Notes under the pieces: model-generated
Told to the model about the DNA's origin: nothing
The model's input: only the letters and a program-made list of their open reading frames with translations
The model's database searches: none
Made by a program: the position numbers and the translations under genes
NCBI RefSeq assembly: GCF_015277515.1
Contig: NZ_CP063767.1
Location: forward strand, 1,798,001-1,862,000
DNA length: 64,000 nt
Source: Thermophilibacter immobilis
Lineage (GTDB): Bacteria > Actinomycetota > Coriobacteriia > Coriobacteriales > Atopobiaceae
Direction of reading: 5' to 3'
Shown here: one piece after another, positions 1 through 64,000 of the stretch
Numbering within the stretch: position 1 is the first letter of the stretch
Layout of the letters: every line of letters starts with the position of its first letter

Positions 1-190
1 AGATGGCAATGAGGTAGCCGGGGAACAGTGGCTTGGCGCAGGGGACCCAGAGGCCGTGAAGCTTGATCTCGGCCTCGTACTGGGGGTAGAAGCACTCCTC
101 GAGGACTTCCGCAGAGGCCACTCGAGCTATGAGCTCGACCATGGCCTCCTCGCGACCCCTTGCGACCTGAATCACGTACCACATGCGCAT
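1..190 (-). CDS. loaP: LoaP/NusG-like transcription antiterminator, N-terminal part (cut by window edge)
   Basis: Reading the minus strand from the ATG at 190 gives an open frame to the window edge (63 residues). It has the NusG N-terminal (NGN) signature: MWYVIQVARGREE near the start, then ECFYPQYEAE and PLFPGYLIAI. NusG paralogues of the LoaP type bind RNA polymerase and allow read-through of terminators in long operons, often for polysaccharides or secondary metabolites. The start is supported by a GAGGTG ribosome site just upstream. It differs from housekeeping NusG in beginning directly with the NGN domain. The KOW domain, and any operon it serves, lie outside the window, so the LoaP rather than NusG assignment is an inference. 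Confidence 0.75.
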   Translation of the reverse strand, partial: MRMWYVIQVARGREEAMVELIARVASAEVLEECFYPQYEAEIKLHGLWVPCAKPLFPGYLIAI

Positions 191-773
191 CACCACCTCA
201 GCTGTCCGCCGTCCGACAAAACAGGGAGAATGCCCACTACTAGGGAAGACTTTTAGGGCTACGCCCTTCCGGCAAAAAACCGGTCTTCCAGAGTCTCTGC
301 ATTCCCTGAACTCGTCGAAGCACGCACGTGGCGCTGCCCCAAAGAGAAAGGTATGTCTCGCAGTTTCCTGCGCGGGAACCGCTGGTTTGCAGCGAGCCCC
401 GCGCAAAAGGCTGCCTGGCGCCCTAGTTCCCCGGCGTCGCCCCCTGCCCCCGGACGGCCGGCACGGCCGAGGCGCACGGGCCCCCTTTGGTTAACGGATG
501 AATGTGGCCCAGAGCAGCGGGACAACCAGACGGCCAGAGCCCCCAGCTCACTTTTCCACCCAGGGGGACCGCGGGGCGCAGGGGACGTACCGGTGCGCTC
601 TCTGTGCCCATCACCTGCGCCGCCTTCCTTCAATTGACTTTAAGCTGTTTTGCTATAGTAGACCAAATCGTGAGGTAGGGTCCTCGGCGCGGTTCACAAC
701 ATATGAATCCCATGCTGCGGCCCCGTCGAGCGGGGCCGCACGGCACGTCGCGCGCGCTTCTGACCAAGGGGTC
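191..773. other. Gene-free region between loaP and hydA with a possible structured leader
   Basis: About 580 bases with no convincing gene. The reading frames here lack good starts and family resemblance and look like GC-rich chance frames. It is the upstream region of the loaP-like gene. A nested fold is visible at 244-289: outer arms GGAAGAC (244-250) and GTCTTCC (283-289) enclose a small AGGGC/GCCCT hairpin (255-267) and a CCGG/CCGG hairpin (269-283). I could not match it to a riboswitch class that I know. Confidence 0.4.
716..740 (-). terminator. GC-rich stem-loop after hydA
   Basis: Arms TGCGGCCCCG (716-725) and CGGGGCCGCA (731-740) pair perfectly over 10 bp with a 5-base loop, 34 bases beyond the hydA stop. 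There is no clear U-tract on the minus strand, so it may act as a weak terminator or as a 3'-end stabiliser. Confidence 0.5.
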
Positions 774-2516
774 CTACCCGAGCGCGGCCTCGCGCGGGAG
801 CCGCCAGGCGCGATGATCCGTGTGCAGGAGCCTCTCGGCGCGCTCGGAGAGGGGGGCTCCCAGGTAGTCCTCGTAGCAGGCCGCGATGGCAGGGTTCTCG
901 TAGGAGTTGCGCAGATCGGCCGCGCGGTCGAGGCCCCAGAGCACGTCCCCGCGCGCGCCGGCGAGCTCCTGGCCCTCGTGGATGGGCTGGCCACCCCCGC
1001 CCGCGCAGCCCCCGGGGCAGGCCATGACCTCCACGAAGTCGTAGGAGACCTCGCCCGCGGCAAGGGCGTCCAAGAGGAGCCCGGCGTTGGCCAGGCCGCT
1101 TGCCACGGCCACGCGCACCGGCGCGCCCGCCAGGTCGAAGGTGGCCTCCTTCCAGCCATCCAGCCCCCGCACGGCGGAGAACGCGTCGGGCGTGGGCTTC
1201 TCGCCCGTCACCAGGTGGTAGGCCGTGCGCAGGGCCGCCTCCATGACGCCTCCCGTGGCGCCGAAGATCACGCCCGCGCCCGTGGCCGTGCCCAGGGGCT
1301 CGTCGAACGCCTCGTCCGGGAGTGCCCGGGGGTCCAGGTGCTCGGCGCGAATCATGCGGCAGACCTCGCGCGTGGTCAGGGCCACGTCCACGTCCGCGTC
1401 CCCGCAGGCGTCGTTCATGGTGGGGATGGCCACCTCTGCCTTCTTGGCCGTGCACGGCATGACCTCCACGCAGAAGATGCGGTGCGGGTCTATGCCCATG
1501 AGCTCGGCGTAGTAGCTCTTGGCGATGGCGCCGAACATCTGGCCCGGCGACTTTGAGCTGGAGAGCTGGTCGGTGAACTCGGGGCGCGTGGCCTTGACGT
1601 AGCGCACCCACCCCGGGCAGCACGACGTGAACATGGGGAGCTTCTGGTCCTGGGGGTGAGCGAGCTTCTGGAGCAGCTCGCTTCCCTCCTCCATGATGGT
1701 GAGGTCCGCCGAGAAGTCCGTGTCGAAGACGTAGTCCGCGCCCATCTGGCGAAGGGCGGCCACCAGACGCCCCACGCCGGCCTCCTCGTGCGTGAGGCCG
1801 AGCTGCTCGCCCCAGGCCGCGCGCACGGCCGGCGCGATCTGAACCACGACGACCTTGTCCGGGTCCGCCAGGGCGTCGAAGACGCGGGAGGTGTCGTCGC
1901 GCTCGCGCAGGGCGCCTGTGGGGCAGTGGGTGATGCACTGGCCGCAGAGCGTACAGGCGGACTCGGCTATGGGGACCGCCCCGCGCGTGTTCACGCTCGT
2001 GTGCGTGGCGCGGTTGACGAGGTCCCACACGCCCAGGCCCTGGACCTTGTCGCAGACCTGGACGCAGCGCAGGCAGTTGATGCACTTGTCGTTGGTGCGG
2101 ATGAGCGGGAAGCTCTGGTCCCACGGCTCGTGTGCGAGGTGCCTGTCGTACGGCAGAGACGTGATGCCCAGGTCGTTGGCCACGGTCTGCAGCGTGCAGT
2201 TGCCGCTGCGCACGCAGCTCGTGCACTCGGAGTCGTGCGTGGCCAGGAGCAGCTCCACGTTCATGCGCCGCGCCTGGCGGACCTTGGGGCTGTTGGTGCG
2301 CACGACCATGCCCTCGGACACGACGTTGTTGCAGGCGGCCACGAGCTGGTCGGTCCCCTCCACCTCCACCACGCAGACGCGGCAGGAGCCTATCTCGTTG
2401 AGCCCGCGCAGGTAGCACAGGGTGGGGATGCTGACCCCCGCCCGCGCGGCCGCGTCGAGGATGGACGTCTTGGGCTCCACGCTCACCGCGCGGCCGTCTA
2501 CGGTCAGGTTTACCAT
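774..2516 (-). CDS. hydA: [FeFe]-hydrogenase catalytic subunit
   Basis: A 580-residue iron-only hydrogenase that interconverts protons and H2. Domains in order: a plant-type 2Fe-2S site (C34, C45, C48, C62), a His-Cys3 4Fe-4S site (H94, C98, C101, C107), two 4Fe-4S sites (C145-C155 and C188-C198), then the H-cluster domain. The three H-cluster motifs are intact: TSCCPGWV (C299, C300), MPCTAKKAE (C355) and EVMACPGGCAGGGGQP (C500, C504). Length and ligand spacing closely follow clostridial CpI. The chosen ATG at 2516 overlaps the end of the upstream flavoprotein gene by 7 bases, so the two are translationally coupled and probably form one enzyme. A longer in-frame start is unlikely because it would run through that gene. 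Expected to be cytoplasmic and to dispose of fermentation electrons. Confidence 0.95.
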   Translation of the reverse strand: MVNLTVDGRAVSVEPKTSILDAAARAGVSIPTLCYLRGLNEIGSCRVCVVEVEGTDQLVAACNNVVSEGMVVRTNSPKVRQARRMNVELLLATHDSECTSCVRSGNCTLQTVANDLGITSLPYDRHLAHEPWDQSFPLIRTNDKCINCLRCVQVCDKVQGLGVWDLVNRATHTSVNTRGAVPIAESACTLCGQCITHCPTGALRERDDTSRVFDALADPDKVVVVQIAPAVRAAWGEQLGLTHEEAGVGRLVAALRQMGADYVFDTDFSADLTIMEEGSELLQKLAHPQDQKLPMFTSCCPGWVRYVKATRPEFTDQLSSSKSPGQMFGAIAKSYYAELMGIDPHRIFCVEVMPCTAKKAEVAIPTMNDACGDADVDVALTTREVCRMIRAEHLDPRALPDEAFDEPLGTATGAGVIFGATGGVMEAALRTAYHLVTGEKPTPDAFSAVRGLDGWKEATFDLAGAPVRVAVASGLANAGLLLDALAAGEVSYDFVEVMACPGGCAGGGGQPIHEGQELAGARGDVLWGLDRAADLRNSYENPAIAACYEDYLGAPLSERAERLLHTDHRAWRLPREAALG

Positions 2517-4336
2517 TGCTCGACCCTGCCTCCCCTGAAGGCCCCCATGCCAAAGTGGTCGCAGCGCAGGCAGCGCGACGCCTCCTGGTGCGCCTCCTCG
2601 TCCGTGAGGCCGCGCTCGACGAGGGCGAAGTCGCCTACGCGCTCGGACGCCTCGCGCTCGCGCATCTCGCAGCGCGCGCACGAGACCTTGCCCGTGAAGC
2701 GCGCCGGGGGCAGGTCCACGTCCAGCTCGATCCTATGGTCGAAGCCAAGATAGTTGTCGATGTTTCCGGCCGCGACCTTGCCGGCGTTGATGGCCCGGAT
2801 GACGGTGGCGGGCCCGGACTGGCAGTCTCCGCCCGAGAAGAGCCCCTCCTTGCCGGGGACCGAGCCGTCCGGGTTGGTGGTGATGCGGCCGCGCTCGCAG
2901 CGCACGCCGAGCTCCTCGAAAGGGGCCGACGCGATGTCCTGGCCTATGGCCACGATCACGCGGTCGCAGGCGATCACCTCGTCGGGGCGCTCCGCCGGGC
3001 GCGGGGCGGGGCGTCCCCGCCTGAGGCCGCCGATGATCTGCGGGGCGACGCGCAGGCCCACCACGCGACCCCGGGCGTCCGTGACGACCTCCTGGGGGGC
3101 GTGCAGGTCCAGGACCTCGCAGCCCTCGGCCTGCGCCCCGGCGACCTCCTCGGCCTGGGCCGTCATATCGCCCACGCGGCGGCGGTAGACGATGACGACC
3201 CTCTTGGCCCCCAGGCGCACGGAGGTGCGGGCCACGTCCATGGCCACGTTGCCGCCGCCGATCACGGCCACGATGAGGCCATCGAAGTCGGGCGGGTTGT
3301 CGTCTCCCATGTCGCGCAGGAGCGCCACGGCGCTGAGCACGCCCGGTGCGTCCTCGCCGGGCAGGCCGAGCTTCTTGTCCGCATGGGCACCGATAGCCAG
3401 GTAGGCGGCATCGTAGTCCGCGCGCAGGCGGGCGAGCTCGTCTCCGGAGACGGGGTGGTTGAGCTCCACGGAGATGCCTCGGTCCAAGATCCACCGGATC
3501 TCCCGGTCCAGGTCCTCGCGCGGCAGGCGGTAGCTGGGGATGCCGTAGCGCAGCATGCCTCCCAGGTGCGCGCGCTGCTCCAGGATGGTGACCTCGTGGC
3601 CCATGAGGGTGAGGTAGTAGGCGCAGCTGACGCCTGCGGGGCCGCCGCCCACCACGGCCACGCGCCGGCCGGTCGCGGGCTGGATGCGGGGCGCGTAATC
3701 ATCCGCGTGCTCCACGGCGTAGCGCTTTATGCCGCGGATGTTCATCGGGTCGTCCACCATGCCGCGGCGGCAGTGCATCTCGCAGGGATGCTCGCAGACC
3801 AGGCCGCACACGAGCGGCAGGGGGTTGTCCTTGCGGATGAGGCGCACGGCCTCGGTGTAGCGGCCGGCCTCGACGAGCGCCACGTAGCCGGGGATGTCCA
3901 CCCCGGCCGGGCATCCCGAGACACAGGGGACGAGCTGGCTCTGCGCGAAGCCGCAGGCGTGGTTTTTGACGTGGTGCTCGAAGTCGTCGCGAAACCCCCG
4001 CACGGCCATGAGCGCGACCTCGCCGGCCTCGTAGCCGATGGCGCAGTCGCTCGACAGGTAGATGGTGCGCGCGGTGGACTCGATGAGGTCGAGCGTCTCC
4101 ATGGTGGCGCGGTTCTCGAGCACGTCGTCGAACAGGTGGTGCAGCATGCGCAGCCCCACGCGGCACGGCGTGCACTTGCCGCAGCTCTGCGTGGCGCACA
4201 TGGCCACGTAGGACGCCGTGAACTCCACGGGGCACGGGGCGAGCGAGCTCACGGCCAGGCGCTTCTCGAGCATCTCGTGCATGCTCGACATGATGGCCTG
4301 CGACTCGCTGCGCTCCATGACGCTCAATCTGGCCAT
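2510..4336 (-). CDS. GltD-like NAD(P)H flavoprotein with N-terminal NuoF-type 4Fe-4S module; hydrogenase partner
   Basis: 608 residues. The N-terminus carries only the NuoF iron-sulfur module (SCGKCTPCR, C52/C55/C58, and C98), without the FMN/NADH-binding part of NuoF. It is followed by the cysteine-rich domain of glutamate-synthase small subunits (C138, C142, C177-C189). Then come the two dinucleotide folds of GltD: VAVVGGGPAG near 227-236 for FAD, and VAVIGGGNVA near 357-366 followed by YRRR, which favours NADPH. Another cysteine group (SCARCE, CLRCD) lies near the C-terminus. The start at 4336 has a strong AGGAGAG site. It overlaps hydA by 7 bases, so it probably passes electrons between a pyridine nucleotide and the hydrogenase. 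Whether the complex bifurcates electrons cannot be told from this. Confidence 0.85.
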   Translation of the reverse strand: MARLSVMERSESQAIMSSMHEMLEKRLAVSSLAPCPVEFTASYVAMCATQSCGKCTPCRVGLRMLHHLFDDVLENRATMETLDLIESTARTIYLSSDCAIGYEAGEVALMAVRGFRDDFEHHVKNHACGFAQSQLVPCVSGCPAGVDIPGYVALVEAGRYTEAVRLIRKDNPLPLVCGLVCEHPCEMHCRRGMVDDPMNIRGIKRYAVEHADDYAPRIQPATGRRVAVVGGGPAGVSCAYYLTLMGHEVTILEQRAHLGGMLRYGIPSYRLPREDLDREIRWILDRGISVELNHPVSGDELARLRADYDAAYLAIGAHADKKLGLPGEDAPGVLSAVALLRDMGDDNPPDFDGLIVAVIGGGNVAMDVARTSVRLGAKRVVIVYRRRVGDMTAQAEEVAGAQAEGCEVLDLHAPQEVVTDARGRVVGLRVAPQIIGGLRRGRPAPRPAERPDEVIACDRVIVAIGQDIASAPFEELGVRCERGRITTNPDGSVPGKEGLFSGGDCQSGPATVIRAINAGKVAAGNIDNYLGFDHRIELDVDLPPARFTGKVSCARCEMREREASERVGDFALVERGLTDEEAHQEASRCLRCDHFGMGAFRGGRVEQW

Positions 4337-4547
4337 GGGCCTCTCCTTGCGCGAGAAACGTGACGCCGGGGCCCTCATCCCCCGCGCCGATACACGGTCG
4401 AGATGGTAGGGGTGAGGGGTCCCCGTACGAGGAACGATTCCGCGAGGAGTCGGATTGGAGACGTAAGTGGCGGGGGGAGAGGGGCGGGGGATGAAGGTAG
4501 GGAGGGGTTTGAGCCTGGCACGATGGGCGTTCTTGAAGTCATTATCT

Positions 4548-4583
4548 GTTGCAATAGTTTCCTTATAGGGTATTATTGCAACA
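4548..4583 (+). promoter_or_regulatory. Inverted-repeat operator/promoter of the abiE locus
   Basis: Perfect 10-base arms TGTTGCAATA (4548-4557) and TATTGCAACA (4574-4583) are separated by 16 bases, and the right arm ends on the A of the abiEi ATG. TTGCAA (4550-4555) and TATTAT (4571-4576) could be the -35 and -10, although the 15-base spacer is short. That would place transcription start at or next to the ATG, giving a leaderless message, which agrees with the lack of a ribosome site. AbiEi proteins are known to repress their own promoters by binding inverted repeats. Confidence 0.65.
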
Positions 4584-5227
4584 TGACGAGAAGTGACCAC
4601 ATAGAGAAGATAAATGAACTCTCGGCTTCCGAGAGGATCTTCACGTCCGCCCAGGCCCAGCGGCTCGGCATCACGCGCAAGGCCCTCTCCCAAGCCGCTG
4701 CGTCGGACCGCGCCGAGCGCATCGCTCACGGTGCCTATCGTCTGTCAGGCACGCCGAGCTCCGAGATAGATGAACTGACGGCCGTTTGGAAGCTTACCAA
4801 TCCGACGAAGTTCACGAGTGAGCGGATGGCACGCTGGGACGGGGTTGTGGTCGGCGGCTCTACCGCGAGCAGTCTGCTGGGAATCGGAGATTTCTGGCTC
4901 TCTCCCTATCGACTCTATGCGCCCAGACGGATAAACTCGCGGCTCTCCTATGCCCGATTCTCCAAGCGTGTCGTAGACGAGGCTGATGTGACCTGGCTAC
5001 GCGGCCTACCCGTGACGAGGCTCGAGCGCACGCTCATGGACCTGTGCCTTGATTTCGAGGACCCCTCCCTTGTGGAGAACGCGCTCAGAGACGCCACGCG
5101 AGAGGGGATCGACTTCGAGCATCTGAGGGAGCTCATAAGCAAGCAGCCCCCGAGGGGCGCCGCCTCCACCTTGTTTCGTACGCTCGCCGAGACGGGCTCT
5201 AGTCTGAGGGAGGGCTCCCCGTTATGA
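4583..5227 (+). CDS. AbiEi-family antitoxin (type IV toxin-antitoxin)
   Basis: 214 residues. The N-terminal winged-helix region (SASERIFTSAQAQRLGITRKALSQA) is typical of AbiEi antitoxins. It is followed by the family pattern GVVVGGSTASSLLG, then LRGLPVTRLERTLMDLC and a helical C-terminus. AbiEi neutralises the AbiEii nucleotidyltransferase toxin and represses the operon. The start at 4583 is chosen because the homology begins there and the operator abuts it. The next frame begins with ATGA overlap at 5224 and encodes AbiEii remnants, so the pair was originally coupled. The antitoxin itself appears intact. Confidence 0.8.
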   Translation: MTRSDHIEKINELSASERIFTSAQAQRLGITRKALSQAAASDRAERIAHGAYRLSGTPSSEIDELTAVWKLTNPTKFTSERMARWDGVVVGGSTASSLLGIGDFWLSPYRLYAPRRINSRLSYARFSKRVVDEADVTWLRGLPVTRLERTLMDLCLDFEDPSLVENALRDATREGIDFEHLRELISKQPPRGAASTLFRTLAETGSSLREGSPL

Positions 5228-5733
5228 CGTTACAGGAAAAAGGCGAATCATACGAGACGCCCCACGCTCTCGAAATGGCAGTCAAGGCTGCCGCTAATCG
5301 CTCGTCAATGGGCACGGGAAACGCAATCAGGGCATTCTAGTTCGTCCGCTTACTCTGCCGTGTGTTCGCTAGCGGCAAAGGAGAGCTCGTGCTCAAGGGC
5401 GGTCAGGCCATGCTCGCCCGTACTGTGAAAGCCCGGGCAACCCGCGATATCGACCTGCTATCCACGTGCGATGGTCTCGACGGTGCCGTGGATGAGATTA
5501 AGAGACTCTCGTCCACGAATCTAGATGACCACGTACAGTTCAGATTCTCGGGAGCGCACTCCATTAAGGCAAACGACGAGTATAGAAACGGCGCCAGTGT
5601 CACATTCGACCCGTGGATCGGTGCCAAGCGCATGCCCCCGGGGGAATTCGTGGTTCCCAAGGAATGGTCACAGAGTGCCTACGCGAAAGCGTGCGAGAAG
5701 CAGGCAGCCGGCACCAGAGTGACCAAAGTTCTA
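5224..5733 (+). pseudogene. AbiEii nucleotidyltransferase toxin, broken
   Basis: Starts with an ATGA overlap at the end of abiEi. The frame reads MTLQEKGESYETPHALEM, then continues to AIRAF, hits an in-frame TAG at 5338-5340, and resumes without frame change as FVRLLCRVFASGKGELVLKGGQAMLAR and RATRDIDLL. LKGGQAML and R-x-TRDIDL are the nucleotidyltransferase core of AbiEii. Family members usually run to about 220-300 residues, but here recognisable sequence stops near 5730, where the 3' end of the opposite-strand HAD gene begins. The toxin therefore has both a nonsense codon and a lost C-terminus and should be inactive, unless a shortened product restarts internally. Confidence 0.8.
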
Positions 5734-5736
5734 GTC

Positions 5737-6570
5737 CTAGCGCATGAACGCCGGCATACGTCCCTCAGGGGTGGCCTCGGCGATGTCCAGCAGGGCATGG
5801 GCCACGGAGTCATTGTTGGCCGGGCCGATGTGCCAGCGCGCGACGTCCCTCACCGCAGGCACCGCGTTGGCGACGGCCACGGAGTGGGGATAGTGGCGCA
5901 AGACCGCAAGGTCGTTCTCGGCGTCCCCGAAGCAGCAGACCTCCTGGGGCTCCAGGCCCAGACGATCCATGAGGAAGTCGCCGCCGTGGTCCTTGCCAAA
6001 GCCGTGCGGCGTAACGTCGATGTGGGGCGTCCCGGGCATGGGGCAGAGAAAGTCGAGCTCGGCGGGGGCGTCGCTCAGATGCGCGGCCACCTCCTGGCAG
6101 CGCTCGTACGTTCCCACCACGCGCACGTTGGCCTTGTAACAGGGCTCCTCGGGCACGTCCGTGAGCGCCCGCTCGACGTGCCAGAAGTTGTCCGGGTGCG
6201 CGCGCACGAAGCCTAGGTCCGTTCCCACAGCGACCTTGCGGCCCCCATACTCCACCACGAGGTAGGCGTCGGGCATGTGGGCGAGGCTGGCCTCCGCGCA
6301 CAGCAGGGCTTTATGAGACAGCGCGACCTTCTCCACGAGCTGGCCCTCGAGGTAGACGAGTTGGCCGTTGCTGGTCACCGCCGTGGAGGTGGCCGCCGCG
6401 TCGCCGGCGAGCATGTGGGTGAGGTCTCGGTAGATGCGGCCCGTGCACGGGGCGAACAAGACGCCGGTGCCCTGCAGGACGTGGATCGCGTCCAGGGCGA
6501 ACGGCGTGATGACGTGGTCGGGCTGCCAGATGAGCGTAGAGTCCAGGTCGCAGAGCACGAGCTTGATCAT
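5737..6570 (-). CDS. Cof-type HAD-IIB sugar-phosphate phosphatase
   Basis: 277 residues. Motif I is DLDSTL (residues 8-13), with the nucleophile and acid aspartates. Motif IV is GDAENDLAV near 210. A large cap domain lies between them, as in Cof-like HAD-IIB phosphatases of phosphorylated sugars or cofactors. The start at 6570 follows an AAAGGA ribosome site. It is convergent with the decayed abiE toxin. The substrate cannot be told from sequence. Confidence 0.85.
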   Translation of the reverse strand: MIKLVLCDLDSTLIWQPDHVITPFALDAIHVLQGTGVLFAPCTGRIYRDLTHMLAGDAAATSTAVTSNGQLVYLEGQLVEKVALSHKALLCAEASLAHMPDAYLVVEYGGRKVAVGTDLGFVRAHPDNFWHVERALTDVPEEPCYKANVRVVGTYERCQEVAAHLSDAPAELDFLCPMPGTPHIDVTPHGFGKDHGGDFLMDRLGLEPQEVCCFGDAENDLAVLRHYPHSVAVANAVPAVRDVARWHIGPANNDSVAHALLDIAEATPEGRMPAFMR

Positions 6571-6798
6571 GAGGGTCCTTTCGAAGGCGGGCCGCGGCGG
6601 ATGCGGCGCAGCACGGCGGCGCAACCTATGCTACCTCGTCCGCGCGCGGCTCGCCCCAAAGGTTCAGGCGCGACGGTCGGGGTCCGTCACGCCCTTGTAT
6701 CGCCTGTCAGGTGCTCAGGTGGTTCGACGGGCGACCCCCCTGGTATAGACCTCCTCCCACGACCCGCCGGGCAGAAAGTGACCCTTGACACACGCGCG

Positions 6799-7350
6799 TT
6801 ACTCGTAGGACGCACCGCCGAGCAGGACCATCACGAGCGCCGAGAGCGCGATGGCAGGCGCAAGGGGAATCCCCTGGGCGAGGGCGCGTCCGTCGCGTGC
6901 GAGTGGAAACGCACTCGCACGGGCGTTCCCGCGCGCGGCCCAGGACGCGACGATGCGGAGCACCACCCAGCCAGCCACCGCCACCAGGCAGGACAGGGCG
7001 ATAACCACGAGCACGCGCGCGGGCCCCACCCACACTCCCACGACGGCCAGGAGCTTGACGTCACCACCTCCCACGCCCGGCGTGCCCCGGATGCGCGCGG
7101 AGACCGCCGCCGTCGCGAGCATCACCACGAGCGCGCAGGTCAGGCCGCACACGCTGCGCAGACACGCCTGCGAGGCCGAGCCGCCGAGAAGGACGCCCGC
7201 GCACGCCTGTGCCGCTCCCGACACCGCCACCGCGACGACGCACCCGTTGGGCACGACGCGCCGCGCGAGGTCCGTGACGGCCGCAACGCCGAGCGCGGCC
7301 GCGAGCACGCCATACGCCGCCACCCTGAGCACCACGCCGAGCACGTCCAC
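6799..7350 (-). CDS. Short A24-family prepilin peptidase
   Basis: 183 residues from a GTG at 7350, chosen because GAGAGGAG precedes it with good spacing; an ATG at 7389 has no ribosome site. It is a polytopic membrane protein with the two catalytic aspartate motifs of type IV prepilin peptidases: TDLARRVVPN near residue 27 and GVGGGDVKLL (GxGD) near 93. It lacks the N-terminal methylase domain of PilD, as in TadV/CpaA-type enzymes. Such enzymes cleave prepilins or pseudopilins at the inner membrane. No pilus genes are nearby in the window, so its substrate is encoded elsewhere. Confidence 0.8.
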   Translation of the reverse strand: MDVLGVVLRVAAYGVLAAALGVAAVTDLARRVVPNGCVVAVAVSGAAQACAGVLLGGSASQACLRSVCGLTCALVVMLATAAVSARIRGTPGVGGGDVKLLAVVGVWVGPARVLVVIALSCLVAVAGWVVLRIVASWAARGNARASAFPLARDGRALAQGIPLAPAIALSALVMVLLGGASYE

Positions 7351-7647
7351 CCTGGCTCCTCTCGCCCTCTTTGGCCCTACCCGTCTCATCTGCCGTGGCG
7401 CGATTCTAGGGGCTGAGGGCGCGGCATGGAGGACGACCGCGAGGACCCCAGAGACCCTCTCGCTAGGAAACGGATCCCGTCACCTGCACCGATACCAACT
7501 GTGACCGTGCGCGTCAGATTCGTGACAGGTTCACGAGCGGCGTCTTTGAGCCCGCCAGAGGCACGCGCATTTGGTATAAGAGAGGGGCCTTTGCTCGTCG
7601 CACCACGTTCGTTGCCCCCACTCGTCATCCCCCGGAAAGCCGCCGCC

Positions 7648-8757
7648 ATGTCGCACGTGCCCTCTCATAGTCGCAACCCGCGCATCGAGGCGCTGCGGCT
7701 CGTGGCCATCGCGGGCATCGCGCTCTTCCACACCTTTCAGCCCTGGTTCTCTGCCGCGACCGACGGCTCGTGGGCCGCAGGTCCCCTCATCACGTGGGCC
7801 CTGGGCTGCGTCAGTCTGCTCGGGGCGTACGGCAATCACGTCTTCTTTCTTATCTCGGGCCTCTTCCTCGTGCCCCGTGCGGCCCAGGCCTCCACGACCG
7901 CCGGCTACTGGCCCGACCAGGTTAGAAAAACCGGCCGGCGCGCCCTGACCATCCTGGCGAGCGTGGCCCTCTACGCACTCGTGGCGCTTGCCGTGAGCAC
8001 GTGGGTCGTGCCCGTCGAGGGGGTCAGCCTGCATGAGGCGGGCTGGCTCGTCGGAGGGCTCGAGTTCGTCTGGCTCTACCTCGTGTTCGTTGCCCTGGTA
8101 CCCCTGGTGGGCTGGACGTGGCGATGCATGCGCCGCCCTCACGCGGCCGTGTTCGTGCTGGTCTCGATGGCCTTTGCGCTCAACGCCTACATCGCGTTCC
8201 TCTCGCCCGGGGAGGTTGATCGAGGGCTTCTGGAGTGGCGCAAGCTCATGAGCGCGGCCAGCTACCTCGTGGCGTTTCTGGTGGGAGGGGTGCTCGGCGA
8301 GACGCAGAGCAGGCGTCCCGCCCGGGCACTCGCGGCGTGCGCGGCCGTTGCCGTGGTCGTAGAGGGAGCGGCGGCGTTCATGGGCTCGTCGGACGTACTC
8401 GTAGCCCTCTCCTTCAAGTCCACGTCGGCCCTCTCGTTCGCACTCGCGGTCCTCTCGGTGGCGTACGCCGCGCGATCGGCGGACGCAGCCACAGCCCCAG
8501 CTTCGACTCCGACGAACCATGCAGCCGCCCTCACCTGCCGAGCCGCCCCCTGCGTGCTGGGGTTCTACCTGGCGCAGTCGATCTTCTCGCCCCTCTGGCG
8601 CCCCCTGGCGGACGCCCTCACCCAGGCGGCGGCTGCCGGGGGCGACGTGGCCCTTCTTGTCGCGGGCACGGCCTTTAGCCTGGCACTCCTCGCCGTCATG
8701 CTGCTCACGGACGCCCTCGTGAGGCTCCCTCTGCTCAGGTGGCTTGGGCTCGCCTAG
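7648..8757 (+). CDS. Acyltransferase-3 family membrane protein
   Basis: 369 residues with about ten hydrophobic segments. The opening RNPRIEALRLVAIAGIALFH has the conserved R/E and the putative catalytic His of the acyltransferase-3 family, which O-acylates cell-envelope polysaccharides or lipids. Start at 7648 with GGAAAG upstream; the homology begins about 8 residues after it. A TGGTATAAG extended -10 lies at 7572-7580. It is divergent from the prepilin peptidase. Substrate unknown. Confidence 0.75.
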   Translation: MSHVPSHSRNPRIEALRLVAIAGIALFHTFQPWFSAATDGSWAAGPLITWALGCVSLLGAYGNHVFFLISGLFLVPRAAQASTTAGYWPDQVRKTGRRALTILASVALYALVALAVSTWVVPVEGVSLHEAGWLVGGLEFVWLYLVFVALVPLVGWTWRCMRRPHAAVFVLVSMAFALNAYIAFLSPGEVDRGLLEWRKLMSAASYLVAFLVGGVLGETQSRRPARALAACAAVAVVVEGAAAFMGSSDVLVALSFKSTSALSFALAVLSVAYAARSADAATAPASTPTNHAAALTCRAAPCVLGFYLAQSIFSPLWRPLADALTQAAAAGGDVALLVAGTAFSLALLAVMLLTDALVRLPLLRWLGLA

Positions 8758-8803
8758 GAGTGGGTATACTTCACCCTCATCGCGTACGGGGAAGGGGATT
8801 TTC

Positions 8804-9982
8804 ATGACAGAGTGGCTAGTGCGGACGTTCGTGCCGAACGCCCGGAACGTGAGCGATCCCGAGGTCCGCACGCGCTACGGCCTTCTGGCGAGCGTCACCG
8901 GCATCGTCTGCAACGTGGCGCTCTTTGTGGGCAAGGGTGTGGTGGGCCTCCTTGCTGGGTCCGTCTCGGTCGTGGCCGACGCCGTCAACAACCTCTCCGA
9001 CGCCTCGAGCAACATCGTGAGCCTCCTGGGCTTCAAGCTGGCCAGCCGTCCCGCCGACAAGGACCACCCCTACGGGCACGGACGCTACGAGTACCTAGCC
9101 GGCCTCGTGGTGTCCGTCGTGGTGTGCGCGATCGGCCTCAACCTCGTGATGAGCTCCGCCAACAGGATCGTGCACCCCGAGCCCACCGAGTTTGGCCCGG
9201 CCACGGTCGTGGTCCTCGTCGCGTCCATAGTCGTGAAGCTCTGGATGACGACGTTCAACCGGAGCCTGGGACGCACCATATCGTCGGAGACCCTGGCAGC
9301 CACGGCGGTGGACTCCCGAAACGACGTCATCACCTCGGCGGCGGTCCTTGCCTCGGCCGTGGTCTCGCAGCTCACGGGGGCCAACCTCGACGGGTGGGCG
9401 GGCCTGGCCGTGGGGGCCTTCATCTGCTGGAGCGGCGTCGAGCTCGTGGGTGACGCCGTGAGCCCGCTTCTGGGCAAGGCGCCCGACCCCGCCTACTCCG
9501 AGCACATCCGTCGCAAGATCCTCAGCTATCCCGGCGTCCTGGGCACGCATGACCTCATGATCCACGACTACGGCCCCGGACGGCGGTTCGCGAGCGCGCA
9601 CGTCGAGATGGCAGGCGAGGGCGGCGCCTTCGAGCAGCACGACGTCCTGGACCGCATCGAGCAGGCGTTCCTGAGCGACGAGGGCCTGGTCATGACCCTG
9701 CACTACGACCCCATCGTGACCGACGACCCCCAGGTGCACGACATGCGCCACTGGATCGACCTCGCCGTAAAGGAGATCGATCCGGGCCTCTCGATCCACG
9801 ATTTGCGCCACGTTCCCGGGCCCTCGCACGCCACGATCACCTTCGACTGCGTCCGATCCGCAAGGTGCGAGCTCTCCTCGACCGAGCTCAGGCGGCGCGT
9901 GTCGGAGCTCGTGGAGAAGCGCTATCCTCGGTCCGTCTGCAAGATCACCATCGACGACGGCTACGTCTCTCCGAGGCAGTAG
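8804..9982 (+). CDS. Cation diffusion facilitator (CDF) metal exporter
   Basis: 392 residues. Transmembrane part with the CDF metal-site signature DAVNNLSDASSNI and the HPYGHGRYEY motif after TM2, then a second DSRNDVITS segment. These are the two DxxxD-type halves of the Zn/Fe/Mn site. The cytoplasmic tail is about 90 residues longer than in ~300-residue FieF proteins, and the extra part resembles a repeat of the dimerisation fold, as in many Gram-positive CDFs. It exports divalent metals by proton antiport at the cell membrane. Start at 8804 follows AAGGGG. The stop is 18 bases ahead of pth2, so the two are probably co-transcribed. Metal preference not assignable. Confidence 0.9.
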   Translation: MTEWLVRTFVPNARNVSDPEVRTRYGLLASVTGIVCNVALFVGKGVVGLLAGSVSVVADAVNNLSDASSNIVSLLGFKLASRPADKDHPYGHGRYEYLAGLVVSVVVCAIGLNLVMSSANRIVHPEPTEFGPATVVVLVASIVVKLWMTTFNRSLGRTISSETLAATAVDSRNDVITSAAVLASAVVSQLTGANLDGWAGLAVGAFICWSGVELVGDAVSPLLGKAPDPAYSEHIRRKILSYPGVLGTHDLMIHDYGPGRRFASAHVEMAGEGGAFEQHDVLDRIEQAFLSDEGLVMTLHYDPIVTDDPQVHDMRHWIDLAVKEIDPGLSIHDLRHVPGPSHATITFDCVRSARCELSSTELRRRVSELVEKRYPRSVCKITIDDGYVSPRQ

Positions 9983-10000
9983 GGCGGGAGCAGGGAAAAC

Positions 10001-10438
10001 ATGGCAGGTTCGAGCTCGTACAAGGCCAAGCAGATGATCGTCATGCGGCGCGACCTCAAGATGCGCAAGGGCAAGATCGCCGCCCAGGCCGGGCACGCCT
10101 GCGTCGAGGCCATCCTTCTGGCGCTCGTGCGCGAGGGGCGCTCCGGCGAGCTGCGCGCGGAGGACGACTGGGTCCGAATCGAGCACGACGAGGATGACCG
10201 CTCCCCGCTCACCGACTGGTTCGACGCCGGCGTGGCCAAGGTCTGCGTCTACGTGGACTCCGAGGAAGAGCTGCTCGACCTCGCCCAGAGGGGTCGTGAA
10301 CAGGGCTTTGTGGTAGCCCTCGTACGCGACGCGGGCTACACCGAGTTCCACGGCGAGCCCACCTACACCTGCCTGGCCTTCGAGCCGCTCCCCGCCGACG
10401 TCATCGACCCCCTCACCGGCGAACTGCCGCTGTACTAG
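10001..10438 (+). CDS. pth2: Peptidyl-tRNA hydrolase, Pth2 type
   Basis: 145 residues matching the archaeal/eukaryotic Pth2 fold rather than the usual bacterial Pth: KQMIVMRRDLKMRKGKIAAQ near the start, then AGHACVEA, and DAGYTEFHGEPTYTCLA towards the end, with the conserved Lys and Asp and the D-x-G-x-T-E element. It releases tRNA from prematurely dropped peptidyl-tRNA. It sits directly behind the CDF gene and ahead of a hairpin terminator. Confidence 0.88.
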   Translation: MAGSSSYKAKQMIVMRRDLKMRKGKIAAQAGHACVEAILLALVREGRSGELRAEDDWVRIEHDEDDRSPLTDWFDAGVAKVCVYVDSEEELLDLAQRGREQGFVVALVRDAGYTEFHGEPTYTCLAFEPLPADVIDPLTGELPLY

Positions 10439-10469
10439 GCGGGCGCGAGACGGGGCTCGCAGTGCCCTC

Positions 10470-10719
10470 TTCCGGGTTTGGGTTCGCGGGAAGGGGTTCA
10501 CACAAGAACCCTTTTGAACTCTCCGATTCTTATCTGGCGTTTCTCAACGATAGTAACTAGGCTACTTGCACTATCGCCTGTGCCCGAACCCAAGCTCGAT
10601 ATAGAGTTTGGGTTCGGGCTCGCATCCCCTTCGGTGATGACATCAAAATTCACTTCTTTTACCTGCAGAAACTCCACAGGGCATACTTTCCCCTCCCCCG
10701 TTGCGAACCCAAACCCGAA
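10470..10719. repeat. Intergenic cluster of GAACCCAAACCC-type palindromic repeats
   Basis: Three related units lie in the 450-base gap between pth2 and cysK. CCGGGTTTGGGTTCGC begins at 10472 and its near-exact complement GCGAACCCAAACCCG begins at 10704, giving a long-range inverted pair. Between them, 10582-10619 is an almost perfect 38-base palindrome with arms GCCCGAACCCAAGCTC and GAGTTTGGGTTCGGGC. The same core recurs inside a coding sequence near 40.1 kb. The remainder of the gap holds nothing recognisable except the cysK leader. Confidence 0.8.
10491..10515 (+). terminator. Hairpin terminator after pth2
   Basis: AAGGGGTTC (491-499) pairs with GAACCCTTT (506-514) around a 6-base loop and ends in a short TTTT, 53 bases after the pth2 stop. 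Confidence 0.5.
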
Positions 10720-10891
10720 AGTGGCCATGGCTGGGAGGCCACCGGCGACTGGCACGAAAGTCATGTTTCCGGCGCGTGTTCCTCCTCAATTCCCACTTGC
10801 ATGGTGGGTTTATAAGTGCCACCCTATACGGTAGCGAGCAGTCGTCCGGACGACATCCCTCGTGACCAGTACAATCGAAGAAGGAGGCACC

Positions 10892-11803
10892 ATGCGTACC
10901 GCACGCAAGATTGAGGCCCTCATCGGCTCCACGCCCCTCGTGGATCTTTCCGACCTCACCAGCAACTCCGTAACGATCCTCGGCAAGTACGAGGCCACCA
11001 ACCCCGGCGGGTCCATCAAGGATCGCATCGCCGCCGCGATGGTCGACGACGCCGAGCGCCAGGGGCTTCTTGCCCCCGGGGGCACCATCATCGAGCCCAC
11101 GAGCGGAAACACCGGCGTCGGCCTGGCCATGGTGGCCGCCGCACGCGGATACAAGCTCATCCTCACCATGCCCGAGACCATGAGCGTCGAGCGCCGCAAG
11201 CTCGCCGCCGCCTACGGTGCCACCATCGAGCTCACCCCCGGCGCGGACGGCATGCGCGGTGCCGTGGAGCGCGCCGAGAAGCTCAAGGCCTCCATCCCCG
11301 GCTCCATCATCGCCGGGCAGTTCACCAACCCCGCCAATCCCCAGGCCCACTACGAGACCACCGGCCCGGAGATCTGGCGCGACACCGAGGGCACGGTCGA
11401 CGTGCTCATAGCCGGCGTGGGCACGGGCGGCACCATCTCCGGCGCCGCACGCTTCCTCAAGGAGAAGAACCCTAGCGTGCGCGCCGTGGCCGTGGAGCCC
11501 GACGAGTCGCAGGTTCTCGCCGGCAAGCCGGCCGGCGGCCACAAGATTCAGGGCATCGGTGCCAACTTCGTGCCGGACAACTTCGATCGCTCCGTGGTGG
11601 ACGAGATTCTGCCTGTGACCTCAGGTGACGCCGTGGCCACCAAGGCACGTCTGGCCAAGGAGGCCGGCCTCCTGGTGGGAATCTCCTCGGGAGCCGCCGT
11701 GGCGGCCGCCCTCGCGCTGGCCGAGCGCCCCGAACTCGCGGGGAGGGCCATCGTCGCGATTCTGCCCGACACGGGCGAGCGATACCTCTCCATGGACCTC
11801 TAA
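10892..11803 (+). CDS. cysK: Cysteine synthase (O-acetylserine sulfhydrylase)
   Basis: 303 residues. PLP enzyme making cysteine from O-acetylserine and sulfide. Seen: NPGGSIKDR with the PLP-binding lysine near residue 41, EPTSGNTG for substrate and cofactor contact, and GVGTGGTISG for phosphate binding. The ATG at 10892 sits 5 bases behind AAGGAGG. It is followed after one base by cysE, so the pair forms an operon and the proteins can assemble into the cysteine synthase complex. Confidence 0.95.
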   Translation: MRTARKIEALIGSTPLVDLSDLTSNSVTILGKYEATNPGGSIKDRIAAAMVDDAERQGLLAPGGTIIEPTSGNTGVGLAMVAAARGYKLILTMPETMSVERRKLAAAYGATIELTPGADGMRGAVERAEKLKASIPGSIIAGQFTNPANPQAHYETTGPEIWRDTEGTVDVLIAGVGTGGTISGAARFLKEKNPSVRAVAVEPDESQVLAGKPAGGHKIQGIGANFVPDNFDRSVVDEILPVTSGDAVATKARLAKEAGLLVGISSGAAVAAALALAERPELAGRAIVAILPDTGERYLSMDL

Positions 11804-11804
11804 C

Positions 11805-12407
11805 ATGGGCGCGTTGGCCCACATGCGCGAGGACGTGGCCACCGTTCTGGCCCGCGACCCCTCCATGGCGAGCACCGGCAACGTGGTGCTCTTCTCGACG
11901 GGGCTGCATGCCGTCTGGGCACACCGCCAACAGCACTGGCTCTGGGAGCACGGTGCGCACGGGCTCGCGGTCTTTCTCTCGCAGCGCTCGCGGCGGCGCT
12001 ATGGCGTGGACATCCACCCGGCGGCCCGCATCGGCCGGAGATTCATGATTGACCACGGGACGGGAATCGTCATTGGCCAGACGGCGGTCATCGGCGACGA
12101 CTGCCTTATCTACCAGGGAGTTACGCTGGGGATGACCGGAAAGCACGGGGGTAAGCGCCATCCCACCGTGGGCAACAACGTCATGATCGGAGCCGGAGCC
12201 ATTATCTTGGGCAACATCACCATCGGCGACGAAGTGCGCGTGGCCGCCGGGGCCGTGGTGATTCGCGACGTTGCCCCCCACACGACCGTCGCCGGCAATC
12301 CCGCACGCGTGGTGAGCGACCGCAGCTGCCCCATGTTACACCTCGTCGAGCTGCCCCAGCTGCCCGACTACGACGACGAGAATGTTCGCTGGTCCTGCTC
12401 GCTGTGA
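11805..12407 (+). CDS. cysE: Serine O-acetyltransferase
   Basis: 200 residues. Acetylates serine with acetyl-CoA, the step before CysK. The N-terminal helical part (LARDPSM, STGLHAVWAHRQQH) is followed by a left-handed hexapeptide beta-helix (VDIHPAARIGRRFMIDHGTG, TIGDEVRVAAGAVV) with the catalytic H-x-x-x-G element. The C-terminus is short, and an isoleucine-ended tail as in CysK-binding CysE is not obvious (it ends in SL). The start at 11805 is one base after the cysK stop; a second ATG at 11823 is possible. Confidence 0.93.
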   Translation: MGALAHMREDVATVLARDPSMASTGNVVLFSTGLHAVWAHRQQHWLWEHGAHGLAVFLSQRSRRRYGVDIHPAARIGRRFMIDHGTGIVIGQTAVIGDDCLIYQGVTLGMTGKHGGKRHPTVGNNVMIGAGAIILGNITIGDEVRVAAGAVVIRDVAPHTTVAGNPARVVSDRSCPMLHLVELPQLPDYDDENVRWSCSL

Positions 12408-12419
12408 TCGCAGAATGAC

Positions 12420-12482
12420 GACCATACCCGAACGTCGGTTTCGGGGCCGATTTGGTACCGTTTTTGGCGTTCGGGTATGGTC
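12420..12482. repeat. 63-bp palindromic repeat, copy A
   Basis: Terminal arms GACCATACCCGAACG (12420-12434) and CGTTCGGGTATGGTC (12468-12482) are perfect 15-base inverted repeats around 33 internal bases. The arms are identical to those of the copies at 28373 and 29568; the interior aligns best (19/33) when this copy is inverted. It starts 12 bases after the cysE stop and lies between convergent genes, so it may also act as a bidirectional terminator, though it lacks a U-tract. Confidence 0.9.
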
Positions 12483-12498
12483 ACCCTAAGTAGCCGTG

Positions 12499-13386
12499 CT
12501 ATTTTGACGCTGCCTCGAGCTGCTCGAGGCGTCGGCGGCGCAGCTTGCGGCCTTTACCGCAGCGAGGATTGCTGAGCTTGCAGTGGTTGCCGCAGCCGGG
12601 GCAGTGCTCGCCAACAAGGGCGGGCTCAGCAGCGCGGGCGAGCGCCTTCTTCGAGAGCTTTGCGGATGCAGTGGCGGCGTCCTTTGCGTAATCGTCCTTT
12701 GCAGCGTGGTCGTGGTTCTTGTGGTGCTTTCCATCGTGCTTGTGGTGCTTGTCATGACCGTGGTGTTTGTCGTGCTTTTTGGCGGGAACGTCCGCTTTGC
12801 GCAGATCATCGGAACCCTCATGACCTGGTCCTCCATGGGCCATCGCGTCGAACGCGTGCCCCTCGCGGCGCTTGCCGGTGAGGTAGTCCACGTCCACGCG
12901 CCAGATGGCCACGTGATTGATGGCCTCCCTGAAGAACGAGACGGAAGCGTCCGGTGCCATGTGCGCCATGAGGAGCTCGAGGCCGTGGATCTTCTCGGCG
13001 TGATCGTCCACGGGAGAGATGCGACCTGTGGCCATGATGCTCTCGTAGGCGTACGAGTAAAGGCAGGAGAAGTCTCCCTCAATCACGCCAGCGGGAACGT
13101 CAAGCTCAAGGGCTACCTCGGGTGCAGCCGTCCAGGCATCGGCCTTGCGACCGGTGGAGGCGGAGTGCAGCCAGAAGGTCCAGCGGACAGCAGTGGCGTC
13201 CCCCTTGCCCTCGGAAACCTCGAACCCAAAGCTCATGGGCACGATGAACGGCCCCTCGGCATCGCAGGAGCCCACGCGCAGCACCTGAGCACGCTCCACG
13301 ATCGAGCGCAGCTCGGAAAGATCGGTCACCGCTCGCTTGGCACGCCGCGGGGGTCGATTCGGCATCGAGCCGGAGAATGCAGGCAT
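12499..13386 (-). CDS. Pyridoxamine-phosphate-oxidase-like flavoprotein with His-rich linker and Cys-rich tail
   Basis: 295 residues. Residues about 15-180 look like the FMN-binding split barrel of the PPOX/NimA group (GSCDAEGPFIVPMSFGF, then GRISPVDDHAEKIHGLELLM and a predicted FMN pocket). It is followed by a linker of about 30 residues dominated by His, Lys and Asp (for example KHDKHHGHDKHHKHDGKHHK). The C-terminal tail has CPGCGNHCKLSNPRCGKGRK, a four-cysteine plus His motif likely to bind metal. The start at 13386 has GAGGGG upstream. The histidine tract suggests nickel or zinc binding; the redox substrate is unknown. Confidence 0.7.
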   Translation of the reverse strand: MPAFSGSMPNRPPRRAKRAVTDLSELRSIVERAQVLRVGSCDAEGPFIVPMSFGFEVSEGKGDATAVRWTFWLHSASTGRKADAWTAAPEVALELDVPAGVIEGDFSCLYSYAYESIMATGRISPVDDHAEKIHGLELLMAHMAPDASVSFFREAINHVAIWRVDVDYLTGKRREGHAFDAMAHGGPGHEGSDDLRKADVPAKKHDKHHGHDKHHKHDGKHHKNHDHAAKDDYAKDAATASAKLSKKALARAAEPALVGEHCPGCGNHCKLSNPRCGKGRKLRRRRLEQLEAASK

Positions 13387-13533
13387 GAGTGTTACCCCTC
13401 AGATAGCTTTTGACGAAGCCATTCTAGCGCGAGGGGGCACGTTCTGCGCCACGCGCGTTGCAGGCTGTCTAAGGAGAGGCCACGCCGTGCTCTGCATGCC
13501 GAGGCCTCCGATTGCACAACGCCGGGCAAACAA

Positions 13534-14733
13534 CTAGCGAACAGTCACTATCTCTGCGTTCGACAACGCGTACTCGGTAAGCTCCTGACCAATACCAGGC
13601 TCATCCGGGACTTCGAAGTATCCGCCATGAGTCACATAGTCATTTCTGCACAGACGAATATTGTCCTCGATGAGAGCCGAAGCATGCAGCTCGTGAATCA
13701 CGAAATTGGGAATCACGGCCTCGAGCTGGAGCGCGGCGCTCGCAGAGACCGGCCCTCCGCAACAGTGCACCTGGACACCGATGTCATAGACATGAGCCTG
13801 GTCACAGATTTTCTTGCCCTCGGTGATGCCGCCCACATTGCAGAGGTCGGGTTGAATGACACTAATCGATCGATCCTCGAAGAAGGGTCGATAGCCCCAG
13901 CGCGTGTAGACGCGCTCCCCGGTCGCCAGGGGAATGTCGACCTTATCGGCGATCTCACGGAAGAGGGAGGGATTAAGCGGCTGCGTTGGCTCTTCATAAT
14001 AGAAGCAACCAAGTTTCTGAAGCTCGCGGCCTAGCTGGACAGAGGTCGTGGCATCCGTGAGCGCGTGCAGCTCGATGATGATGTCCACGTCCGGGCCTGC
14101 CTCGCGCATGGCAGCCACGCGATCGACGGCAAGCCGCATCTGATCACGCTGAAGAATCCCACGACTTGAGCGGCCCATCCACACGCCGTTCATGTCGAAG
14201 CCTATGGGGTCGACCTTCACGGCATCAAAGCCGTCGTCCATTGCCTTGCGCATGGCCTCGGCGTACTCCTCGGGCCGCGCGAGCGAATGCGACACCTTCC
14301 CCCAGTCGAACTGCAGCTGAGAGGCATAGGCGCGCAGTCTGGTGTTGGTCTTTCCTCCCAGCAGCTTCCACACGGGAGCCCCCAGCGCCTTGCCTCGGAT
14401 GTCCCAAAGGGCGATATCGATGCCCGAGATACCCGCCATGATCACGCCGCCGTTGCCCATGCCCCAGAAGGTAAGACGGTGAAGGCGATCCCAAATCTGC
14501 TCGTTGTTCATGGGGTCAAGCCCCACGATGCACTGAGCGAAGTCGATTGCCATGCCAAAACCTGCAGTCTGGGCATTTCCGTAGGCGACGCCCACTTCCC
14601 CAAGACCTGAGATGTCTTCATCGGTATTGATGCGCACGAACACCGGATGCCAGGGAACGTTTCCCACCGCCACCTCTGCGGCAACGCTTGGTTCTTTAAA
14701 CGCCTTGATGATGTCTACGCTTGTAATCTTCAT
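13534..14733 (-). CDS. Enolase-superfamily sugar-acid dehydratase (mandelate racemase/galactonate dehydratase type)
   Basis: 399 residues. N-terminal capping domain, then a TIM barrel with the superfamily's acid residues: AVKVDPIG on strand 2, IIIELHALTD on strand 3, YYEEPTQP on strand 4 and LATGERVYTRWGYRPFFE on strand 5, with a late HCCGGPVSASAALQ histidine. This resembles D-galactonate/D-mannonate-type dehydratases, which remove water from aldonic acids to give 2-keto-3-deoxy acids. The ATG at 14733 is 6 bases after the Fe-alcohol dehydrogenase stop with GGGGAG overlapping it, so it is the last gene of the PTS operon. The exact aldonate is not predictable. Confidence 0.8.
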   Translation of the reverse strand: MKITSVDIIKAFKEPSVAAEVAVGNVPWHPVFVRINTDEDISGLGEVGVAYGNAQTAGFGMAIDFAQCIVGLDPMNNEQIWDRLHRLTFWGMGNGGVIMAGISGIDIALWDIRGKALGAPVWKLLGGKTNTRLRAYASQLQFDWGKVSHSLARPEEYAEAMRKAMDDGFDAVKVDPIGFDMNGVWMGRSSRGILQRDQMRLAVDRVAAMREAGPDVDIIIELHALTDATTSVQLGRELQKLGCFYYEEPTQPLNPSLFREIADKVDIPLATGERVYTRWGYRPFFEDRSISVIQPDLCNVGGITEGKKICDQAHVYDIGVQVHCCGGPVSASAALQLEAVIPNFVIHELHASALIEDNIRLCRNDYVTHGGYFEVPDEPGIGQELTEYALSNAEIVTVR

Positions 14734-14739
14734 GATGCC

Positions 14740-15897
14740 CTACTCCCCGTAGTAGACCGTGCGCAGGAGCAGTCGCGCGTCATCCGCGGTAACCTCAACC
14801 GGGTTAGCGGGCGTGCACACGTCGGACAGGACCTTGCCGACAAGCACCTCGAGACTGGACTCGAACTCGGCCTCGTCGGGCACGACCTCGCGCATGGTGG
14901 TGGGCACCCCCAGCTCTGACCGCAGATCGAGAATCACGCGCTCAAGATCGTGAGCCCCCACAAATCCCGCAAGCTCCTCATAGCGTGTTGCGGCAGTTTC
15001 AGAATGATCACGATTGAACGCGATGCTGTAGGGAAGCACGATGCCGTTGGCCAGCCCGTGAGCCACATTGTAGGTGGCCCCGAAGGTATGTGCGATGCCG
15101 TGGCAGACACCGAGCGCCCCGTTGGTAAACGCGATGCCACCCAAGCAGCTGGCAGCCAGCATGTCCGCACGGGCGGACAGGTTGCTCGGCTCGTTCGCAC
15201 AGGTCCTGAGCGCTCGATAGCCCGCGACCCATGCCCCCATGGCCTGCGCGTCAGAGAAGACGTTGGCCGTGTTGGCCACATACGACTCGATGGCATGGGT
15301 GAGCGCGTCCATGCCGCACGCCACGGTTCCCCTGCGCGGCATCGTGGCAGAGAAGGCCGGGTCCAAGATGGCCACGTCAGGAATCAGGCGCCCCGTGTAC
15401 TCGCGCACCGAGTACTTCCTCTTCTGCACGGGGTCCTTTATGAGCGCAGCGCGCGTGCACTCGGAGCCCGTCCCAGCGCTTGTCGCGATGCAACAGACGC
15501 GAGCCCGCTCGCGCAAGGTGAGCGGCGCCGGCGGCATGACCTCCTCGAGGCTCTTGTACTGGGGGTTCTCGTAGAAGACCCACATGGCCTTGGCAGCATC
15601 CATCGCGGAGCCCCCGCCAAAGCCTATCACCCAGTCGGGTTCGAACTCCTTCATGTCCTCCACGCCGCGACGCACCGACTCCCAGCAAGGCTCGGGCTCC
15701 ACGTCCGTGTTGGCGCGCCACGTCCAGCCCGACGACTCGAGCACGTCTGTAATCACCTTGAGCTGGCCAAGCTCCTTCTGGATGGTCCCGCTCATCACGA
15801 TGTAGGCCCGCCGAAGCTCTGCGGGAAGTTCTGCGAGCGCAAAGACGGCGTCCTCTCCGAAGTAGATCTTATCGGCTCCAAGCTTGTATGTCTTCAT
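14740..15897 (-). CDS. Iron-dependent alcohol dehydrogenase
   Basis: 385 residues of the group III Fe-ADH family: GFGGGSAMDAAKA binds NAD(P) near residues 93-105, ATSAGTGSECT follows, and the metal ligands are in GMDALTHAIE, VCHGIAHTFG and NVAHGLANG. Such enzymes reduce aldehydes or oxidise alcohols and polyols. The start has AAGGAGAGCAGGGAG upstream. The gene lies 15 bases after the Zn alcohol dehydrogenase and 6 before the dehydratase, inside the PTS operon, which suggests a role on a sugar-derived aldehyde such as glycolaldehyde or lactaldehyde released by the aldolase. Confidence 0.88.
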   Translation of the reverse strand: MKTYKLGADKIYFGEDAVFALAELPAELRRAYIVMSGTIQKELGQLKVITDVLESSGWTWRANTDVEPEPCWESVRRGVEDMKEFEPDWVIGFGGGSAMDAAKAMWVFYENPQYKSLEEVMPPAPLTLRERARVCCIATSAGTGSECTRAALIKDPVQKRKYSVREYTGRLIPDVAILDPAFSATMPRRGTVACGMDALTHAIESYVANTANVFSDAQAMGAWVAGYRALRTCANEPSNLSARADMLAASCLGGIAFTNGALGVCHGIAHTFGATYNVAHGLANGIVLPYSIAFNRDHSETAATRYEELAGFVGAHDLERVILDLRSELGVPTTMREVVPDEAEFESSLEVLVGKVLSDVCTPANPVEVTADDARLLLRTVYYGE

Positions 15898-15912
15898 GTC
15901 TCCCTGCTCTCC

Positions 15913-16938
15913 TTAGTCGTAGACGACGCAGTTCTTGATGACCTTGCCCGACGCGTGCTCCAAGATGGCCTCCTCGAGACGCTCGAGCGGATACTCGTTC
16001 TGGACGAAGTCATCCGCGGAAATGACCCCCAGACACAGGAGCTTGAACGCCTCCGAGACCGTAAGTGGCGTGGTATGAAAGACCCCCTTGACCGTGAGCT
16101 GCGAGTAATGCAGGAGCGTCGCGTCCATCTTGAGCACGCTCCCCGACTTCGTGCCGCCAAAGAGCAGCACGAACCCGCCCTTGCGCGCCATGTGCACGCT
16201 CGTCTCCCACACGTCAAGAAGTCCTGTAGCCTCTATAACCACGTCGGCACCACGCCCGTCATCCGTCATATCGCGAACGGCGACCACGCTGTCCTCGACT
16301 CCCGTTAGATTGAGCGTCCGCCACACGCCCAGACGCTCAGCCACGTCAAGGCGGCTCTGGACCAAGTCCGTGACGAGCACCTGGGCCCCGCGCAACACGG
16401 CGAGCCGCGCGAACATGAGCCCGATGGGCCCCGCCCCGTTGATGACCACGAAGTCACCCTGTTCGATGGGGCAGTTCTGGATGCCATAGACGGCGCACGA
16501 TAAGGGCTCCATGAGCGAGGCCGCCTTGTGGCTCAGCTCGTCCGGCATCACAAAAAGGTTCTGCTGCACAATGGGCGCGGGCACGCGCACGTACTCCGCG
16601 TAAGATCCCCGATTAAACAGGAGGTTCTCACACATCGAGGGCTGCCCGTGCTTGCACCAGTAGCAGTGACCGCACGGGGCCGAGTTGTGCACGGCGACGC
16701 GATCGCCCTCGCGCACGCCCTCGACGGCAGACCCGACGGCCGCGATCACCCCGGAGAACTCGTGCCCATAGGGGTGCGGAGGCTTGAGCAGGGGATAGCC
16801 CCGACGATAGTTCTTGACGTCAGTCCCGCACGTCGTCGAGACGACGTTCTTCACCAGCACCTCATCGGATGCAATCTGAGGCAGGGGGGCATCAATGATG
16901 CGGATGTCTCCCTGATCGTAAAGCACAGCTGCACGCAT
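15913..16938 (-). CDS. Zinc-dependent polyol/alcohol dehydrogenase (MDR family)
   Basis: 341 residues. Catalytic-zinc residues in STTCGTDVKNY and YGHEFSG, the structural-zinc loop CGHCYWCKHGQPSMC, then the NAD-binding motif GAGPIGLMFARLAVLRGAQV. Closest in pattern to sorbitol, galactitol-1-phosphate or threonine dehydrogenases. The ATG at 16938 follows GAGGGAGG; a longer frame upstream has no such support. In this operon it is the likely enzyme that oxidises the imported (phospho)polyol to a ketose. Confidence 0.88.
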   Translation of the reverse strand: MRAAVLYDQGDIRIIDAPLPQIASDEVLVKNVVSTTCGTDVKNYRRGYPLLKPPHPYGHEFSGVIAAVGSAVEGVREGDRVAVHNSAPCGHCYWCKHGQPSMCENLLFNRGSYAEYVRVPAPIVQQNLFVMPDELSHKAASLMEPLSCAVYGIQNCPIEQGDFVVINGAGPIGLMFARLAVLRGAQVLVTDLVQSRLDVAERLGVWRTLNLTGVEDSVVAVRDMTDDGRGADVVIEATGLLDVWETSVHMARKGGFVLLFGGTKSGSVLKMDATLLHYSQLTVKGVFHTTPLTVSEAFKLLCLGVISADDFVQNEYPLERLEEAILEHASGKVIKNCVVYD

Positions 16939-16978
16939 CTTTCCTCCCTCTTCATCATCCAAGGACGGGTACAAAGCC

Positions 16979-17015
16979 GGCGCGGCCGGCGGCCGCAATG
17001 TCCGCCGGCCGCGCC
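16979..17015. repeat. Strong intercistronic GC hairpin inside the PTS operon
   Basis: Perfect 14-base arms GGCGCGGCCGGCGG (16979-16992) and CCGCCGGCCGCGCC (17002-17015) with a 9-base loop, just after the aldolase stop. There is no U-tract, so it is more likely an mRNA-stability or partial-termination element that lowers expression of the downstream dehydrogenases. Confidence 0.6.
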
Positions 17016-17021
17016 CAGCCG

Positions 17022-17681
17022 CTACTTGGTCTGCTGACCGTAGGTCTTGGAGCGCTCCATGGCGCTTGCCATCTGCTCGTCAGTCAAATACTGCGGCTCG
17101 CCCGCACACAGGCACTGCCACTGAATCTGAGCGGTGAACTCGATGTTCGTGGCAAGCCCGAACGCCTTGGGCAGGCTCGCCTGATAGCACACGTCACCAT
17201 GGTTGGCGAGAAGCACCACGCGCGTCTTCGGGTTGGCTACCAGGACCTCTCCGACAGCTTCGGCGAGCTCAGGGGTGCCAAAGGTAACGTAGGGCACCAA
17301 GGGCACCTCGTTGACGCCCGCGCCCATAATCACATAGTGAACGGGCCTCAGGGTCTGGTGCAGGCATGCGAGGGTCGTAGCGTAGGGCGAGTGCGTGTGC
17401 ACCACTGCCCGAGCCTCGGGACGGTTCTGGTAGACGATGGTGTGAAGCCCATGCTCGCTCGACGGCTTGCGCGCGCCGTCGATGATGGCACCGTCAAGAT
17501 CCATGACGACCACGTCTTCGGGCTTCGTGTCAAAGTAGCCCAGTCCAGAGGGGCTAATGGCCATGTAGCCGGTCTCGGGATCGTAGATCGAGATGTTTCC
17601 GCTCGTGCCCACCGAGAGGCCTGCGGCACTCATCTTTTTGCCATACTCAACGATCTGCGCGCGCTCTTCCTCCATCAACAT
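17022..17681 (-). CDS. Class II aldolase (FucA/AraD family)
   Basis: 219 residues. GTSGNIS near residue 25 binds phosphate, SEHGLHTIVY carries the catalytic Glu, HTHSPYAT supplies two zinc histidines and ANHGD another. This is the set of L-fuculose-1-phosphate aldolase and ribulose-5-P 4-epimerase relatives. The SEHG glutamate favours the aldolase branch, which would yield DHAP and a small aldehyde. Start at 17681 after GGGGAG; a second ATG lies 2 codons on. Confidence 0.85.
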   Translation of the reverse strand: MLMEEERAQIVEYGKKMSAAGLSVGTSGNISIYDPETGYMAISPSGLGYFDTKPEDVVVMDLDGAIIDGARKPSSEHGLHTIVYQNRPEARAVVHTHSPYATTLACLHQTLRPVHYVIMGAGVNEVPLVPYVTFGTPELAEAVGEVLVANPKTRVVLLANHGDVCYQASLPKAFGLATNIEFTAQIQWQCLCAGEPQYLTDEQMASAMERSKTYGQQTK

Positions 17682-17752
17682 AAGAGTCTCCCCTCCCCCG
17701 CCACTGCGCGGGGTTTGTCTGATTTCTCTCTTGATTTGAGCAGGTCTACGAT

Positions 17753-18805
17753 CTAGGACGCGATCGCCTTGAGGTTCACTACCATGTCGCTCTTGCCCGT
17801 CTCCCAGAACTCGGCAATCTTGCGCGCAAGCAGGAGCGGGCTCTTGGGCAGCGCGTCCACGACGTTGCCGGCGTTGTGCGGCGTGAGCGTAACGTTGTCG
17901 AGGCTCAGCAGCGGGTCATCCTGGGCGAGTGGCTCCTCCCAGAAGACGTCGAGGGCACACCCCCCGATGGAGCGCTCGTCAAGTGCCTTTACCAGGGCGT
18001 CCTTGTCCAGCACGCCGGCACGTGAGGTGTTGATGAGATACGCCGTGGGCTTCATGAGGGCGAGCTGCTCGGTGCTTACGCTGTCCTTGGTCTCGGGCGT
18101 GAGACGGAGGTGAAGGCTCACGATGTCCGCCTCCAAGAAGAGCGTCTTCTCGTCGACAAGCTCCACGGCAAGGCCCACCTCGTCAATCTGCTCCTGCGTG
18201 AGGTAGGGGTCATAGGCGATGACCCGCTTCATGCCGATGCCCAGGCACTTCTTGGCCACGAGCTTGCCTATGTGTCCAAGGCCCATGAGCCCAAGGGTCA
18301 TGTCGCACAGAGAGGTCGTATAGCCACTGTTCATGTACTCCTTGCGCCAGTCACCTTTCTTGAGGGCCGCATGGGCGCGAGCGATGTTGCGCGTCTCGGC
18401 GAACATGAGACCCACGGCAAAGTCGGACGTGCACTCTGCATTGCGGATGCAGTGGATGACGGGAATGTTGCGCTTGGTGGCCGCGGCCACGTCGATGTGC
18501 TCCATCCCCCCGCGGCACGTACCGATGAGCTTAAGGTGCGGACCGGCCGCGATGAGGTCCTCGGCCACGGGGCAGAAGTGCGTGAGGAGGATGTCGGCAT
18601 CCTTCACCTGCTCATAGGCCTCTGCAGGAATCTCCTCGGCCGTGGGGCCGTTCTTCTCGAGGTTCTGGGCTCGACGCTGGAACTCCTGACGCGTGGAGCA
18701 CTTCCACTCAAGGGCGACGACGTCAGCCTCCTCATCCAGGGATTGCGCCGCTTCGACGAGTAGGTCGCAGGGCACCACGATGTCACCGATAACCACGATC
18801 TTCAT
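17753..18805 (-). CDS. D-isomer 2-hydroxyacid dehydrogenase
   Basis: 350 residues of the phosphoglycerate-dehydrogenase-like family. NAD motif MGLGHIGKLVAKKCLG, then INTSRAGVLD with the catalytic Arg region, DVFWEEPLAQDDPL with Glu and LTPHNAG with His. Reduces 2-keto acids or oxidises 2-hydroxyacids. The ATG at 18805 has AAGGAGA; earlier in-frame starts have none. It lies directly after PTS EIIC. Together with the sugar-acid dehydratase it argues that the pathway passes through hydroxyacids. Confidence 0.85.
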   Translation of the reverse strand: MKIVVIGDIVVPCDLLVEAAQSLDEEADVVALEWKCSTRQEFQRRAQNLEKNGPTAEEIPAEAYEQVKDADILLTHFCPVAEDLIAAGPHLKLIGTCRGGMEHIDVAAATKRNIPVIHCIRNAECTSDFAVGLMFAETRNIARAHAALKKGDWRKEYMNSGYTTSLCDMTLGLMGLGHIGKLVAKKCLGIGMKRVIAYDPYLTQEQIDEVGLAVELVDEKTLFLEADIVSLHLRLTPETKDSVSTEQLALMKPTAYLINTSRAGVLDKDALVKALDERSIGGCALDVFWEEPLAQDDPLLSLDNVTLTPHNAGNVVDALPKSPLLLARKIAEFWETGKSDMVVNLKAIAS

Positions 18806-18873
18806 GCCTGTCTCCTTCCTGTGTCGCTGGGCGAGGCGAGGGCCCCGCCCGTGCACGATCTTGTGATGACTAC

Positions 18874-20316
18874 CTAGGCCATGACCTTGCTTACCTCCGG
18901 CTCGGGACGCTTGCCCGTTGCCAGGAACTCGAGGTAGCCCTGGAAGCGATCCTTGTTCTTGCGGAATAGAATGAAGAATGCAACGTAGGCGGCCATGACC
19001 AGAGCGATGACGAGCGGGTTCTGCGTGAGGAAGGCCATCGTTATGAGACCGGCCGTGCAGTTGGACATGATGAAGCCGATGACGAACGTTCCCGAGGCTA
19101 CGGCCTCGACAGCGGCCTCGAAGCCGACCCCAGCGGCGACCTGCGTGAAGGCGGAGGCCCAGTAGGAGGCCATGGCGAGCTTGGCGGCAAAGACGATGAC
19201 GGCCATGCACCACGCCTTGAACACGTTCCCGTTAGAGAGGGCAACGGGGATCTCGACCATGTACGGAAGAGAGGGAAGCACCATAAGGGGAACGACCAGG
19301 TTTCCCGGCATCAGGAAGGCAATCAGGACGCCAAACGGAATCACCAGGAGGCCAGTGGTCAGCGTGGCTGCCTCACCATAGCCCAAAGCATCGTTGACGG
19401 CCACGATGAACTGGCGGTCCTTTCCATACTTGGACTTGGAGAGGGTCTTGCGAGAGAACTCGGTCAACGCACCAAAGCCTGCGGCGAACATGCCTGCGAT
19501 CTTGGGGAAAATGGCCATGACGGCCGAGCACGTGACGGCAACCTGTGCGACGTTGCCCAGCCCCACGATGGTGTTGAGCCGGTCTACGTTGCCGACGATG
19601 CCCAAGATAAGACCGATGGCCAGGCCGATGTACATCGGCTCGCCCATGAATCCGATCCTCTTGCGAATGGACTGGGGGTTCGCCTTGATCTTGTCGAAGC
19701 CAAGCTTGGAAAAGAGAACGTTGAGCACCAGGTACATGGGGGCGTCGCCGTTGTGATGGGGTGCGGTCATCGCGCAGCTGGGATAGTTATAGTACGTCGA
19801 CCAACGCTTCTGGACCGACTCCGCAATGAGGAGCGTCACAAGATTGATGAGGAGCATGAGCACGAAGGCAAGCGGCATGTTGCCGGTCAGCAGGAACAGC
19901 ATGGATCCCCAGACGGAAATCGAGTAGTTGTTCCAAAGGTCGGACGGCATGAAGATGTCGGTAATCTTGCCAAACCAAAGGACGACCTGGAAGAGCAGGC
20001 CAACGCCGATAAACATCATGCCAAGGTTGGTCGAGTAGGCCACGGCGGCCACGGCCTGCCAGCCGATGTCGAGTGCGGGCTTGTTGAGCCCCGAGACGTC
20101 GACCATGCGCGTAATGAGCGGGGTCAGGACCCCTCCGAACGCCGTGGTGACGAAAGACATGCCCATGAGGCCCACGCCCACGAGCACGGCCGACTGGAAC
20201 GCGCGCTTGCGCGGAGTCTTAAAGACGCGACAGATGATGTAGATGATTATCGGCACGGTAATGTAGTTGCCGAAGGCGTCGAATATTTGCTTCAAAACTG
20301 CAAAGAAGCCGTCCAT
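18874..20316 (-). CDS. PTS EIIC, galactitol (GatC) family
   Basis: 480 residues, about 10-12 membrane segments, with the EIIC-GAT hallmarks FGNYITVPIIIYIICRVFKTP near the start, SDLWNNYSISVWG and the substrate-loop element HHNGDAPMYLVLN. It is the membrane channel of a PTS that phosphorylates a polyol or related sugar on entry. AGGGGATG precedes the start. EIIB and EIIA are encoded immediately upstream. Specificity beyond the galactitol family is not assignable. Confidence 0.9.
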   Translation of the reverse strand: MDGFFAVLKQIFDAFGNYITVPIIIYIICRVFKTPRKRAFQSAVLVGVGLMGMSFVTTAFGGVLTPLITRMVDVSGLNKPALDIGWQAVAAVAYSTNLGMMFIGVGLLFQVVLWFGKITDIFMPSDLWNNYSISVWGSMLFLLTGNMPLAFVLMLLINLVTLLIAESVQKRWSTYYNYPSCAMTAPHHNGDAPMYLVLNVLFSKLGFDKIKANPQSIRKRIGFMGEPMYIGLAIGLILGIVGNVDRLNTIVGLGNVAQVAVTCSAVMAIFPKIAGMFAAGFGALTEFSRKTLSKSKYGKDRQFIVAVNDALGYGEAATLTTGLLVIPFGVLIAFLMPGNLVVPLMVLPSLPYMVEIPVALSNGNVFKAWCMAVIVFAAKLAMASYWASAFTQVAAGVGFEAAVEAVASGTFVIGFIMSNCTAGLITMAFLTQNPLVIALVMAAYVAFFILFRKNKDRFQGYLEFLATGKRPEPEVSKVMA

Positions 20317-20388
20317 GAATTCATCCCCTAGGTGTTATAGGTGTATGCCAGTTACAGCGGATAAAACGGCAGGGCAAGGGTGCCGGGG

Positions 20389-20694
20389 CTACTCGCTCAG
20401 GTCAAGTTTTCCAACGGCCTCCATGAGCTGCTCGATGAACTCGTCCTCGTTGATTCCCACAAGGAAGCCGGTGGCATTGAGCATCGGAATGCCGTAGTCC
20501 TCTTCCACGGGGCTCGTGTAGGCGATAAGATCCCAGGCACGCGTCATCACGGCAGTAGCGATGCCCGGAGGGTTTGTCTCGTCCGTATCGCAGTCGTATC
20601 CGTGCTCTTCAAGCACGTCGCGAAGCTTGGCGGCGAGCATGGCGGAGGTGGCGGTGCCCGATCCGCAGACGCATAGAATATTGACAATCCTCAT
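20389..20694 (-). CDS. PTS EIIB, galactitol/lactose-like fold
   Basis: 101 residues. The P-loop ILCVCGSGTATSAML contains the phosphorylated cysteine at position 10 (CGSGTATS). Normal length for GatB. It transfers phosphate from EIIA to the sugar bound by EIIC. Lies 72 bases before EIIC and 62 after EIIA. Confidence 0.9.
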   Translation of the reverse strand: MRIVNILCVCGSGTATSAMLAAKLRDVLEEHGYDCDTDETNPPGIATAVMTRAWDLIAYTSPVEEDYGIPMLNATGFLVGINEDEFIEQLMEAVGKLDLSE

Positions 20695-20756
20695 GGTGCT
20701 CTCTCCTTTGTTGTCGTTTTTCCGTACGCGAGCTCAATCCCCTGAGGCCCCCGTGC

Positions 20757-21218
20757 TTACGCCTCCTCGAGCGAATGAAGCAGCCCAAGGATCTCGTCCG
20801 CGTCCCTTGAGGCGCGGATGCGTTCAAGACGGGGGCTGTCTTGGATGACGTGCATCATCTCCTTGAGCAGCTCTATCTGCTGCCCCGAGTCCTTTATCAC
20901 AAGGGGCATGATCAGGCTCACGTTGAGCGACGTGCCCGGTTCGCCCATCATGTCAAACTTGACGGGTTTTTTGGGAACGATGACCCCAATGGCGGCCTTG
21001 TTGACGAACGTGGGGTTGGTGTGCGGAATTGCGATGCACATGGTCTTGCCGGGCAGCCCCGTCGGAAAGACCTTCTCGCGCTCGATGACCATCTCGGCAT
21101 AGCCCTCGTTGACGTAGCCGCAGTCCTGCAGGCGCGCCGCCATGAGACGAATCGCATCCTCCGAGGTCTTCACGTCCGCGTCCACAAAGACGAGCCTTTT
21201 GTCCAGTAGTTTCCCCAT
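20757..21218 (-). CDS. PTS EIIA, fructose/galactitol type
   Basis: 153 residues of the PTS EIIA type 2 domain: TGLPGKTMCIAIPHTNPTFV carries the active-site histidine in AIPH near residue 66. It accepts phosphate from HPr and passes it to EIIB. Spaced 64 bases from the zinc-ribbon gene upstream, with AAGGAGG before the ATG. Confidence 0.9.
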   Translation of the reverse strand: MGKLLDKRLVFVDADVKTSEDAIRLMAARLQDCGYVNEGYAEMVIEREKVFPTGLPGKTMCIAIPHTNPTFVNKAAIGVIVPKKPVKFDMMGEPGTSLNVSLIMPLVIKDSGQQIELLKEMMHVIQDSPRLERIRASRDADEILGLLHSLEEA

Positions 21219-21282
21219 TCGTTTTCACCTCCTTCAATGAAAGCGCAGGTAAAGTCCATATTTTGTCCGGAAGCAGAAAGAG

Positions 21283-21747
21283 CTATCCGGGTAGGACACC
21301 CAAACGAACTCCCGCCACATAGAGTGAGAAGACCAAGGCGACCAGAGCGATGGCACGCACGATCTTGCGCGTTTTTACGAGTCCCAGGGGCAGGTAGTAC
21401 TCATAGCGCGGAAGAACCCGCGGCCATATGAGGATCACCGCCGAAAGGGCCACGAAGGGCATCGGCGTCCATACCGGTTGAAAGTCTAAGAAGGCAATGG
21501 CAATCCACGACGCGATGGCGCACAGTCCCACGGCCACGTAGAAGAGGGGGCGCATGCGGGCGTCATGGTTCACGAACGAAACCGTGCTCTCAAAGTGCTC
21601 CTCGCAGCAGCACTTGAGAACGGGGTCGCCACCTGGATTCACCACGTACTCATGCGAGGCCGTGGGCTTTCCGCACCACAGGCAGGCGGCCTCCTGGCCC
21701 TCGATGCCGTGATGGCCGTGGTAGACGAACTTGCGCCGTTTCGCCAT
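21283..21747 (-). CDS. Small membrane protein with N-terminal zinc-ribbon-like cysteines
   Basis: 154 residues, family not recognised. The N-terminus has CLWCGKPT and, about 20 residues on, CCCEEHFE plus several histidines, resembling a treble-clef or zinc ribbon. After residue 65 there are three to four hydrophobic segments. It starts 9 bases after the PRD regulator stop with AGGGAG and precedes EIIA, so it belongs to the PTS operon. A sensor or assembly role is possible, but nothing in the sequence proves one. Confidence 0.65.
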   Translation of the reverse strand: MAKRRKFVYHGHHGIEGQEAACLWCGKPTASHEYVVNPGGDPVLKCCCEEHFESTVSFVNHDARMRPLFYVAVGLCAIASWIAIAFLDFQPVWTPMPFVALSAVILIWPRVLPRYEYYLPLGLVKTRKIVRAIALVALVFSLYVAGVRLGVLPG

Positions 21748-21756
21748 GTTGTCTCC

Positions 21757-23814
21757 CTAAGCTTCCAACACATCGGCCATGAGCGTGGCCACGTGCTCTT
21801 GACTGGAAAAGTATTGATATATATCGTAAAGTGTTCCCCAGTGCGAGTATCGGTTGATGGTTGCCATGCAGACCACGACACGGGCCGGCTTGCCATCGGG
21901 AAGCTCGATGCCATCAGGGGCAAGCACGATCTGCGCCTCAACGTGGGCGTTCTCGTCTCCCTGCATGGGGCAGCGCACGATCACGACCTCGGGAGCCATA
22001 CGATAATAAAGAAGCTTATTGCTTGCCATGATGTTGCTCATACGCTCCACTAGGCAGCTTTTGGAGGCGTCCTCCTGTAACTTATGGGCCCCCAGCAGTA
22101 CGGCCGTGCCCCATGTCGAGCCCTGAGGTACGACCACGCGCTCAGCGCGCACATGCGAGTCGCCCAGCTGCACCGAAGTCGGCCCCCTGAAGCCTCGGTC
22201 GCGCTCGTCAAAATAGCGGAAGAGTTCGAAGTGAAGCTTGTCAGAGCGCAGCCACCCCCAATCGGAGTCGGGGATGTTCTCACCCACTATTTCGACGATA
22301 CCTTCGATGAGGGCGTCATAGCGAGAGATGATCCGATTGCTTCTTAGTACCTCATAGATTTGCCTGCGGCTCTCCTCAGAGAAGAATGGGGTGGTCTCGA
22401 CCATGTTGTCGCTTCTGAACTCTTGGGGAAGATGCGAGAGCGCAACGACGAGCGCATAGGACTCAAGTGTCCATCGGTGCAGGCTATCTACCTCGGCACA
22501 GTCGTATTCGAAGCAGATGCCGCAGGCGTCAAAGAGCTGCTCCTTGACCAAGGTAATGGTTGACATATTCCTGGCACCCACGAGAAGGACCCTGGTAGCA
22601 CTCGTGTCCCCGTTTTCGAGCATCTTGTTGTCGAGGTCGTTTGACAGGTAAATCGTGAGATAGGCGAGCTCGTCGTCGGAGAGGTCATCCATACCGGTTT
22701 CCACCGCGGCGCGTCGCGTGAAGTCAAAGGCCATCGGATACATCTTCTGCACGTCAACCGTAAGCGGGTTGTGAACGGAGATGCCATATTTCTGGCGATA
22801 GTACAGCGGTCTGATGTGATGGGAGAGCTGCTCGTGAATAGTTTCCTTGTTCATGAAGGTGAGACAGCCCACACGTTCGAAGTTGCCGATGAGATTCTCG
22901 GCGAGCTCACTCACGTACTCGTCTTCCTCACGTTGCCGCGCAAAGTTGGTGGTCTTGATTCCCAGCAAAAGGGAGGTGATGTAGAGAATCTCCTCGGAGG
23001 GCAGGGCAATGCCTGCGCTCTTGAGCTTCTCGACGCTGCACTGAACCGAACGATAAGAGAGGGTTCCGCTGAGCGTAATCTGCTCTTCTCGGCCCATGGC
23101 GACCCAGCTGCCCCTAAGGCCCCGGAGCCACGAAACTTGGATCATCATGCCCTCAAGGCCGTTGCTGTCAAGAAAGCAGCGAGTTTTGAGATCTAGTTCG
23201 TATTGTTTGATGAGACTGCGGCAAAGCTCATAATAATCAATGTCATTCTTTGTTACGTCAACAAGCGTGCGCTGGAGAAAGCGTCTCACGTCCTGGATGC
23301 ACTCGGCTCCCGCAAGGCCCTGGAGCTTGGACCAGATGAATTTTCGAATGGTAATCTCGTCGCCCAAAAGCGTGTAGCCTTGTCCCGGTACGCTGGCAAG
23401 ATTGATTCCGAGTGGATTCAGTTCCCCCTTGAGCTCACGAATATCGGCGATTACGGTGTTGCGAGAAACTTCATAGCCGTCCATGAGGCTCGGGATGGTG
23501 GCATGCTCATGTGCGAGGGCAATACGCACAAGAGTCATTGACCGACGTTCAGATACCGTAAACACGCGCACGCGGCTGAGGCCGACAAGACGCCCTGCGT
23601 ACTTCCAGCAGACGTCCTTACTCGTAACCATCTGGTTCTCGAGAGTAACCTTACCAAGGTCTTCGCGCCCAAGCCACTCATTGATGTGCGCTATGTCGTA
23701 GTAAATCGTCCGTCGCGATACTCCAAACTCATCCGCAAGGGTTTGAACGCTTACTCCCTCAGCAGCTTGAGGAAGACAGCGCAAGAGAGAGATCTGCCTG
23801 CTTTTGAGATCCAT
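21757..23814 (-). CDS. PRD-containing PTS-responsive transcriptional regulator (BglG/MtlR-like)
   Basis: 685 residues. The N-terminal helix-turn-helix (SVQTLADEFGVSRRTIYYDI) and a second winged helix (VSRNTVIADIRELKGEL) indicate a DNA-binding activator rather than an RNA antiterminator. Two PRD regions follow (about 180-290 and 300-405); the second includes IHEQLSHHIRPLYYR with candidate phospho-histidines. Next is an EIIB-like fold (RVLLVGARNMSTITL) without the usual cysteine, and then an EIIA-like C-terminus. The usual EIIA active-site PH is not evident; RCPMQGDEN is found where it might be expected. The start at 23814 has GGGAGG. As first gene of the operon it probably controls its own PTS. 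Confidence 0.85.
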   Translation of the reverse strand: MDLKSRQISLLRCLPQAAEGVSVQTLADEFGVSRRTIYYDIAHINEWLGREDLGKVTLENQMVTSKDVCWKYAGRLVGLSRVRVFTVSERRSMTLVRIALAHEHATIPSLMDGYEVSRNTVIADIRELKGELNPLGINLASVPGQGYTLLGDEITIRKFIWSKLQGLAGAECIQDVRRFLQRTLVDVTKNDIDYYELCRSLIKQYELDLKTRCFLDSNGLEGMMIQVSWLRGLRGSWVAMGREEQITLSGTLSYRSVQCSVEKLKSAGIALPSEEILYITSLLLGIKTTNFARQREEDEYVSELAENLIGNFERVGCLTFMNKETIHEQLSHHIRPLYYRQKYGISVHNPLTVDVQKMYPMAFDFTRRAAVETGMDDLSDDELAYLTIYLSNDLDNKMLENGDTSATRVLLVGARNMSTITLVKEQLFDACGICFEYDCAEVDSLHRWTLESYALVVALSHLPQEFRSDNMVETTPFFSEESRRQIYEVLRSNRIISRYDALIEGIVEIVGENIPDSDWGWLRSDKLHFELFRYFDERDRGFRGPTSVQLGDSHVRAERVVVPQGSTWGTAVLLGAHKLQEDASKSCLVERMSNIMASNKLLYYRMAPEVVIVRCPMQGDENAHVEAQIVLAPDGIELPDGKPARVVVCMATINRYSHWGTLYDIYQYFSSQEHVATLMADVLEA

Positions 23815-23984
23815 GGCGCCACCTCCCTGCTGTCCGCGACCTGCTGCGCCATGCTTCCGTTTGGTTCCGCTACAAAACCATTCTTTCTGACGAGGCCTGC
23901 TCTGGGAATTACCAACTTGGTTCAGAGCTCGTGCCAGAATGGGTGCAATAAGCTGTACTCTTGCATACAGATGTACAAATCAGT

Positions 23985-24070
23985 TAGTTGACACGTCATT
24001 CATCTGGCTTTTATTAGATTAATAAACTATTATATATTTTTATTATTTATTATATATATTCCAAAAGTCC
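23985..24070 (-). promoter_or_regulatory. AT-rich promoter/operator region of the PTS operon
   Basis: A sharply AT-rich tract of about 70 bases in a GC-rich genome, about 200 bases ahead of the regulator start. It contains several TATAAT-like hexamers on the minus strand and a 7-base inverted repeat TTTATTA-GAT-TAATAAA at 24010-24026. It is probably the operon promoter and activator site. The rest of 23815-24267 holds no gene. Confidence 0.5.
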
Positions 24071-24170
24071 ACAGGACATGACAAGTAATACGCAGACAAA
24101 CAGACCATTCAGGGAGAAATAGCGACCGTTCGCACGCTAGTGATGCTACGCGTTATTTCTACAACAGGAC

Positions 24171-24223
24171 CAGTCTCTTGCACGGGAGCCACTGCGATAA
24201 AAGGATATTCGTGCAAGAGACTG
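24171..24223. repeat. Inverted repeat with 14-base arms downstream of the GNAT gene
   Basis: CAGTCTCTTGCACG (24171-24184) and CGTGCAAGAGACTG (24210-24223) are perfect complements with a 25-base loop, 45 bases beyond the GNAT stop. No U-tract. The size resembles the 63-bp repeats but the sequence differs. It may be a terminator or a separate repeat family. Confidence 0.65.
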
Positions 24224-24267
24224 AAACCTCACCGTGGCGTCGCTTCCTCGAGCATCTGCGTGGTCCC

Positions 24268-24747
24268 CTATAGCATCTGCTCCAGACAGGTCTTTTGGGG
24301 AGACATCCCCATGGCCTCGTAGAAGCGCTGGGCCGAGGGATTGCATGCCCAGACGTTGAGCGTCAGGTTATGGCAGCCTTGCGCGCGAGCGTAGCTCACC
24401 ACGTGTTGGTAGAGGGCCATGCCCACGTGATGGCCGCGCGCGGACTCGTCCACGCAGAGGTCATCTATGTAGAGGGTCCTTATCGGCTGTAGGTTGTTAC
24501 TCCCCGCATAGTCCCGCATCACACAAAACGCGTAGCCCAGAATCTCTCCGTCCGGGGCACCTTCGCGCACGGCCACGAAGACGGGGAGCGTGTCGTCAGC
24601 CAAGATCTCTCGGAGCTCGTCGTCGGTGTACTTGCGCGTTCCCGCGCGAAAGATGTCAGGGCGGCCCTGGGCGTGCACCTTCAGTACCTGGTCAAGCAAC
24701 CGCCCGAGACCGGGAAGGTCCTTCTCGCCTGCGCGCCTGATCTCCAT
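24268..24747 (-). CDS. GNAT-family N-acetyltransferase
   Basis: 159 residues. MEIRRAGEKDLPGLGRLL is the usual GNAT opening. TLYIDDLCVDESARGHHVGMALYQHV is the beta4-motif A region that binds acetyl-CoA (R-x-x-x-x-G/A; here RGHHVG). LNVWACNPSAQRFYEAMGM is motif B. The start at 24747 has GAGGAGG; a longer frame lacks this. Substrate unknown. Confidence 0.85.
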   Translation of the reverse strand: MEIRRAGEKDLPGLGRLLDQVLKVHAQGRPDIFRAGTRKYTDDELREILADDTLPVFVAVREGAPDGEILGYAFCVMRDYAGSNNLQPIRTLYIDDLCVDESARGHHVGMALYQHVVSYARAQGCHNLTLNVWACNPSAQRFYEAMGMSPQKTCLEQML

Positions 24748-24863
24748 CGCTGCCTCCTCGCAAACGGTTTTCTGACCCGGGGCTTTCAACTCAAGGATAG
24801 CGCGCCGCCCCGCATGCTACCCTATTTGGTTGCCACATGCCACACGAGAGGAGCCCGAAGCCC

Positions 24864-26345
24864 ATGCGCATCGGATTTGACAACGACAAGTACATCTCCT
24901 TGCAGGCGGAGAAGATCCGGGAACGCATCGGGCAGTTTGGCGGCAAGCTCTACCTCGAGTTCGGTGGCAAGCTCTTCGACGACTACCACGCCTCGCGCGT
25001 GCTCCCGGGCTTCGCACCCGACTCCAAGATTCGCATGCTCCAGAGCCTGCGCGAGGACGTCGAGGTCATTATCGTCATCAACGCCGACAACATAGAGAAC
25101 GCAAAGCGTCGCTCGGACATCGGCATCACCTACGGCGAGGACACGCTGCGCCTCATGGATGCGTTTAGGGCGCTCGAGTTTCTGGTGGGCGGCGTGTGCA
25201 TCACGCACTTCACGGGCCAGCCGCACGCCGAGGCGTTCCAGCGGCGCCTGGAGAGCATGGGCGTGCTCGTCTATCGCCACCACCTCATCGACGGCTACCC
25301 CTCTGACGTCGACGGCATCGTGAGCGATCAGGGCTTTGGCAAGAACGACTACGTCGAGACGACCCGTCCGCTCGTGGTGGTCACCGCGCCGGGCCCCGGA
25401 TCGGGCAAGCTTGCCACATGCCTCTCGCAGCTCTACCACGAGAACAAGCGCGGGATGAAGGCCGGCTACGCCAAGTACGAGACCTTCCCCGTGTGGAACC
25501 TGCCGCTCAGGCACCCCGTGAACATCGCCTACGAGGCCGCAACGGCCGATCTCGACGACCGCAACATCATTGACCCCTTCCACCTGGAGGCCTACGGCGA
25601 CGTCACCGTGAACTACAACCGTGACGTGGAGACGTTTCCCGTGCTCAAGGCCATGATGGAGAAGATCGCCGGCAAGAGCCCCTACCAGTCCCCCACGGAT
25701 ATGGGCGTCAACATGGTGGGCCTGTGCATCTGCGATGATGCCATCTGCCAGGAGGCGGCAAGAAACGAGATAGTTCGCCGCTACTTTGCCGCTGCCGAGG
25801 AGCTCCGGCGCACGGGCGTCGGAGCCGCCACGCTCTCCAAGATCGAGCTGCTCATGAGTCAGGCCGACGTGACCTGCGACTTCTCGCCCGCCCATCAGGC
25901 GGCGCTCGCCAAGGAGGAGGCCACGGGAGGACCAGCTGCGGCCATGGTGCTGCCCGACGGCGAGCTCGTGTGCGGCAAGACCTCGGACCTCATGGGAGCC
26001 GCGGCGTCGCTGCTGATCAACGCCGTCAAGCACCTGGCCGGCATCGAGCGCGGCTCCTACGTGGTGAGCGACGCTGCCCTCGAGCCCATCTGCCGCCTCA
26101 AGACCCAGCACCTGCGCAGCCGCAACCCGCGCCTGCACTCCGACGAGATCCTCATCGCGCTGTCCCTCTCGTCAGCCACGAGTCAGAAGGCCGCAGCCAC
26201 CGTGGATGCGCTCGGTCAGCTTGCCGGATGCGACGCGTACTTCTCGGTCATCATCTCCGACGCGGACCGGAGCACCTATAGGAACCTGGGCATCAACGTC
26301 TGCTGTGAACCCAAGTACGAGCGGCGCGCCTACTACCACCGCTAG
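24864..26345 (+). CDS. DUF1846 (UPF0371) family protein
   Basis: 493 residues and near-identical in pattern to the DUF1846 family: MRIGFDNDKYISLQAEKIRE, GGKLYLEFGGKLFDDYHASR, then a phosphate-loop-like TAPGPGSGKLATCLSQLYHE near residue 176 and DPFHLEAYG. The family's biochemical role is not established to my knowledge; the loop hints at nucleotide or phosphate binding. The ATG at 24864 matches the family N-terminus, with GAGAGGAG ten bases ahead; an ATG at 24837 is less likely. Confidence 0.88.
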   Translation: MRIGFDNDKYISLQAEKIRERIGQFGGKLYLEFGGKLFDDYHASRVLPGFAPDSKIRMLQSLREDVEVIIVINADNIENAKRRSDIGITYGEDTLRLMDAFRALEFLVGGVCITHFTGQPHAEAFQRRLESMGVLVYRHHLIDGYPSDVDGIVSDQGFGKNDYVETTRPLVVVTAPGPGSGKLATCLSQLYHENKRGMKAGYAKYETFPVWNLPLRHPVNIAYEAATADLDDRNIIDPFHLEAYGDVTVNYNRDVETFPVLKAMMEKIAGKSPYQSPTDMGVNMVGLCICDDAICQEAARNEIVRRYFAAAEELRRTGVGAATLSKIELLMSQADVTCDFSPAHQAALAKEEATGGPAAAMVLPDGELVCGKTSDLMGAAASLLINAVKHLAGIERGSYVVSDAALEPICRLKTQHLRSRNPRLHSDEILIALSLSSATSQKAAATVDALGQLAGCDAYFSVIISDADRSTYRNLGINVCCEPKYERRAYYHR

Positions 26346-26403
26346 GACGTAACGTCCCCCGCACGTTCACGCCGCGTCGCAAGGCCAAGCGTCACCCACT
26401 CGT

Positions 26404-27279
26404 TCACACTGCGTCACGGGCGCGCAGAAAATCGATGAAGAGTCGTGCGGCGACCCCCAGGGACCCCGCGCGAAAGACCACGCTGATCTTGCGCCCCACA
26501 GGCTCGGCGAGCGGGCGCGTCTCTATGCGATAGGGCGCGCGACTCAAGATGAGCGAGGGAAGGACAGCCAGGCCAAGGCCGTTTTCGACCATCGACATGA
26601 TCGCGTAGTCGTCCCAGGTGGTAAAGCGCACGCGCGGCGAAAGTCCCGCGCGCTCGAACAGCGGCGTGACCTCGTCGTCTCCGGAGCGCTCCAGCAAGAT
26701 GAACGGATCGTCGAGAAGCTCCTCCAGCCTCACCGCCGCATGAGACGCGAGGGGATGCCCCTCGGGCATCACGACGCGCAGCTCGTCGGAGAGGAGCGGC
26801 TCGCAGACGAGCCCGGGCGTACGCGGTGCGTACGGCAGAAACCCAAAGTCCACACGCCCCTCCGCGACCCAGCGCTCGATCTCCGAGTAGTCCCCCATGA
26901 GGAGCTCGTAGTCGATGCCCGAATACTCCTGCTGAAACCGACGTATGGCGGGCGGCAGCACGTAGGTGGCCACGCTCGAGAAGGTCCCCACGCTGATGGT
27001 GCCCGCGTCCAGGTCGCGCAGCTCGGACGCGCGAGCCGTCAGCCGACGATAGTCTTCGCAAACGGCCTCGACGAGGGGCATGAGCTGCCGTCCGTCCCCG
27101 GTGGGGCTCACTCCCGCGCGGCCGCGCTCCACGAGGCGCAAGCCCCAGTCGCGCTCGAGGTCCGCAATCATACGGCTCACGCCCGACTGACTGTAGGAGA
27201 GGTTGTGCGCGGCCCGCGTGAAGCTACCGCAGCGCACGGCCTCGACGAGCGCCTGGTACTTCTGGATGTTGGTGTCCAC
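26404..27279 (-). CDS. LysR-family transcriptional regulator
   Basis: 291 residues from a GTG at 27279 with GGGGGAAGG upstream; an ATG at 27306 has no ribosome site. The N-terminal helix-turn-helix GSFTRAAHNLSYSQSGVSRM is followed by the LysR substrate-binding domain (ISVGTFSSVATYVLPPAIRRF to the end). It is divergent from an EamA exporter, which it probably regulates through the shared 145-base intergenic region. Confidence 0.9.
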   Translation of the reverse strand: MDTNIQKYQALVEAVRCGSFTRAAHNLSYSQSGVSRMIADLERDWGLRLVERGRAGVSPTGDGRQLMPLVEAVCEDYRRLTARASELRDLDAGTISVGTFSSVATYVLPPAIRRFQQEYSGIDYELLMGDYSEIERWVAEGRVDFGFLPYAPRTPGLVCEPLLSDELRVVMPEGHPLASHAAVRLEELLDDPFILLERSGDDEVTPLFERAGLSPRVRFTTWDDYAIMSMVENGLGLAVLPSLILSRAPYRIETRPLAEPVGRKISVVFRAGSLGVAARLFIDFLRARDAV

Positions 27280-27317
27280 TATTGCCCTTCCCCCTGGCTT
27301 TTCCATCTGGTTTTAGC

Positions 27318-27328
27318 ATGATAATCAT
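27318..27328. promoter_or_regulatory. Candidate LysR operator
   Basis: The palindrome ATGAT-A-ATCAT lies in the divergent region between the lysR-type GTG (27279) and the EamA ATG (27424). LysR proteins bind short dyads of this form. Confidence 0.4.
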
Positions 27329-27423
27329 ACCAAACATTCGCTTTTATCAGCTATGCGCCTCTGTCAGAGTGAGTCTTAAAAGTAGTCCTCACCTGCGAAA
27401 AAGAGCGAGAAAGAGACTCTGCC

Positions 27424-28356
27424 ATGTCCAAGGCAACCGAGAAGTACCTCCTCTCACTCGTCCTGTTTGGCTCCAACGGCGTCATCGCGAGCCTCATAGA
27501 CCTGCCGAGCCCGCTGGTGGTCCTTCTGCGGACCGTCCTGGGCGCGCTGGCACTCGTGGCGGTGCTCGCCGCTTCGCGCTCGCGCGCCTCACGGCGCGGG
27601 CGCGCCCAGAGTCCGACCCCGCTTGCCTCCCGTGCGCATCCGCGCCAGGCGCTCTATCTGGCCGCCTCCGGTGCGGCCCTGGGCGTGGGCTGGCTCTTTC
27701 TCTTCGAGGCGTACCGACTCATAGGCGTCGGCGTGGCCTCGCTCGCCTACTACTGCGGACCCGTCATCGTGATGGCCCTCTCACCCGTCCTGTTCGGCGA
27801 GTGCCTCACGCTTCCCAAGGTCGCAGGCTTTGCGGCCGTGGTCTGCGGCGCGTTTCTCGTGGTGGGAAAGGTCCTGGGTGCGGGCATGTCGGGCTGGGGG
27901 CTCTTCTATGGCGCGATGTCGGCCGTCATGTACGCGGTCATGGTCATCTGCAGCAAGCGCGTCACGGACATTGCGGGCCTCGAGTGCGCGACCATCCAGC
28001 TCGGCGCGGCCGCGCTGGCCGTGGTGGTCTTCGTGGCCGCGTCGGTGGCAACGGAGTCCATGGCGCTTCCCCTCGCTCAGCTTACCCGTCTCAACGCGCC
28101 CGCCACCCTCTTCCTGGGACTCGTGAACACGGGCGTGGGCTGCTACCTCTACTTCTCTTCCATAGTCGAGCTCCCCGTCCAGCGCGTGGCCGTCTGCGGC
28201 TACCTCGAGCCGCTCTCTGCCGTGGTCTTCTCGGCCTTGCTACTTGGCGAGCCGCTCACGCCGGTCAACATCCTCGGAGGCACGCTCATCTTGGGCGGTG
28301 CGGCCTTCTGCGAACTCGCGGAACAGCGTCAGCGCCGTCGAATCGCCGCCGCATAG
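27424..28356 (+). CDS. EamA/DMT-family metabolite exporter
   Basis: 310 residues with ten hydrophobic segments in two repeated five-helix halves: LLRTVLGALALVAVLAA and SLAYYCGPVIVMALSPVLFGE in the first, GLVNTGVGCYLYFSSIVELPV and YLEPLSAVVFSALLLGEPL in the second. This is the RhaT/EamA pattern. It probably exports a metabolite or amino acid. Linked divergently to a LysR regulator, and followed after 16 bases by a 63-bp palindromic repeat. Confidence 0.88.
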   Translation: MSKATEKYLLSLVLFGSNGVIASLIDLPSPLVVLLRTVLGALALVAVLAASRSRASRRGRAQSPTPLASRAHPRQALYLAASGAALGVGWLFLFEAYRLIGVGVASLAYYCGPVIVMALSPVLFGECLTLPKVAGFAAVVCGAFLVVGKVLGAGMSGWGLFYGAMSAVMYAVMVICSKRVTDIAGLECATIQLGAAALAVVVFVAASVATESMALPLAQLTRLNAPATLFLGLVNTGVGCYLYFSSIVELPVQRVAVCGYLEPLSAVVFSALLLGEPLTPVNILGGTLILGGAAFCELAEQRQRRRIAAA

Positions 28357-28372
28357 AGCGAGCTACTTTTCC

Positions 28373-28435
28373 GACCATACCCGAACGCCAGATTCAGGCC
28401 CAAAACTCACCCGAATATGGCGTTCGGGTATGGTC
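28373..28435. repeat. 63-bp palindromic repeat, copy B
   Basis: Arms GACCATACCCGAACG (28373-28387) and CGTTCGGGTATGGTC (28421-28435) with 33 bases between. 54 of 63 positions match copy C at 29568 in the same orientation. It lies between convergent stops (28356 and 28440). Confidence 0.92.
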
Positions 28436-28439
28436 GACG

Positions 28440-29375
28440 TTATGCAAGCTCCAAAAGAAGCCTGTCTCGCAGCCCCGGATCAGACTGAGAATACGCAGCA
28501 CCCAGAGCCTTGGCCAGCTGACGCGCCAAAACGTCAAGCGCGTCGCCCGAGAGCTGGCCCTTGGTCACCTCTATGAACTTCCATCCCAAGGCCTCAAGCG
28601 AATTCCTCTTCATGCCGTCATGGTCAAAGGCCACATGCCCCATGTGCTCCATGTAGCTGTTGTACTCAAGAGCGACCATTTGCCGCGGCCAGCAGACGTC
28701 CACGCTGTAGTAGGGAGCCTGGCAGAGGGGATACTCCTCTGGCGTTGGGCGCACGACATAGTTAAGCGTAGGGTGGCAGAACCCATAGCCGCCGAGCTCG
28801 AGGGGGAGCGTGAAAATGACGGCCACGTTTGTCTCCATGGGAGACCGAGAGCCCTCGAGGGCCCAGCGAAGCGCCCGGCGCGCGTTGTTGACCCCGCGAT
28901 GTCCTTGCACGTCATCCAAGAAGCTCCTTAGCTCTTCCTTGGAAATGAGGGGGCGACGGTCGAGGAATCCCCTTGGTCCCGGCACGCGGCCATAAAGCCC
29001 CAGGCACTCCATCTCGAGTGCCACCATACGAGAGAGCGTGGCTTGGCTCGCCATCTGCAGACAGCAAAGCTCGGGAGAGGCAATCATGATTCCTGGAGCC
29101 AGCTGGTACAGAGAGCCCGCCGGCAAGGCCCCTGACCAAATGTGATTTCTCACCTTATGAGACTGAAGACGGCCCTCCTTTCCCGAGACGAGCACATGCA
29201 AGGGATTGCTCTCCGTAGGGACTTCCTTCAAAGTATTCTCTGCGACCTTCATGAGCTCCTTAACCGACCCCGAGGACCACGTCAGCCCACGTGTCGAGCA
29301 AGGTCCTCCAAGCTGGCCTCCCAAGCCCTCGTGAGCCCAGAGACGAAGCGCAGATATGTCAGTCAAGGTCACCAT
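28440..29375 (-). CDS. Endonuclease-like protein with C-terminal PD-(D/E)XK/DUF559-type domain
   Basis: 311 residues. The C-terminal third resembles DUF559/Vsr-type nucleases: YYSVDVCWPRQMVALEYNS (Asp and Glu of the core), then HDGMKRNSLEALGWKFIEVT, the D-x-x-R-x-x-x-L-x-x-x-G-W pattern of that fold. The N-terminal two-thirds are unassigned but resemble proteins that pair an AbiEi-like region with DUF559. The start at 29375 has no clear ribosome site. The gene is flanked on both sides by direct 63-bp repeats (28373 and 29568). DNA processing is probable; a toxin or mobility role is speculation. Confidence 0.6.
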   Translation of the reverse strand: MVTLTDISALRLWAHEGLGGQLGGPCSTRGLTWSSGSVKELMKVAENTLKEVPTESNPLHVLVSGKEGRLQSHKVRNHIWSGALPAGSLYQLAPGIMIASPELCCLQMASQATLSRMVALEMECLGLYGRVPGPRGFLDRRPLISKEELRSFLDDVQGHRGVNNARRALRWALEGSRSPMETNVAVIFTLPLELGGYGFCHPTLNYVVRPTPEEYPLCQAPYYSVDVCWPRQMVALEYNSYMEHMGHVAFDHDGMKRNSLEALGWKFIEVTKGQLSGDALDVLARQLAKALGAAYSQSDPGLRDRLLLELA

Positions 29376-29567
29376 GGGATGAGCGTACACGAGAGGCCTC
29401 TCGGCTCGCTTTCCCTGACCTGCCCGCATTCTCCCCCACCCTTATCGCAATCTGACAGGCTCGACTTTTCAGACCCGCAGACCAAGGGGTCTGTGACGAT
29501 AGCAAAAAATGCAACCTGTATGATTGAAGCGACCGCAGTAACCTGACTTCACATAGTCTCGATAACC

Positions 29568-29630
29568 GACCATACCCGAACGCCTAATTCAGGGTCAAAG
29601 CTCACTCGAATCAAGCGTTCGGGTATGGTC
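29568..29630. repeat. 63-bp palindromic repeat, copy C
   Basis: Arms GACCATACCCGAACG (29568-29582) and CGTTCGGGTATGGTC (29616-29630), 33 bases between. Same orientation as copy B. It lies in the divergent gap between the endonuclease-like gene and the HAD gene, so here it cannot serve simply as a 3' terminator. The remaining intergenic sequence 29376-29692 shows nothing else. Confidence 0.92.
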
Positions 29631-29692
29631 GGCAAAGTAGCAGCCCACCACGCGCTATCCTTAGGGCCCCCGGACGCAAGAAGGAGAGCAGC

Positions 29693-30508
29693 GTGACCTA
29701 CGATCTCATAGCCTTTGACATGGACGGGACCCTCCTAGATTCTAGGAAGCGAGTCCTCTCCTCTTCGATCGAGGCCATCGGCCAGGCGGCGCACGCGGGA
29801 AAGGACATCGCGCTCTGCTCGGGTCGCTGCCCGGTGATGGTGGCCCTTTACGCCGACGAGCTCCCCCACGTGCGCTACGCGATTTGCGACAGCGGAGCCG
29901 TCCTCTTTGACCTCTCCGCGAACAGAGTCCTCTCCGAGACCAACATCGAGCATGAGCTCATCGGACGCGTCGTCGAGGCGTGCGCCGGCGAGGACGCCAT
30001 GCCCGAGGCCTTCTCGGGGCGCGATTTCTTCTGCCAGTCATCCCAGCTCGGTTCCATGGGACGCTACCAGATGGGCCCCTACGAGGGCATGTACGCAGCC
30101 ACCTGCACCCCTGTGGACAGCATCCGCGCCGTGGTGCTCGACCCGGACACGCCGTTCCAGAAGCTCGGCCTGCACTTCACGACCACCGAGGCGCGTAGAA
30201 GGGTCCGCGCGCGCCTCGCCGACCTGCCCCTCGAGGTAATCGACTCGGAGACCACGAGCATCGAGCTCCAAGCGGCCGGCGTCGACAAGGCCGCAGGGCT
30301 TCTGGCCCTGGCCGAGCTGCTCGGCATCGCGCCCGAGGCCACCATCGCCGTAGGCGACGCGGACAACGACCTCGCCATGGTACGATCCGCCGGGATTGGC
30401 GTCGCCATGGGCAACGCCAACGAGCGCGTCCGCGCGGCGGCGAACGCGAGCGTGGCCGACAACGACCACGGCGGCTGCGCCGAGGCCATCCACACCTACC
30501 TCCTCTAG
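29693..30508 (+). CDS. Cof-type HAD-IIB phosphatase
   Basis: 271 residues from a GTG behind AAGGAGAG. Motif I is FDMDGTLLDS, motif II is CSGR, and motif IV is VGDADNDLAMVRSAGIGVAMGNA. HAD-IIB sugar-phosphate phosphatase family with an alpha/beta cap. Followed 19 bases later by asparaginase, probably one transcript. Confidence 0.88.
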   Translation: MTYDLIAFDMDGTLLDSRKRVLSSSIEAIGQAAHAGKDIALCSGRCPVMVALYADELPHVRYAICDSGAVLFDLSANRVLSETNIEHELIGRVVEACAGEDAMPEAFSGRDFFCQSSQLGSMGRYQMGPYEGMYAATCTPVDSIRAVVLDPDTPFQKLGLHFTTTEARRRVRARLADLPLEVIDSETTSIELQAAGVDKAAGLLALAELLGIAPEATIAVGDADNDLAMVRSAGIGVAMGNANERVRAAANASVADNDHGGCAEAIHTYLL

Positions 30509-30527
30509 CCCTTAGGAGACGCCTCTC

Positions 30528-31541
30528 GTGAGCCGCCGTCGCATCCTCATGATCGCCACCGGAGGAACGATCGCCTCCACCCCGGAGGGAGCGGGCCTTG
30601 CCCCCACGGCCACGGGCCGCGAGCTCGCCGAGAAGGTCCCCCTTCTTGACACTCTCTGCGAGCTGGACTTCGTTCAGCCCATGAACATCGACAGCACCAA
30701 TATGCGCCCGCGCGACTGGATGCGCATGGCGCACGTCATCCGCAAGGCCTACGCGCGCTACGACGGCTTCGTCATCCTGCACGGCACCGACACCATGGCC
30801 TACACAGCCGCGGCCCTCTCCTACCTCATCCAGGACAGCGCGAAGCCCATCGTGCTCACAGGCTCGCAGCAGCCCATGGCCAGCCCCTTCACCGACGCCA
30901 AGCTCAACATCTACCAGTCAGTTCTCTATGCCTGCGACGAGGAGAGCCATGACGTGAGCGTCGTCTTTGGCGGACAGGTCATCTGCGGGGCGCGTGCCCG
31001 CAAGCAGCGCACGATGAGCTTCAACGCCTTCGTGAGCATGAACTTTCCGCCTCTGGCCTACCTGCGCAACGATCGCATCGTGCGCGCGACGGACCCCCAC
31101 CCGGAACCTCGTGACCAGGCCCGCAAACCACGCTTCTACGACGACCTCGACGAGCGCGTCATCGTGCTCAAGCTCACGCCTGAGCTGCGCCCGAGCATCT
31201 TCGAGCTCCTCAAGCGCGACTATGACGCCGTGATCGTGGAGACCTTTGGCATCGGTGGCATCCCCGCCTATGACCGCTCTTACCAGGAGGCCATCTTTGA
31301 CTGGGTAGATTCCGGGCGCACCCTCGTGATTACCACCCAGGTGCCCGAGGAGGGCCTGGACCTAGGAATCTACGAGGTCGGACACGCCTATGCGGAGAAG
31401 GACGGCATCCTCACCGGAGACGACATGACCACCGAGGCCCTCGTGGCCAAGACGATGTGGGCCCTCGGCCAGACGCATGACCCAGCCGAGGTGGCCCGCC
31501 TGTTCTACCAGCCCATCGGCCACGACCGAGAGACGCGGTAG
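30528..31541 (+). CDS. ansA: L-asparaginase, type I (cytoplasmic)
   Basis: 337 residues from a GTG with AGGAGA upstream. Catalytic threonines in the two family signatures: ATGGTIAS (residues 10-17) and LHGTDTMAYT near residue 84-93. There is no signal peptide, so it is cytoplasmic type I. Hydrolyses asparagine to aspartate and ammonia. Convergent with the ABC permease. Confidence 0.93.
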   Translation: MSRRRILMIATGGTIASTPEGAGLAPTATGRELAEKVPLLDTLCELDFVQPMNIDSTNMRPRDWMRMAHVIRKAYARYDGFVILHGTDTMAYTAAALSYLIQDSAKPIVLTGSQQPMASPFTDAKLNIYQSVLYACDEESHDVSVVFGGQVICGARARKQRTMSFNAFVSMNFPPLAYLRNDRIVRATDPHPEPRDQARKPRFYDDLDERVIVLKLTPELRPSIFELLKRDYDAVIVETFGIGGIPAYDRSYQEAIFDWVDSGRTLVITTQVPEEGLDLGIYEVGHAYAEKDGILTGDDMTTEALVAKTMWALGQTHDPAEVARLFYQPIGHDRETR

Positions 31542-31573
31542 CGGCGACCGTCGGGCCGCCGGGACGCGACTCC

Positions 31574-33367
31574 CTACGGCTCGCGGCGACCGAGGGGCCC
31601 GGCGCAGCGAACAAGGGCCCACCAGGCCGCGAGGACGCACTCGCCGATCTGCAGCGCAAGGGCGGCGGCCTGGGCCGCGGGGACCGCCACGACGCCCCCC
31701 GTCAGCATGGGCAGGGCCGCGACGAGCGCCGGGACCGCCATGACCAGCACGGCCACAAGCAGCCCCGCGTACACGATGAGCGCCGCCGATCCGCCTTTGG
31801 TGAGCTGGGCCTCATTCTCCCAGTGGAGGCGTGGGAAGCGTGCGCCAAGACCCAGGGAGAAGAGGTCGAGCGCCCCTATGGCCGCCACGTAGAGGGTAGC
31901 GAGATAGGCGACCGAGACAAGGGGGACACGCAAGGCGACCATGAGCGCGACCATGAGCACAAGGATGGGGACCGCGCCCATGAGCGTCGTCGGCACGAGC
32001 TTCGCGGCGAGGTAGGCCGACCAGTCCATAGGCATGGCGCGCAGGTAGAAGAAGTCCTCGCCGTCGCGGCTCACCGCCATCACGAGCGCATACGACGAGA
32101 AGCCCATGAAGACCGCGAGGCCAAAGACGCCGAGGGCGCACCAGGTGAGGACCTCGCTGCCGGGGGTTACCGCAGAGGTGAGGGCCGGCACCATCGTCAG
32201 CAGGGCGTCGGAGTCCATGCCGGCGTCGCCCGCCTGAGAGAAGCCGAACACCACGGACACGACGATGATCACGACGAAGTAGACCGGCATGAGCACCGGG
32301 CTCAGGACGAACTGGTTGAAGAAGGCCGGGGTGCGCGCCATCATCTTCCAGTCTCGCGCGAGGTTGGCCGCAAACGCGCCCCGAGTCCTGACGGCGGCGC
32401 GCAGGTCGGAGACCTCGAACCGACGCGAGCTCCTCTTGCCGCCCGCGCCCTGGAGGGCCTGGACGCCCTCGAAGTACCAGCGGCGCGCCAGAAGGGAGAG
32501 CAGCGCGGCGTAAAGCGCCACGAGGGCGGCCATGGCAACAAGGCCCCCGGCCACCTCAAGCGGCCCGCCCTCGATGACCAGGCGCGCCACGAGCGCCGGC
32601 GGGCACAGAAGCCCCATGACGACGGCGGACGGGCCCTCGGAGGCCAGGGACCCCGCGCCGGCCGCCAGGCTCCCCATCCCGTCACCCCTGAAGACGAACT
32701 GGCTGGAGACGCCTACCGCCAGCGCGAAGACCGTGATCAGCACCCCAAACGCACGCGAGAACCTGTCCTTGTCGCGGGCGACCCGCGAGAAGCGCATGAG
32801 TGGCACGCATATGATGACCAGCGCGAGGTTCACCGCCAGCGCGCACAGGACAAACGCGACGGACATGATGACGTAGGCCGCAGGCTCGGCCCCAAGAGCC
32901 CACAGGCACCCGAGCCCCACGGGCAGGACGAACAGGTCGTTGGTAGTCGACATGAGCAGGAAGTGAGCCAGCTTGGCCCACATCACCGTCACGGAGGAGA
33001 GGGGCAGCGTGAGGTAGTAACCAAGGTCGCGCACAAAGTAGAGCACGTTCACGGCCTGGTAGAGGCCGATGAAGACCGTCATGACCACGAAGCAGACGAG
33101 GGCAAAGGAAAACGCGGCGTAGGGCGTGGCGCCCATGAAGCCCATTGCCAGGCCCATGGAGAAGAACAACGATGCGAGCAGGAGGAACGCGGCGAGCGTC
33201 ATCACGCGGCGCAGGCCGGCGCCCAGGCGTCTCTTCCCGTGCCCCCTGGCCCCGAGCGACATGCCCACGCCCGCGGCGTCAATCCTCTCCTCGCCCCTCC
33301 CGATCACGCGGAACAGCACCCTGAACTGGGTCCAGGAGAAGGAGTCAGGCACTGTCGCGCGCGTCAT
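31574..33367 (-). CDS. ABC exporter permease, large multi-spanning
   Basis: 597 residues with roughly twelve hydrophobic segments in two halves and a soluble loop around 330-360. No solute-binding or ATPase motif. The ATG at 33367 directly abuts the TAG of the ATPase gene (no gap), so the two proteins form one exporter. The family resembles large ABC-2-like putative exporters of actinobacteria. Cargo unknown. Confidence 0.8.
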   Translation of the reverse strand: MTRATVPDSFSWTQFRVLFRVIGRGEERIDAAGVGMSLGARGHGKRRLGAGLRRVMTLAAFLLLASLFFSMGLAMGFMGATPYAAFSFALVCFVVMTVFIGLYQAVNVLYFVRDLGYYLTLPLSSVTVMWAKLAHFLLMSTTNDLFVLPVGLGCLWALGAEPAAYVIMSVAFVLCALAVNLALVIICVPLMRFSRVARDKDRFSRAFGVLITVFALAVGVSSQFVFRGDGMGSLAAGAGSLASEGPSAVVMGLLCPPALVARLVIEGGPLEVAGGLVAMAALVALYAALLSLLARRWYFEGVQALQGAGGKRSSRRFEVSDLRAAVRTRGAFAANLARDWKMMARTPAFFNQFVLSPVLMPVYFVVIIVVSVVFGFSQAGDAGMDSDALLTMVPALTSAVTPGSEVLTWCALGVFGLAVFMGFSSYALVMAVSRDGEDFFYLRAMPMDWSAYLAAKLVPTTLMGAVPILVLMVALMVALRVPLVSVAYLATLYVAAIGALDLFSLGLGARFPRLHWENEAQLTKGGSAALIVYAGLLVAVLVMAVPALVAALPMLTGGVVAVPAAQAAALALQIGECVLAAWWALVRCAGPLGRREP

Positions 33368-34171
33368 CTAGCGCACCTCCGGGGGCTCGGGGGCACCGGA
33401 CGGGCAAGCGGGGACGTCTTCGGCCGGCTCCGGCGCAAACGGGGAGTCTCCTGAGGTGAGCTCGAGGAACATCTCCTCGAGCGAGCCCGAGTTGTGAAAG
33501 TGCGCGCGCATCTCCTCGACGGTGCCCACAAAGAGCAGCTCCCCCTTGGCGATGACCCCCACGCGGTCCACGACCTTCTCGGCCACGTCGAGGACGTGCG
33601 TCGAGAAGAGCACGGTCTTCCCGGCGTCGGCATGGGCGCGCATGGACTGCTTGAGCAGCCACGACGCCTTGGGGTCGAGCCCGGTCATGGGCTCGTCGAG
33701 AATCCAGACGGCGGGGTCGGGCAGGAGGGCGCCCATGACCATCATCTTCTGGCGCATGCCGTGGGAGTACGACTGGATCTGGTTGTCCAGCTCGTCCTGC
33801 ATCCCGTACTCCCGGGCCAGGCGGTCGATGCGCTCGGCGCGGGCCTCGGTGGGAATCTGGTAGACGTCGGCGATGAAGCGGAGGAACTCGTGGCCCTTGA
33901 GGCGCAGCAGGTGGTCGGGCGAGTCGCTCACGAAGCAGAGGCTCCGCTTGGCCGCAAGGGGCTCTTCGACCACGTCAACCCCATCGAGCTCGACCGTGCC
34001 CGAGGTGGGGGCGAGCACCCCCGCGAGCATGTTGAGCAGCGTTGACTTCCCCGCCCCGTTAGGGCCGAGCAGCCCGAAGATCTCACCGCTTCTTATCTCG
34101 AGCGAGAGGTCCCTGACCGCGAGGGTCTCCCCTCCGTCGTAGCTCTTGCTGACGCGGTCTATCCGTATCAT
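33368..34171 (-). CDS. ABC transporter ATP-binding protein
   Basis: 267 residues. Walker A GPNGAGKST near residue 39-47, signature YSHGMRQKMM, Walker B WILDEPMTGLDPKA, and a switch His in STHVLDV. The start at 34171 follows GGGAG. The tail after residue 235 is proline- and glutamate-rich. Coupled with the permease by direct stop-start contact. Belongs to the drug or bacteriocin export type by sequence pattern. Confidence 0.92.
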   Translation of the reverse strand: MIRIDRVSKSYDGGETLAVRDLSLEIRSGEIFGLLGPNGAGKSTLLNMLAGVLAPTSGTVELDGVDVVEEPLAAKRSLCFVSDSPDHLLRLKGHEFLRFIADVYQIPTEARAERIDRLAREYGMQDELDNQIQSYSHGMRQKMMVMGALLPDPAVWILDEPMTGLDPKASWLLKQSMRAHADAGKTVLFSTHVLDVAEKVVDRVGVIAKGELLFVGTVEEMRAHFHNSGSLEEMFLELTSGDSPFAPEPAEDVPACPSGAPEPPEVR

Positions 34172-34289
34172 GGCAGCTCCCGTTGTTCGTTGGCGTACGT
34201 CGGTTGGCGCCTTCGCCGCCCGGTTGGGCTCGGCTCGCGCCCAGAGGGCGAGGCGCCCGTCCTCTTTGATTCTAGTTGCTCCAGATGCC

Positions 34290-35969
<1,680 letters not shown>

Positions 35970-36161
35970 GGGGCTTCTCGCCTCTCGGGGGGTTGCGGAT
36001 GAAGTGATCTCCCATTCTATCGGGCTCGCCCCCCGTTTTCACGTCGCCTTCAAGAAACGGGCCCTTTACGGACGTCCTGCTGAAATCCTGCCCACCACGT
36101 GGCACAATGCGGATAGGAAACCAAACGCGATCCTGCGCGCCGCGCACTTCAAGGAGCTCTC

Positions 36162-37829
36162 ATGCCAGAGGCAATCCGCAAGGTCAACATCATCGGCCAC
36201 CTCCACCCGGACACAGACAGCATCTGCTCGGCCATCAGCTACGCCTACCTCAAGAACACGGTCGGCAAGACCAACATCTACGAGCCGCGCCGGGCGGGCA
36301 CCATCAACCGAGAGACGGCCTTTGTCCTCAAGCACTTTGGCTTCGACGAACCGCAGCTCATCACCTCCGTCATGCCGCAGGTCAAGGACACCGAGATTCA
36401 GCGTCAGGCCGGCATCGACTCCGAGATGAGCCTGTTCGCCGCCTGGAACCTCATGCGTGAGACCAAGGTCGACACCCTGTGCGTCACCGACCCCCAGAAC
36501 AACCTCGAGGGCCTCATCGCCGTCAAGGACATCGCCAACGCCAACATGGACGTCTTCGACACGAGCATCGTCGCCGACTCCCACACCAGCTACGCCAACA
36601 TCGTCTCCACGCTCAACGGCGAGATGATCCTCGGCAACCCCGCGGACACCGTTCACGCGGGCGACGTCCGCGTGGGCACCACCCCCGAGATGATGGAGGA
36701 CACCGTCAAGGCGGGTGACATCGTCCTGGTGACCAACCGCTACGAGACCCAGCAGTTCGCCGTCGAGTGTGACGCGAGCTGCCTGATCATCTGCTGCAGC
36801 GCGCACGTCTCGGACCGCGTCGTGGCCTCGGCCCGGCGCCACGGCTGCTCGATCATCACCACGCCGTACGACACCTACGCCGCCGCGAGGCTCATCTCGA
36901 TGTCTATCCCCGTGCGGGCCAAGATGCTCGCCGAGAACATCCTCAAGGTGAGCGTCAACACCTCGATCGACGACGCCCGCAAGATGATGGCCAAGTCGCG
37001 TCACCGCTTCTTCCCCATCATCGACGAGAACGGCACGTACGCGGGCCTCATCAGCTCCTCCAGCCTGCTCACCGCCAAGAAAAAGCACGTCATCCTGGTC
37101 GACCACAACGAGCGCACCCAGGCGGTCGAGGGCCTCGAGCAGGCCGAAATCATGGAGATCATCGACCACCACCGCATCGGCTCGATCGAGACCTCGGGCC
37201 CGGCCCTGTTCCGCAACATGCCCGTGGGCTGCACCTGCACGATTCTCTACCTGATCTACCAGGAGAACGACGTGGAGATCCCCCCGAGCATCGCGGGGCT
37301 CATGCTCTCGGCCATCCTCTCCGACACGCTCGCGTTTCGCTCGCCCACCTGCACGCCTGTTGACCAAAAGGCCGGCAAGGCGCTCGCCAAGATCTGCGGC
37401 GAGGACATCCCCAGCTACGCCGACGCCATGTTCGAGGCCGGCGCCGACCTCACCGGCCGCACGGCCGAGGAGGTCTTCCATCAGGACTTCAAGATCTTCA
37501 GCCGCGGCAACGTCAAGTTCGGCGTGGGCCAGGGCAGCTTCATGACCGAGAACAGCCGCAAGGCCGCCGAGGCTCTCGTGGGGCCCTACCTGCCCGAGGC
37601 CGCGCAGGCCGAGGAGCTCCCGCTCGTCTTCTACCTGTTCACGGACGTCAAGACCTCCTCGAGCGAGGTCCTGTGGTACGGAGAGGACGCAGATGGCATC
37701 GTGTCGCGCGCGTTCGACGTTGAGCCCGAGGACGGCCTCGCCAAGCTCCCGGGCGTGGTGAGTCGCAAGAAGCAGGTCATCCCCGCCCTCATGGCCACGC
37801 TCCAGAGCATCCAGGAGGACCAGGACTAG
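36162..37829 (+). CDS. ppaC: CBS-domain-regulated manganese inorganic pyrophosphatase (family II)
   Basis: 555 residues instead of the ~310 of simple family II enzymes. The N-terminal DHH part has GHLHPDTDS. A long insert then contains two CBS regions (ETKVDTLCVTDPQNNLEGLIAVKD at about 100-125 and ISMSIPVRAKMLAENILKVS to SSLL) around a DRTGG-like segment. The catalytic part resumes with VDHNERTQ and IDHHRIGSIET, and the DHHA2 domain ends with SRKKQVIPAL. It hydrolyses PPi and is allosterically controlled by adenine nucleotides in known CBS-PPases. This is of interest because the window also encodes a PPi-type phosphofructokinase. Overlaps the next gene by one base. Confidence 0.93.
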   Translation: MPEAIRKVNIIGHLHPDTDSICSAISYAYLKNTVGKTNIYEPRRAGTINRETAFVLKHFGFDEPQLITSVMPQVKDTEIQRQAGIDSEMSLFAAWNLMRETKVDTLCVTDPQNNLEGLIAVKDIANANMDVFDTSIVADSHTSYANIVSTLNGEMILGNPADTVHAGDVRVGTTPEMMEDTVKAGDIVLVTNRYETQQFAVECDASCLIICCSAHVSDRVVASARRHGCSIITTPYDTYAAARLISMSIPVRAKMLAENILKVSVNTSIDDARKMMAKSRHRFFPIIDENGTYAGLISSSSLLTAKKKHVILVDHNERTQAVEGLEQAEIMEIIDHHRIGSIETSGPALFRNMPVGCTCTILYLIYQENDVEIPPSIAGLMLSAILSDTLAFRSPTCTPVDQKAGKALAKICGEDIPSYADAMFEAGADLTGRTAEEVFHQDFKIFSRGNVKFGVGQGSFMTENSRKAAEALVGPYLPEAAQAEELPLVFYLFTDVKTSSSEVLWYGEDADGIVSRAFDVEPEDGLAKLPGVVSRKKQVIPALMATLQSIQEDQD

Positions 37830-38482
37830 TGGCCGAGGAGCTTTCTGGAGGCATCCGGGAATCTGACGGCTCATCGCAGCCACGTGAGTCACACTTCCTT
37901 GCGATTCTCTCGCGCATGAAGTACATCGAGCGCTGGGCCCTCATGCGCAGCTCGCGCCCCGAGAACCTTTCCGAGCACTCGCTCGAGGTGGCCCTCATCG
38001 CGCACATGCTCTGCGTGATCGCCAACGTGCGCCACGGCTGCGCGCTCGACTCTGAGCGCGCAGCGCTCGTGGCGCTCTACCACGACGCCTCCGAGATCAT
38101 CACCGGCGACCTGCCCACCCCCGTCAAGTACCATGACGGGCAGATTCACGACGCCTACAAGGCCGTGGAGGCCTCCGCCGAGGAGCGCCTCCTCGAGACC
38201 CTGCCCGCCGACCTGCGCCCCGCCTTCGAGGATGTCTTCTGGCCCACGGCCGACGCCGATGCGGACGAGCTCTACCTGCGCCGCCTCGTCAAGGCCGCCG
38301 ACAAGATCTCGGCCCTCATCAAGTGCGTCGACGAGGCTCGCTCGGGCAACGCGGAGTTCGCGAGCGCCGAGAAGACCTGCCGCGCCTCCGTCGAGGAGGC
38401 AAGCTACGAGCTCCCCGAGGTCGCCGACTTCGTGCGCGAGTTTCTCCCCTCCTACGGAGCCACCCTGGACGAGCTGCTCTAG
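37829..38482 (+). CDS. HD-domain 5'-deoxynucleotidase (YfbR-like)
   Basis: 217 residues from a GTG that shares its first base with the ppaC TAG; AGGAGG lies 11 bases ahead. HD motif: SEHSLEVALIAHM, then LYHDASEIITGDLPTPVKY, with the metal-binding His and His-Asp residues and a later D. It matches YfbR nucleotidases that dephosphorylate deoxynucleoside monophosphates. Translationally coupled to the pyrophosphatase, suggesting a nucleotide-salvage unit. Confidence 0.85.
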   Translation: MAEELSGGIRESDGSSQPRESHFLAILSRMKYIERWALMRSSRPENLSEHSLEVALIAHMLCVIANVRHGCALDSERAALVALYHDASEIITGDLPTPVKYHDGQIHDAYKAVEASAEERLLETLPADLRPAFEDVFWPTADADADELYLRRLVKAADKISALIKCVDEARSGNAEFASAEKTCRASVEEASYELPEVADFVREFLPSYGATLDELL

Positions 38483-38572
38483 AGGGCGGCGCGCACCCAG
38501 GCGCCGATCACCACGCCGCCCCGAACCTATCATGAACCTGCCCAAAACCTACCACCCGAAGGACGGATCCCT

Positions 38573-39430
38573 ATGCACGGCCTACACGCTCGCATCCCCA
38601 AGAGCTTCGTCCTCGAGGAGCGCCTGGAGCGCTACGCCTCCGCCATCGAACCCGCACCCGAGCGCTGGCGCGGTCGCTGGGCCGAGGCGTGCTGGCCCGG
38701 CCTTGGAACGAGCGCGCAAGAGGGAGGCGCGAATCGCTTCTCCGAGGTGCGTCTTGACCTGGGCTGCGGCAAGGGGTCATTCACCGTCGAGGCCGCGCGA
38801 CAAGAGCCCGACGTCTTGTTCGTAGGCATGGACAGCGAGCCCATCTGCATCGCCCACGCCGCCCAGCTCGCCTGCGAGAGCGGCCTCTCCAACGTGCTGA
38901 TCGTGCCCGGCGACGGGATGCGCATCCGCGAGTTCTTCTCGGCTGGCGAGCTCTCCCGCATCTACCTGAACTTTCCCACGCCGTTTCCGCGCAAGCGCGA
39001 GGCCAAGAGGCGCATGGCAAGCATGGAGCGCCTCATGGACTTTCGCGCGGTCCTGTCCGGCGACGGCGAGGTGCGCCTGCGCACCGACAGCCAGCCGCTC
39101 TTTGACTTCATGCTCACCCAGGTGCCCCTTGCGGGCTACGAGCTTCTCTGGTCCAGCCGAGACGCGCACGCCGAGGCTCCCTGCGACCTCGCAAGCGAGT
39201 ACGAGGAGCGCCTGAGCGCCCGGGGGGCACACGTGCTCGCTCTGACCACGCGACCGGCACCGGGACCCGCACCCGAGCACCCGGAGCAGACCGCCGAACT
39301 CTCGCTCGCGACTTATCTGCCCCATGAACTGGACGAACTCGAGCAGCTCTCCTACGCGCCCCACGGCATGGAGTCGACCGTGGAGAACCTGCGCAACTAC
39401 GCCGCACGGCACCACGGGTCGCAGGGATAG
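38573..39430 (+). CDS. trmB: tRNA (guanine-N7-)-methyltransferase
   Basis: 285 residues, longer than typical TrmB because of a ~60-residue C-terminal extension. SAM-binding LDLGCGKGSFTVEAA and FVGMDSE. The family motif is altered to YLNFPTPFPRKREAKRRM (usually FPDPWPKKRH), and TDSQPLFDFML follows. It methylates G46 of tRNAs. Start at 38573 after GAAGGACGG. The changed PDPWPKK motif is typical of a divergent branch, so the activity is likely but not certain. Confidence 0.85.
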   Translation: MHGLHARIPKSFVLEERLERYASAIEPAPERWRGRWAEACWPGLGTSAQEGGANRFSEVRLDLGCGKGSFTVEAARQEPDVLFVGMDSEPICIAHAAQLACESGLSNVLIVPGDGMRIREFFSAGELSRIYLNFPTPFPRKREAKRRMASMERLMDFRAVLSGDGEVRLRTDSQPLFDFMLTQVPLAGYELLWSSRDAHAEAPCDLASEYEERLSARGAHVLALTTRPAPGPAPEHPEQTAELSLATYLPHELDELEQLSYAPHGMESTVENLRNYAARHHGSQG

Positions 39431-39636
39431 GACTCGCAGCCGCGCGAGGTTCTGGGTCCCCAGTACCCTTTTGCATTGACACCCTCGCATAGAGTCGCGC
39501 TTTGAGCGGGCATCCTCGCGAACGCGTCCGGCAGAAGAACCCGCCGAGGAGCCCTCAGAGCGCTTTGATGGGTAGAACAAGGCACGTGCATCTTCTCGCG
39601 CCTCGGCGCGCCACCATAGCTTGAGAAAGGCCGACC

Positions 39637-41445
39637 ATGCCCACGATCACCCCTGGCAACCGCCTCTATCTGTACCAGCTCCTCTCGAACGAGCTTGGCG
39701 TGGGCGCACAGACTGCCCTCGCCCGCGTGGAGGAGGTTCTCGCGAAGGACGACCTTGCCCCTGCGGACCTCGGGTTCGCCGACACTCGCTCCCTCTGCGA
39801 GGCCCTGCCCGAGTTCCTCAGGGTCACCGCCTTCAAGAAGGGCTACGTCTACGCAACGGTCCATGCCTGCGAGGACTACGACCGGGCCCTCGAGGGCCCT
39901 GCCAACGGCGCGAGCAGCAAGAGCGCGGCGAACGGCAAGCCCTGGAAGCGTCGCAAGGAGGCCAAGGGCCTGCGACCAGTCAAGCCGCGTCCCACCGAGA
40001 AGCCCAAGGAGGCGACGCCGTCCACCCCCGAGGCCTTATCCGAGCCCCAGCGCATAGCTGAACCCAAACCCTCCCACGAATTTGGGTCCGTGCCTGGGGC
40101 CGAGCAAAGCGAAGCTGAACCCAAACCCGATATCGGGTTTGGGTCCGAGGCGGAGCCCGAGGGAGAACCCAAACCGGAGGCAGCCGGCGCATCCGCGACC
40201 GCGCTCGAGCCTGCGCTGGTAGCCGACCCCACATCCGCAACGCAGACCGAGCCTGCGGCCGCGTCGGAACCCAAACCCGAGGGGGAGCCTCGGCGCGCAC
40301 CCGTCTTTGGATCGCCTGAGCCCTCGATCTCCCTCACCATCACCTACGTTCCCGAGCAGAAGGAGGGCGAGGCCGAACCCAAACCCGCCGCGGCACGCGT
40401 CGACGAGCCCGCAACTGCACACACGGCGCGGTCCTCCATGCCGTCCACGACGCACGCCCCCAGCGGACCCCCTCAGGACTTCCATGCCGAGGTGCGCTCC
40501 CCCAATGAGCAGCTCAGCCTCCTCTACCAGCTGCTGCCGCCCACCGTCGATCCCCTGACCACGCTCGAGGAGGACTTCCGCGTGGCCCGCTCAACCCACA
40601 CGCTCGAGGGGACGCGCAGCGAGGTCACGTTCCCCCTGCGCTTCCTGCGTGCTGACGGCTCGACGCCTGTCACGGCCACCCTGCGCCGCTCGGTCAAGGC
40701 ACAGGGTGGCAAGTTCTGGTCGCTCGCCTCGGTGGACGGCGCCGATCCCGACGAGGTGGGCCTCGAGGGCCTCGCCCCTCGCCCGGCCGGCGCGTGGGCC
40801 GCCTTTCTCCCCCAGCGGAAGCTGCCCGTCGATGCCGTGGACCCCGAGCGCGCCCTCACGCAGACCGTGTCGCTCGGCCCCTGGGACGAGGCGCTCCAAG
40901 ACCTCGCCTCCCTTGCCGCGCCCGAGGACTGGGGCGCGGACCGCAGCGTCCTGCGTGCCTACCTCATCATGACCTTCGCGCGCGTCCAGGCCCAGGGGCT
41001 TCTCGCCGTGGCTCCGGACGGATCGCGCGCGGAGTTCGACACGGGCCTTCTCACCTCTGCGGGCGCGGCCGTCTACGCACGTCTCGAACCGCTGGACGGC
41101 GACATCCCCTGGGAGCTCGCTGCCTTTGCCACCGGGGGCTCCGCCCGACCCGCGCGCTACGCGACCTCTCTCGCCCAGGTGACGCTCGATTCCAGCCTGC
41201 CTGCCCCCGCCTTTGCGGCCGCACCGCTCGTGGAGAGAAGCCCGCGCACCGCGACCTGCGCCTACGACGCAATCGCCGACGACGTCAGGCTGCTCGTCCC
41301 GGCAGACGACGGCCGCGCGCTCGCCCTTGCGGCCACGCCCTCCGGCTACGAGGTCGCAGCCACCCTCGAGCTTGCCGACGCCTACGCCTGCGCGCGCGTG
41401 GTGAGCGCGGAGCAGCCCTCCTGGCTCACGGCCGGGCTCGCCTAG
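39637..41445 (+). CDS. DUF3825-domain protein with repeat-rich linker
   Basis: 602 residues. Residues 1-85 form a small helical domain ([21 protein letters not shown]) of unknown type, possibly RNA-binding. Residues 95-300 are a Pro/Ala/Glu/Lys linker in which EPKP recurs, twice as AEPKP followed by GFGS-like stretches. Residues 310-end match DUF3825 ([25 protein letters not shown] and [17 protein letters not shown]). The linker is partly encoded by palindromic repeats at 40060-40387 also found intergenically at 10.5 kb. In that stretch Glu and Lys use GAA and AAA, unlike the GAG/AAG used elsewhere in the gene. Function unknown. Confidence 0.75.
40060..40387. repeat. GAACCCAAACCC palindromic repeats inside a coding sequence
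   Basis: The core GAACCCAAACC occurs five times in 330 bases (40060, 40117, 40165, 40267, 40375). At 40117-40146 it forms a 30-base palindrome (GAACCCAAACCCGAT followed by its near complement ATCGGGTTTGGGTCC); at 40060-40089 it is a looser hairpin. All copies are in frame and encode E-P-K-P, with F-G-S from the other arm. Confidence 0.85.
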
Positions 41446-41594
41446 ATTTCTCGGCTGCGCCCGGTCTCGCCGCTGAGCGGCACTCGCGCATCGCAAACTG
41501 TATCGAACGTGTCTCCACACGGCGCCGGCGCGATTATCTCCGCCGACGCCGTGCTACGCTCGACCCACGATTCGCACGAACTCCGGAGGTAACC

Positions 41595-42809
41595 ATGCCC
41601 AAGATCTCCATGAGCGTCCCCCTCGTCGAGATGGACGGCGACGAGATGACCCGCATCATCTGGCAGCTCATCAAAGACGAGCTCATCTGCCCCTACGTCG
41701 ACCTCAAGACCGACTACTACGACCTGGGTCTCAAGCATCGCGACGAGACCGATGACCAGGTCACCGTTGACTCCGCCCAGGCGACCCTGCGACTGGGCGT
41801 GGCCGTCAAGTGCGCCACCATCACCCCCAACGCCCAACGCGTGGAGGAGTACGGCCTCAAGCAGATGTGGAAGAGCCCCAACGGCACCATCCGCGCGCTT
41901 CTCGACGGCACCGTGTTTCGCGCCCCGCTCGTGGTCGGGGGCATCGAGCCGGTCGTGAAGGTCTGGAAGCGGCCCATCACCATCGCGCGTCACGCCTACG
42001 GCGACGTCTACAGAAACGTCGAGATGCACATCGACGCCCCCGGCAAGGTCGAGCTCGTCTACACGGCGGCCGACGGCACCGAGCGCCGCGAGCTCGTCCA
42101 CGAGTTCGACGGCCCTGGCGTGGTGCAGGGCCAGCACAACCTCGACGCGTCCATCCAGAGCTTCGCGCGCAGCTGCTTTGAGTACGCGCTGGCCACGGGT
42201 CAGGATCTGTGGTTCGCCACCAAGGACACCATCTCCAAGACCTACGACCACCGCTTCAAGGACGTCTTCGCAGAGCTCTACGAGGCCCGTTACCGCGCGC
42301 GCTTCGAGGCGGCTGGCATCTCGTACTTCTACACCCTCATCGACGACGCCGTGGCTCGCGTCATGAGGTCCGAGGGCGGGTTCATCTGGGCGTGCAAGAA
42401 CTACGACGGCGACGTGATGAGCGACATGCTCTCGTCGGCCTTTGGCTCTCTGGCCATGATGACGAGCGTGCTGGTCAGTCCCGAGGGCGTCTTCGAGTAC
42501 GAGGCCGCGCACGGCACGGTGCAGCGCCACTACTACCGCCACCTCAGGGGCGAGAGGACCTCGACCAACCCCGTGGCCACGATCTTCGCCTGGACCGGTG
42601 CCCTGCGCAAGCGAGGCGAACTCGACGGCCTGGCCGACCTGGCCGACTTTGCCGGAAGGCTGGAGGCGGCGACCCTCCACACGATCGAGTCCGGGCGCAT
42701 GACGGGCGACCTCGCTCGCATCACCTCGCTGCCGAGCCCCCAGACCCTGGACACCCGCGCCTTCATTCTCGCCATCCGCGAGACCCTCGACGCAGAGACG
42801 GCCGCCTAG
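41595..42809 (+). CDS. icd: NADP-dependent isocitrate dehydrogenase, dimeric eukaryotic-like type
   Basis: 404 residues. [17 protein letters not shown] opening, substrate-binding [36 protein letters not shown], metal-site [20 protein letters not shown] and [11 protein letters not shown] followed by [11 protein letters not shown]. This is the type II (mitochondrial/cytosolic-like) IDH, not E. coli Icd. Makes 2-oxoglutarate and NADPH. ATG at 41595 after GGAGGT. Confidence 0.95.
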
Positions 42810-42829
42810 CTGCATCCACCCAAAGCAGA

Positions 42830-42871
42830 CTCTGCGCCCCCTGGAGCCGCGCGGCCCCAGGGGGCGCAGAG
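42830..42871. terminator. Bidirectional hairpin between icd and the SIS gene
   Basis: Arms CTCTGCGCCCCCTGG (42830-42844) and CCAGGGGGCGCAGAG (42857-42871), perfect over 15 bp with a GC-rich loop, in the 89-base gap between convergent stops. Confidence 0.7.
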
Positions 42872-42898
42872 CTTAGAGTGCGAGAAGCCCGCGCGCCT

Positions 42899-44008
42899 CT
42901 AGTAGGGCATCACCTGGGAGATGCTCTTCGTCTTGGTCGCGGCGATGTCCCCGAACTGGGATAGCAGCGGGTGGCTGTCCCACGAGCTGAGCTCGGTGCT
43001 CGCGCGAAACGCGATCGTCTGGCAGAAGGGCAGCACGTAGAGCGGCGCCAGCAGGGGCTCGCCAATCTCGAACGGGAGCCTCACGGCGTGGGCGTCATCG
43101 ACCTCCGGGCTGTTCGTGACCGCGTAGGCGTAGTCCGTCACCGTGCGCGTCGCCCGGTAGATCGTGTGGAGGCGCTCTCCGCACACTCCTAGGTCATCGT
43201 AGAAGAAGGCCGTATACTTGGGAGTGAGCTGCAGGTGGGGGCCATGTATGTACTCCTCAGCCTCATAGGCGAAGCTCGGGACCTTGATGGTCTCGCCGAT
43301 CTTGAGGGCACTCTCGCAGGCGACCCCATAGCCCTGGGCAAAGCCGCAGGAGTAAACGGCGCCCAGAGAGGTGAGCGCGGCACGGTTGCGCTCGTAGAAT
43401 TCGTTGGTCTCGCGCTGCACGACCTCGTGGCGCTCGGAAACCTGCGCCATCTCAGCCATGACGGCAGCGTAGTCCCGGTCGCTCGTGAGGCCCTTGGCCT
43501 GCGAGGCCCCCAGGGCAAAGAGCATGAGAAACTGCGCGAGCGTCGTCACTCCCTTGGTGACGTAGCCCACGTTCTCCGTTCCCACGCACCAGTCGACCAA
43601 CAGGTCGGCGTGGTCCTTGAAGTCTGCGCCCACGTTGCCGGTGAGGCCGATGGAGAGCCGTCCCATCTCACGCAGCCTGTCGAGCGTGGCGATGGTGTTC
43701 GTGGAGCACCCGCTCTGGGAGACGGCGAACACGAAGTCCGTCTTGCCCAGGGCGTGCTTGCAGCAGTTGAACGTCTCGGGGGGCACCACCTGCACGTCCT
43801 GACGCAGGTACTTGATCATGAGAGGCAGGGCGCACTGGGATCCGTTCGCGCTCGAGCCGCAGGCCACGATCACGACCCTCTCGTATCCGCCCGAGACGTA
43901 GGCGTCCACGAGCGAGCGCGTGATGTCATGCGCGTCACGCGTGTTGGTGGCCAGCTGCTCGGGAGTGGCCTTGATGTACGTCATCATGGTGGGCTTCTCG
44001 TCTGTCAT
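42899..44008 (-). CDS. SIS-domain sugar-phosphate isomerase/deglycase (GfrF/FrlB-like)
   Basis: 369 residues with two SIS modules: VVIVACGSSANGSQCAL and FAVSQSGCSTNTIATLDRL in the first, YSCGFAQGYGVACESALKIGE and AEEYIHGPHLQLTP in the second. This is the pattern of GlmS isomerase relatives and of glucoselysine/fructoselysine-6-phosphate deglycases. ATG at 44008 after AAAGGAAG. Last gene of the mannose-type PTS operon; the combination matches operons for glycated amino acids or aminosugars. The precise substrate is inferred from context only. Confidence 0.75.
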   Translation of the reverse strand: MTDEKPTMMTYIKATPEQLATNTRDAHDITRSLVDAYVSGGYERVVIVACGSSANGSQCALPLMIKYLRQDVQVVPPETFNCCKHALGKTDFVFAVSQSGCSTNTIATLDRLREMGRLSIGLTGNVGADFKDHADLLVDWCVGTENVGYVTKGVTTLAQFLMLFALGASQAKGLTSDRDYAAVMAEMAQVSERHEVVQRETNEFYERNRAALTSLGAVYSCGFAQGYGVACESALKIGETIKVPSFAYEAEEYIHGPHLQLTPKYTAFFYDDLGVCGERLHTIYRATRTVTDYAYAVTNSPEVDDAHAVRLPFEIGEPLLAPLYVLPFCQTIAFRASTELSSWDSHPLLSQFGDIAATKTKSISQVMPY

Positions 44009-44061
44009 GTTCTTCCTTTCTCGGCACCACGCCGATCTCTTAGCGTTGGCTTTGCGCCTGC

Positions 44062-44868
44062 TTACATCCACCCCAGAAACGACATGAGGATCCCGAACGC
44101 GATGAGCCCCACGATGATGACCACGACGTTCGCGTTCTTCTTGAACAGCCCGTAGACCGCGAAGACGATGGCCAGCGGTAAGATGTTGGGCAGGATGCCG
44201 TCAAAGACGGACTGCACCGTGGTGCTCGCAACGCCAAAGACGAGCTCGTCGCTGAAGGCAAAGGACACGTAGGAGGGAATGAGCCCGCCCACGACCATCA
44301 TGCCCAGGATGCCGGCGGCCTCGGTCAGGTACTTGGTCTGCTCGGTCATGTTCGTGATGAACCGGGAGCCCACTCGATAGCCAAAGTCCGCAAACCAGAT
44401 GCGCGAGATGGCCATGAAGCCCCAGATAATCATATAGAGGATGGGACCCAGCACCGAGCCGTCCTGTGCAAGCGAGCAGCAGATGGCCGCCGAGATGGGC
44501 AGGACGGTGAACCAGAAGATGGCGTCACCCAGGCCGGCGAGTGGCCCGAAGAGACCGTTTCTGATGCCCGCGATGAGCTTGCGGTCGGTGTGCTGCTCCT
44601 CCATGGAGAGGATAAGCCCCATAAGGAAGGTCCCCATGTGCATCTCAGTGTTCATGAACTCCATGTTGTAGGTCATGAACTCGGACAGGTCCTCCTTGGA
44701 GTCTCCGTAGAGCTTCTGGAACGCCGGCAGCATGGACCACGTGAAGCCCGGCGCCTGCATGCGCTCGAAGCTGAAGCCGCACTGCATCAGGATGGAGCGA
44801 AGTCCCAGCCGGTTGAGGTCCTTCTTGGTGAGCTTGCCCTGGGTTGCCTGGGTCTCGTTAGATGCCAT
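44062..44868 (-). CDS. PTS EIID, mannose family
   Basis: 268 residues. LGLRSILMQCGFSFERMQAP near the start and the amphipathic middle with GLFGPLAGLGDAIFW are typical of mannose-family EIID, with a C-terminal membrane anchor. With EIIC it forms the sugar channel. Starts inside the end of EIIC (11-base overlap). Confidence 0.92.
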   Translation of the reverse strand: MASNETQATQGKLTKKDLNRLGLRSILMQCGFSFERMQAPGFTWSMLPAFQKLYGDSKEDLSEFMTYNMEFMNTEMHMGTFLMGLILSMEEQHTDRKLIAGIRNGLFGPLAGLGDAIFWFTVLPISAAICCSLAQDGSVLGPILYMIIWGFMAISRIWFADFGYRVGSRFITNMTEQTKYLTEAAGILGMMVVGGLIPSYVSFAFSDELVFGVASTTVQSVFDGILPNILPLAIVFAVYGLFKKNANVVVIIVGLIAFGILMSFLGWM

Positions 44869-45658
44869 CGCTCTCGCCCCCGTCTGCGGAACCGGACGCG
44901 GACACCAAGGCGGCGACCTCGTCGGCCCTCTTCTCGTGTCGATAGTTGATGTAGGCCAGGCACACGGCCGCGATGGCGACCGGCAGCACGTTCGGCAGGT
45001 CGAGGAAGGTCGCCATAATGAATCCGAGGAACAGGTACACGATGTTGTTCTTCTTCATCATGACCATGAGCAGCAGGCCCAGGCCGACGGCCGGCAGAAG
45101 GCCGCCCGCGATCTCGAAGCCGTGGATGAGCCACGCGGGAAACGCGTTGACGAAGATCTGGATGGGACCCTGCAGCGCGAAGGAGCACAGGAAGACGAGA
45201 AGCGCGATCACAGCCGCCTTGAAGCACATGGCGAGCGGAATCATGCGCCCGAAGCCCTTGACGTCGGCGTCGGCGGCGTAGGCGTCGCACTTGTGGGCAA
45301 CCCAGACGTAGGCGGTGTTGAACAGAATGCCCACCCACTGCGCCAGGAGCGCGAACGGCAGAGAGAGGCCAATTGCCGCGTCCGCGCTCTGGCCGGTGGT
45401 GTAGGCGATGACCACCGTCATCATGCCGGCCATGAGCGGGTCGGGCGGAACCGTCCCGCCCACCGTGAGAAGACCCAAATACGACAGCTCCGCGACGGCA
45501 CCGCACATGACGCCGAGGGGGATGTCCCCCAGCACGATCCCGGCAAAGAACGCGACGACCATCGGGCGGAACCAGTAGAACGCCTCGAACTGGGCGTCAC
45601 ACGCGCATATGAAGCCGACAAGCGCGAGCAGCAGCCCCTGAATAAGGGTAATGTCCAT
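44858..45658 (-). CDS. PTS EIIC, mannose family
   Basis: 266 residues, about seven membrane helices; opening LIQGLLLALVGFICACDAQF, and the IVLGDIPLGVMCGAVAELSYLG element of mannose-type EIIC. The C-terminal 25 residues are a charged tail rich in Ser, Gly and Asp. It overlaps EIID and is 65 bases after EIIB. Confidence 0.92.
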   Translation of the reverse strand: MDITLIQGLLLALVGFICACDAQFEAFYWFRPMVVAFFAGIVLGDIPLGVMCGAVAELSYLGLLTVGGTVPPDPLMAGMMTVVIAYTTGQSADAAIGLSLPFALLAQWVGILFNTAYVWVAHKCDAYAADADVKGFGRMIPLAMCFKAAVIALLVFLCSFALQGPIQIFVNAFPAWLIHGFEIAGGLLPAVGLGLLLMVMMKKNNIVYLFLGFIMATFLDLPNVLPVAIAAVCLAYINYRHEKRADEVAALVSASGSADGGESDGI

Positions 45659-45723
45659 GCCTTCCTCCTTCTCCTACGCTTACGTCGTTCGTATCAGAGC
45701 GACCTGCCTGAACCACTTACCTC

Positions 45724-46191
45724 TTAGAGATAGATTTTCTTGTCGCCCGGCAGAATCTGGATATAGAGCTTGACCCCTGCCTCCTTCATCGCCTCGATGT
45801 CCGCCACGTCGTTGTCGTCCACGTAGACGTGGCTCTCGCGAAACACGCGCTTGCCGGGCGTCGCGTGCATGTTGCCTACGTTGACCTCCTTGAGGGGGAC
45901 CCCGCCCTCGACCAAGGCGCGCATGACCTTGGGATTCTGTACGATAAGAAAGATGTGCTGGCTGGAACTCGCCTTGCCAATGACGTCAATCGTCTTCTGA
46001 ACCGAGAAGAACCTGATACCGCAGCCCGAGGAGTCCGCCGTCATCTTCATGAGGGACTTCTGGATGGGGTCCACGGCGACCTCGTCGTCGGCAACTACCA
46101 CGAGGTTGGCGCCAGTCGCACCGACCCACGAGTTTCCGACCTGTCCGTGGACAAGGCGGTTGTCAATCCGCGCATGTACAATATCTGGCAT
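45724..46191 (-). CDS. PTS EIIB, mannose family
   Basis: 155 residues. ARIDNRLVHGQVGNSWV contains the phosphorylated histidine (H15) of mannose-family EIIB. It is normally phosphorylated by an EIIA that is not encoded in this operon. Start at 46191 with GGAG upstream. First gene of the operon. Confidence 0.92.
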   Translation of the reverse strand: MPDIVHARIDNRLVHGQVGNSWVGATGANLVVVADDEVAVDPIQKSLMKMTADSSGCGIRFFSVQKTIDVIGKASSSQHIFLIVQNPKVMRALVEGGVPLKEVNVGNMHATPGKRVFRESHVYVDDNDVADIEAMKEAGVKLYIQILPGDKKIYL

Positions 46192-46308
46192 GTCATGCTC
46201 CGTTCCCTCAAGAAGTGCGCGCCATCATGCTCGCCATGATGAGAGAACGGCTCGTGCACACAACACAGAAGCCCCCGTGAATCCGTGGATGGCATGCTTT
46301 TCTCTTTA

Positions 46309-46324
46309 AACGTTCTAGAACGTT
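46309..46324 (-). promoter_or_regulatory. Perfect 16-bp palindrome ahead of the mannose-type PTS operon
   Basis: AACGTTCTAGAACGTT at 46309-46324, between the gntR-like stop and the EIIB start, with an extra CGTTCTA repeat next to it. Fits a UTRA-type GntR operator. The otherwise gene-free gap 46192-46433 should also hold the operon promoter. Confidence 0.55.
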
Positions 46325-46433
46325 CTATTACTCTGGCAAGAGGTATGACCGGAAGCCGAAATCAAGGGAGAGATTTGGCGTCAGGCTTGCGCTCAAGCGG
46401 GCGCCAATCCAAGTGACCAGTCTGCTTGCGTAC

Positions 46434-47174
46434 CTAGAACGTAAAGGACCAGCGCGCGCCCACAATGAGTTGGTCACCGATGTACAGGGGGCGATCATCC
46501 CCGTCGGCATAACGCGCATGAAGGCTGAAGAGAGGCTCTCCAACAGGCACGCTGAGCTGCGCGGCCACGTTCTCCATGGCGCGGGCCGAGCTCAGGATGC
46601 ACTCCCCCACCATCTTGGGGCGGCGTCCCGTCCTCTTCTCGATGAGGCCATATAGGGAGCGGTTCTCTAGATTGGCTTCTGCAAGAAACAGAAAATCAGA
46701 CAGGGAGAAGTGATTCTCTTCGATCATGATGGGAACTCCGTCCGCCGTCCGCACACGCCGTGTAACGAGCACCTTGTCGTCTCCCTCAATACCAAGAAAC
46801 GCTCGGTCGTCGGCGGTGGGCTCAACGAGCGACGATCCCAGCTCGACGGATCCCGCTGCAAGACTGGCCTTTTCACAGGCCTCGGTGTAGCTGAAGACCT
46901 GGGAATCCAGGCGCGACTGCACGAGGTGAAGGTTTCCGGGAGCCTTTACGAACGTTCCCTTGCCCTGCTTCTTCATGAGGTAGCCAGCCGCGACCAACTC
47001 CTCAATCGCTCTGCGAATCGTAATGCGTCCCACCGAGAAGAGACTCTGGAGCTCCCCCTCCGAGGGGATCTTGTCCCCAATCCCATATTCGCCCGAATCA
47101 ATTGCGTACTGAATCCTGCCGACCACCTGCACGTAGAGGGGCAGGGCGGACGAGCTGTTAAGATCTTCGGACAT
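46434..47174 (-). CDS. GntR-family (UTRA) transcriptional regulator
   Basis: 246 residues. N-terminal GntR winged helix PLYVQVVGRIQYAIDSGEYG, IPSEGELQSLFSVGRITIRRAIEELVAAGYLMKKQGKGTFV, then a UTRA ligand domain of FarR/HutC type. Ends 242 bases before the mannose-type PTS operon on the same strand and probably represses it in response to a phosphosugar. Possibly with its own promoter in the 328-base gap to the next gene; a 7-base inverted repeat lies at 47381-47396, nothing else clear there. Confidence 0.9.
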   Translation of the reverse strand: MSEDLNSSSALPLYVQVVGRIQYAIDSGEYGIGDKIPSEGELQSLFSVGRITIRRAIEELVAAGYLMKKQGKGTFVKAPGNLHLVQSRLDSQVFSYTEACEKASLAAGSVELGSSLVEPTADDRAFLGIEGDDKVLVTRRVRTADGVPIMIEENHFSLSDFLFLAEANLENRSLYGLIEKRTGRRPKMVGECILSSARAMENVAAQLSVPVGEPLFSLHARYADGDDRPLYIGDQLIVGARWSFTF

Positions 47175-47502
47175 GGGCGCGCACCCCTTATGTTCGTGAG
47201 CAGACTTTAAACCACGTAAAGAATCATACGGCCCTCAAAACCGCGGGCACCTCGATTTTCCTGACATCCCGTAAAGGGGCAGGAACGGTACGAGGGCTCT
47301 TGTGTATTAGTATCTGAGCCACTTGTTGAGATGACCGGAGTAGAGGCCGAATCTGACACTAACTTTTTGTTTGCCCACTATTAAAAAAGTTTTTAACACC
47401 ATTCACAGCGTTCGCAGAATAGCTTCTTGAAATATGACTAGAATCTATGGGGGGACTTCATCCCGCCTGTGACCGTTTGGCTCTGCATGAGAGAGGAACA
47501 GC

Positions 47503-48441
47503 ATGGACATCAAGAACGTTGTCGTTGCCGGCGGAGGGGTACTGGGAAGCCAGATCGCCTTCCAGTGCGCCTACAGCGGCTACCACGTCACCATCTGGCT
47601 ACGCTCCGAGGGCTCGATTGGCCGCTGCCAGCCCAAGATCGACCACCTACGCCAGGTCTATCTAGATACCCTCGAAGCCATGAAGTCCGACCCGTCTGCC
47701 TACGCCTACGGACTTCTCGCCAAACAAGACGTCACACCGGAGGCCTGCGAGGCCGCAAAGGCCAAGGTCGAGGCCGCCTACCAGGACCTCACGCTCACCA
47801 CGAGCTACGAGGACGCCCTGTCCGATGCCGACTTCGTAATCGAGTCCATCGCCGAGAACCCCAAGGACAAGATCGCTTTCTACACCGAGATGTCCAAGCA
47901 TGTCCCTGCGAACGCGGTCGTGTGCACCAACTCCTCGTCCATGTTGCCGAGCGCCTTTGCGTCCCACGTCGCACACCCCGAGCGTTATCTCGCACTGCAC
48001 TTCGCCAATTCCATCTGGAAGAATCCCAGCGCCGAGGTTATGCCCCACGCCGGGACCAGCAAGGAGGCCTTCGACGAGACTGTGAGCTTTGCTGCCTCCA
48101 TCCGGATGGTGCCGCTCAAGATTATGAAGGAGCAGCCAGGCTACCTTCTCAACAGCCTGCTCATCCCCTTCCTCTCGGCTGGTCAGGCCCTGTGGGCCAA
48201 CGGAATCGGCAGCCCCGAGGACATCGACCTGGCCTGGAAGCTTGGCACCGGGGCACCCAACGGCCCGTTCCAGATTCTTGATGTCGTGGGCCTCACCACG
48301 GCCTACAACATCGCAAGCATGAATCCCGCCGCAAAAGACCCCACCTCCACGCAGGCCAAGGTCATCGCCTTGCTCAAGGAGAAGATTGACGCCGGCGAGA
48401 CGGGTGTGGCCGCTGGCAAGGGCTTCTACGACTATCACTAG
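47503..48441 (+). CDS. 3-hydroxyacyl-CoA dehydrogenase
   Basis: 312 residues. NAD-binding VVVAGGGVLGSQIAFQCAYSGYHV at the N-terminus, then SDADFVIESIAENPKDKIAFY and CTNSSSMLPS with catalytic Ser/His region (HFANSIW follows) and the C-terminal dimer domain ending in GKGFYDYH. Interconverts 3-hydroxyacyl-CoA and 3-ketoacyl-CoA. It is about 30 residues longer than clostridial Hbd because of an insert near 50-90. No thiolase, crotonase or CoA transferase is adjacent. Start after GAGAGAGGAAC. Confidence 0.88.
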   Translation: MDIKNVVVAGGGVLGSQIAFQCAYSGYHVTIWLRSEGSIGRCQPKIDHLRQVYLDTLEAMKSDPSAYAYGLLAKQDVTPEACEAAKAKVEAAYQDLTLTTSYEDALSDADFVIESIAENPKDKIAFYTEMSKHVPANAVVCTNSSSMLPSAFASHVAHPERYLALHFANSIWKNPSAEVMPHAGTSKEAFDETVSFAASIRMVPLKIMKEQPGYLLNSLLIPFLSAGQALWANGIGSPEDIDLAWKLGTGAPNGPFQILDVVGLTTAYNIASMNPAAKDPTSTQAKVIALLKEKIDAGETGVAAGKGFYDYH

Positions 48442-48499
48442 CAGGCATCTCGTACCACGCGGCACCCGCGTAGAAACAAAGCCCGCCACTCTGGGCTGA

Positions 48500-49873
<1,374 letters not shown>

Positions 49874-49897
49874 TCCTGTTTCTCCTTTGCGGCACCA

Positions 49898-49929
49898 GGG
49901 GGGCTATCCCGCATGCGGGATAGCCCCCC
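49898..49929 (+). terminator. Terminator hairpin after enolase
   Basis: Perfect 16-base self-complementary stem GGGGGGCTATCCCGCA / TGCGGGATAGCCCCCC at 49898-49929, between eno and pfp. Only a short T-rich tail follows. Confidence 0.75.
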
Positions 49930-50024
49930 CTTATGGGTCGCGGAACGCCGCGCACCACAGCCCGCACGATGTGAGGCCGAGCCCCGCGCTATGCTGTTCG
50001 TCGTTGACTCAGGAAGGAATCTCC

Positions 50025-51215
50025 ATGGCGGAAAAAGGGTGTGTGCTAGTTGGACAGTCGGGCGGTCCCACCGCCGCCATCAACGCAAGCCTTGCCGGCG
50101 TGATTGACGGCGCGCGAGCTGCGGGCCTGCGCGCCATGGGGATGCGCTACGGCATCCAGGGCTTCTTGAACGGCCGAATGATCGACCTCGACTCCGCCCT
50201 CCCCAATAAGGACAGCTTCGATCTGCTGCGCCGCACCCCTTCCAGCTGGCTGGGGAGCTGTCGCTACAAACTTCCCGAGCCAGGCACCGACCAGTCCGTC
50301 TACCAGGAACTCTTCGAAAGGTTCAGGGAAATCGATGCCACAGCCGTCCTCTACATTGGCGGCAACGACTCCATGGACACCATCGCCAAGCTCGGCTCCT
50401 ACGGACGCTCGATCGGAAGCAGCATCCGCTTCATCGGCGTCCCCAAGACCATCGACAACGACCTCATGGGCACCGATCACACCCCCGGCTACGGCAGCGC
50501 CGCGCGGTTCGTGGTCACGGCCCTGCGCGAGCTCGCACGCGACGCGGACGTCTACGACCTCAAGAGCGTGACCTTCGTCGAGATCATGGGCCGCGACGCG
50601 GGATGGCTCGCCGCGTCATCCGTGCTGGCCGAGCCCGACCTCATTCTTCTTCCTGAGATTCCCCTGGTGGAGGATGCACTCGTGGAGCGTCTCTCAGAGT
50701 TGCTCTCCCACAAGAACACCGTAATGGTCGGCGTGAGCGAGGGAGTCTGCACGCCCGACGGCCATCTTGTCTGCGAGCGAACGATGGCTCACGGTGCCGG
50801 CACGGACGAGTTTGGCCACAGAGCAGCGCTCTCGGGCACAAGCCGCTACCTCGCCAGCATGATAAAGGGTCGTCTGGGCTGCAAGACCCGGGCCGTCGAG
50901 CTCTCCACCCTCCAGCGTTGCGCGAGCCATGCGGCCAGCAGGACGGACCTCGACGAGGCGTTCGAGCTCGGACGCGCGGGCGTCGAGGCCGCGCTTGCGG
51001 GGGAGTCCGTGAGGATGTGCGCGTTCGACCGCATCTCGAACGACCCCTACGCGACCCGGACAGCCCTCGTTGACGTGAGCTCCGTAGCCAACCAGATTCG
51101 CAGCGTCCCCCGCTCGTGGATCAACGCGGACGGCATGGGCGTGAGCGAGGAGATGCTCTCCTACGTGCGCCCGCTCGTCGGCAAACTTCCCCCACTGCTA
51201 ACAGCGCTTTCCTAG
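50025..51215 (+). CDS. pfp: 6-phosphofructokinase, pyrophosphate-type signature
   Basis: 396 residues. The phosphoryl-donor site reads GGNDSMDT (D115 where ATP enzymes have Gly), and the catalytic loop reads PKTIDNDL with K141. Both are diagnostic of PPi-dependent PFKs; ATP enzymes have GGDGS and PGTIDND. EIMGRDAGWLA binds fructose 6-phosphate. It phosphorylates fructose 6-phosphate with PPi, reversibly. The gene follows enolase, and a PPi-hydrolysing, CBS-regulated pyrophosphatase is at 36.2 kb. ATG after AGGAAGGA. The unusual N in GGNDS is noted. Confidence 0.9.
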   Translation: MAEKGCVLVGQSGGPTAAINASLAGVIDGARAAGLRAMGMRYGIQGFLNGRMIDLDSALPNKDSFDLLRRTPSSWLGSCRYKLPEPGTDQSVYQELFERFREIDATAVLYIGGNDSMDTIAKLGSYGRSIGSSIRFIGVPKTIDNDLMGTDHTPGYGSAARFVVTALRELARDADVYDLKSVTFVEIMGRDAGWLAASSVLAEPDLILLPEIPLVEDALVERLSELLSHKNTVMVGVSEGVCTPDGHLVCERTMAHGAGTDEFGHRAALSGTSRYLASMIKGRLGCKTRAVELSTLQRCASHAASRTDLDEAFELGRAGVEAALAGESVRMCAFDRISNDPYATRTALVDVSSVANQIRSVPRSWINADGMGVSEEMLSYVRPLVGKLPPLLTALS

Positions 51216-51247
51216 GAGCCCAGCAGAGTCTGGGGCCAGCTGCCCCA

Positions 51248-51922
51248 CTACTCGTCCTGCTTCACCTGCACGCCCAGGAGCCCGGCAAGCTGCGCCGCCT
51301 GCTCGGAGCTTACAACGGTGCCCCTGAGCTCGCGAAAGGTGTCCGACACGCGCAGGCCCGAGATATCACAGCTCGAAAGGTCTATCCCCGCGAGCGAGGT
51401 GCGCAGGACGGTCATGCGCGTGAGGTCGCACTGGTCCAGCGTTACGTGGCGAAGCTTCGTCGCAGAGAGGCTGACCTCCGCGAGGCCCGTCTCGCGAGCG
51501 ATAAGGCGATTGACCGTGGCCTCGGAAAGGTCGCAGTAGCTCATCTGGCTGTCCTCGATCGAGACGCCCGTAAGACGGCCCCTCAGAAAGCTCAGACCCG
51601 GAGCCGAGCAAGACCTAAAGTCGCATCGATTGAGCCATGAGCGACCCATGTCGCAGCGCGTCATCCGACAGCCCGAAAAGAGCACGTCCGTGAAGGTGCA
51701 GTTGGCAAGGCATACGTTATCGAGCGTGCAGCCCCGGAAGACGACCTGTTCGAAGGAAGTGCCATCGGCGGACGCATCCGAGAGCTCAAGCCCGGAGAAG
51801 ACCGTGCCGCGCACGCAGGCGTCAGGAGTCGAAAACCGAGCGAGAAGCCCCTCGACGCTCAGGCGCTCCCCCACGTCAGACGCGATTCTCGAGAAGCCCT
51901 GCGTCTTCTGGGGGCGCATCAT
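51248..51922 (-). CDS. Pentapeptide-repeat-like protein
   Basis: 224 residues built from degenerate five-residue repeats A(D/N)LXX: CTLDNVCLANCTFTDVLFSG, SQMSYCDLSEATVNRLIARE, CDLTRMTVLRTSLAGIDLSS. This predicts a right-handed quadrilateral beta-helix. Such proteins can mimic DNA and protect gyrase, or act as scaffolds; no gyrase link is visible here. Start at 51922 after GGGGAG, with a second ATG one codon on. Lies 37 bases after the ArsC-like gene. Confidence 0.8.
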   Translation of the reverse strand: MMRPQKTQGFSRIASDVGERLSVEGLLARFSTPDACVRGTVFSGLELSDASADGTSFEQVVFRGCTLDNVCLANCTFTDVLFSGCRMTRCDMGRSWLNRCDFRSCSAPGLSFLRGRLTGVSIEDSQMSYCDLSEATVNRLIARETGLAEVSLSATKLRHVTLDQCDLTRMTVLRTSLAGIDLSSCDISGLRVSDTFRELRGTVVSSEQAAQLAGLLGVQVKQDE

Positions 51923-51959
51923 CGGCTCCCCACCCTCGCGAGAAACTCGCGTACGCAGC

Positions 51960-52328
51960 CTACTCCCCGCACAGCGCCCGCTCCCACTCGTCCTCGCGAA
52001 AGCCCACGAGCACGAAGTCGGAGCCCACCACAATCGGTCGCTTGACCAGCATGCCGTCCTCTGAAAGCAGCGAGAAGGCCTCCTCGTCAGACACCCCGGC
52101 GTCCAGCCGAGCTTTGAGGTTGCGCTCACGATAAAGACGCCCGCTCGCGTTGAAGAAGCGCCGCACGGGAAGGCCGGAGCGAGCCTGCCACGCGGAGAGC
52201 TCGGATGCCGTGGGGCTCTCCTTGACAATGTCGCGATTCTCGTAGGCTATGCCACGAGCATCCAGCCACGCCTTCGCGCGCCGGCAGGTACTGCACTTTG
52301 GATACTCAACAAAGAGCACGTCAGCCAT
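51960..52328 (-). CDS. ArsC/Spx/YffB-family thioredoxin-fold protein
   Basis: 122 residues. VEYPKCSTCRRAKAWLDARG has the CxxC redox motif of Spx-type proteins (only the first Cys is present in arsenate reductases). KRPIVVGSDFVLVGFREDEW is the conserved ArsC-family end. It could be a thiol-reductase or an Spx-like regulator that binds RNA polymerase. ATG at 52328 after GAGGAAAA. Confidence 0.82.
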   Translation of the reverse strand: MADVLFVEYPKCSTCRRAKAWLDARGIAYENRDIVKESPTASELSAWQARSGLPVRRFFNASGRLYRERNLKARLDAGVSDEEAFSLLSEDGMLVKRPIVVGSDFVLVGFREDEWERALCGE

Positions 52329-52351
52329 GTTTTTTTCCTCCAGTCGATTGC

Positions 52352-52424
52352 TTTTGGCCAGTGTAGCATGCCCCTCGCGGGCTCCAACGGCCGAGATCTT
52401 GGGCCCTACCGCCACTGGCCAAAA
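52352..52424. promoter_or_regulatory. Long-spaced inverted repeat ahead of the ArsC/Spx-like gene
   Basis: TTTTGGCCAGTG (52352-52363) and CACTGGCCAAAA (52413-52424), 12 bases each, 49 apart, in the gap before the aldehyde dehydrogenase gene. Possible paired operator or loop. The rest of 52329-52630 shows no gene. Confidence 0.35.
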
Positions 52425-52630
52425 AGCCCCTACCGCCGACCGAACAGTTTGTGATGCACCCTTATTTTTTTGGACGGCTCCGGGGTACGACGAGAGAGAC
52501 ACGCTGGAGACGTCCAGAGACCATGCCGCAAGACAATAATTGCCATGCTGCATCAAACAGGGAGCCTTGGGTATACGTCTGTCAAGCAAATGTCACTTTA
52601 CGTGTAACGTATCTCTGAAGGGGGTACCAG

Positions 52631-54022
52631 ATGGCTTACAAGACGATTAGCCCGTACACCGGCAAAGAGGTCAAGAGCTTCCCCACCGCAACTGATTTTG
52701 AGGTTGACGCCGCGCTCGCAAAGGCCCAGACGGCCTTCGAGTCTTGGCGCACGTCCTCGTTCGCCGAGCGCGCCGACGTGATGAGCAACGTCGCAAAGAT
52801 CCTGCGTGAGAACGCCGACGAGTACGCCCGCCTCATCTCGCTCGAGATGGGCAAGCTGCTCTCCGAGGCACAGGCCGAAGTCGAGCTGTCCGCCCAGATT
52901 TCCGAGTACTACGCCGAGCACGCAGCCGAGCAGCTGGCCCCGCGCGTCCTTGCTCCCAAGGGCTATCCCGAGGGCAGCGTCCAGCTCGTGAGCGACCCTC
53001 TCGGTGTGCTCTACATCGTGGAGCCATGGAACTTCCCGTTCTATCAGATCATTCGCGTCTCGGCGCCGCAGCTGTCCGCCGGCAACGTCATCGTGATGAA
53101 GCATGCCTCCAACGTGCCGCAGTGCGCCGCGGCCTTCGAGGAGATCTTCCGCAAGGCGGGTGCTCCGGAGGGGACCTTCCAGAACCTCTACCTCTCGCAC
53201 GAGCAGTCCGACCACGTCATCGTCGATCCTCGCGTGCGCGGCGTGGCGCTCACCGGCTCCGAGCGTGCGGGTGCGCAGGTGGCTGCGGCTGCCGGCAAGG
53301 CGCTCAAGAAGAGCACGCTCGAGCTCGGCGGATCGGATGCCTTTATCGTCTTGGACGACGCCGACGTCAAGAAGGCCGCCAAGTGGGCGGCCTTTGGCCG
53401 TAACTGGAACGCCGGTCAGGTCTGCGTGTCCAGCAAGCGTCTCATCGTCGCCGACTCCGTCTACGACGAGTTCGTCGAGACCTATCGCGAGCTCGCGTCC
53501 GAGCTCGTCGCTGGGGACCCGACCGACCCCACGACCACCCTCGCCCCGCTCTCCTCCCGGGAGGCGGTCGACCGCCTGCAGAAGCAGCTCGACGAGGCCG
53601 TCGCACACGGCGCCAAGGCCGAGAAGCTCGGCAAGCCCGTCCCCGAAGAGGGCTTCTTCTTCCAGCCGATGATGGTCACGGACATCGCCGAGGACAACCC
53701 GGCGTACCAGGCCGAGTTCTTTGGCCCCATTGCCCAGGTCTATCGCGTGCCCGACGAGGCCACTGCCATCAAGCTCGCCAACGACTCCCCCTACGGCCTG
53801 GGTGGCTCCGTGTTCACCAAGGACGTCGAGCGTGGCCGCCGCGTGGCGCGTCAGCTCGACACCGGAATGGTGTTCATCAACCAGCCGACCAAGGTCGCAG
53901 CCGACATCCCCTTTGGCGGCGTGAAGCGCTCCGGTTACGGCCACGAGCTCATCGACCTGGGCATTCACGAATTCGTGAACCAGAAGGTCGTCGGCGTCTG
54001 CGACATCGACGGGGCGTTCTAG
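52631..54022 (+). CDS. NAD(P)-dependent aldehyde dehydrogenase, succinate-semialdehyde type
   Basis: 463 residues. Cofactor region VEPWNFPFYQIIR, catalytic Glu in STLELGGSD, catalytic Cys in NAGQVCVSSKR, C-terminal VKRSGYGHELIDLGIHEFVNQK. The ~460-residue length and pattern match the Sad/GabD-like branch that oxidises succinate semialdehyde and similar aldehydes. ATG after GAAGGGGG. No GABA transaminase is adjacent, so the physiological aldehyde is uncertain. Followed by a classic terminator. Confidence 0.9.
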   Translation: MAYKTISPYTGKEVKSFPTATDFEVDAALAKAQTAFESWRTSSFAERADVMSNVAKILRENADEYARLISLEMGKLLSEAQAEVELSAQISEYYAEHAAEQLAPRVLAPKGYPEGSVQLVSDPLGVLYIVEPWNFPFYQIIRVSAPQLSAGNVIVMKHASNVPQCAAAFEEIFRKAGAPEGTFQNLYLSHEQSDHVIVDPRVRGVALTGSERAGAQVAAAAGKALKKSTLELGGSDAFIVLDDADVKKAAKWAAFGRNWNAGQVCVSSKRLIVADSVYDEFVETYRELASELVAGDPTDPTTTLAPLSSREAVDRLQKQLDEAVAHGAKAEKLGKPVPEEGFFFQPMMVTDIAEDNPAYQAEFFGPIAQVYRVPDEATAIKLANDSPYGLGGSVFTKDVERGRRVARQLDTGMVFINQPTKVAADIPFGGVKRSGYGHELIDLGIHEFVNQKVVGVCDIDGAF

Positions 54023-54049
54023 GCCAGGTAAGCGCGCTTAGCTAGGCCG

Positions 54050-54087
54050 TGCGGTGGCGAGCCAGGGAGCTTGTCACCGCATTTTTT
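54050..54087 (+). terminator. Rho-independent terminator after the aldehyde dehydrogenase
   Basis: TGCGGTGGC (54050-54058) pairs with GTCACCGCA (54073-54081), then TTTTTT at 54082-54087. Confidence 0.85.
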
Positions 54088-54109
54088 ATGCCGAGGCTGC
54101 TAGCACTCC

Positions 54110-55450
54110 TCAGAGTTGTTCCTGAGCGATGGATTGAGCGAGTGCCCTTCCAATCGCATGTGGAATTCCCACGACGAGCGCGTTCCCCATACAAAATGCC
54201 CTCTGCCCATCAGTCATGCCCGTCTTCGTCCATCCGCGGGGAAACCCCTGGAGCTGGTCAAGCTCATCAGGAACTAAACGACGATAACGGCCTTCTTTGG
54301 TTTGGATGATGTGTTTGAAGCGCGAGGCGCCACGACCTCCTTCCCCCGTCAGAATCGTGCGAGAAGGCTTGTCAACAGAGTCGGGGAAGGACATAGAACC
54401 CTCGGAATAACGGTAGGAGAACCCTGTCTTTTTGTTAATGCGGTCTTCGCTCTTTGCTCCCTTGAGCCGCTTCCACTGGGAAAGCTTCTCGGACTCTATG
54501 TAGAACTCCTCGGGGACCTCCTCATCAGGAACTAGGACATCTCCAAGCGTGCAACGTAACCCCGTATAGCTCTCAATAATTTTACAGGTAGACGCGTGCC
54601 CCTTCTGCATGACGCCCGCCTCCATAAACGGAGAAAGTTTTCCTCCCTTATTGAAACCTTCCGTTGCGACGAAGGGGTCATCTGGAATCTCGATGCTGCT
54701 CATCTGCTCGGGAGATAGCTCTGCAATAGGAAAAGCTTGCGCCAGGAGTCCACCAGAGAGCATGTTCTCCAAGCTCCATCGTTCATCAGTGAGTTGTGCA
54801 AGAATGTAAGTTCTTTTTCTCCGCTGGGGAAATCCATATTCTGCGCTGTTGACCACCCTCCACTCAACTGAGTAGCCGAGCTTGTTGAGGCACGAGAGAA
54901 TAATCGCAAAGTCTCGGCCACGTTGAGAAGCCGGGCTCTTGAGCAAGCGGTCAACGTTTTCGAGCAGCACGTAACGTGGCTGCTTATCCGGTCCTTTAAG
55001 GCGGAGAAAGTCATAGATGTCCCACCAAAGGACGCCCTTCTTACCCTCAATGCCCCCTGCCTGGGAGAGGGGTTTTGCAACCGAATAATCCTGGCAAGGG
55101 AATCCACCGACGACCATATCGACGTCGGGAATCTCAAGCTCGCCTTTTTGGGCTTTCGCAAGGACCTCATGAATGTCCTCATTCACCACAGATTGCTCGC
55201 CAAAGTGAGCCCTGTAGCATCGAGCGGCAAACTGCTTGGTTTGAGTTCCAGGAGGCTCCCACTGATTGGCCCACACCGTCTTGAATGGGCCTGCCGATGG
55301 CATTCTCATCTGCAGCTCATGGGCATTGTGGTAACCCTCAAGACCCAATCTGAATCCACCGACCCCCGCAAAGAGCTCGGCAACCTTAATCACTTTCTGT
55401 GACGACACGTTTCTCCATTCGCTGTCTGTGTCGCAGTGCCCGCCTATCAT
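54110..55450 (-). CDS. DNA (cytosine-5) methyltransferase of a Sau3AI-like system
   Basis: 446 residues. C5-methylase motifs in order: I ELFAGVGGFRLGL, IV GGFPCQDYS with catalytic Cys, VI LLENVDRLL, VIII PQRRKRTYI, and X GNALVVGIPHAIG. The target-recognition region lies between about 240 and 380. It methylates DNA to protect against the nuclease next door, expected target GATC (5-methyl on the C) by analogy. Start at 55450 has no ribosome site; a GTG at 55408 with GGAGA is an alternative. AT-richer than its neighbours. Confidence 0.92.
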   Translation of the reverse strand: MIGGHCDTDSEWRNVSSQKVIKVAELFAGVGGFRLGLEGYHNAHELQMRMPSAGPFKTVWANQWEPPGTQTKQFAARCYRAHFGEQSVVNEDIHEVLAKAQKGELEIPDVDMVVGGFPCQDYSVAKPLSQAGGIEGKKGVLWWDIYDFLRLKGPDKQPRYVLLENVDRLLKSPASQRGRDFAIILSCLNKLGYSVEWRVVNSAEYGFPQRRKRTYILAQLTDERWSLENMLSGGLLAQAFPIAELSPEQMSSIEIPDDPFVATEGFNKGGKLSPFMEAGVMQKGHASTCKIIESYTGLRCTLGDVLVPDEEVPEEFYIESEKLSQWKRLKGAKSEDRINKKTGFSYRYSEGSMSFPDSVDKPSRTILTGEGGRGASRFKHIIQTKEGRYRRLVPDELDQLQGFPRGWTKTGMTDGQRAFCMGNALVVGIPHAIGRALAQSIAQEQL

Positions 55451-55481
55451 AACCGATCAAGCGGACAGAATCAGAACGGGA

Positions 55482-56915
55482 CTAACGATTCTTAGGGTTG
55501 ATGGACTCAGAGTCATCCTCACCGAGCACGCTCTCAATCTCGTCCTTAAGATAGTTTTGATTCAACCAAAAGCTTTTCTTAACCACAGGTGGGCCAAAAG
55601 GCTGTGGACAAACATCTTCAGCGTTACGTCCGTGAGGTCTCACATGACAGCAGCGAGTATCTGCTGACTTAATTGAAATGGCCGCTTGTCCTTTACGCAC
55701 GTTGTCTTGCATCTGCTCATAGCAAAGCCGTGCCTCATCCAAATCTTTCTCAGGCATCTGCCAAAAACAGATATCACTCAGGAGATAATTCCCCTCTTTA
55801 TCTTCTTTATAAATCACAAAGAGGTACTTTTGCTGAAGGTAGCCTAAAAAGGCAGAGTTTTCAAAGGGGCGAGCCACAAGCTCATCGTAACGAAATGCAG
55901 GAAATGAAACAGCTTCCTTGGGAACGCCGCTTGCCTTGAGTCTCATTGTTTTCGGTTTAATTCCTGCCTTTTGGAATTCTTCTATTTCGGAATCCTCACC
56001 AACACCAAGAATCTTATTCGTGATACGAGCGCACAGGTTCTTGGAAGCAGATAGAGCAAAAAGGGCTTCAAGCTCTAATTCAGTTTTTCCGAAATAGGGG
56101 GCAAATCTCTCATGAAGCAATGCAAGGAGGTCCATACTCTCTTCGCCACGGGTGCGAGGAATCTTACTCATTGCCTTGAGAAGTTTTCTTTGGACCGTTG
56201 TCATATAGGATGCCTTGAGCGCCCATGCTCGCGGCTTTGCTGAAACGGTGGAAAAGGGCTGTCGCTTCCTGACCTCGGCATTCGCAGCCTTTGTGCAGGC
56301 TTCAAGATACAATGTGTCGCCGCCGGAAATATCTTCAGCATGACCCGAGCGGACCTTCTCAACGACCGTCTCCCAATCATGCCTAATCTGGGGGAAGTCT
56401 TCTTCAGGAATTCCCCATCGCGCAACGAGCTCAATGGTGTAGTCGAGCGGACTCTTATCCTTTTCATATAGGTATGTGATAAGCAGAACATCAGCTGTCT
56501 TTTTGAGAAAATGACTTTCTTCAAAATTCTCGTTCACAATTCCCATATAATCAATATTTGTAATAACTAGTCGTTCTTTTGCCACGAGCTCTCCACTCGA
56601 GTTCCGCTTAAGCGGCGTGGTTTTAAGCTCAAGCCCAACCTTGTCGAAATCGGGAACTTGGCTGCTGTTGATAGGGTATTTAAAATAATACTCCTCAACC
56701 GCGTTACCAAAAGAACCGCGACGTTGATGTGGATCAGCAATCGCATCCAGCCCCGTCATCTGACGCAACGTCTTTCCTTCAAGCTTCGTAGCATATTCAA
56801 CGATTGAGTCTATGTCGTACGAGTCATATCCCTTGTCCATATTTGCTCGCTTTTTCTCCCAGAAGTCACCTGTAGCTAGCTTAGTCAATCTGAAGAAAGG
56901 AGACTCGGAGGACAT
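55482..56915 (-). CDS. Sau3AI-family type II restriction endonuclease
   Basis: 477 residues, like Sau3AI (489). The MutH-like catalytic core is near residues 60-105: SFGNAVEEYYFKYPINSSQ, PDFDKVGLELKTTPLK, giving the D...E-x-K nuclease motif. A second MutH-like half follows, as in Sau3AI. Predicted to cut GATC. The start at 56915 is supported by GAAGGG; longer starts would overlap the divergent HAD gene. Ends 31 bases before the methylase ATG. Lower GC and Lys/Ile-rich codons mark the pair as imported. Confidence 0.85.
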   Translation of the reverse strand: MSSESPFFRLTKLATGDFWEKKRANMDKGYDSYDIDSIVEYATKLEGKTLRQMTGLDAIADPHQRRGSFGNAVEEYYFKYPINSSQVPDFDKVGLELKTTPLKRNSSGELVAKERLVITNIDYMGIVNENFEESHFLKKTADVLLITYLYEKDKSPLDYTIELVARWGIPEEDFPQIRHDWETVVEKVRSGHAEDISGGDTLYLEACTKAANAEVRKRQPFSTVSAKPRAWALKASYMTTVQRKLLKAMSKIPRTRGEESMDLLALLHERFAPYFGKTELELEALFALSASKNLCARITNKILGVGEDSEIEEFQKAGIKPKTMRLKASGVPKEAVSFPAFRYDELVARPFENSAFLGYLQQKYLFVIYKEDKEGNYLLSDICFWQMPEKDLDEARLCYEQMQDNVRKGQAAISIKSADTRCCHVRPHGRNAEDVCPQPFGPPVVKKSFWLNQNYLKDEIESVLGEDDSESINPKNR

Positions 56916-56979
56916 ACTTACCCTTCTCATTTTCCTATACTCGATGTACTCAGTCATGAAACTCGAGAGGTTGACGCCT

Positions 56980-57594
56980 ATGCTCATGGACAAGCCCATC
57001 GCCAACGTCGTCTTTGACATGGGCGGCGTGCTCATGAACTTCGACGGTCCCTACTTTGCGGGCCTCTTCACGAACACGCCCGCAGATGCCGCCCTGCTCA
57101 ACGGGGCGCTCTTTGGAAGCACGACGTGGTCCCTTCTCGACTCCGGCACGATCAGCCACGAGACCATGGCCCGCGTCGCGGCGGCGCATCTGCCCGAGCG
57201 GCTCCATCCCAATCTTGAGGCCTGCATTGCTCACTGGCCCGAGCACTCGGCTCCTTTCGAGGGCACCAACGAGCTCGCCATCCGCCTCAAGAAGCAGGGC
57301 TATGGCATCTACCTGCTCTCTAACGCCTCGACACGCATCCTCGAGCAGCTCAATCACATGCCAGCGATGCCATATCTTGATGGACGGGTCATCTCGGCGA
57401 TCGAGCGACTCATGAAGCCGGACCCTGCTATCTTTCGTCTGCTCTGCAAACGTTATGCGCTTGATCCCGCTACCTGCCTCTTCGTGGACGACAACACCGA
57501 TAATTGCGCAGGAGCACGCACAGCGGGCATGCAGGCGTTTCACTTCACGGGCGACGCTCATGCCCTCGAGACCGAGATCACACGGCTGAGCTGA
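56980..57594 (+). CDS. HAD-superfamily hydrolase, subfamily IA
   Basis: 204 residues. Motif I is VVFDMGGVLMNFDG (second Asp of the DxD replaced by Gly, as in epoxide-hydrolase-like HADs), motif II LLSNAS, motif III K in IERLMKPDPAIF and motif IV FVDDNTDNCAGA. Small alpha-helical cap. The M-G replacement is typical for the YihX/alpha-D-glucose-1-phosphatase-like group. Start with GAGAGG; another ATG lies two codons on. Substrate unknown. Confidence 0.8.
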   Translation: MLMDKPIANVVFDMGGVLMNFDGPYFAGLFTNTPADAALLNGALFGSTTWSLLDSGTISHETMARVAAAHLPERLHPNLEACIAHWPEHSAPFEGTNELAIRLKKQGYGIYLLSNASTRILEQLNHMPAMPYLDGRVISAIERLMKPDPAIFRLLCKRYALDPATCLFVDDNTDNCAGARTAGMQAFHFTGDAHALETEITRLS

Positions 57595-57629
57595 TCCTTA
57601 CGGTTTCATTTTTGAGCTCCGTTTCCCGC

Positions 57630-57667
57630 TCCTTAATGAAAGAATCCGCCATTTCTTTCATTAAGGA
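57630..57667. terminator. Bidirectional hairpin between convergent HAD and kinase genes
   Basis: TCCTTAATGAAAGAA (57630-57644) and TTCTTTCATTAAGGA (57653-57667), perfect 15-base arms and an 8-base loop, in the 130-base gap between two stops. A-T rich, unlike surroundings. Confidence 0.65.
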
Positions 57668-57726
57668 ACGGACTCATTCTGTCCAAAAGAAGAAACGCCG
57701 TTTTCAAAGATAGCGACCGTGGCACG

Positions 57727-59022
57727 TCATCCTTGCCAGCCAGCTAGGAAGGCCTCCATCGTCGTGGCAAGTATCCACACGCCGAAGATAAGCGCAATGG
57801 CCTTGAGCCCTCTGGTGGTCTCGCGCCTGACCGTAAGATTTGAGAGGGCGGGAATCAGGGGCCTGAGTGGTCTACGGTCAAGAAGTAGATAGCTCGCTAT
57901 GAGAATCAGAGGTAACAGGCAGAAGAGGTATGTGAATATCAGGTACCACGCCGGATAGCTGGCAGCCTGATCCGCAGATGCGTAGGCCGACACGCAGGAT
58001 GCGACAAAAAGGGCGCAGGCTGCCACCACGAGCACATCCCAGACAAGACCAAAAAGCCGAGGAACACGCGCGAGCAGAGACGGACGAGAAGCACCGGAAG
58101 CATCAACCGTGACCGTATCCGCACCAGGATCAAAGGATGATGCAACGAACGAGAAAGCCCCTGCTTCGCTCCCCCCAGCATCTTCCCCCTCAAACGCCGC
58201 AGTAAGTGCCTCTCTGAACAGGTGAGCCGTAGCATAGCGAGCAGACGGATCGAACTGCGTGGCCCTCTCGATGACTTTTCTGAGCGCGGGGGAAATCCCC
58301 GAGCCGAGGAAGCCTGACGCTCGGTCTCGCGAAGATGCCTCCCGCCCCGTGAGACAGAAGAACAGGAGCATGCCAAGAGCATAGACGTCGCTACGGACAC
58401 TTGTCTGACCGAACCCAAACTGTTCGGGCGGGGCGTAGGCGAGCGTGCCAAAGCGCGTGGTGTCTCGGTCGGCGTCCTCCTTGAACGTACGGGAAATTCC
58501 CAGGTCGATGAGGACAATGCCCCCCACCGTGACCATGACGTTACTCGGCTTGAGATCACGATGAATGATGGGGACGCCACAACATGTATGTAGCTCGCTC
58601 ACCGCGTCACATAGGTCGGGAAACCACAAGCGCACAAAGGAAAGACGCGCTTCGGGAGTGTCCAATCGACCAACGTACGTCCCCAGCGTGGCTCCCCCCA
58701 CGTGCTCCATGACAACCGTAAGATATCCGTCAGCATGCGTGCACTCGTAGATGCGCGGCAGGTGCACGAGACGCGTTCCTCGTCGCTGAGCGGCACGCAC
58801 GGTCTCGTACGCACCACCCAGACCCTTTTCGTCGCGTATGATCTTGCGCACAAGAGGACCGTGCTCACGGCCATCTTGGGCAACGAGGTAGACGAGCTGG
58901 GTCTGCTCGTCCCCACCCTGCTTGAGAACCCGCTCGACGCGGTAGCCATCAGGAACGCCCAACCCACTTAGCTGGGCGGCAAGCTCTCTGTCAAGGTCAT
59001 CAGTCTCCATGTCGGCAATCAT
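57727..59022 (-). CDS. Membrane-anchored Ser/Thr protein kinase
   Basis: 431 residues. The nucleotide loop is atypical (LKQGGDEQTQLVYLV), and the likely ATP lysine is K60 in LVRKI. Catalytic loop HRDLKPSNV at 154-162; DLG at 173-175 in place of DFG; activation segment with TTRFGTLAYAPPEQFG. After a linker, three hydrophobic segments (about 330-430) anchor it. PASTA domains are absent. Forms a cluster with an HTH protein and a membrane Ig-like protein on the same strand. No ribosome site at either possible start (59022 or 59010). Confidence 0.85.
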   Translation of the reverse strand: MIADMETDDLDRELAAQLSGLGVPDGYRVERVLKQGGDEQTQLVYLVAQDGREHGPLVRKIIRDEKGLGGAYETVRAAQRRGTRLVHLPRIYECTHADGYLTVVMEHVGGATLGTYVGRLDTPEARLSFVRLWFPDLCDAVSELHTCCGVPIIHRDLKPSNVMVTVGGIVLIDLGISRTFKEDADRDTTRFGTLAYAPPEQFGFGQTSVRSDVYALGMLLFFCLTGREASSRDRASGFLGSGISPALRKVIERATQFDPSARYATAHLFREALTAAFEGEDAGGSEAGAFSFVASSFDPGADTVTVDASGASRPSLLARVPRLFGLVWDVLVVAACALFVASCVSAYASADQAASYPAWYLIFTYLFCLLPLILIASYLLLDRRPLRPLIPALSNLTVRRETTRGLKAIALIFGVWILATTMEAFLAGWQG

Positions 59023-59084
59023 AGCAAACGCAGGGGGCGAGGCACGAACAGCGCCCCGCCCCCTGCGCGCAGATAAGACCCCGC

Positions 59085-59513
59085 CTAGCAGACGGTCCGC
59101 TCGTCAAAGCGATAGAGCTCCTCGTTTACCTTCTGGAGCGAGCATCCCCGATCGAGACAGAAGATGATAATGGCGTCACGACGGTTCTTGGAATACAGCT
59201 CGCTCACGCCGGCGGCGGTCAGCAGACGGTTGGTCTCTCGGCGGTCAAGCGCCATCGCGAGGGCAATGGACAGCACCTTGTCACGATCGGGGTGACACTT
59301 CTTGCCCGAGAAGATCTCGCGCCCATAGTGCTCCGCCAGGCCTGACATCCGAACGACGCGCGACTGCTTGAGGTTCTTCTCGGCAAGCAGCTGCTGGAGG
59401 TAGTCGGCGAGCGACCGGTCGGTCATGTCCCGGTCGTGCTCCTCGAGAAAATCGCCCAGGTTGGAAGACGAGACAAGATCGTTGAGCAGCTCCTCCGTCA
59501 AAGGCTCACTCAC
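59085..59513 (-). CDS. Helix-turn-helix protein of the kinase cluster
   Basis: 142 residues. RSLADYLQQLLAEKNLKQSRVVRMSGLAEHYGREIFSGKK resembles an XRE-type HTH. The C-terminal part (LYSKNRRDAIIIFCLDRGCSLQKVNEELY) is a conserved tail often found in short regulators encoded next to Ser/Thr kinases. It may regulate, or be phosphorylated by, the kinase downstream. The spacing of 62 bases to the kinase and 12 to the preceding gene suggests one operon. Confidence 0.7.
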   Translation of the reverse strand: MSEPLTEELLNDLVSSSNLGDFLEEHDRDMTDRSLADYLQQLLAEKNLKQSRVVRMSGLAEHYGREIFSGKKCHPDRDKVLSIALAMALDRRETNRLLTAAGVSELYSKNRRDAIIIFCLDRGCSLQKVNEELYRFDERTVC

Positions 59514-59525
59514 GATTGACCCCTC

Positions 59526-60287
59526 CTACGCAACGTCCCAGCTCGCCGTAGCATCGTTGCTCATTATGGAGCCAAAGTACAGGATTTTTACGGTCCCGTC
59601 CTCGAAGTAAAGCGTTCCCGACTTTGAGCCGCCCGCAGACAGCGTCCCCGAATTCAGGGCGCCGTCTTTGTCGCCCGCAGAGCCTGAGTAGAACGTAGCG
59701 TATTCCTGAGCGCCGTTTGCGTCCTCGCCCTTCCAGTCGTACTCGTTGTAGCTCGCCGAGTCGCTGCCGTTGTTGGTGTAGGTCACGTTCACGCCCACGA
59801 CGGTCGACCCGTCGTAGTTGGTCAAGCTCGCGTCAACGGAGTCGACGGAAACGGACAGGCCGTTCTCAAGGTCGATGGAAGCTCCAACGGCAAGGTCCGT
59901 GGTCGCCTGCTGCTCGGCGTCCGCGCTGTCGTCCGAAGTCGTGGTCGAGCTCGTGCTGTCTGCGGGAGCGCTCGTCGACGTGCTCGACACGCTCGGACCA
60001 TCAACGGCCTTGTTCAGCGCCGCCGTCGTGGCAGTCTGCATAACAAGAACGATGATGAAGGCCACCACGTTGATGACGACCGCCGCGATGGCGAGCGCCT
60101 TGCCCGAGTGCTTGCCCCGCACGGTGCCCACCACGCCTACGATGGCAAGCACCGCACCCACCAGTGCGATGAGCGCGGAGATGTTGTTGAGGATGGGCAT
60201 CCACGAGCTGACCAGTGCGATGATGCCCAGCACCAGCCCCGCTATTGCCATACCAGACTTCGAGACGCTTGCGTCGTGCTTACCCAT
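59526..60287 (-). CDS. Membrane protein with DUF4190-like helices and extracellular Ig-like domain
   Basis: 253 residues from the ATG at 60287 (GGAG 8 bases ahead). Two hydrophobic helices (AIAGLVLGIIALVSSW and LIALVGAVLAIVGVV; then a third IAAVVINVVAFIIVLVM) are followed by a Ser/Thr/Asp-rich stalk. The C-terminal domain resembles DUF4352/DUF5067 (VGASIDLENGLSVSVDSV, VVGVNVTYTNNGSDSASYN, GTLYFEDGTVKIL). Probably displayed outside the cell, and a plausible partner of the kinase. First gene of the three-gene cluster. Confidence 0.7.
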   Translation of the reverse strand: MGKHDASVSKSGMAIAGLVLGIIALVSSWMPILNNISALIALVGAVLAIVGVVGTVRGKHSGKALAIAAVVINVVAFIIVLVMQTATTAALNKAVDGPSVSSTSTSAPADSTSSTTTSDDSADAEQQATTDLAVGASIDLENGLSVSVDSVDASLTNYDGSTVVGVNVTYTNNGSDSASYNEYDWKGEDANGAQEYATFYSGSAGDKDGALNSGTLSAGGSKSGTLYFEDGTVKILYFGSIMSNDATASWDVA

Positions 60288-60441
60288 ATCTATCTTCTCC
60301 ATCTCTGCGCACCATCGCGCTCCTGCACCGGCCCTCTCATTGTGGCGAAGGTACCTGACAAAAACCTGATCTGACAGCTCCGATTGGGCATTTTCTTGAC
60401 TCGCGCTATGCTGTCACACAGGGCAATCCCAGGAGGCTTTG

Positions 60442-61707
60442 ATGTCGCACAAACTCACCGAGCAGGAGCAAGGCATGATCTTGTCCCTCGCCAAGCTGCT
60501 TGGCAAAAGGCTCAGCACGGACCAGCGCAGCAACGCGGGAGGCATTGCGAGCGGACTCGTGCGCCTACGCAAGGAGCGCCTCGCGTCAGAAGACGTGGAC
60601 GGGGTGCTCGAGAAGTACGGTGCCGGCAAGGAGGTGCGCCGCGACCTTGAGGAGCTCGGGGTGCTCGTACCCGAGAAGAGCAAAACGCCCGGCTCGAACG
60701 CCGACGACACCTACGTCCTCGTACTCCCCCAGGAACCAGAGGAAGACCGCATGGCGCTGCAGACGCGGACGCAAAAGACAACACGTGCGATTGCGACCGC
60801 CACTGTTTCCAAGCCGCCGATGCGACAGGTGCAGAAACGAAAGATCGCGCGCTCGCTTACGAGCTTGGGATGCGTGCGCAAGCAGAGCCCCGAGCTCAAC
60901 GAGGTCAGACGCAAGATCATTGGCCTTGATCCGCGCCTGTGGATCAACGGCTGGCTGCTCAGCACGCCCGAGGCCTACGCCAGCTACGAGAAGGAGCTCA
61001 TCGCCCTGGATCATGCGCTTGTAGGAGCCACGTCTCTAGGTGACGGCACGCTCAGCGGCCGCGAGCTCTCCTACCGGATCTTTGGTGACGAGAAGTTCCT
61101 GAGCGTCGACGGTGACGGTCGCAAGCTCCTGCACTTCATGGGGCTCACCGACATTGTGCGCTGCCATCCACAAGCCAAGCTTGGCCTGCTGCATCACATC
61201 CCGCGCCATCACGACCGCATGCGTCTGGTGGTGTCCGAGAACCTCGATCCCTGGCTCAACATGCGCGACGCGATGTACCTCGACGGAAGAAAGCGCATCC
61301 TGGGCGAGCGCGTGCACGGCGTAATCTTTGGGACCGGCTACCTGGTCAACGATCCTCACAAGCTTCCCGATCTTCTCGACACGCTGGGCGCAGACGAAAT
61401 CGAGGTCCTCTACTGGGGAGACATCGACCGCGCAGGCCTGTCCATCCTCTCCAAGCTTGTTGACGAGACCGCGGGGCGCTTCGCGGTGACTCCCTTCGCC
61501 GAAGCCTACCATCTCATGCTCGAGCGCGCCATGGAGCGCTTCCCTGACCCTCTTGACAACGAGACGACCGACCAAGAGGCGGTCCCGCTAGCCGGGCTCG
61601 ACCTGATGGAGCCCCTGCTCAAGAAGAGGGAAATGGCCTATCTGCGCGACGTCGTGGAGAACAGTCGCCTCCTCCCGCAAGAGATTTTGACGCGCTCGGA
61701 CCTGTAA
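60442..61707 (+). CDS. JetD-like DUF2220 Toprim protein (orphan Wadjet subunit)
   Basis: 421 residues. ATG after AGGAGG. The C-terminal two-thirds match DUF2220 (Wadjet JetD): RELSYRIFGDEKFL, VVSENLDPW with the Toprim Glu (E266), then VLYWGDIDRAGLSILSKL with the metal-binding D327 and D329. The N-terminal 130 residues are charged and unlike DUF3322. JetD is the nuclease of the JetABCD plasmid-defence complex. Here no JetA, B or C (SMC-like) genes are beside it, so it is an orphan or belongs to a related system. Confidence 0.75.
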   Translation: MSHKLTEQEQGMILSLAKLLGKRLSTDQRSNAGGIASGLVRLRKERLASEDVDGVLEKYGAGKEVRRDLEELGVLVPEKSKTPGSNADDTYVLVLPQEPEEDRMALQTRTQKTTRAIATATVSKPPMRQVQKRKIARSLTSLGCVRKQSPELNEVRRKIIGLDPRLWINGWLLSTPEAYASYEKELIALDHALVGATSLGDGTLSGRELSYRIFGDEKFLSVDGDGRKLLHFMGLTDIVRCHPQAKLGLLHHIPRHHDRMRLVVSENLDPWLNMRDAMYLDGRKRILGERVHGVIFGTGYLVNDPHKLPDLLDTLGADEIEVLYWGDIDRAGLSILSKLVDETAGRFAVTPFAEAYHLMLERAMERFPDPLDNETTDQEAVPLAGLDLMEPLLKKREMAYLRDVVENSRLLPQEILTRSDL

Positions 61708-61789
61708 GCGCGCTTGCCTGAGGGACCCATCCACATCCCAGGGCGCGCAACGGGTACATCCACGCTAGGTTACGTTCGAGGAGGCATCT

Positions 61790-62170
61790 ATGGCATCCAT
61801 CACTGTCAAGCGCGTCTACGAGCAGCCCGAGGACACGGACGGCCTGCGCGTTCTTGTCGACCGGCTCTGGCCCCGGGGCGTCTCGAAGGAGCGCGCCGCC
61901 CTTGACCTGTGGAGCAAGGACGTCGCACCCTCGCCAGAGCTGCGGCGCTGGTTCGGCCATGACCCGGAGCGCTTCTCGGAGTTTTCCGCTCGCTACGAGG
62001 ACGAGCTGGCTTCCTCATCGGCTGCGGCTGCGTTTTTGGACACATGCCGTGAGAAGCTCGCGTCGAATCGCAACGTCACGCTGCTCTATGCCGCCAAGGA
62101 TCCCGCCTGCAATCACGCGCTCGTTCTCAAGGCATGGCTCGAGCGCGGGCTGGACTCATCCGGTAAGTAG
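61790..62170 (+). CDS. DUF488 (YeaO-like) family protein
   Basis: 126 residues. VKRVYEQPEDTDGLRVLVDRLWPRG followed by LDLWSKDVAPSPELRRWFGHDPERFSEF and NVTLLYAAKDPACNHALVLK, the DUF488 signature set. Function not established. ATG after GAGGAGG. Convergent with the YdcF-like gene. Confidence 0.88.
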   Translation: MASITVKRVYEQPEDTDGLRVLVDRLWPRGVSKERAALDLWSKDVAPSPELRRWFGHDPERFSEFSARYEDELASSSAAAAFLDTCREKLASNRNVTLLYAAKDPACNHALVLKAWLERGLDSSGK

Positions 62171-62200
62171 GCGTGGGCGACAAGCTCCGTCAGGCACCCG

Positions 62201-63208
62201 TTAGAACAGCGAAAGAACCAGCCCCAGCGCCCACAGCACGAGGATGACCACGTAGGGCCAGAAGTGCGCGCGCGTGATGGCCGCGAACTCGCGGATGAAG
62301 GCGGCCGGCCAGTACCAGCCACGCGTGTGGCTCCCCACGCCATCGGCAGAGATCCCCAGCTCATGGGCATACTCTGCGCAACGAAAGACGTGATAGTCAC
62401 TCGTCACCACGGCGCAGCGATACGGCGCTCCGTCCGCACGCGCATCCATGAGCTCCTTGGAGAAGCGCAGGTTCTCCATCGTGGTCGTGGAGCGCTCCTC
62501 CTTGACAATCGACCCTGCGGGAATGCCCTTTCGCAGCGTCAGATAGCGATACATCGCCTCGGCCTCAGATATCTCCTCGTCAGAGCCCTGCCCGCCCGAT
62601 ACCACCAGAAGGCCCCCTCTCCCCTGCCGCTCCCAGAGCTCAAGGGCCTTGTCGACACGACCGGCCAGAAGCGGGGTCAGCTCGGTACCTGAGAGCCCGG
62701 CACCATGTATGACAATGAAGTCGTACGTGCGGCGGCGCGGAAGGGCGCGATAGAGCCATGAGTAGAGCAAGAGCGCCACGAGCGTGAACGAAAACCACAT
62801 GCCCTCCCACACGAAGAGCTCCAAGATCGAAACGACCCACGCGGGTGCGCTCATTATGCCCGCAGCGGGAATGACCGCGTACATCGACAAGATGAACAGC
62901 GCGAGCGCCACGGGAAGAAGCGAGGCCGCAGAGAGCCCGTTTCGACGCACGACCACGACACCGTTGACGATCAATGCCAGCGCCGCAACGATTGGAAAGA
63001 AAAGAACAAGAAGGAGGAGCGGCACGACCATCCATTGCTGCCCATAGCGCATGAGCAGTATGAGCGCGGTAACGAGAACGAACAGCAGCAGGTAGATGGC
63101 GTTTCTAAACTGCCGGGGCTCGCGATGATAGGACACAAGAAAGAGCGCCCCGAACACGATGATCGGTGACCAAAGAACCATCTGGAGTATGAAAAGCCCT
63201 ATGTCCAC
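62201..63208 (-). CDS. YdcF/SanA-like (DUF218) membrane protein
   Basis: 335 residues from a GTG at 63208 with GGAG 5 bases ahead; a 63265 start is possible but would lie in the decayed panE frame. About six N-terminal helices lead into a DUF218 domain: FIVIHGAGLSGTELTPLLAGRVDKAL, LVVSGGQGSDEEISEAEAMYRYL, EERSTTTMENLRFSKEL and CAVVTSDYHVFR, and a final helix. DUF218 proteins influence envelope polysaccharides. Confidence 0.85.
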   Translation of the reverse strand: MDIGLFILQMVLWSPIIVFGALFLVSYHREPRQFRNAIYLLLFVLVTALILLMRYGQQWMVVPLLLLVLFFPIVAALALIVNGVVVVRRNGLSAASLLPVALALFILSMYAVIPAAGIMSAPAWVVSILELFVWEGMWFSFTLVALLLYSWLYRALPRRRTYDFIVIHGAGLSGTELTPLLAGRVDKALELWERQGRGGLLVVSGGQGSDEEISEAEAMYRYLTLRKGIPAGSIVKEERSTTTMENLRFSKELMDARADGAPYRCAVVTSDYHVFRCAEYAHELGISADGVGSHTRGWYWPAAFIREFAAITRAHFWPYVVILVLWALGLVLSLF

Positions 63209-63864
63209 ATGTGCTCCGTTCGTCTCGAATGGACTGTATCGTAGCGCATGAGACGCGCGCGACAAATCGAGCCAACTGGTCCTCGTAGCTCTTCTCGATC
63301 TGGTGAATGCGCTGAGAGAGAAACTCGTTCTGCGGCATCCTCAGGTCGTGTCTCTCGCATGCCCACGCGGGCATAAAAGTCTGCCACGTCGCTTACCGTC
63401 TCCTGCGCAGTTCCTGACGCCGCGCCAAAGCGAACCTCACCGGGATGCGCATAGGTGAGCTCTCCCTCGATGAAGGTGGCATCCATGCCCTGGGCGACGC
63501 TGATGACGGTGTTCTTCCAGCCAAATCGTGCGGCGACGCGCTCCTCGCTTGTGGTGCCGTTCAAAAGGGGGACGACGCGCGTCCGAGGACCGACGAGGTC
63601 TTCCGCAACAACGAGAGTGCCCGCAAGACCCGTCGCTTTCGTCGCGAGAATCACCAAGTCGGTCGGAGAGGCATCTTGTGACGGAATCGTCTTGACACGA
63701 CAGGGAACTCCGTTGATCGCAAGGGCTTCCCCTTGATGACGCTCGAAGCGAGCGCCGTCCATGACGTACTCGACGGCATCAGGTCCAAGGCTTCGCGCGA
63801 TCAGGTCGCCATAGAGCAGACCGAGGGCCCCTCTGCCGATGATGGCAGCCTTTTATATAGCCAT
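63199..63864 (-). pseudogene. Ketopantoate reductase-like gene (PanE/ApbA), decayed
   Basis: An ATG at 63864 with GGGAGG starts M-A-I then hits TAA. The frame continues as KAAIIGRGALGLLYGDLIA, the NAD(P) fold of ketopantoate reductases, then LVILATKATGLAGTL and PLLNGTTSEERVAARFG. After the FYARVGM segment the C-terminal helical domain is missing. A piece of the true C-terminus (RHDLRMPQNEFLSQRIHQIE) survives in another frame near 63240-63340. So there is one nonsense codon, an internal deletion and a frameshift; no active enzyme is expected. The pantothenate step must come from elsewhere, if needed. Confidence 0.75.
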
Positions 63865-63920
63865 GCGGACCTCCCAGAGATATCTAGGCGCAGCTGCCAG
63901 CTTACACCCCACGCATCCCA

Positions 63921-63957
63921 CAACAAAAACCGGCGGGACGTAATACGTCCTGCCGGT
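63921..63957 (-). terminator. Rho-independent terminator of a gene beyond the right edge
   Basis: On the minus strand ACCGGCAGGACGTA and TACGTCCCGCCGGT form a 14-bp stem (one G-U) followed by TTTTTGTTG. A frame entering from the window edge ends in V-D-K-stop at 63984, about 27 bases before the hairpin, so it probably serves that cut-off gene. Confidence 0.8.
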
Positions 63958-64000
63958 CTTGAACGCACTTCTCTGCCCGCAAGCTACTTGTCGACTGACG

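Follow-up and report, generated by a model that had tools for sequence, protein, structure and literature searches.

Phased inverted half-sites around a common core in a DNA element of Thermophilibacter and other Atopobiaceae

The repeat word GAACCCAAACCC is not a scattered palindrome but forms part of a DNA element that is widespread in the Atopobiaceae. One unit consists of GGGTTTGGGTTC (reverse half-site), an interior and GAACCCAAACCC (forward half-site), and units occurred singly or two in tandem, the facing halves of neighbours reading GAACCCAAACCC-N5/6-GGGTTTGGGTTC. The palindrome on which a preliminary description of this DNA had centred is the back-to-back junction of two such longer units. 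Interiors had no sequence in common between loci except a core and a short edge beside the arms; this core, GCAAAACCGCAGGTAA, was recovered by an unsupervised motif search of the interiors.

The window analysed is a stretch of 64,000 nucleotides (G000:C1:1798001-1862000) from Thermophilibacter immobilis, whose 2.16-Mb single-contig genome (G000) is the first of the 31 genus genomes considered in this work (G000-G030); its relatives are Thermophilibacter gallinarum, Olsenella sp. An270, Candidatus Olsenella stercoravium and other Atopobiaceae. All the repeats reported in the preliminary description were present in the window, far above chance: nine matches to GAACCCAAACCC with at most one mismatch were obtained vs. 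0.18 expected, and none of 100 shuffles reached nine. Genome-wide, 27 exact copies were counted vs. 2 for the reversed-pattern control. Exact copies amounted to about 45 in each of G004 and G015, were fewer in G003, G013, G027 and G028, and were few or absent in the remainder of the 31 genomes. The assignment of the repeat to a coriobacterium was correct; it is a DNA-level, genome-wide word (Thermophilibacter/"Olsenella", Atopobiaceae). In a scan of 84,980 species genomes the palindrome was confined to Atopobiaceae records and one Collinsella-labelled contig. The palindrome stood in an identical gene neighbourhood in three bins, two of uncultured Olsenella and one of Collinsella (L115, L120, L136); this is probably one locus, possibly through a binning error. 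Neither palindrome nor unit was found in viral contigs, and a phage or viral origin was discarded on that account.

The intergenic two-unit array of the window (10474..10716) lies between a PTH2-family gene (10001-10438) and a cysK-like gene (10892-11803), both flanks being named by Pfam. Its half-sites run -, +, -, + with spacings of 112, 18, and 101 bp. The first unit extends from an exact half-site on the minus strand (10474..10485) to one with two mismatches on the plus strand (10586..10597), and contains the core motif GAGAAACGCCAGATAA on the minus strand (10530..10545; PWM score 14.0), 40 bp inside its 5' arm. The second begins with a minus-strand half-site with one mismatch (10604..10615) and ends with an exact plus-strand one (10705..10716), its core GAGTTTCTGCAGGTAA being placed 30 bp inside the 5' arm (10659..10674, minus strand; PWM score 12.4). 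The half-sites at 10586-10597 and 10604-10615 form together a 38-bp palindrome (10582-10619) that is 89% perfect.

Distances within units followed the DNA helix. Start-to-start spacings of 81 units from seven Thermophilibacter-group genomes fell at 59, 69, 80-82, 90-93, 101-103, and 112-114 bp, with a single one at 186. The best period was 10.55 bp (R = 0.918, n = 81; null maximum of 0.357 across 2000 smooth random sets); this set contains orthologous pairs, and the phasing signal persisted within single genomes, with a spacing R above 0.91 for each of G000, G004, and G015 taken singly. The core was helically phased to both arms, its distance being 30 bp (in some units 20 or 40) to the 5' arm and in most cases 23, 33 or 43-44 bp to the 3' arm. 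Chromosomal loci with phased units numbered a dozen or more per genome. Helical phasing of this kind is a strong in-silico sign of proteins that hold two DNA sites across a short loop.

Units were also conserved in place between species. Between G004 and G015, 22 orthologous units showed a difference of 0.76% in the arms and of 14.8% in the remaining interior (Fisher P = 5.5e-26); since the units were selected by motif, ascertainment explains part of the arm conservation, although the permitted mismatch was far above the observed difference. The core differed by 8.9% vs. 14.8% for the remaining interior (P = 0.008), and spacing was identical in 21 of the 22. Arms, core, and spacing are thus kept in place. 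At some positions that distant species have in common, unit length differed by close to whole turns: the unit 3' of one same gene measured about 102 bp in G000, 69 in G003, and 58 in G013, and the unit after ffh 112 bp in G004, G015, and G003 vs. 102 in G013. At one locus the array was found in G003, G004, G015, G027, and G028 and was missing from G013, G024, G030, G010, and G000; gains and losses of arrays were left uncounted because the one-gene genus tree was poorly resolved.

The same core was found between other arms. The gap between lspA and rluD holds GAACCC arrays in G003 and G027, and in other species the same core between different inverted arms (e.g., AATAACACGCAGAATC, GCATCGTCTGTATTT, and GAGTGCGCGAAA). 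A scan of 90 loci, and then of fresh stretches of 11 genomes, gave more core-plus-arm elements, some with arms of 20-34 bp. Arms unrelated to GAACCC were present in 29 non-redundant elements, and in these the core-to-dyad offset displayed a period of 5.25 bp (R = 0.77), which is the prediction from phasing of both arms. The core lay exactly at the dyad in 10 of 15 elements absent from the building of the core model (binomial P = 1e-10); related arms are shared by a few of these elements, which reduces the effective number somewhat. In another genus, g34, GGCTTAATTGCA...TGCAATTAAG was searched as a pattern and gave 14 distinct units, all 14 with an interior of 61 bp and an offset of +1.0. When the 17-bp extended core alone was used for the search, centred arms recurred in g34, g5, and G008; this extended core was present in 18 of 397 genomes of the order. 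In the icd gap the arms were nested and mirrored (inner equal to inner, outer equal to outer) while their sequence differed between species, and an inverted element of G015 was missing in its sister G004. Which arm word is used depends on lineage or locus: part of the Thermophilibacter group carries GAACCCAAACCC, g34 carries GGCTTAATTGCA, and other words occur elsewhere, while the core is common.

Most arrays began 8-45 bp 3' of a stop codon, with gene ends and starts taken from a simple codon-usage gene finder and not from annotation, and lay between convergent or tandem genes; few were situated between divergent promoters. The flanking genes were housekeeping ones with no common pathway. A two-unit array of G000 (L103; G000:1927451-1927674) separates rplX from rplE, as named from their translations, a position which argues against a role as an efficient terminator.

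We propose, with confidence a little better than even, that the units are dyad-symmetric double-stranded protein sites that bend or loop DNA. Each unit would offer a double-stranded platform for a roughly dyad-symmetric nucleoprotein complex, in which a common factor would bind the central core (consensus near TATATCCGCAGGTAA/AAAACCGCAGGTAA) and probably bend it, and a second protein would bind both inverted arms and bridge them across the bend; because of this bridging, each arm would occupy a fixed helix face relative to the core. In tandem units, adjacent complexes may touch via the back-to-back palindrome. Since the neighbouring housekeeping genes are unrelated and arrays mostly follow stop codons, the role that we regard as likeliest for the arrays is in local chromosome architecture or in insulating transcription units from each other, and not in the control of a single pathway. 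The HU/IHF family (PF00216) was found in none of the 31 genus genomes, with 9 of 14 control genomes positive, so that a bender of the core would have to be other than HU/IHF. Against a looping platform count the many unrelated arm sequences, which are hard to explain with few proteins, the patchy presence at orthologous gaps, which could mean mobility, and the copies inside a DUF3825 gene, which are coreless and only partly on the spacing rule. The variety of arms is the most vulnerable point of this reading, since proteins that read them would need many specificities; should self-complementarity as such be what is maintained (by template switching, for instance), binding would not be required for part of the arm matching. 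On a wider scale, and with rather less than even confidence, the elements may represent a family-wide chromosome-organising element of the Atopobiaceae, and perhaps of other Coriobacteriales, in a genus without recognisable HU: a central core, helix-locked inverted arms free to change together, and a candidate architectural protein system as reader. The phased units raise the questions of how bacteria without HU organise their DNA locally and of what keeps arms that change in sequence matched to each other. The sequences show the anatomy of the repeat, its phasing, the core, the conservation in place and the generality of a core with inverted arms, anatomy and phasing being strong; proteins, bending, looping and role are what we infer from them.

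The patchy distribution would also agree with miniature inverted-repeat mobile elements, in which the arms would be transposase ends and the core an internal bending site for end synapsis; only helically phased lengths could then move, and the elements would resemble the Correia elements of Neisseria. This explanation, which we hold to be unlikely though worth retaining, accounts for presence and absence at orthologous gaps, including the G015 inverted element without a counterpart in G004, for copies in tandem, and for their siting in intergenic DNA and coding linkers. However, interiors within one genome are not homologous beyond the core and the inner arm edge, the arms have been kept in place far more than the interiors, viral contigs carry no matching element, and the outer flanks of single units, judged by eye, look mirrored and not duplicated as target sites. 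Unit ends that meet in tandem arrays are likewise mirrored, not repeated, and a target duplication of 5-6 bp at these junctions was discarded. The earlier idea of a 30-base palindrome comparable to the Rickettsia elements found no support, the interiors not being copies of one mobile sequence and arms, core, and spacing being kept in place. Correia elements carry an integration-host-factor site between terminal repeats and are intergenic or intragenic (PMC2229807). The units have in common with them and with MITEs in general a short length, inverted ends, an internal conserved motif, and intergenic or intragenic positions; inverted arms and core are present, the core being a putative site for an architectural protein. 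They differ in having no common interior, no target duplication seen, many arm words per core, and quantised lengths.

In the Gal repressosome, two operators about 100 bp apart are helically phased and flank an architectural site. The units match this geometry, with a helically phased pair of inverted sites approximately 90-112 bp apart and a central site, and one locus has an arm in the -35 position, 11 bp upstream of a TATAAT box. Each arm word could thus be the operator of one regulator, the core serving as a shared architectural site at many looped promoters. We consider this improbable, because most arrays are found within 45 bp downstream of stops, many of them between convergent or tandem housekeeping genes, and because a single word occurs at unrelated genes and also inside coding sequence. 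In contrast to a Gal-type loop, the units recur dozens of times beside unrelated housekeeping genes and mostly away from promoters, in a genus where no HU homologue was found. A promoter within the core was also considered and set aside, no -35/-10 pair being visible by eye.

The inverted arms, the position of many elements after stop codons, the co-variation of mirrored arms at the icd gap and the good folding of some long-arm variants would all suit hairpins in transcripts, in which the arms would pair in RNA as terminators or 3'-end stabilisers. Nevertheless, GAACCC interiors did not fold as RNA (z = -0.01, n = 54), the distances to the left and the right arm were often unequal yet phased at 10.5 bp, one array occupies the rplX-rplE gap, and Rfam gave no match at the gathering threshold except tRNAs, the window hits being of chance level only. 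The unfolded interiors, the unequal yet phased distances and the lack of an Rfam family favour recognition of double-stranded DNA, and transcribed hairpins appear very improbable.

No described repeat family that was compared fits the units, whose anatomy fails the defining features of the families tested. REP units consist of a self-palindrome of 20-40 bp with a GTAG/CGTC tag (PMC3733652). Like REP/BIME sequences, the units are dispersed intergenic repeats of alternating orientation, often after stops and between convergent genes; in contrast, their half-sites are not hairpins, carry no GTAG/CGTC tag, and are defined by helical spacing and the core. A REP/BIME system with RAYT was rejected, as Y1_Tnp (PF01797) is missing in the motif-bearing G000 and G013 and present in many motif-free species. 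Phased arm sites on either side of a core are reminiscent of a lambda-type attP; tyrosine-integrase att sites were rejected as well, the motif-rich G003 and G004 holding only two Phage_integrase genes (PF00589) each, presumably XerC/XerD. A search of the literature on such repeats in Coriobacteriia found nothing.

In the window the word also occurs in frame within a gene, as had been described. This DUF3825 gene (PF12873; 39637..41445, plus strand; 602 aa; Pfam E = 8.1e-17) carries the sites in its Glu-Pro-rich linker and has matches in 30 of the 31 genus genomes. The first exact half-site, encoding EPKP (40060..40071, plus strand), is followed at 18 bp by a degenerate facing half-site with three mismatches (40078..40089, minus strand). 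The 30-bp palindrome of the preliminary description (40117..40146) is a back-to-back pair, formed by an exact copy of GAACCCAAACCC at 40117 and a reverse copy with one mismatch at 40135; its 26-bp centre (40119-40144) is perfect and one mismatched pair lies outside this centre. Further plus-strand half-sites appear at 40165..40176 (one mismatch), 40267..40278 (exact; 132 bp from the reverse half at 40135, i.e., 12 turns + 6) and 40375..40386 (exact), thus giving four exact copies and one with a single mismatch. A possible decayed facing half-site, GTCTTTGGATCG (40303..40314, minus strand), with five mismatches and encoding VFGS, is a weak reading of the sequence. Unusual codons had been pointed out in these sites, and indeed all five AAA and six of the eight GAA codons of the gene fall inside them (the gene also holds 43 GAG and 15 AAG; GAA/GAG is 10/273 and AAA/AAG 4/157 in eight other window genes pooled).

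In-frame occurrence was not restricted to this gene, the word being also found in the dnaX tau linker of G004, G015, and G027. When DUF3825 orthologues were compared, as had been suggested, those of the other genus genomes had linkers of Glu-Pro repeats and yielded no exact site, with a reading frame not cleanly recovered at some loci; the G000 copies are therefore lineage-specific. No recognisable core motif was detected among the in-gene arms, and only some of the spacings (39 and 132) obeyed the helical rule. The copies in the DUF3825 gene are a lineage-specific offshoot without the core, and the arm sites may have arisen, or been recruited, within a Glu-Pro linker whose codons tolerated them. 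This case indicates that a non-coding, probably protein-binding word can enter a coding linker in frame. In-frame mobile palindromes comparable to those of Rickettsia, as first proposed, would suit the in-frame copies in two gene families but are hardly credible, since the palindrome is a mere junction of two units with ends fixed by helical phase and no free-standing palindromic insert, most copies are intergenic, and interiors are unrelated.

Other repeats were observed in the same genomes. A second inverted-repeat family of G000 has GACCATACCCGAACG arms of 15-19 bp, a loop of 27-33, and no core inside; three copies lie in the window (12420-12482, 28372-28436, and 29566-29632). Words of the type CCATACCCGAAC numbered about 10 in 264 kb. 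Upstream of a 454-aa gene (L174, L179, and L181; G008, G007, and G029), long near-perfect GACAAAGGTGACAGG hairpins without the core were present. GGCGAGAAGAACG (and GGCGAGAAGGACG) was strongly enriched, at about 6-13 per 100 kb, in stretches of G004, G007, and G028 (L255-L259, L283-L292); it is similar to the upstream half of GAGAAGAACCGCAGG, the extended core, and frequently stood close to promoters, that of the 454-aa gene among them.
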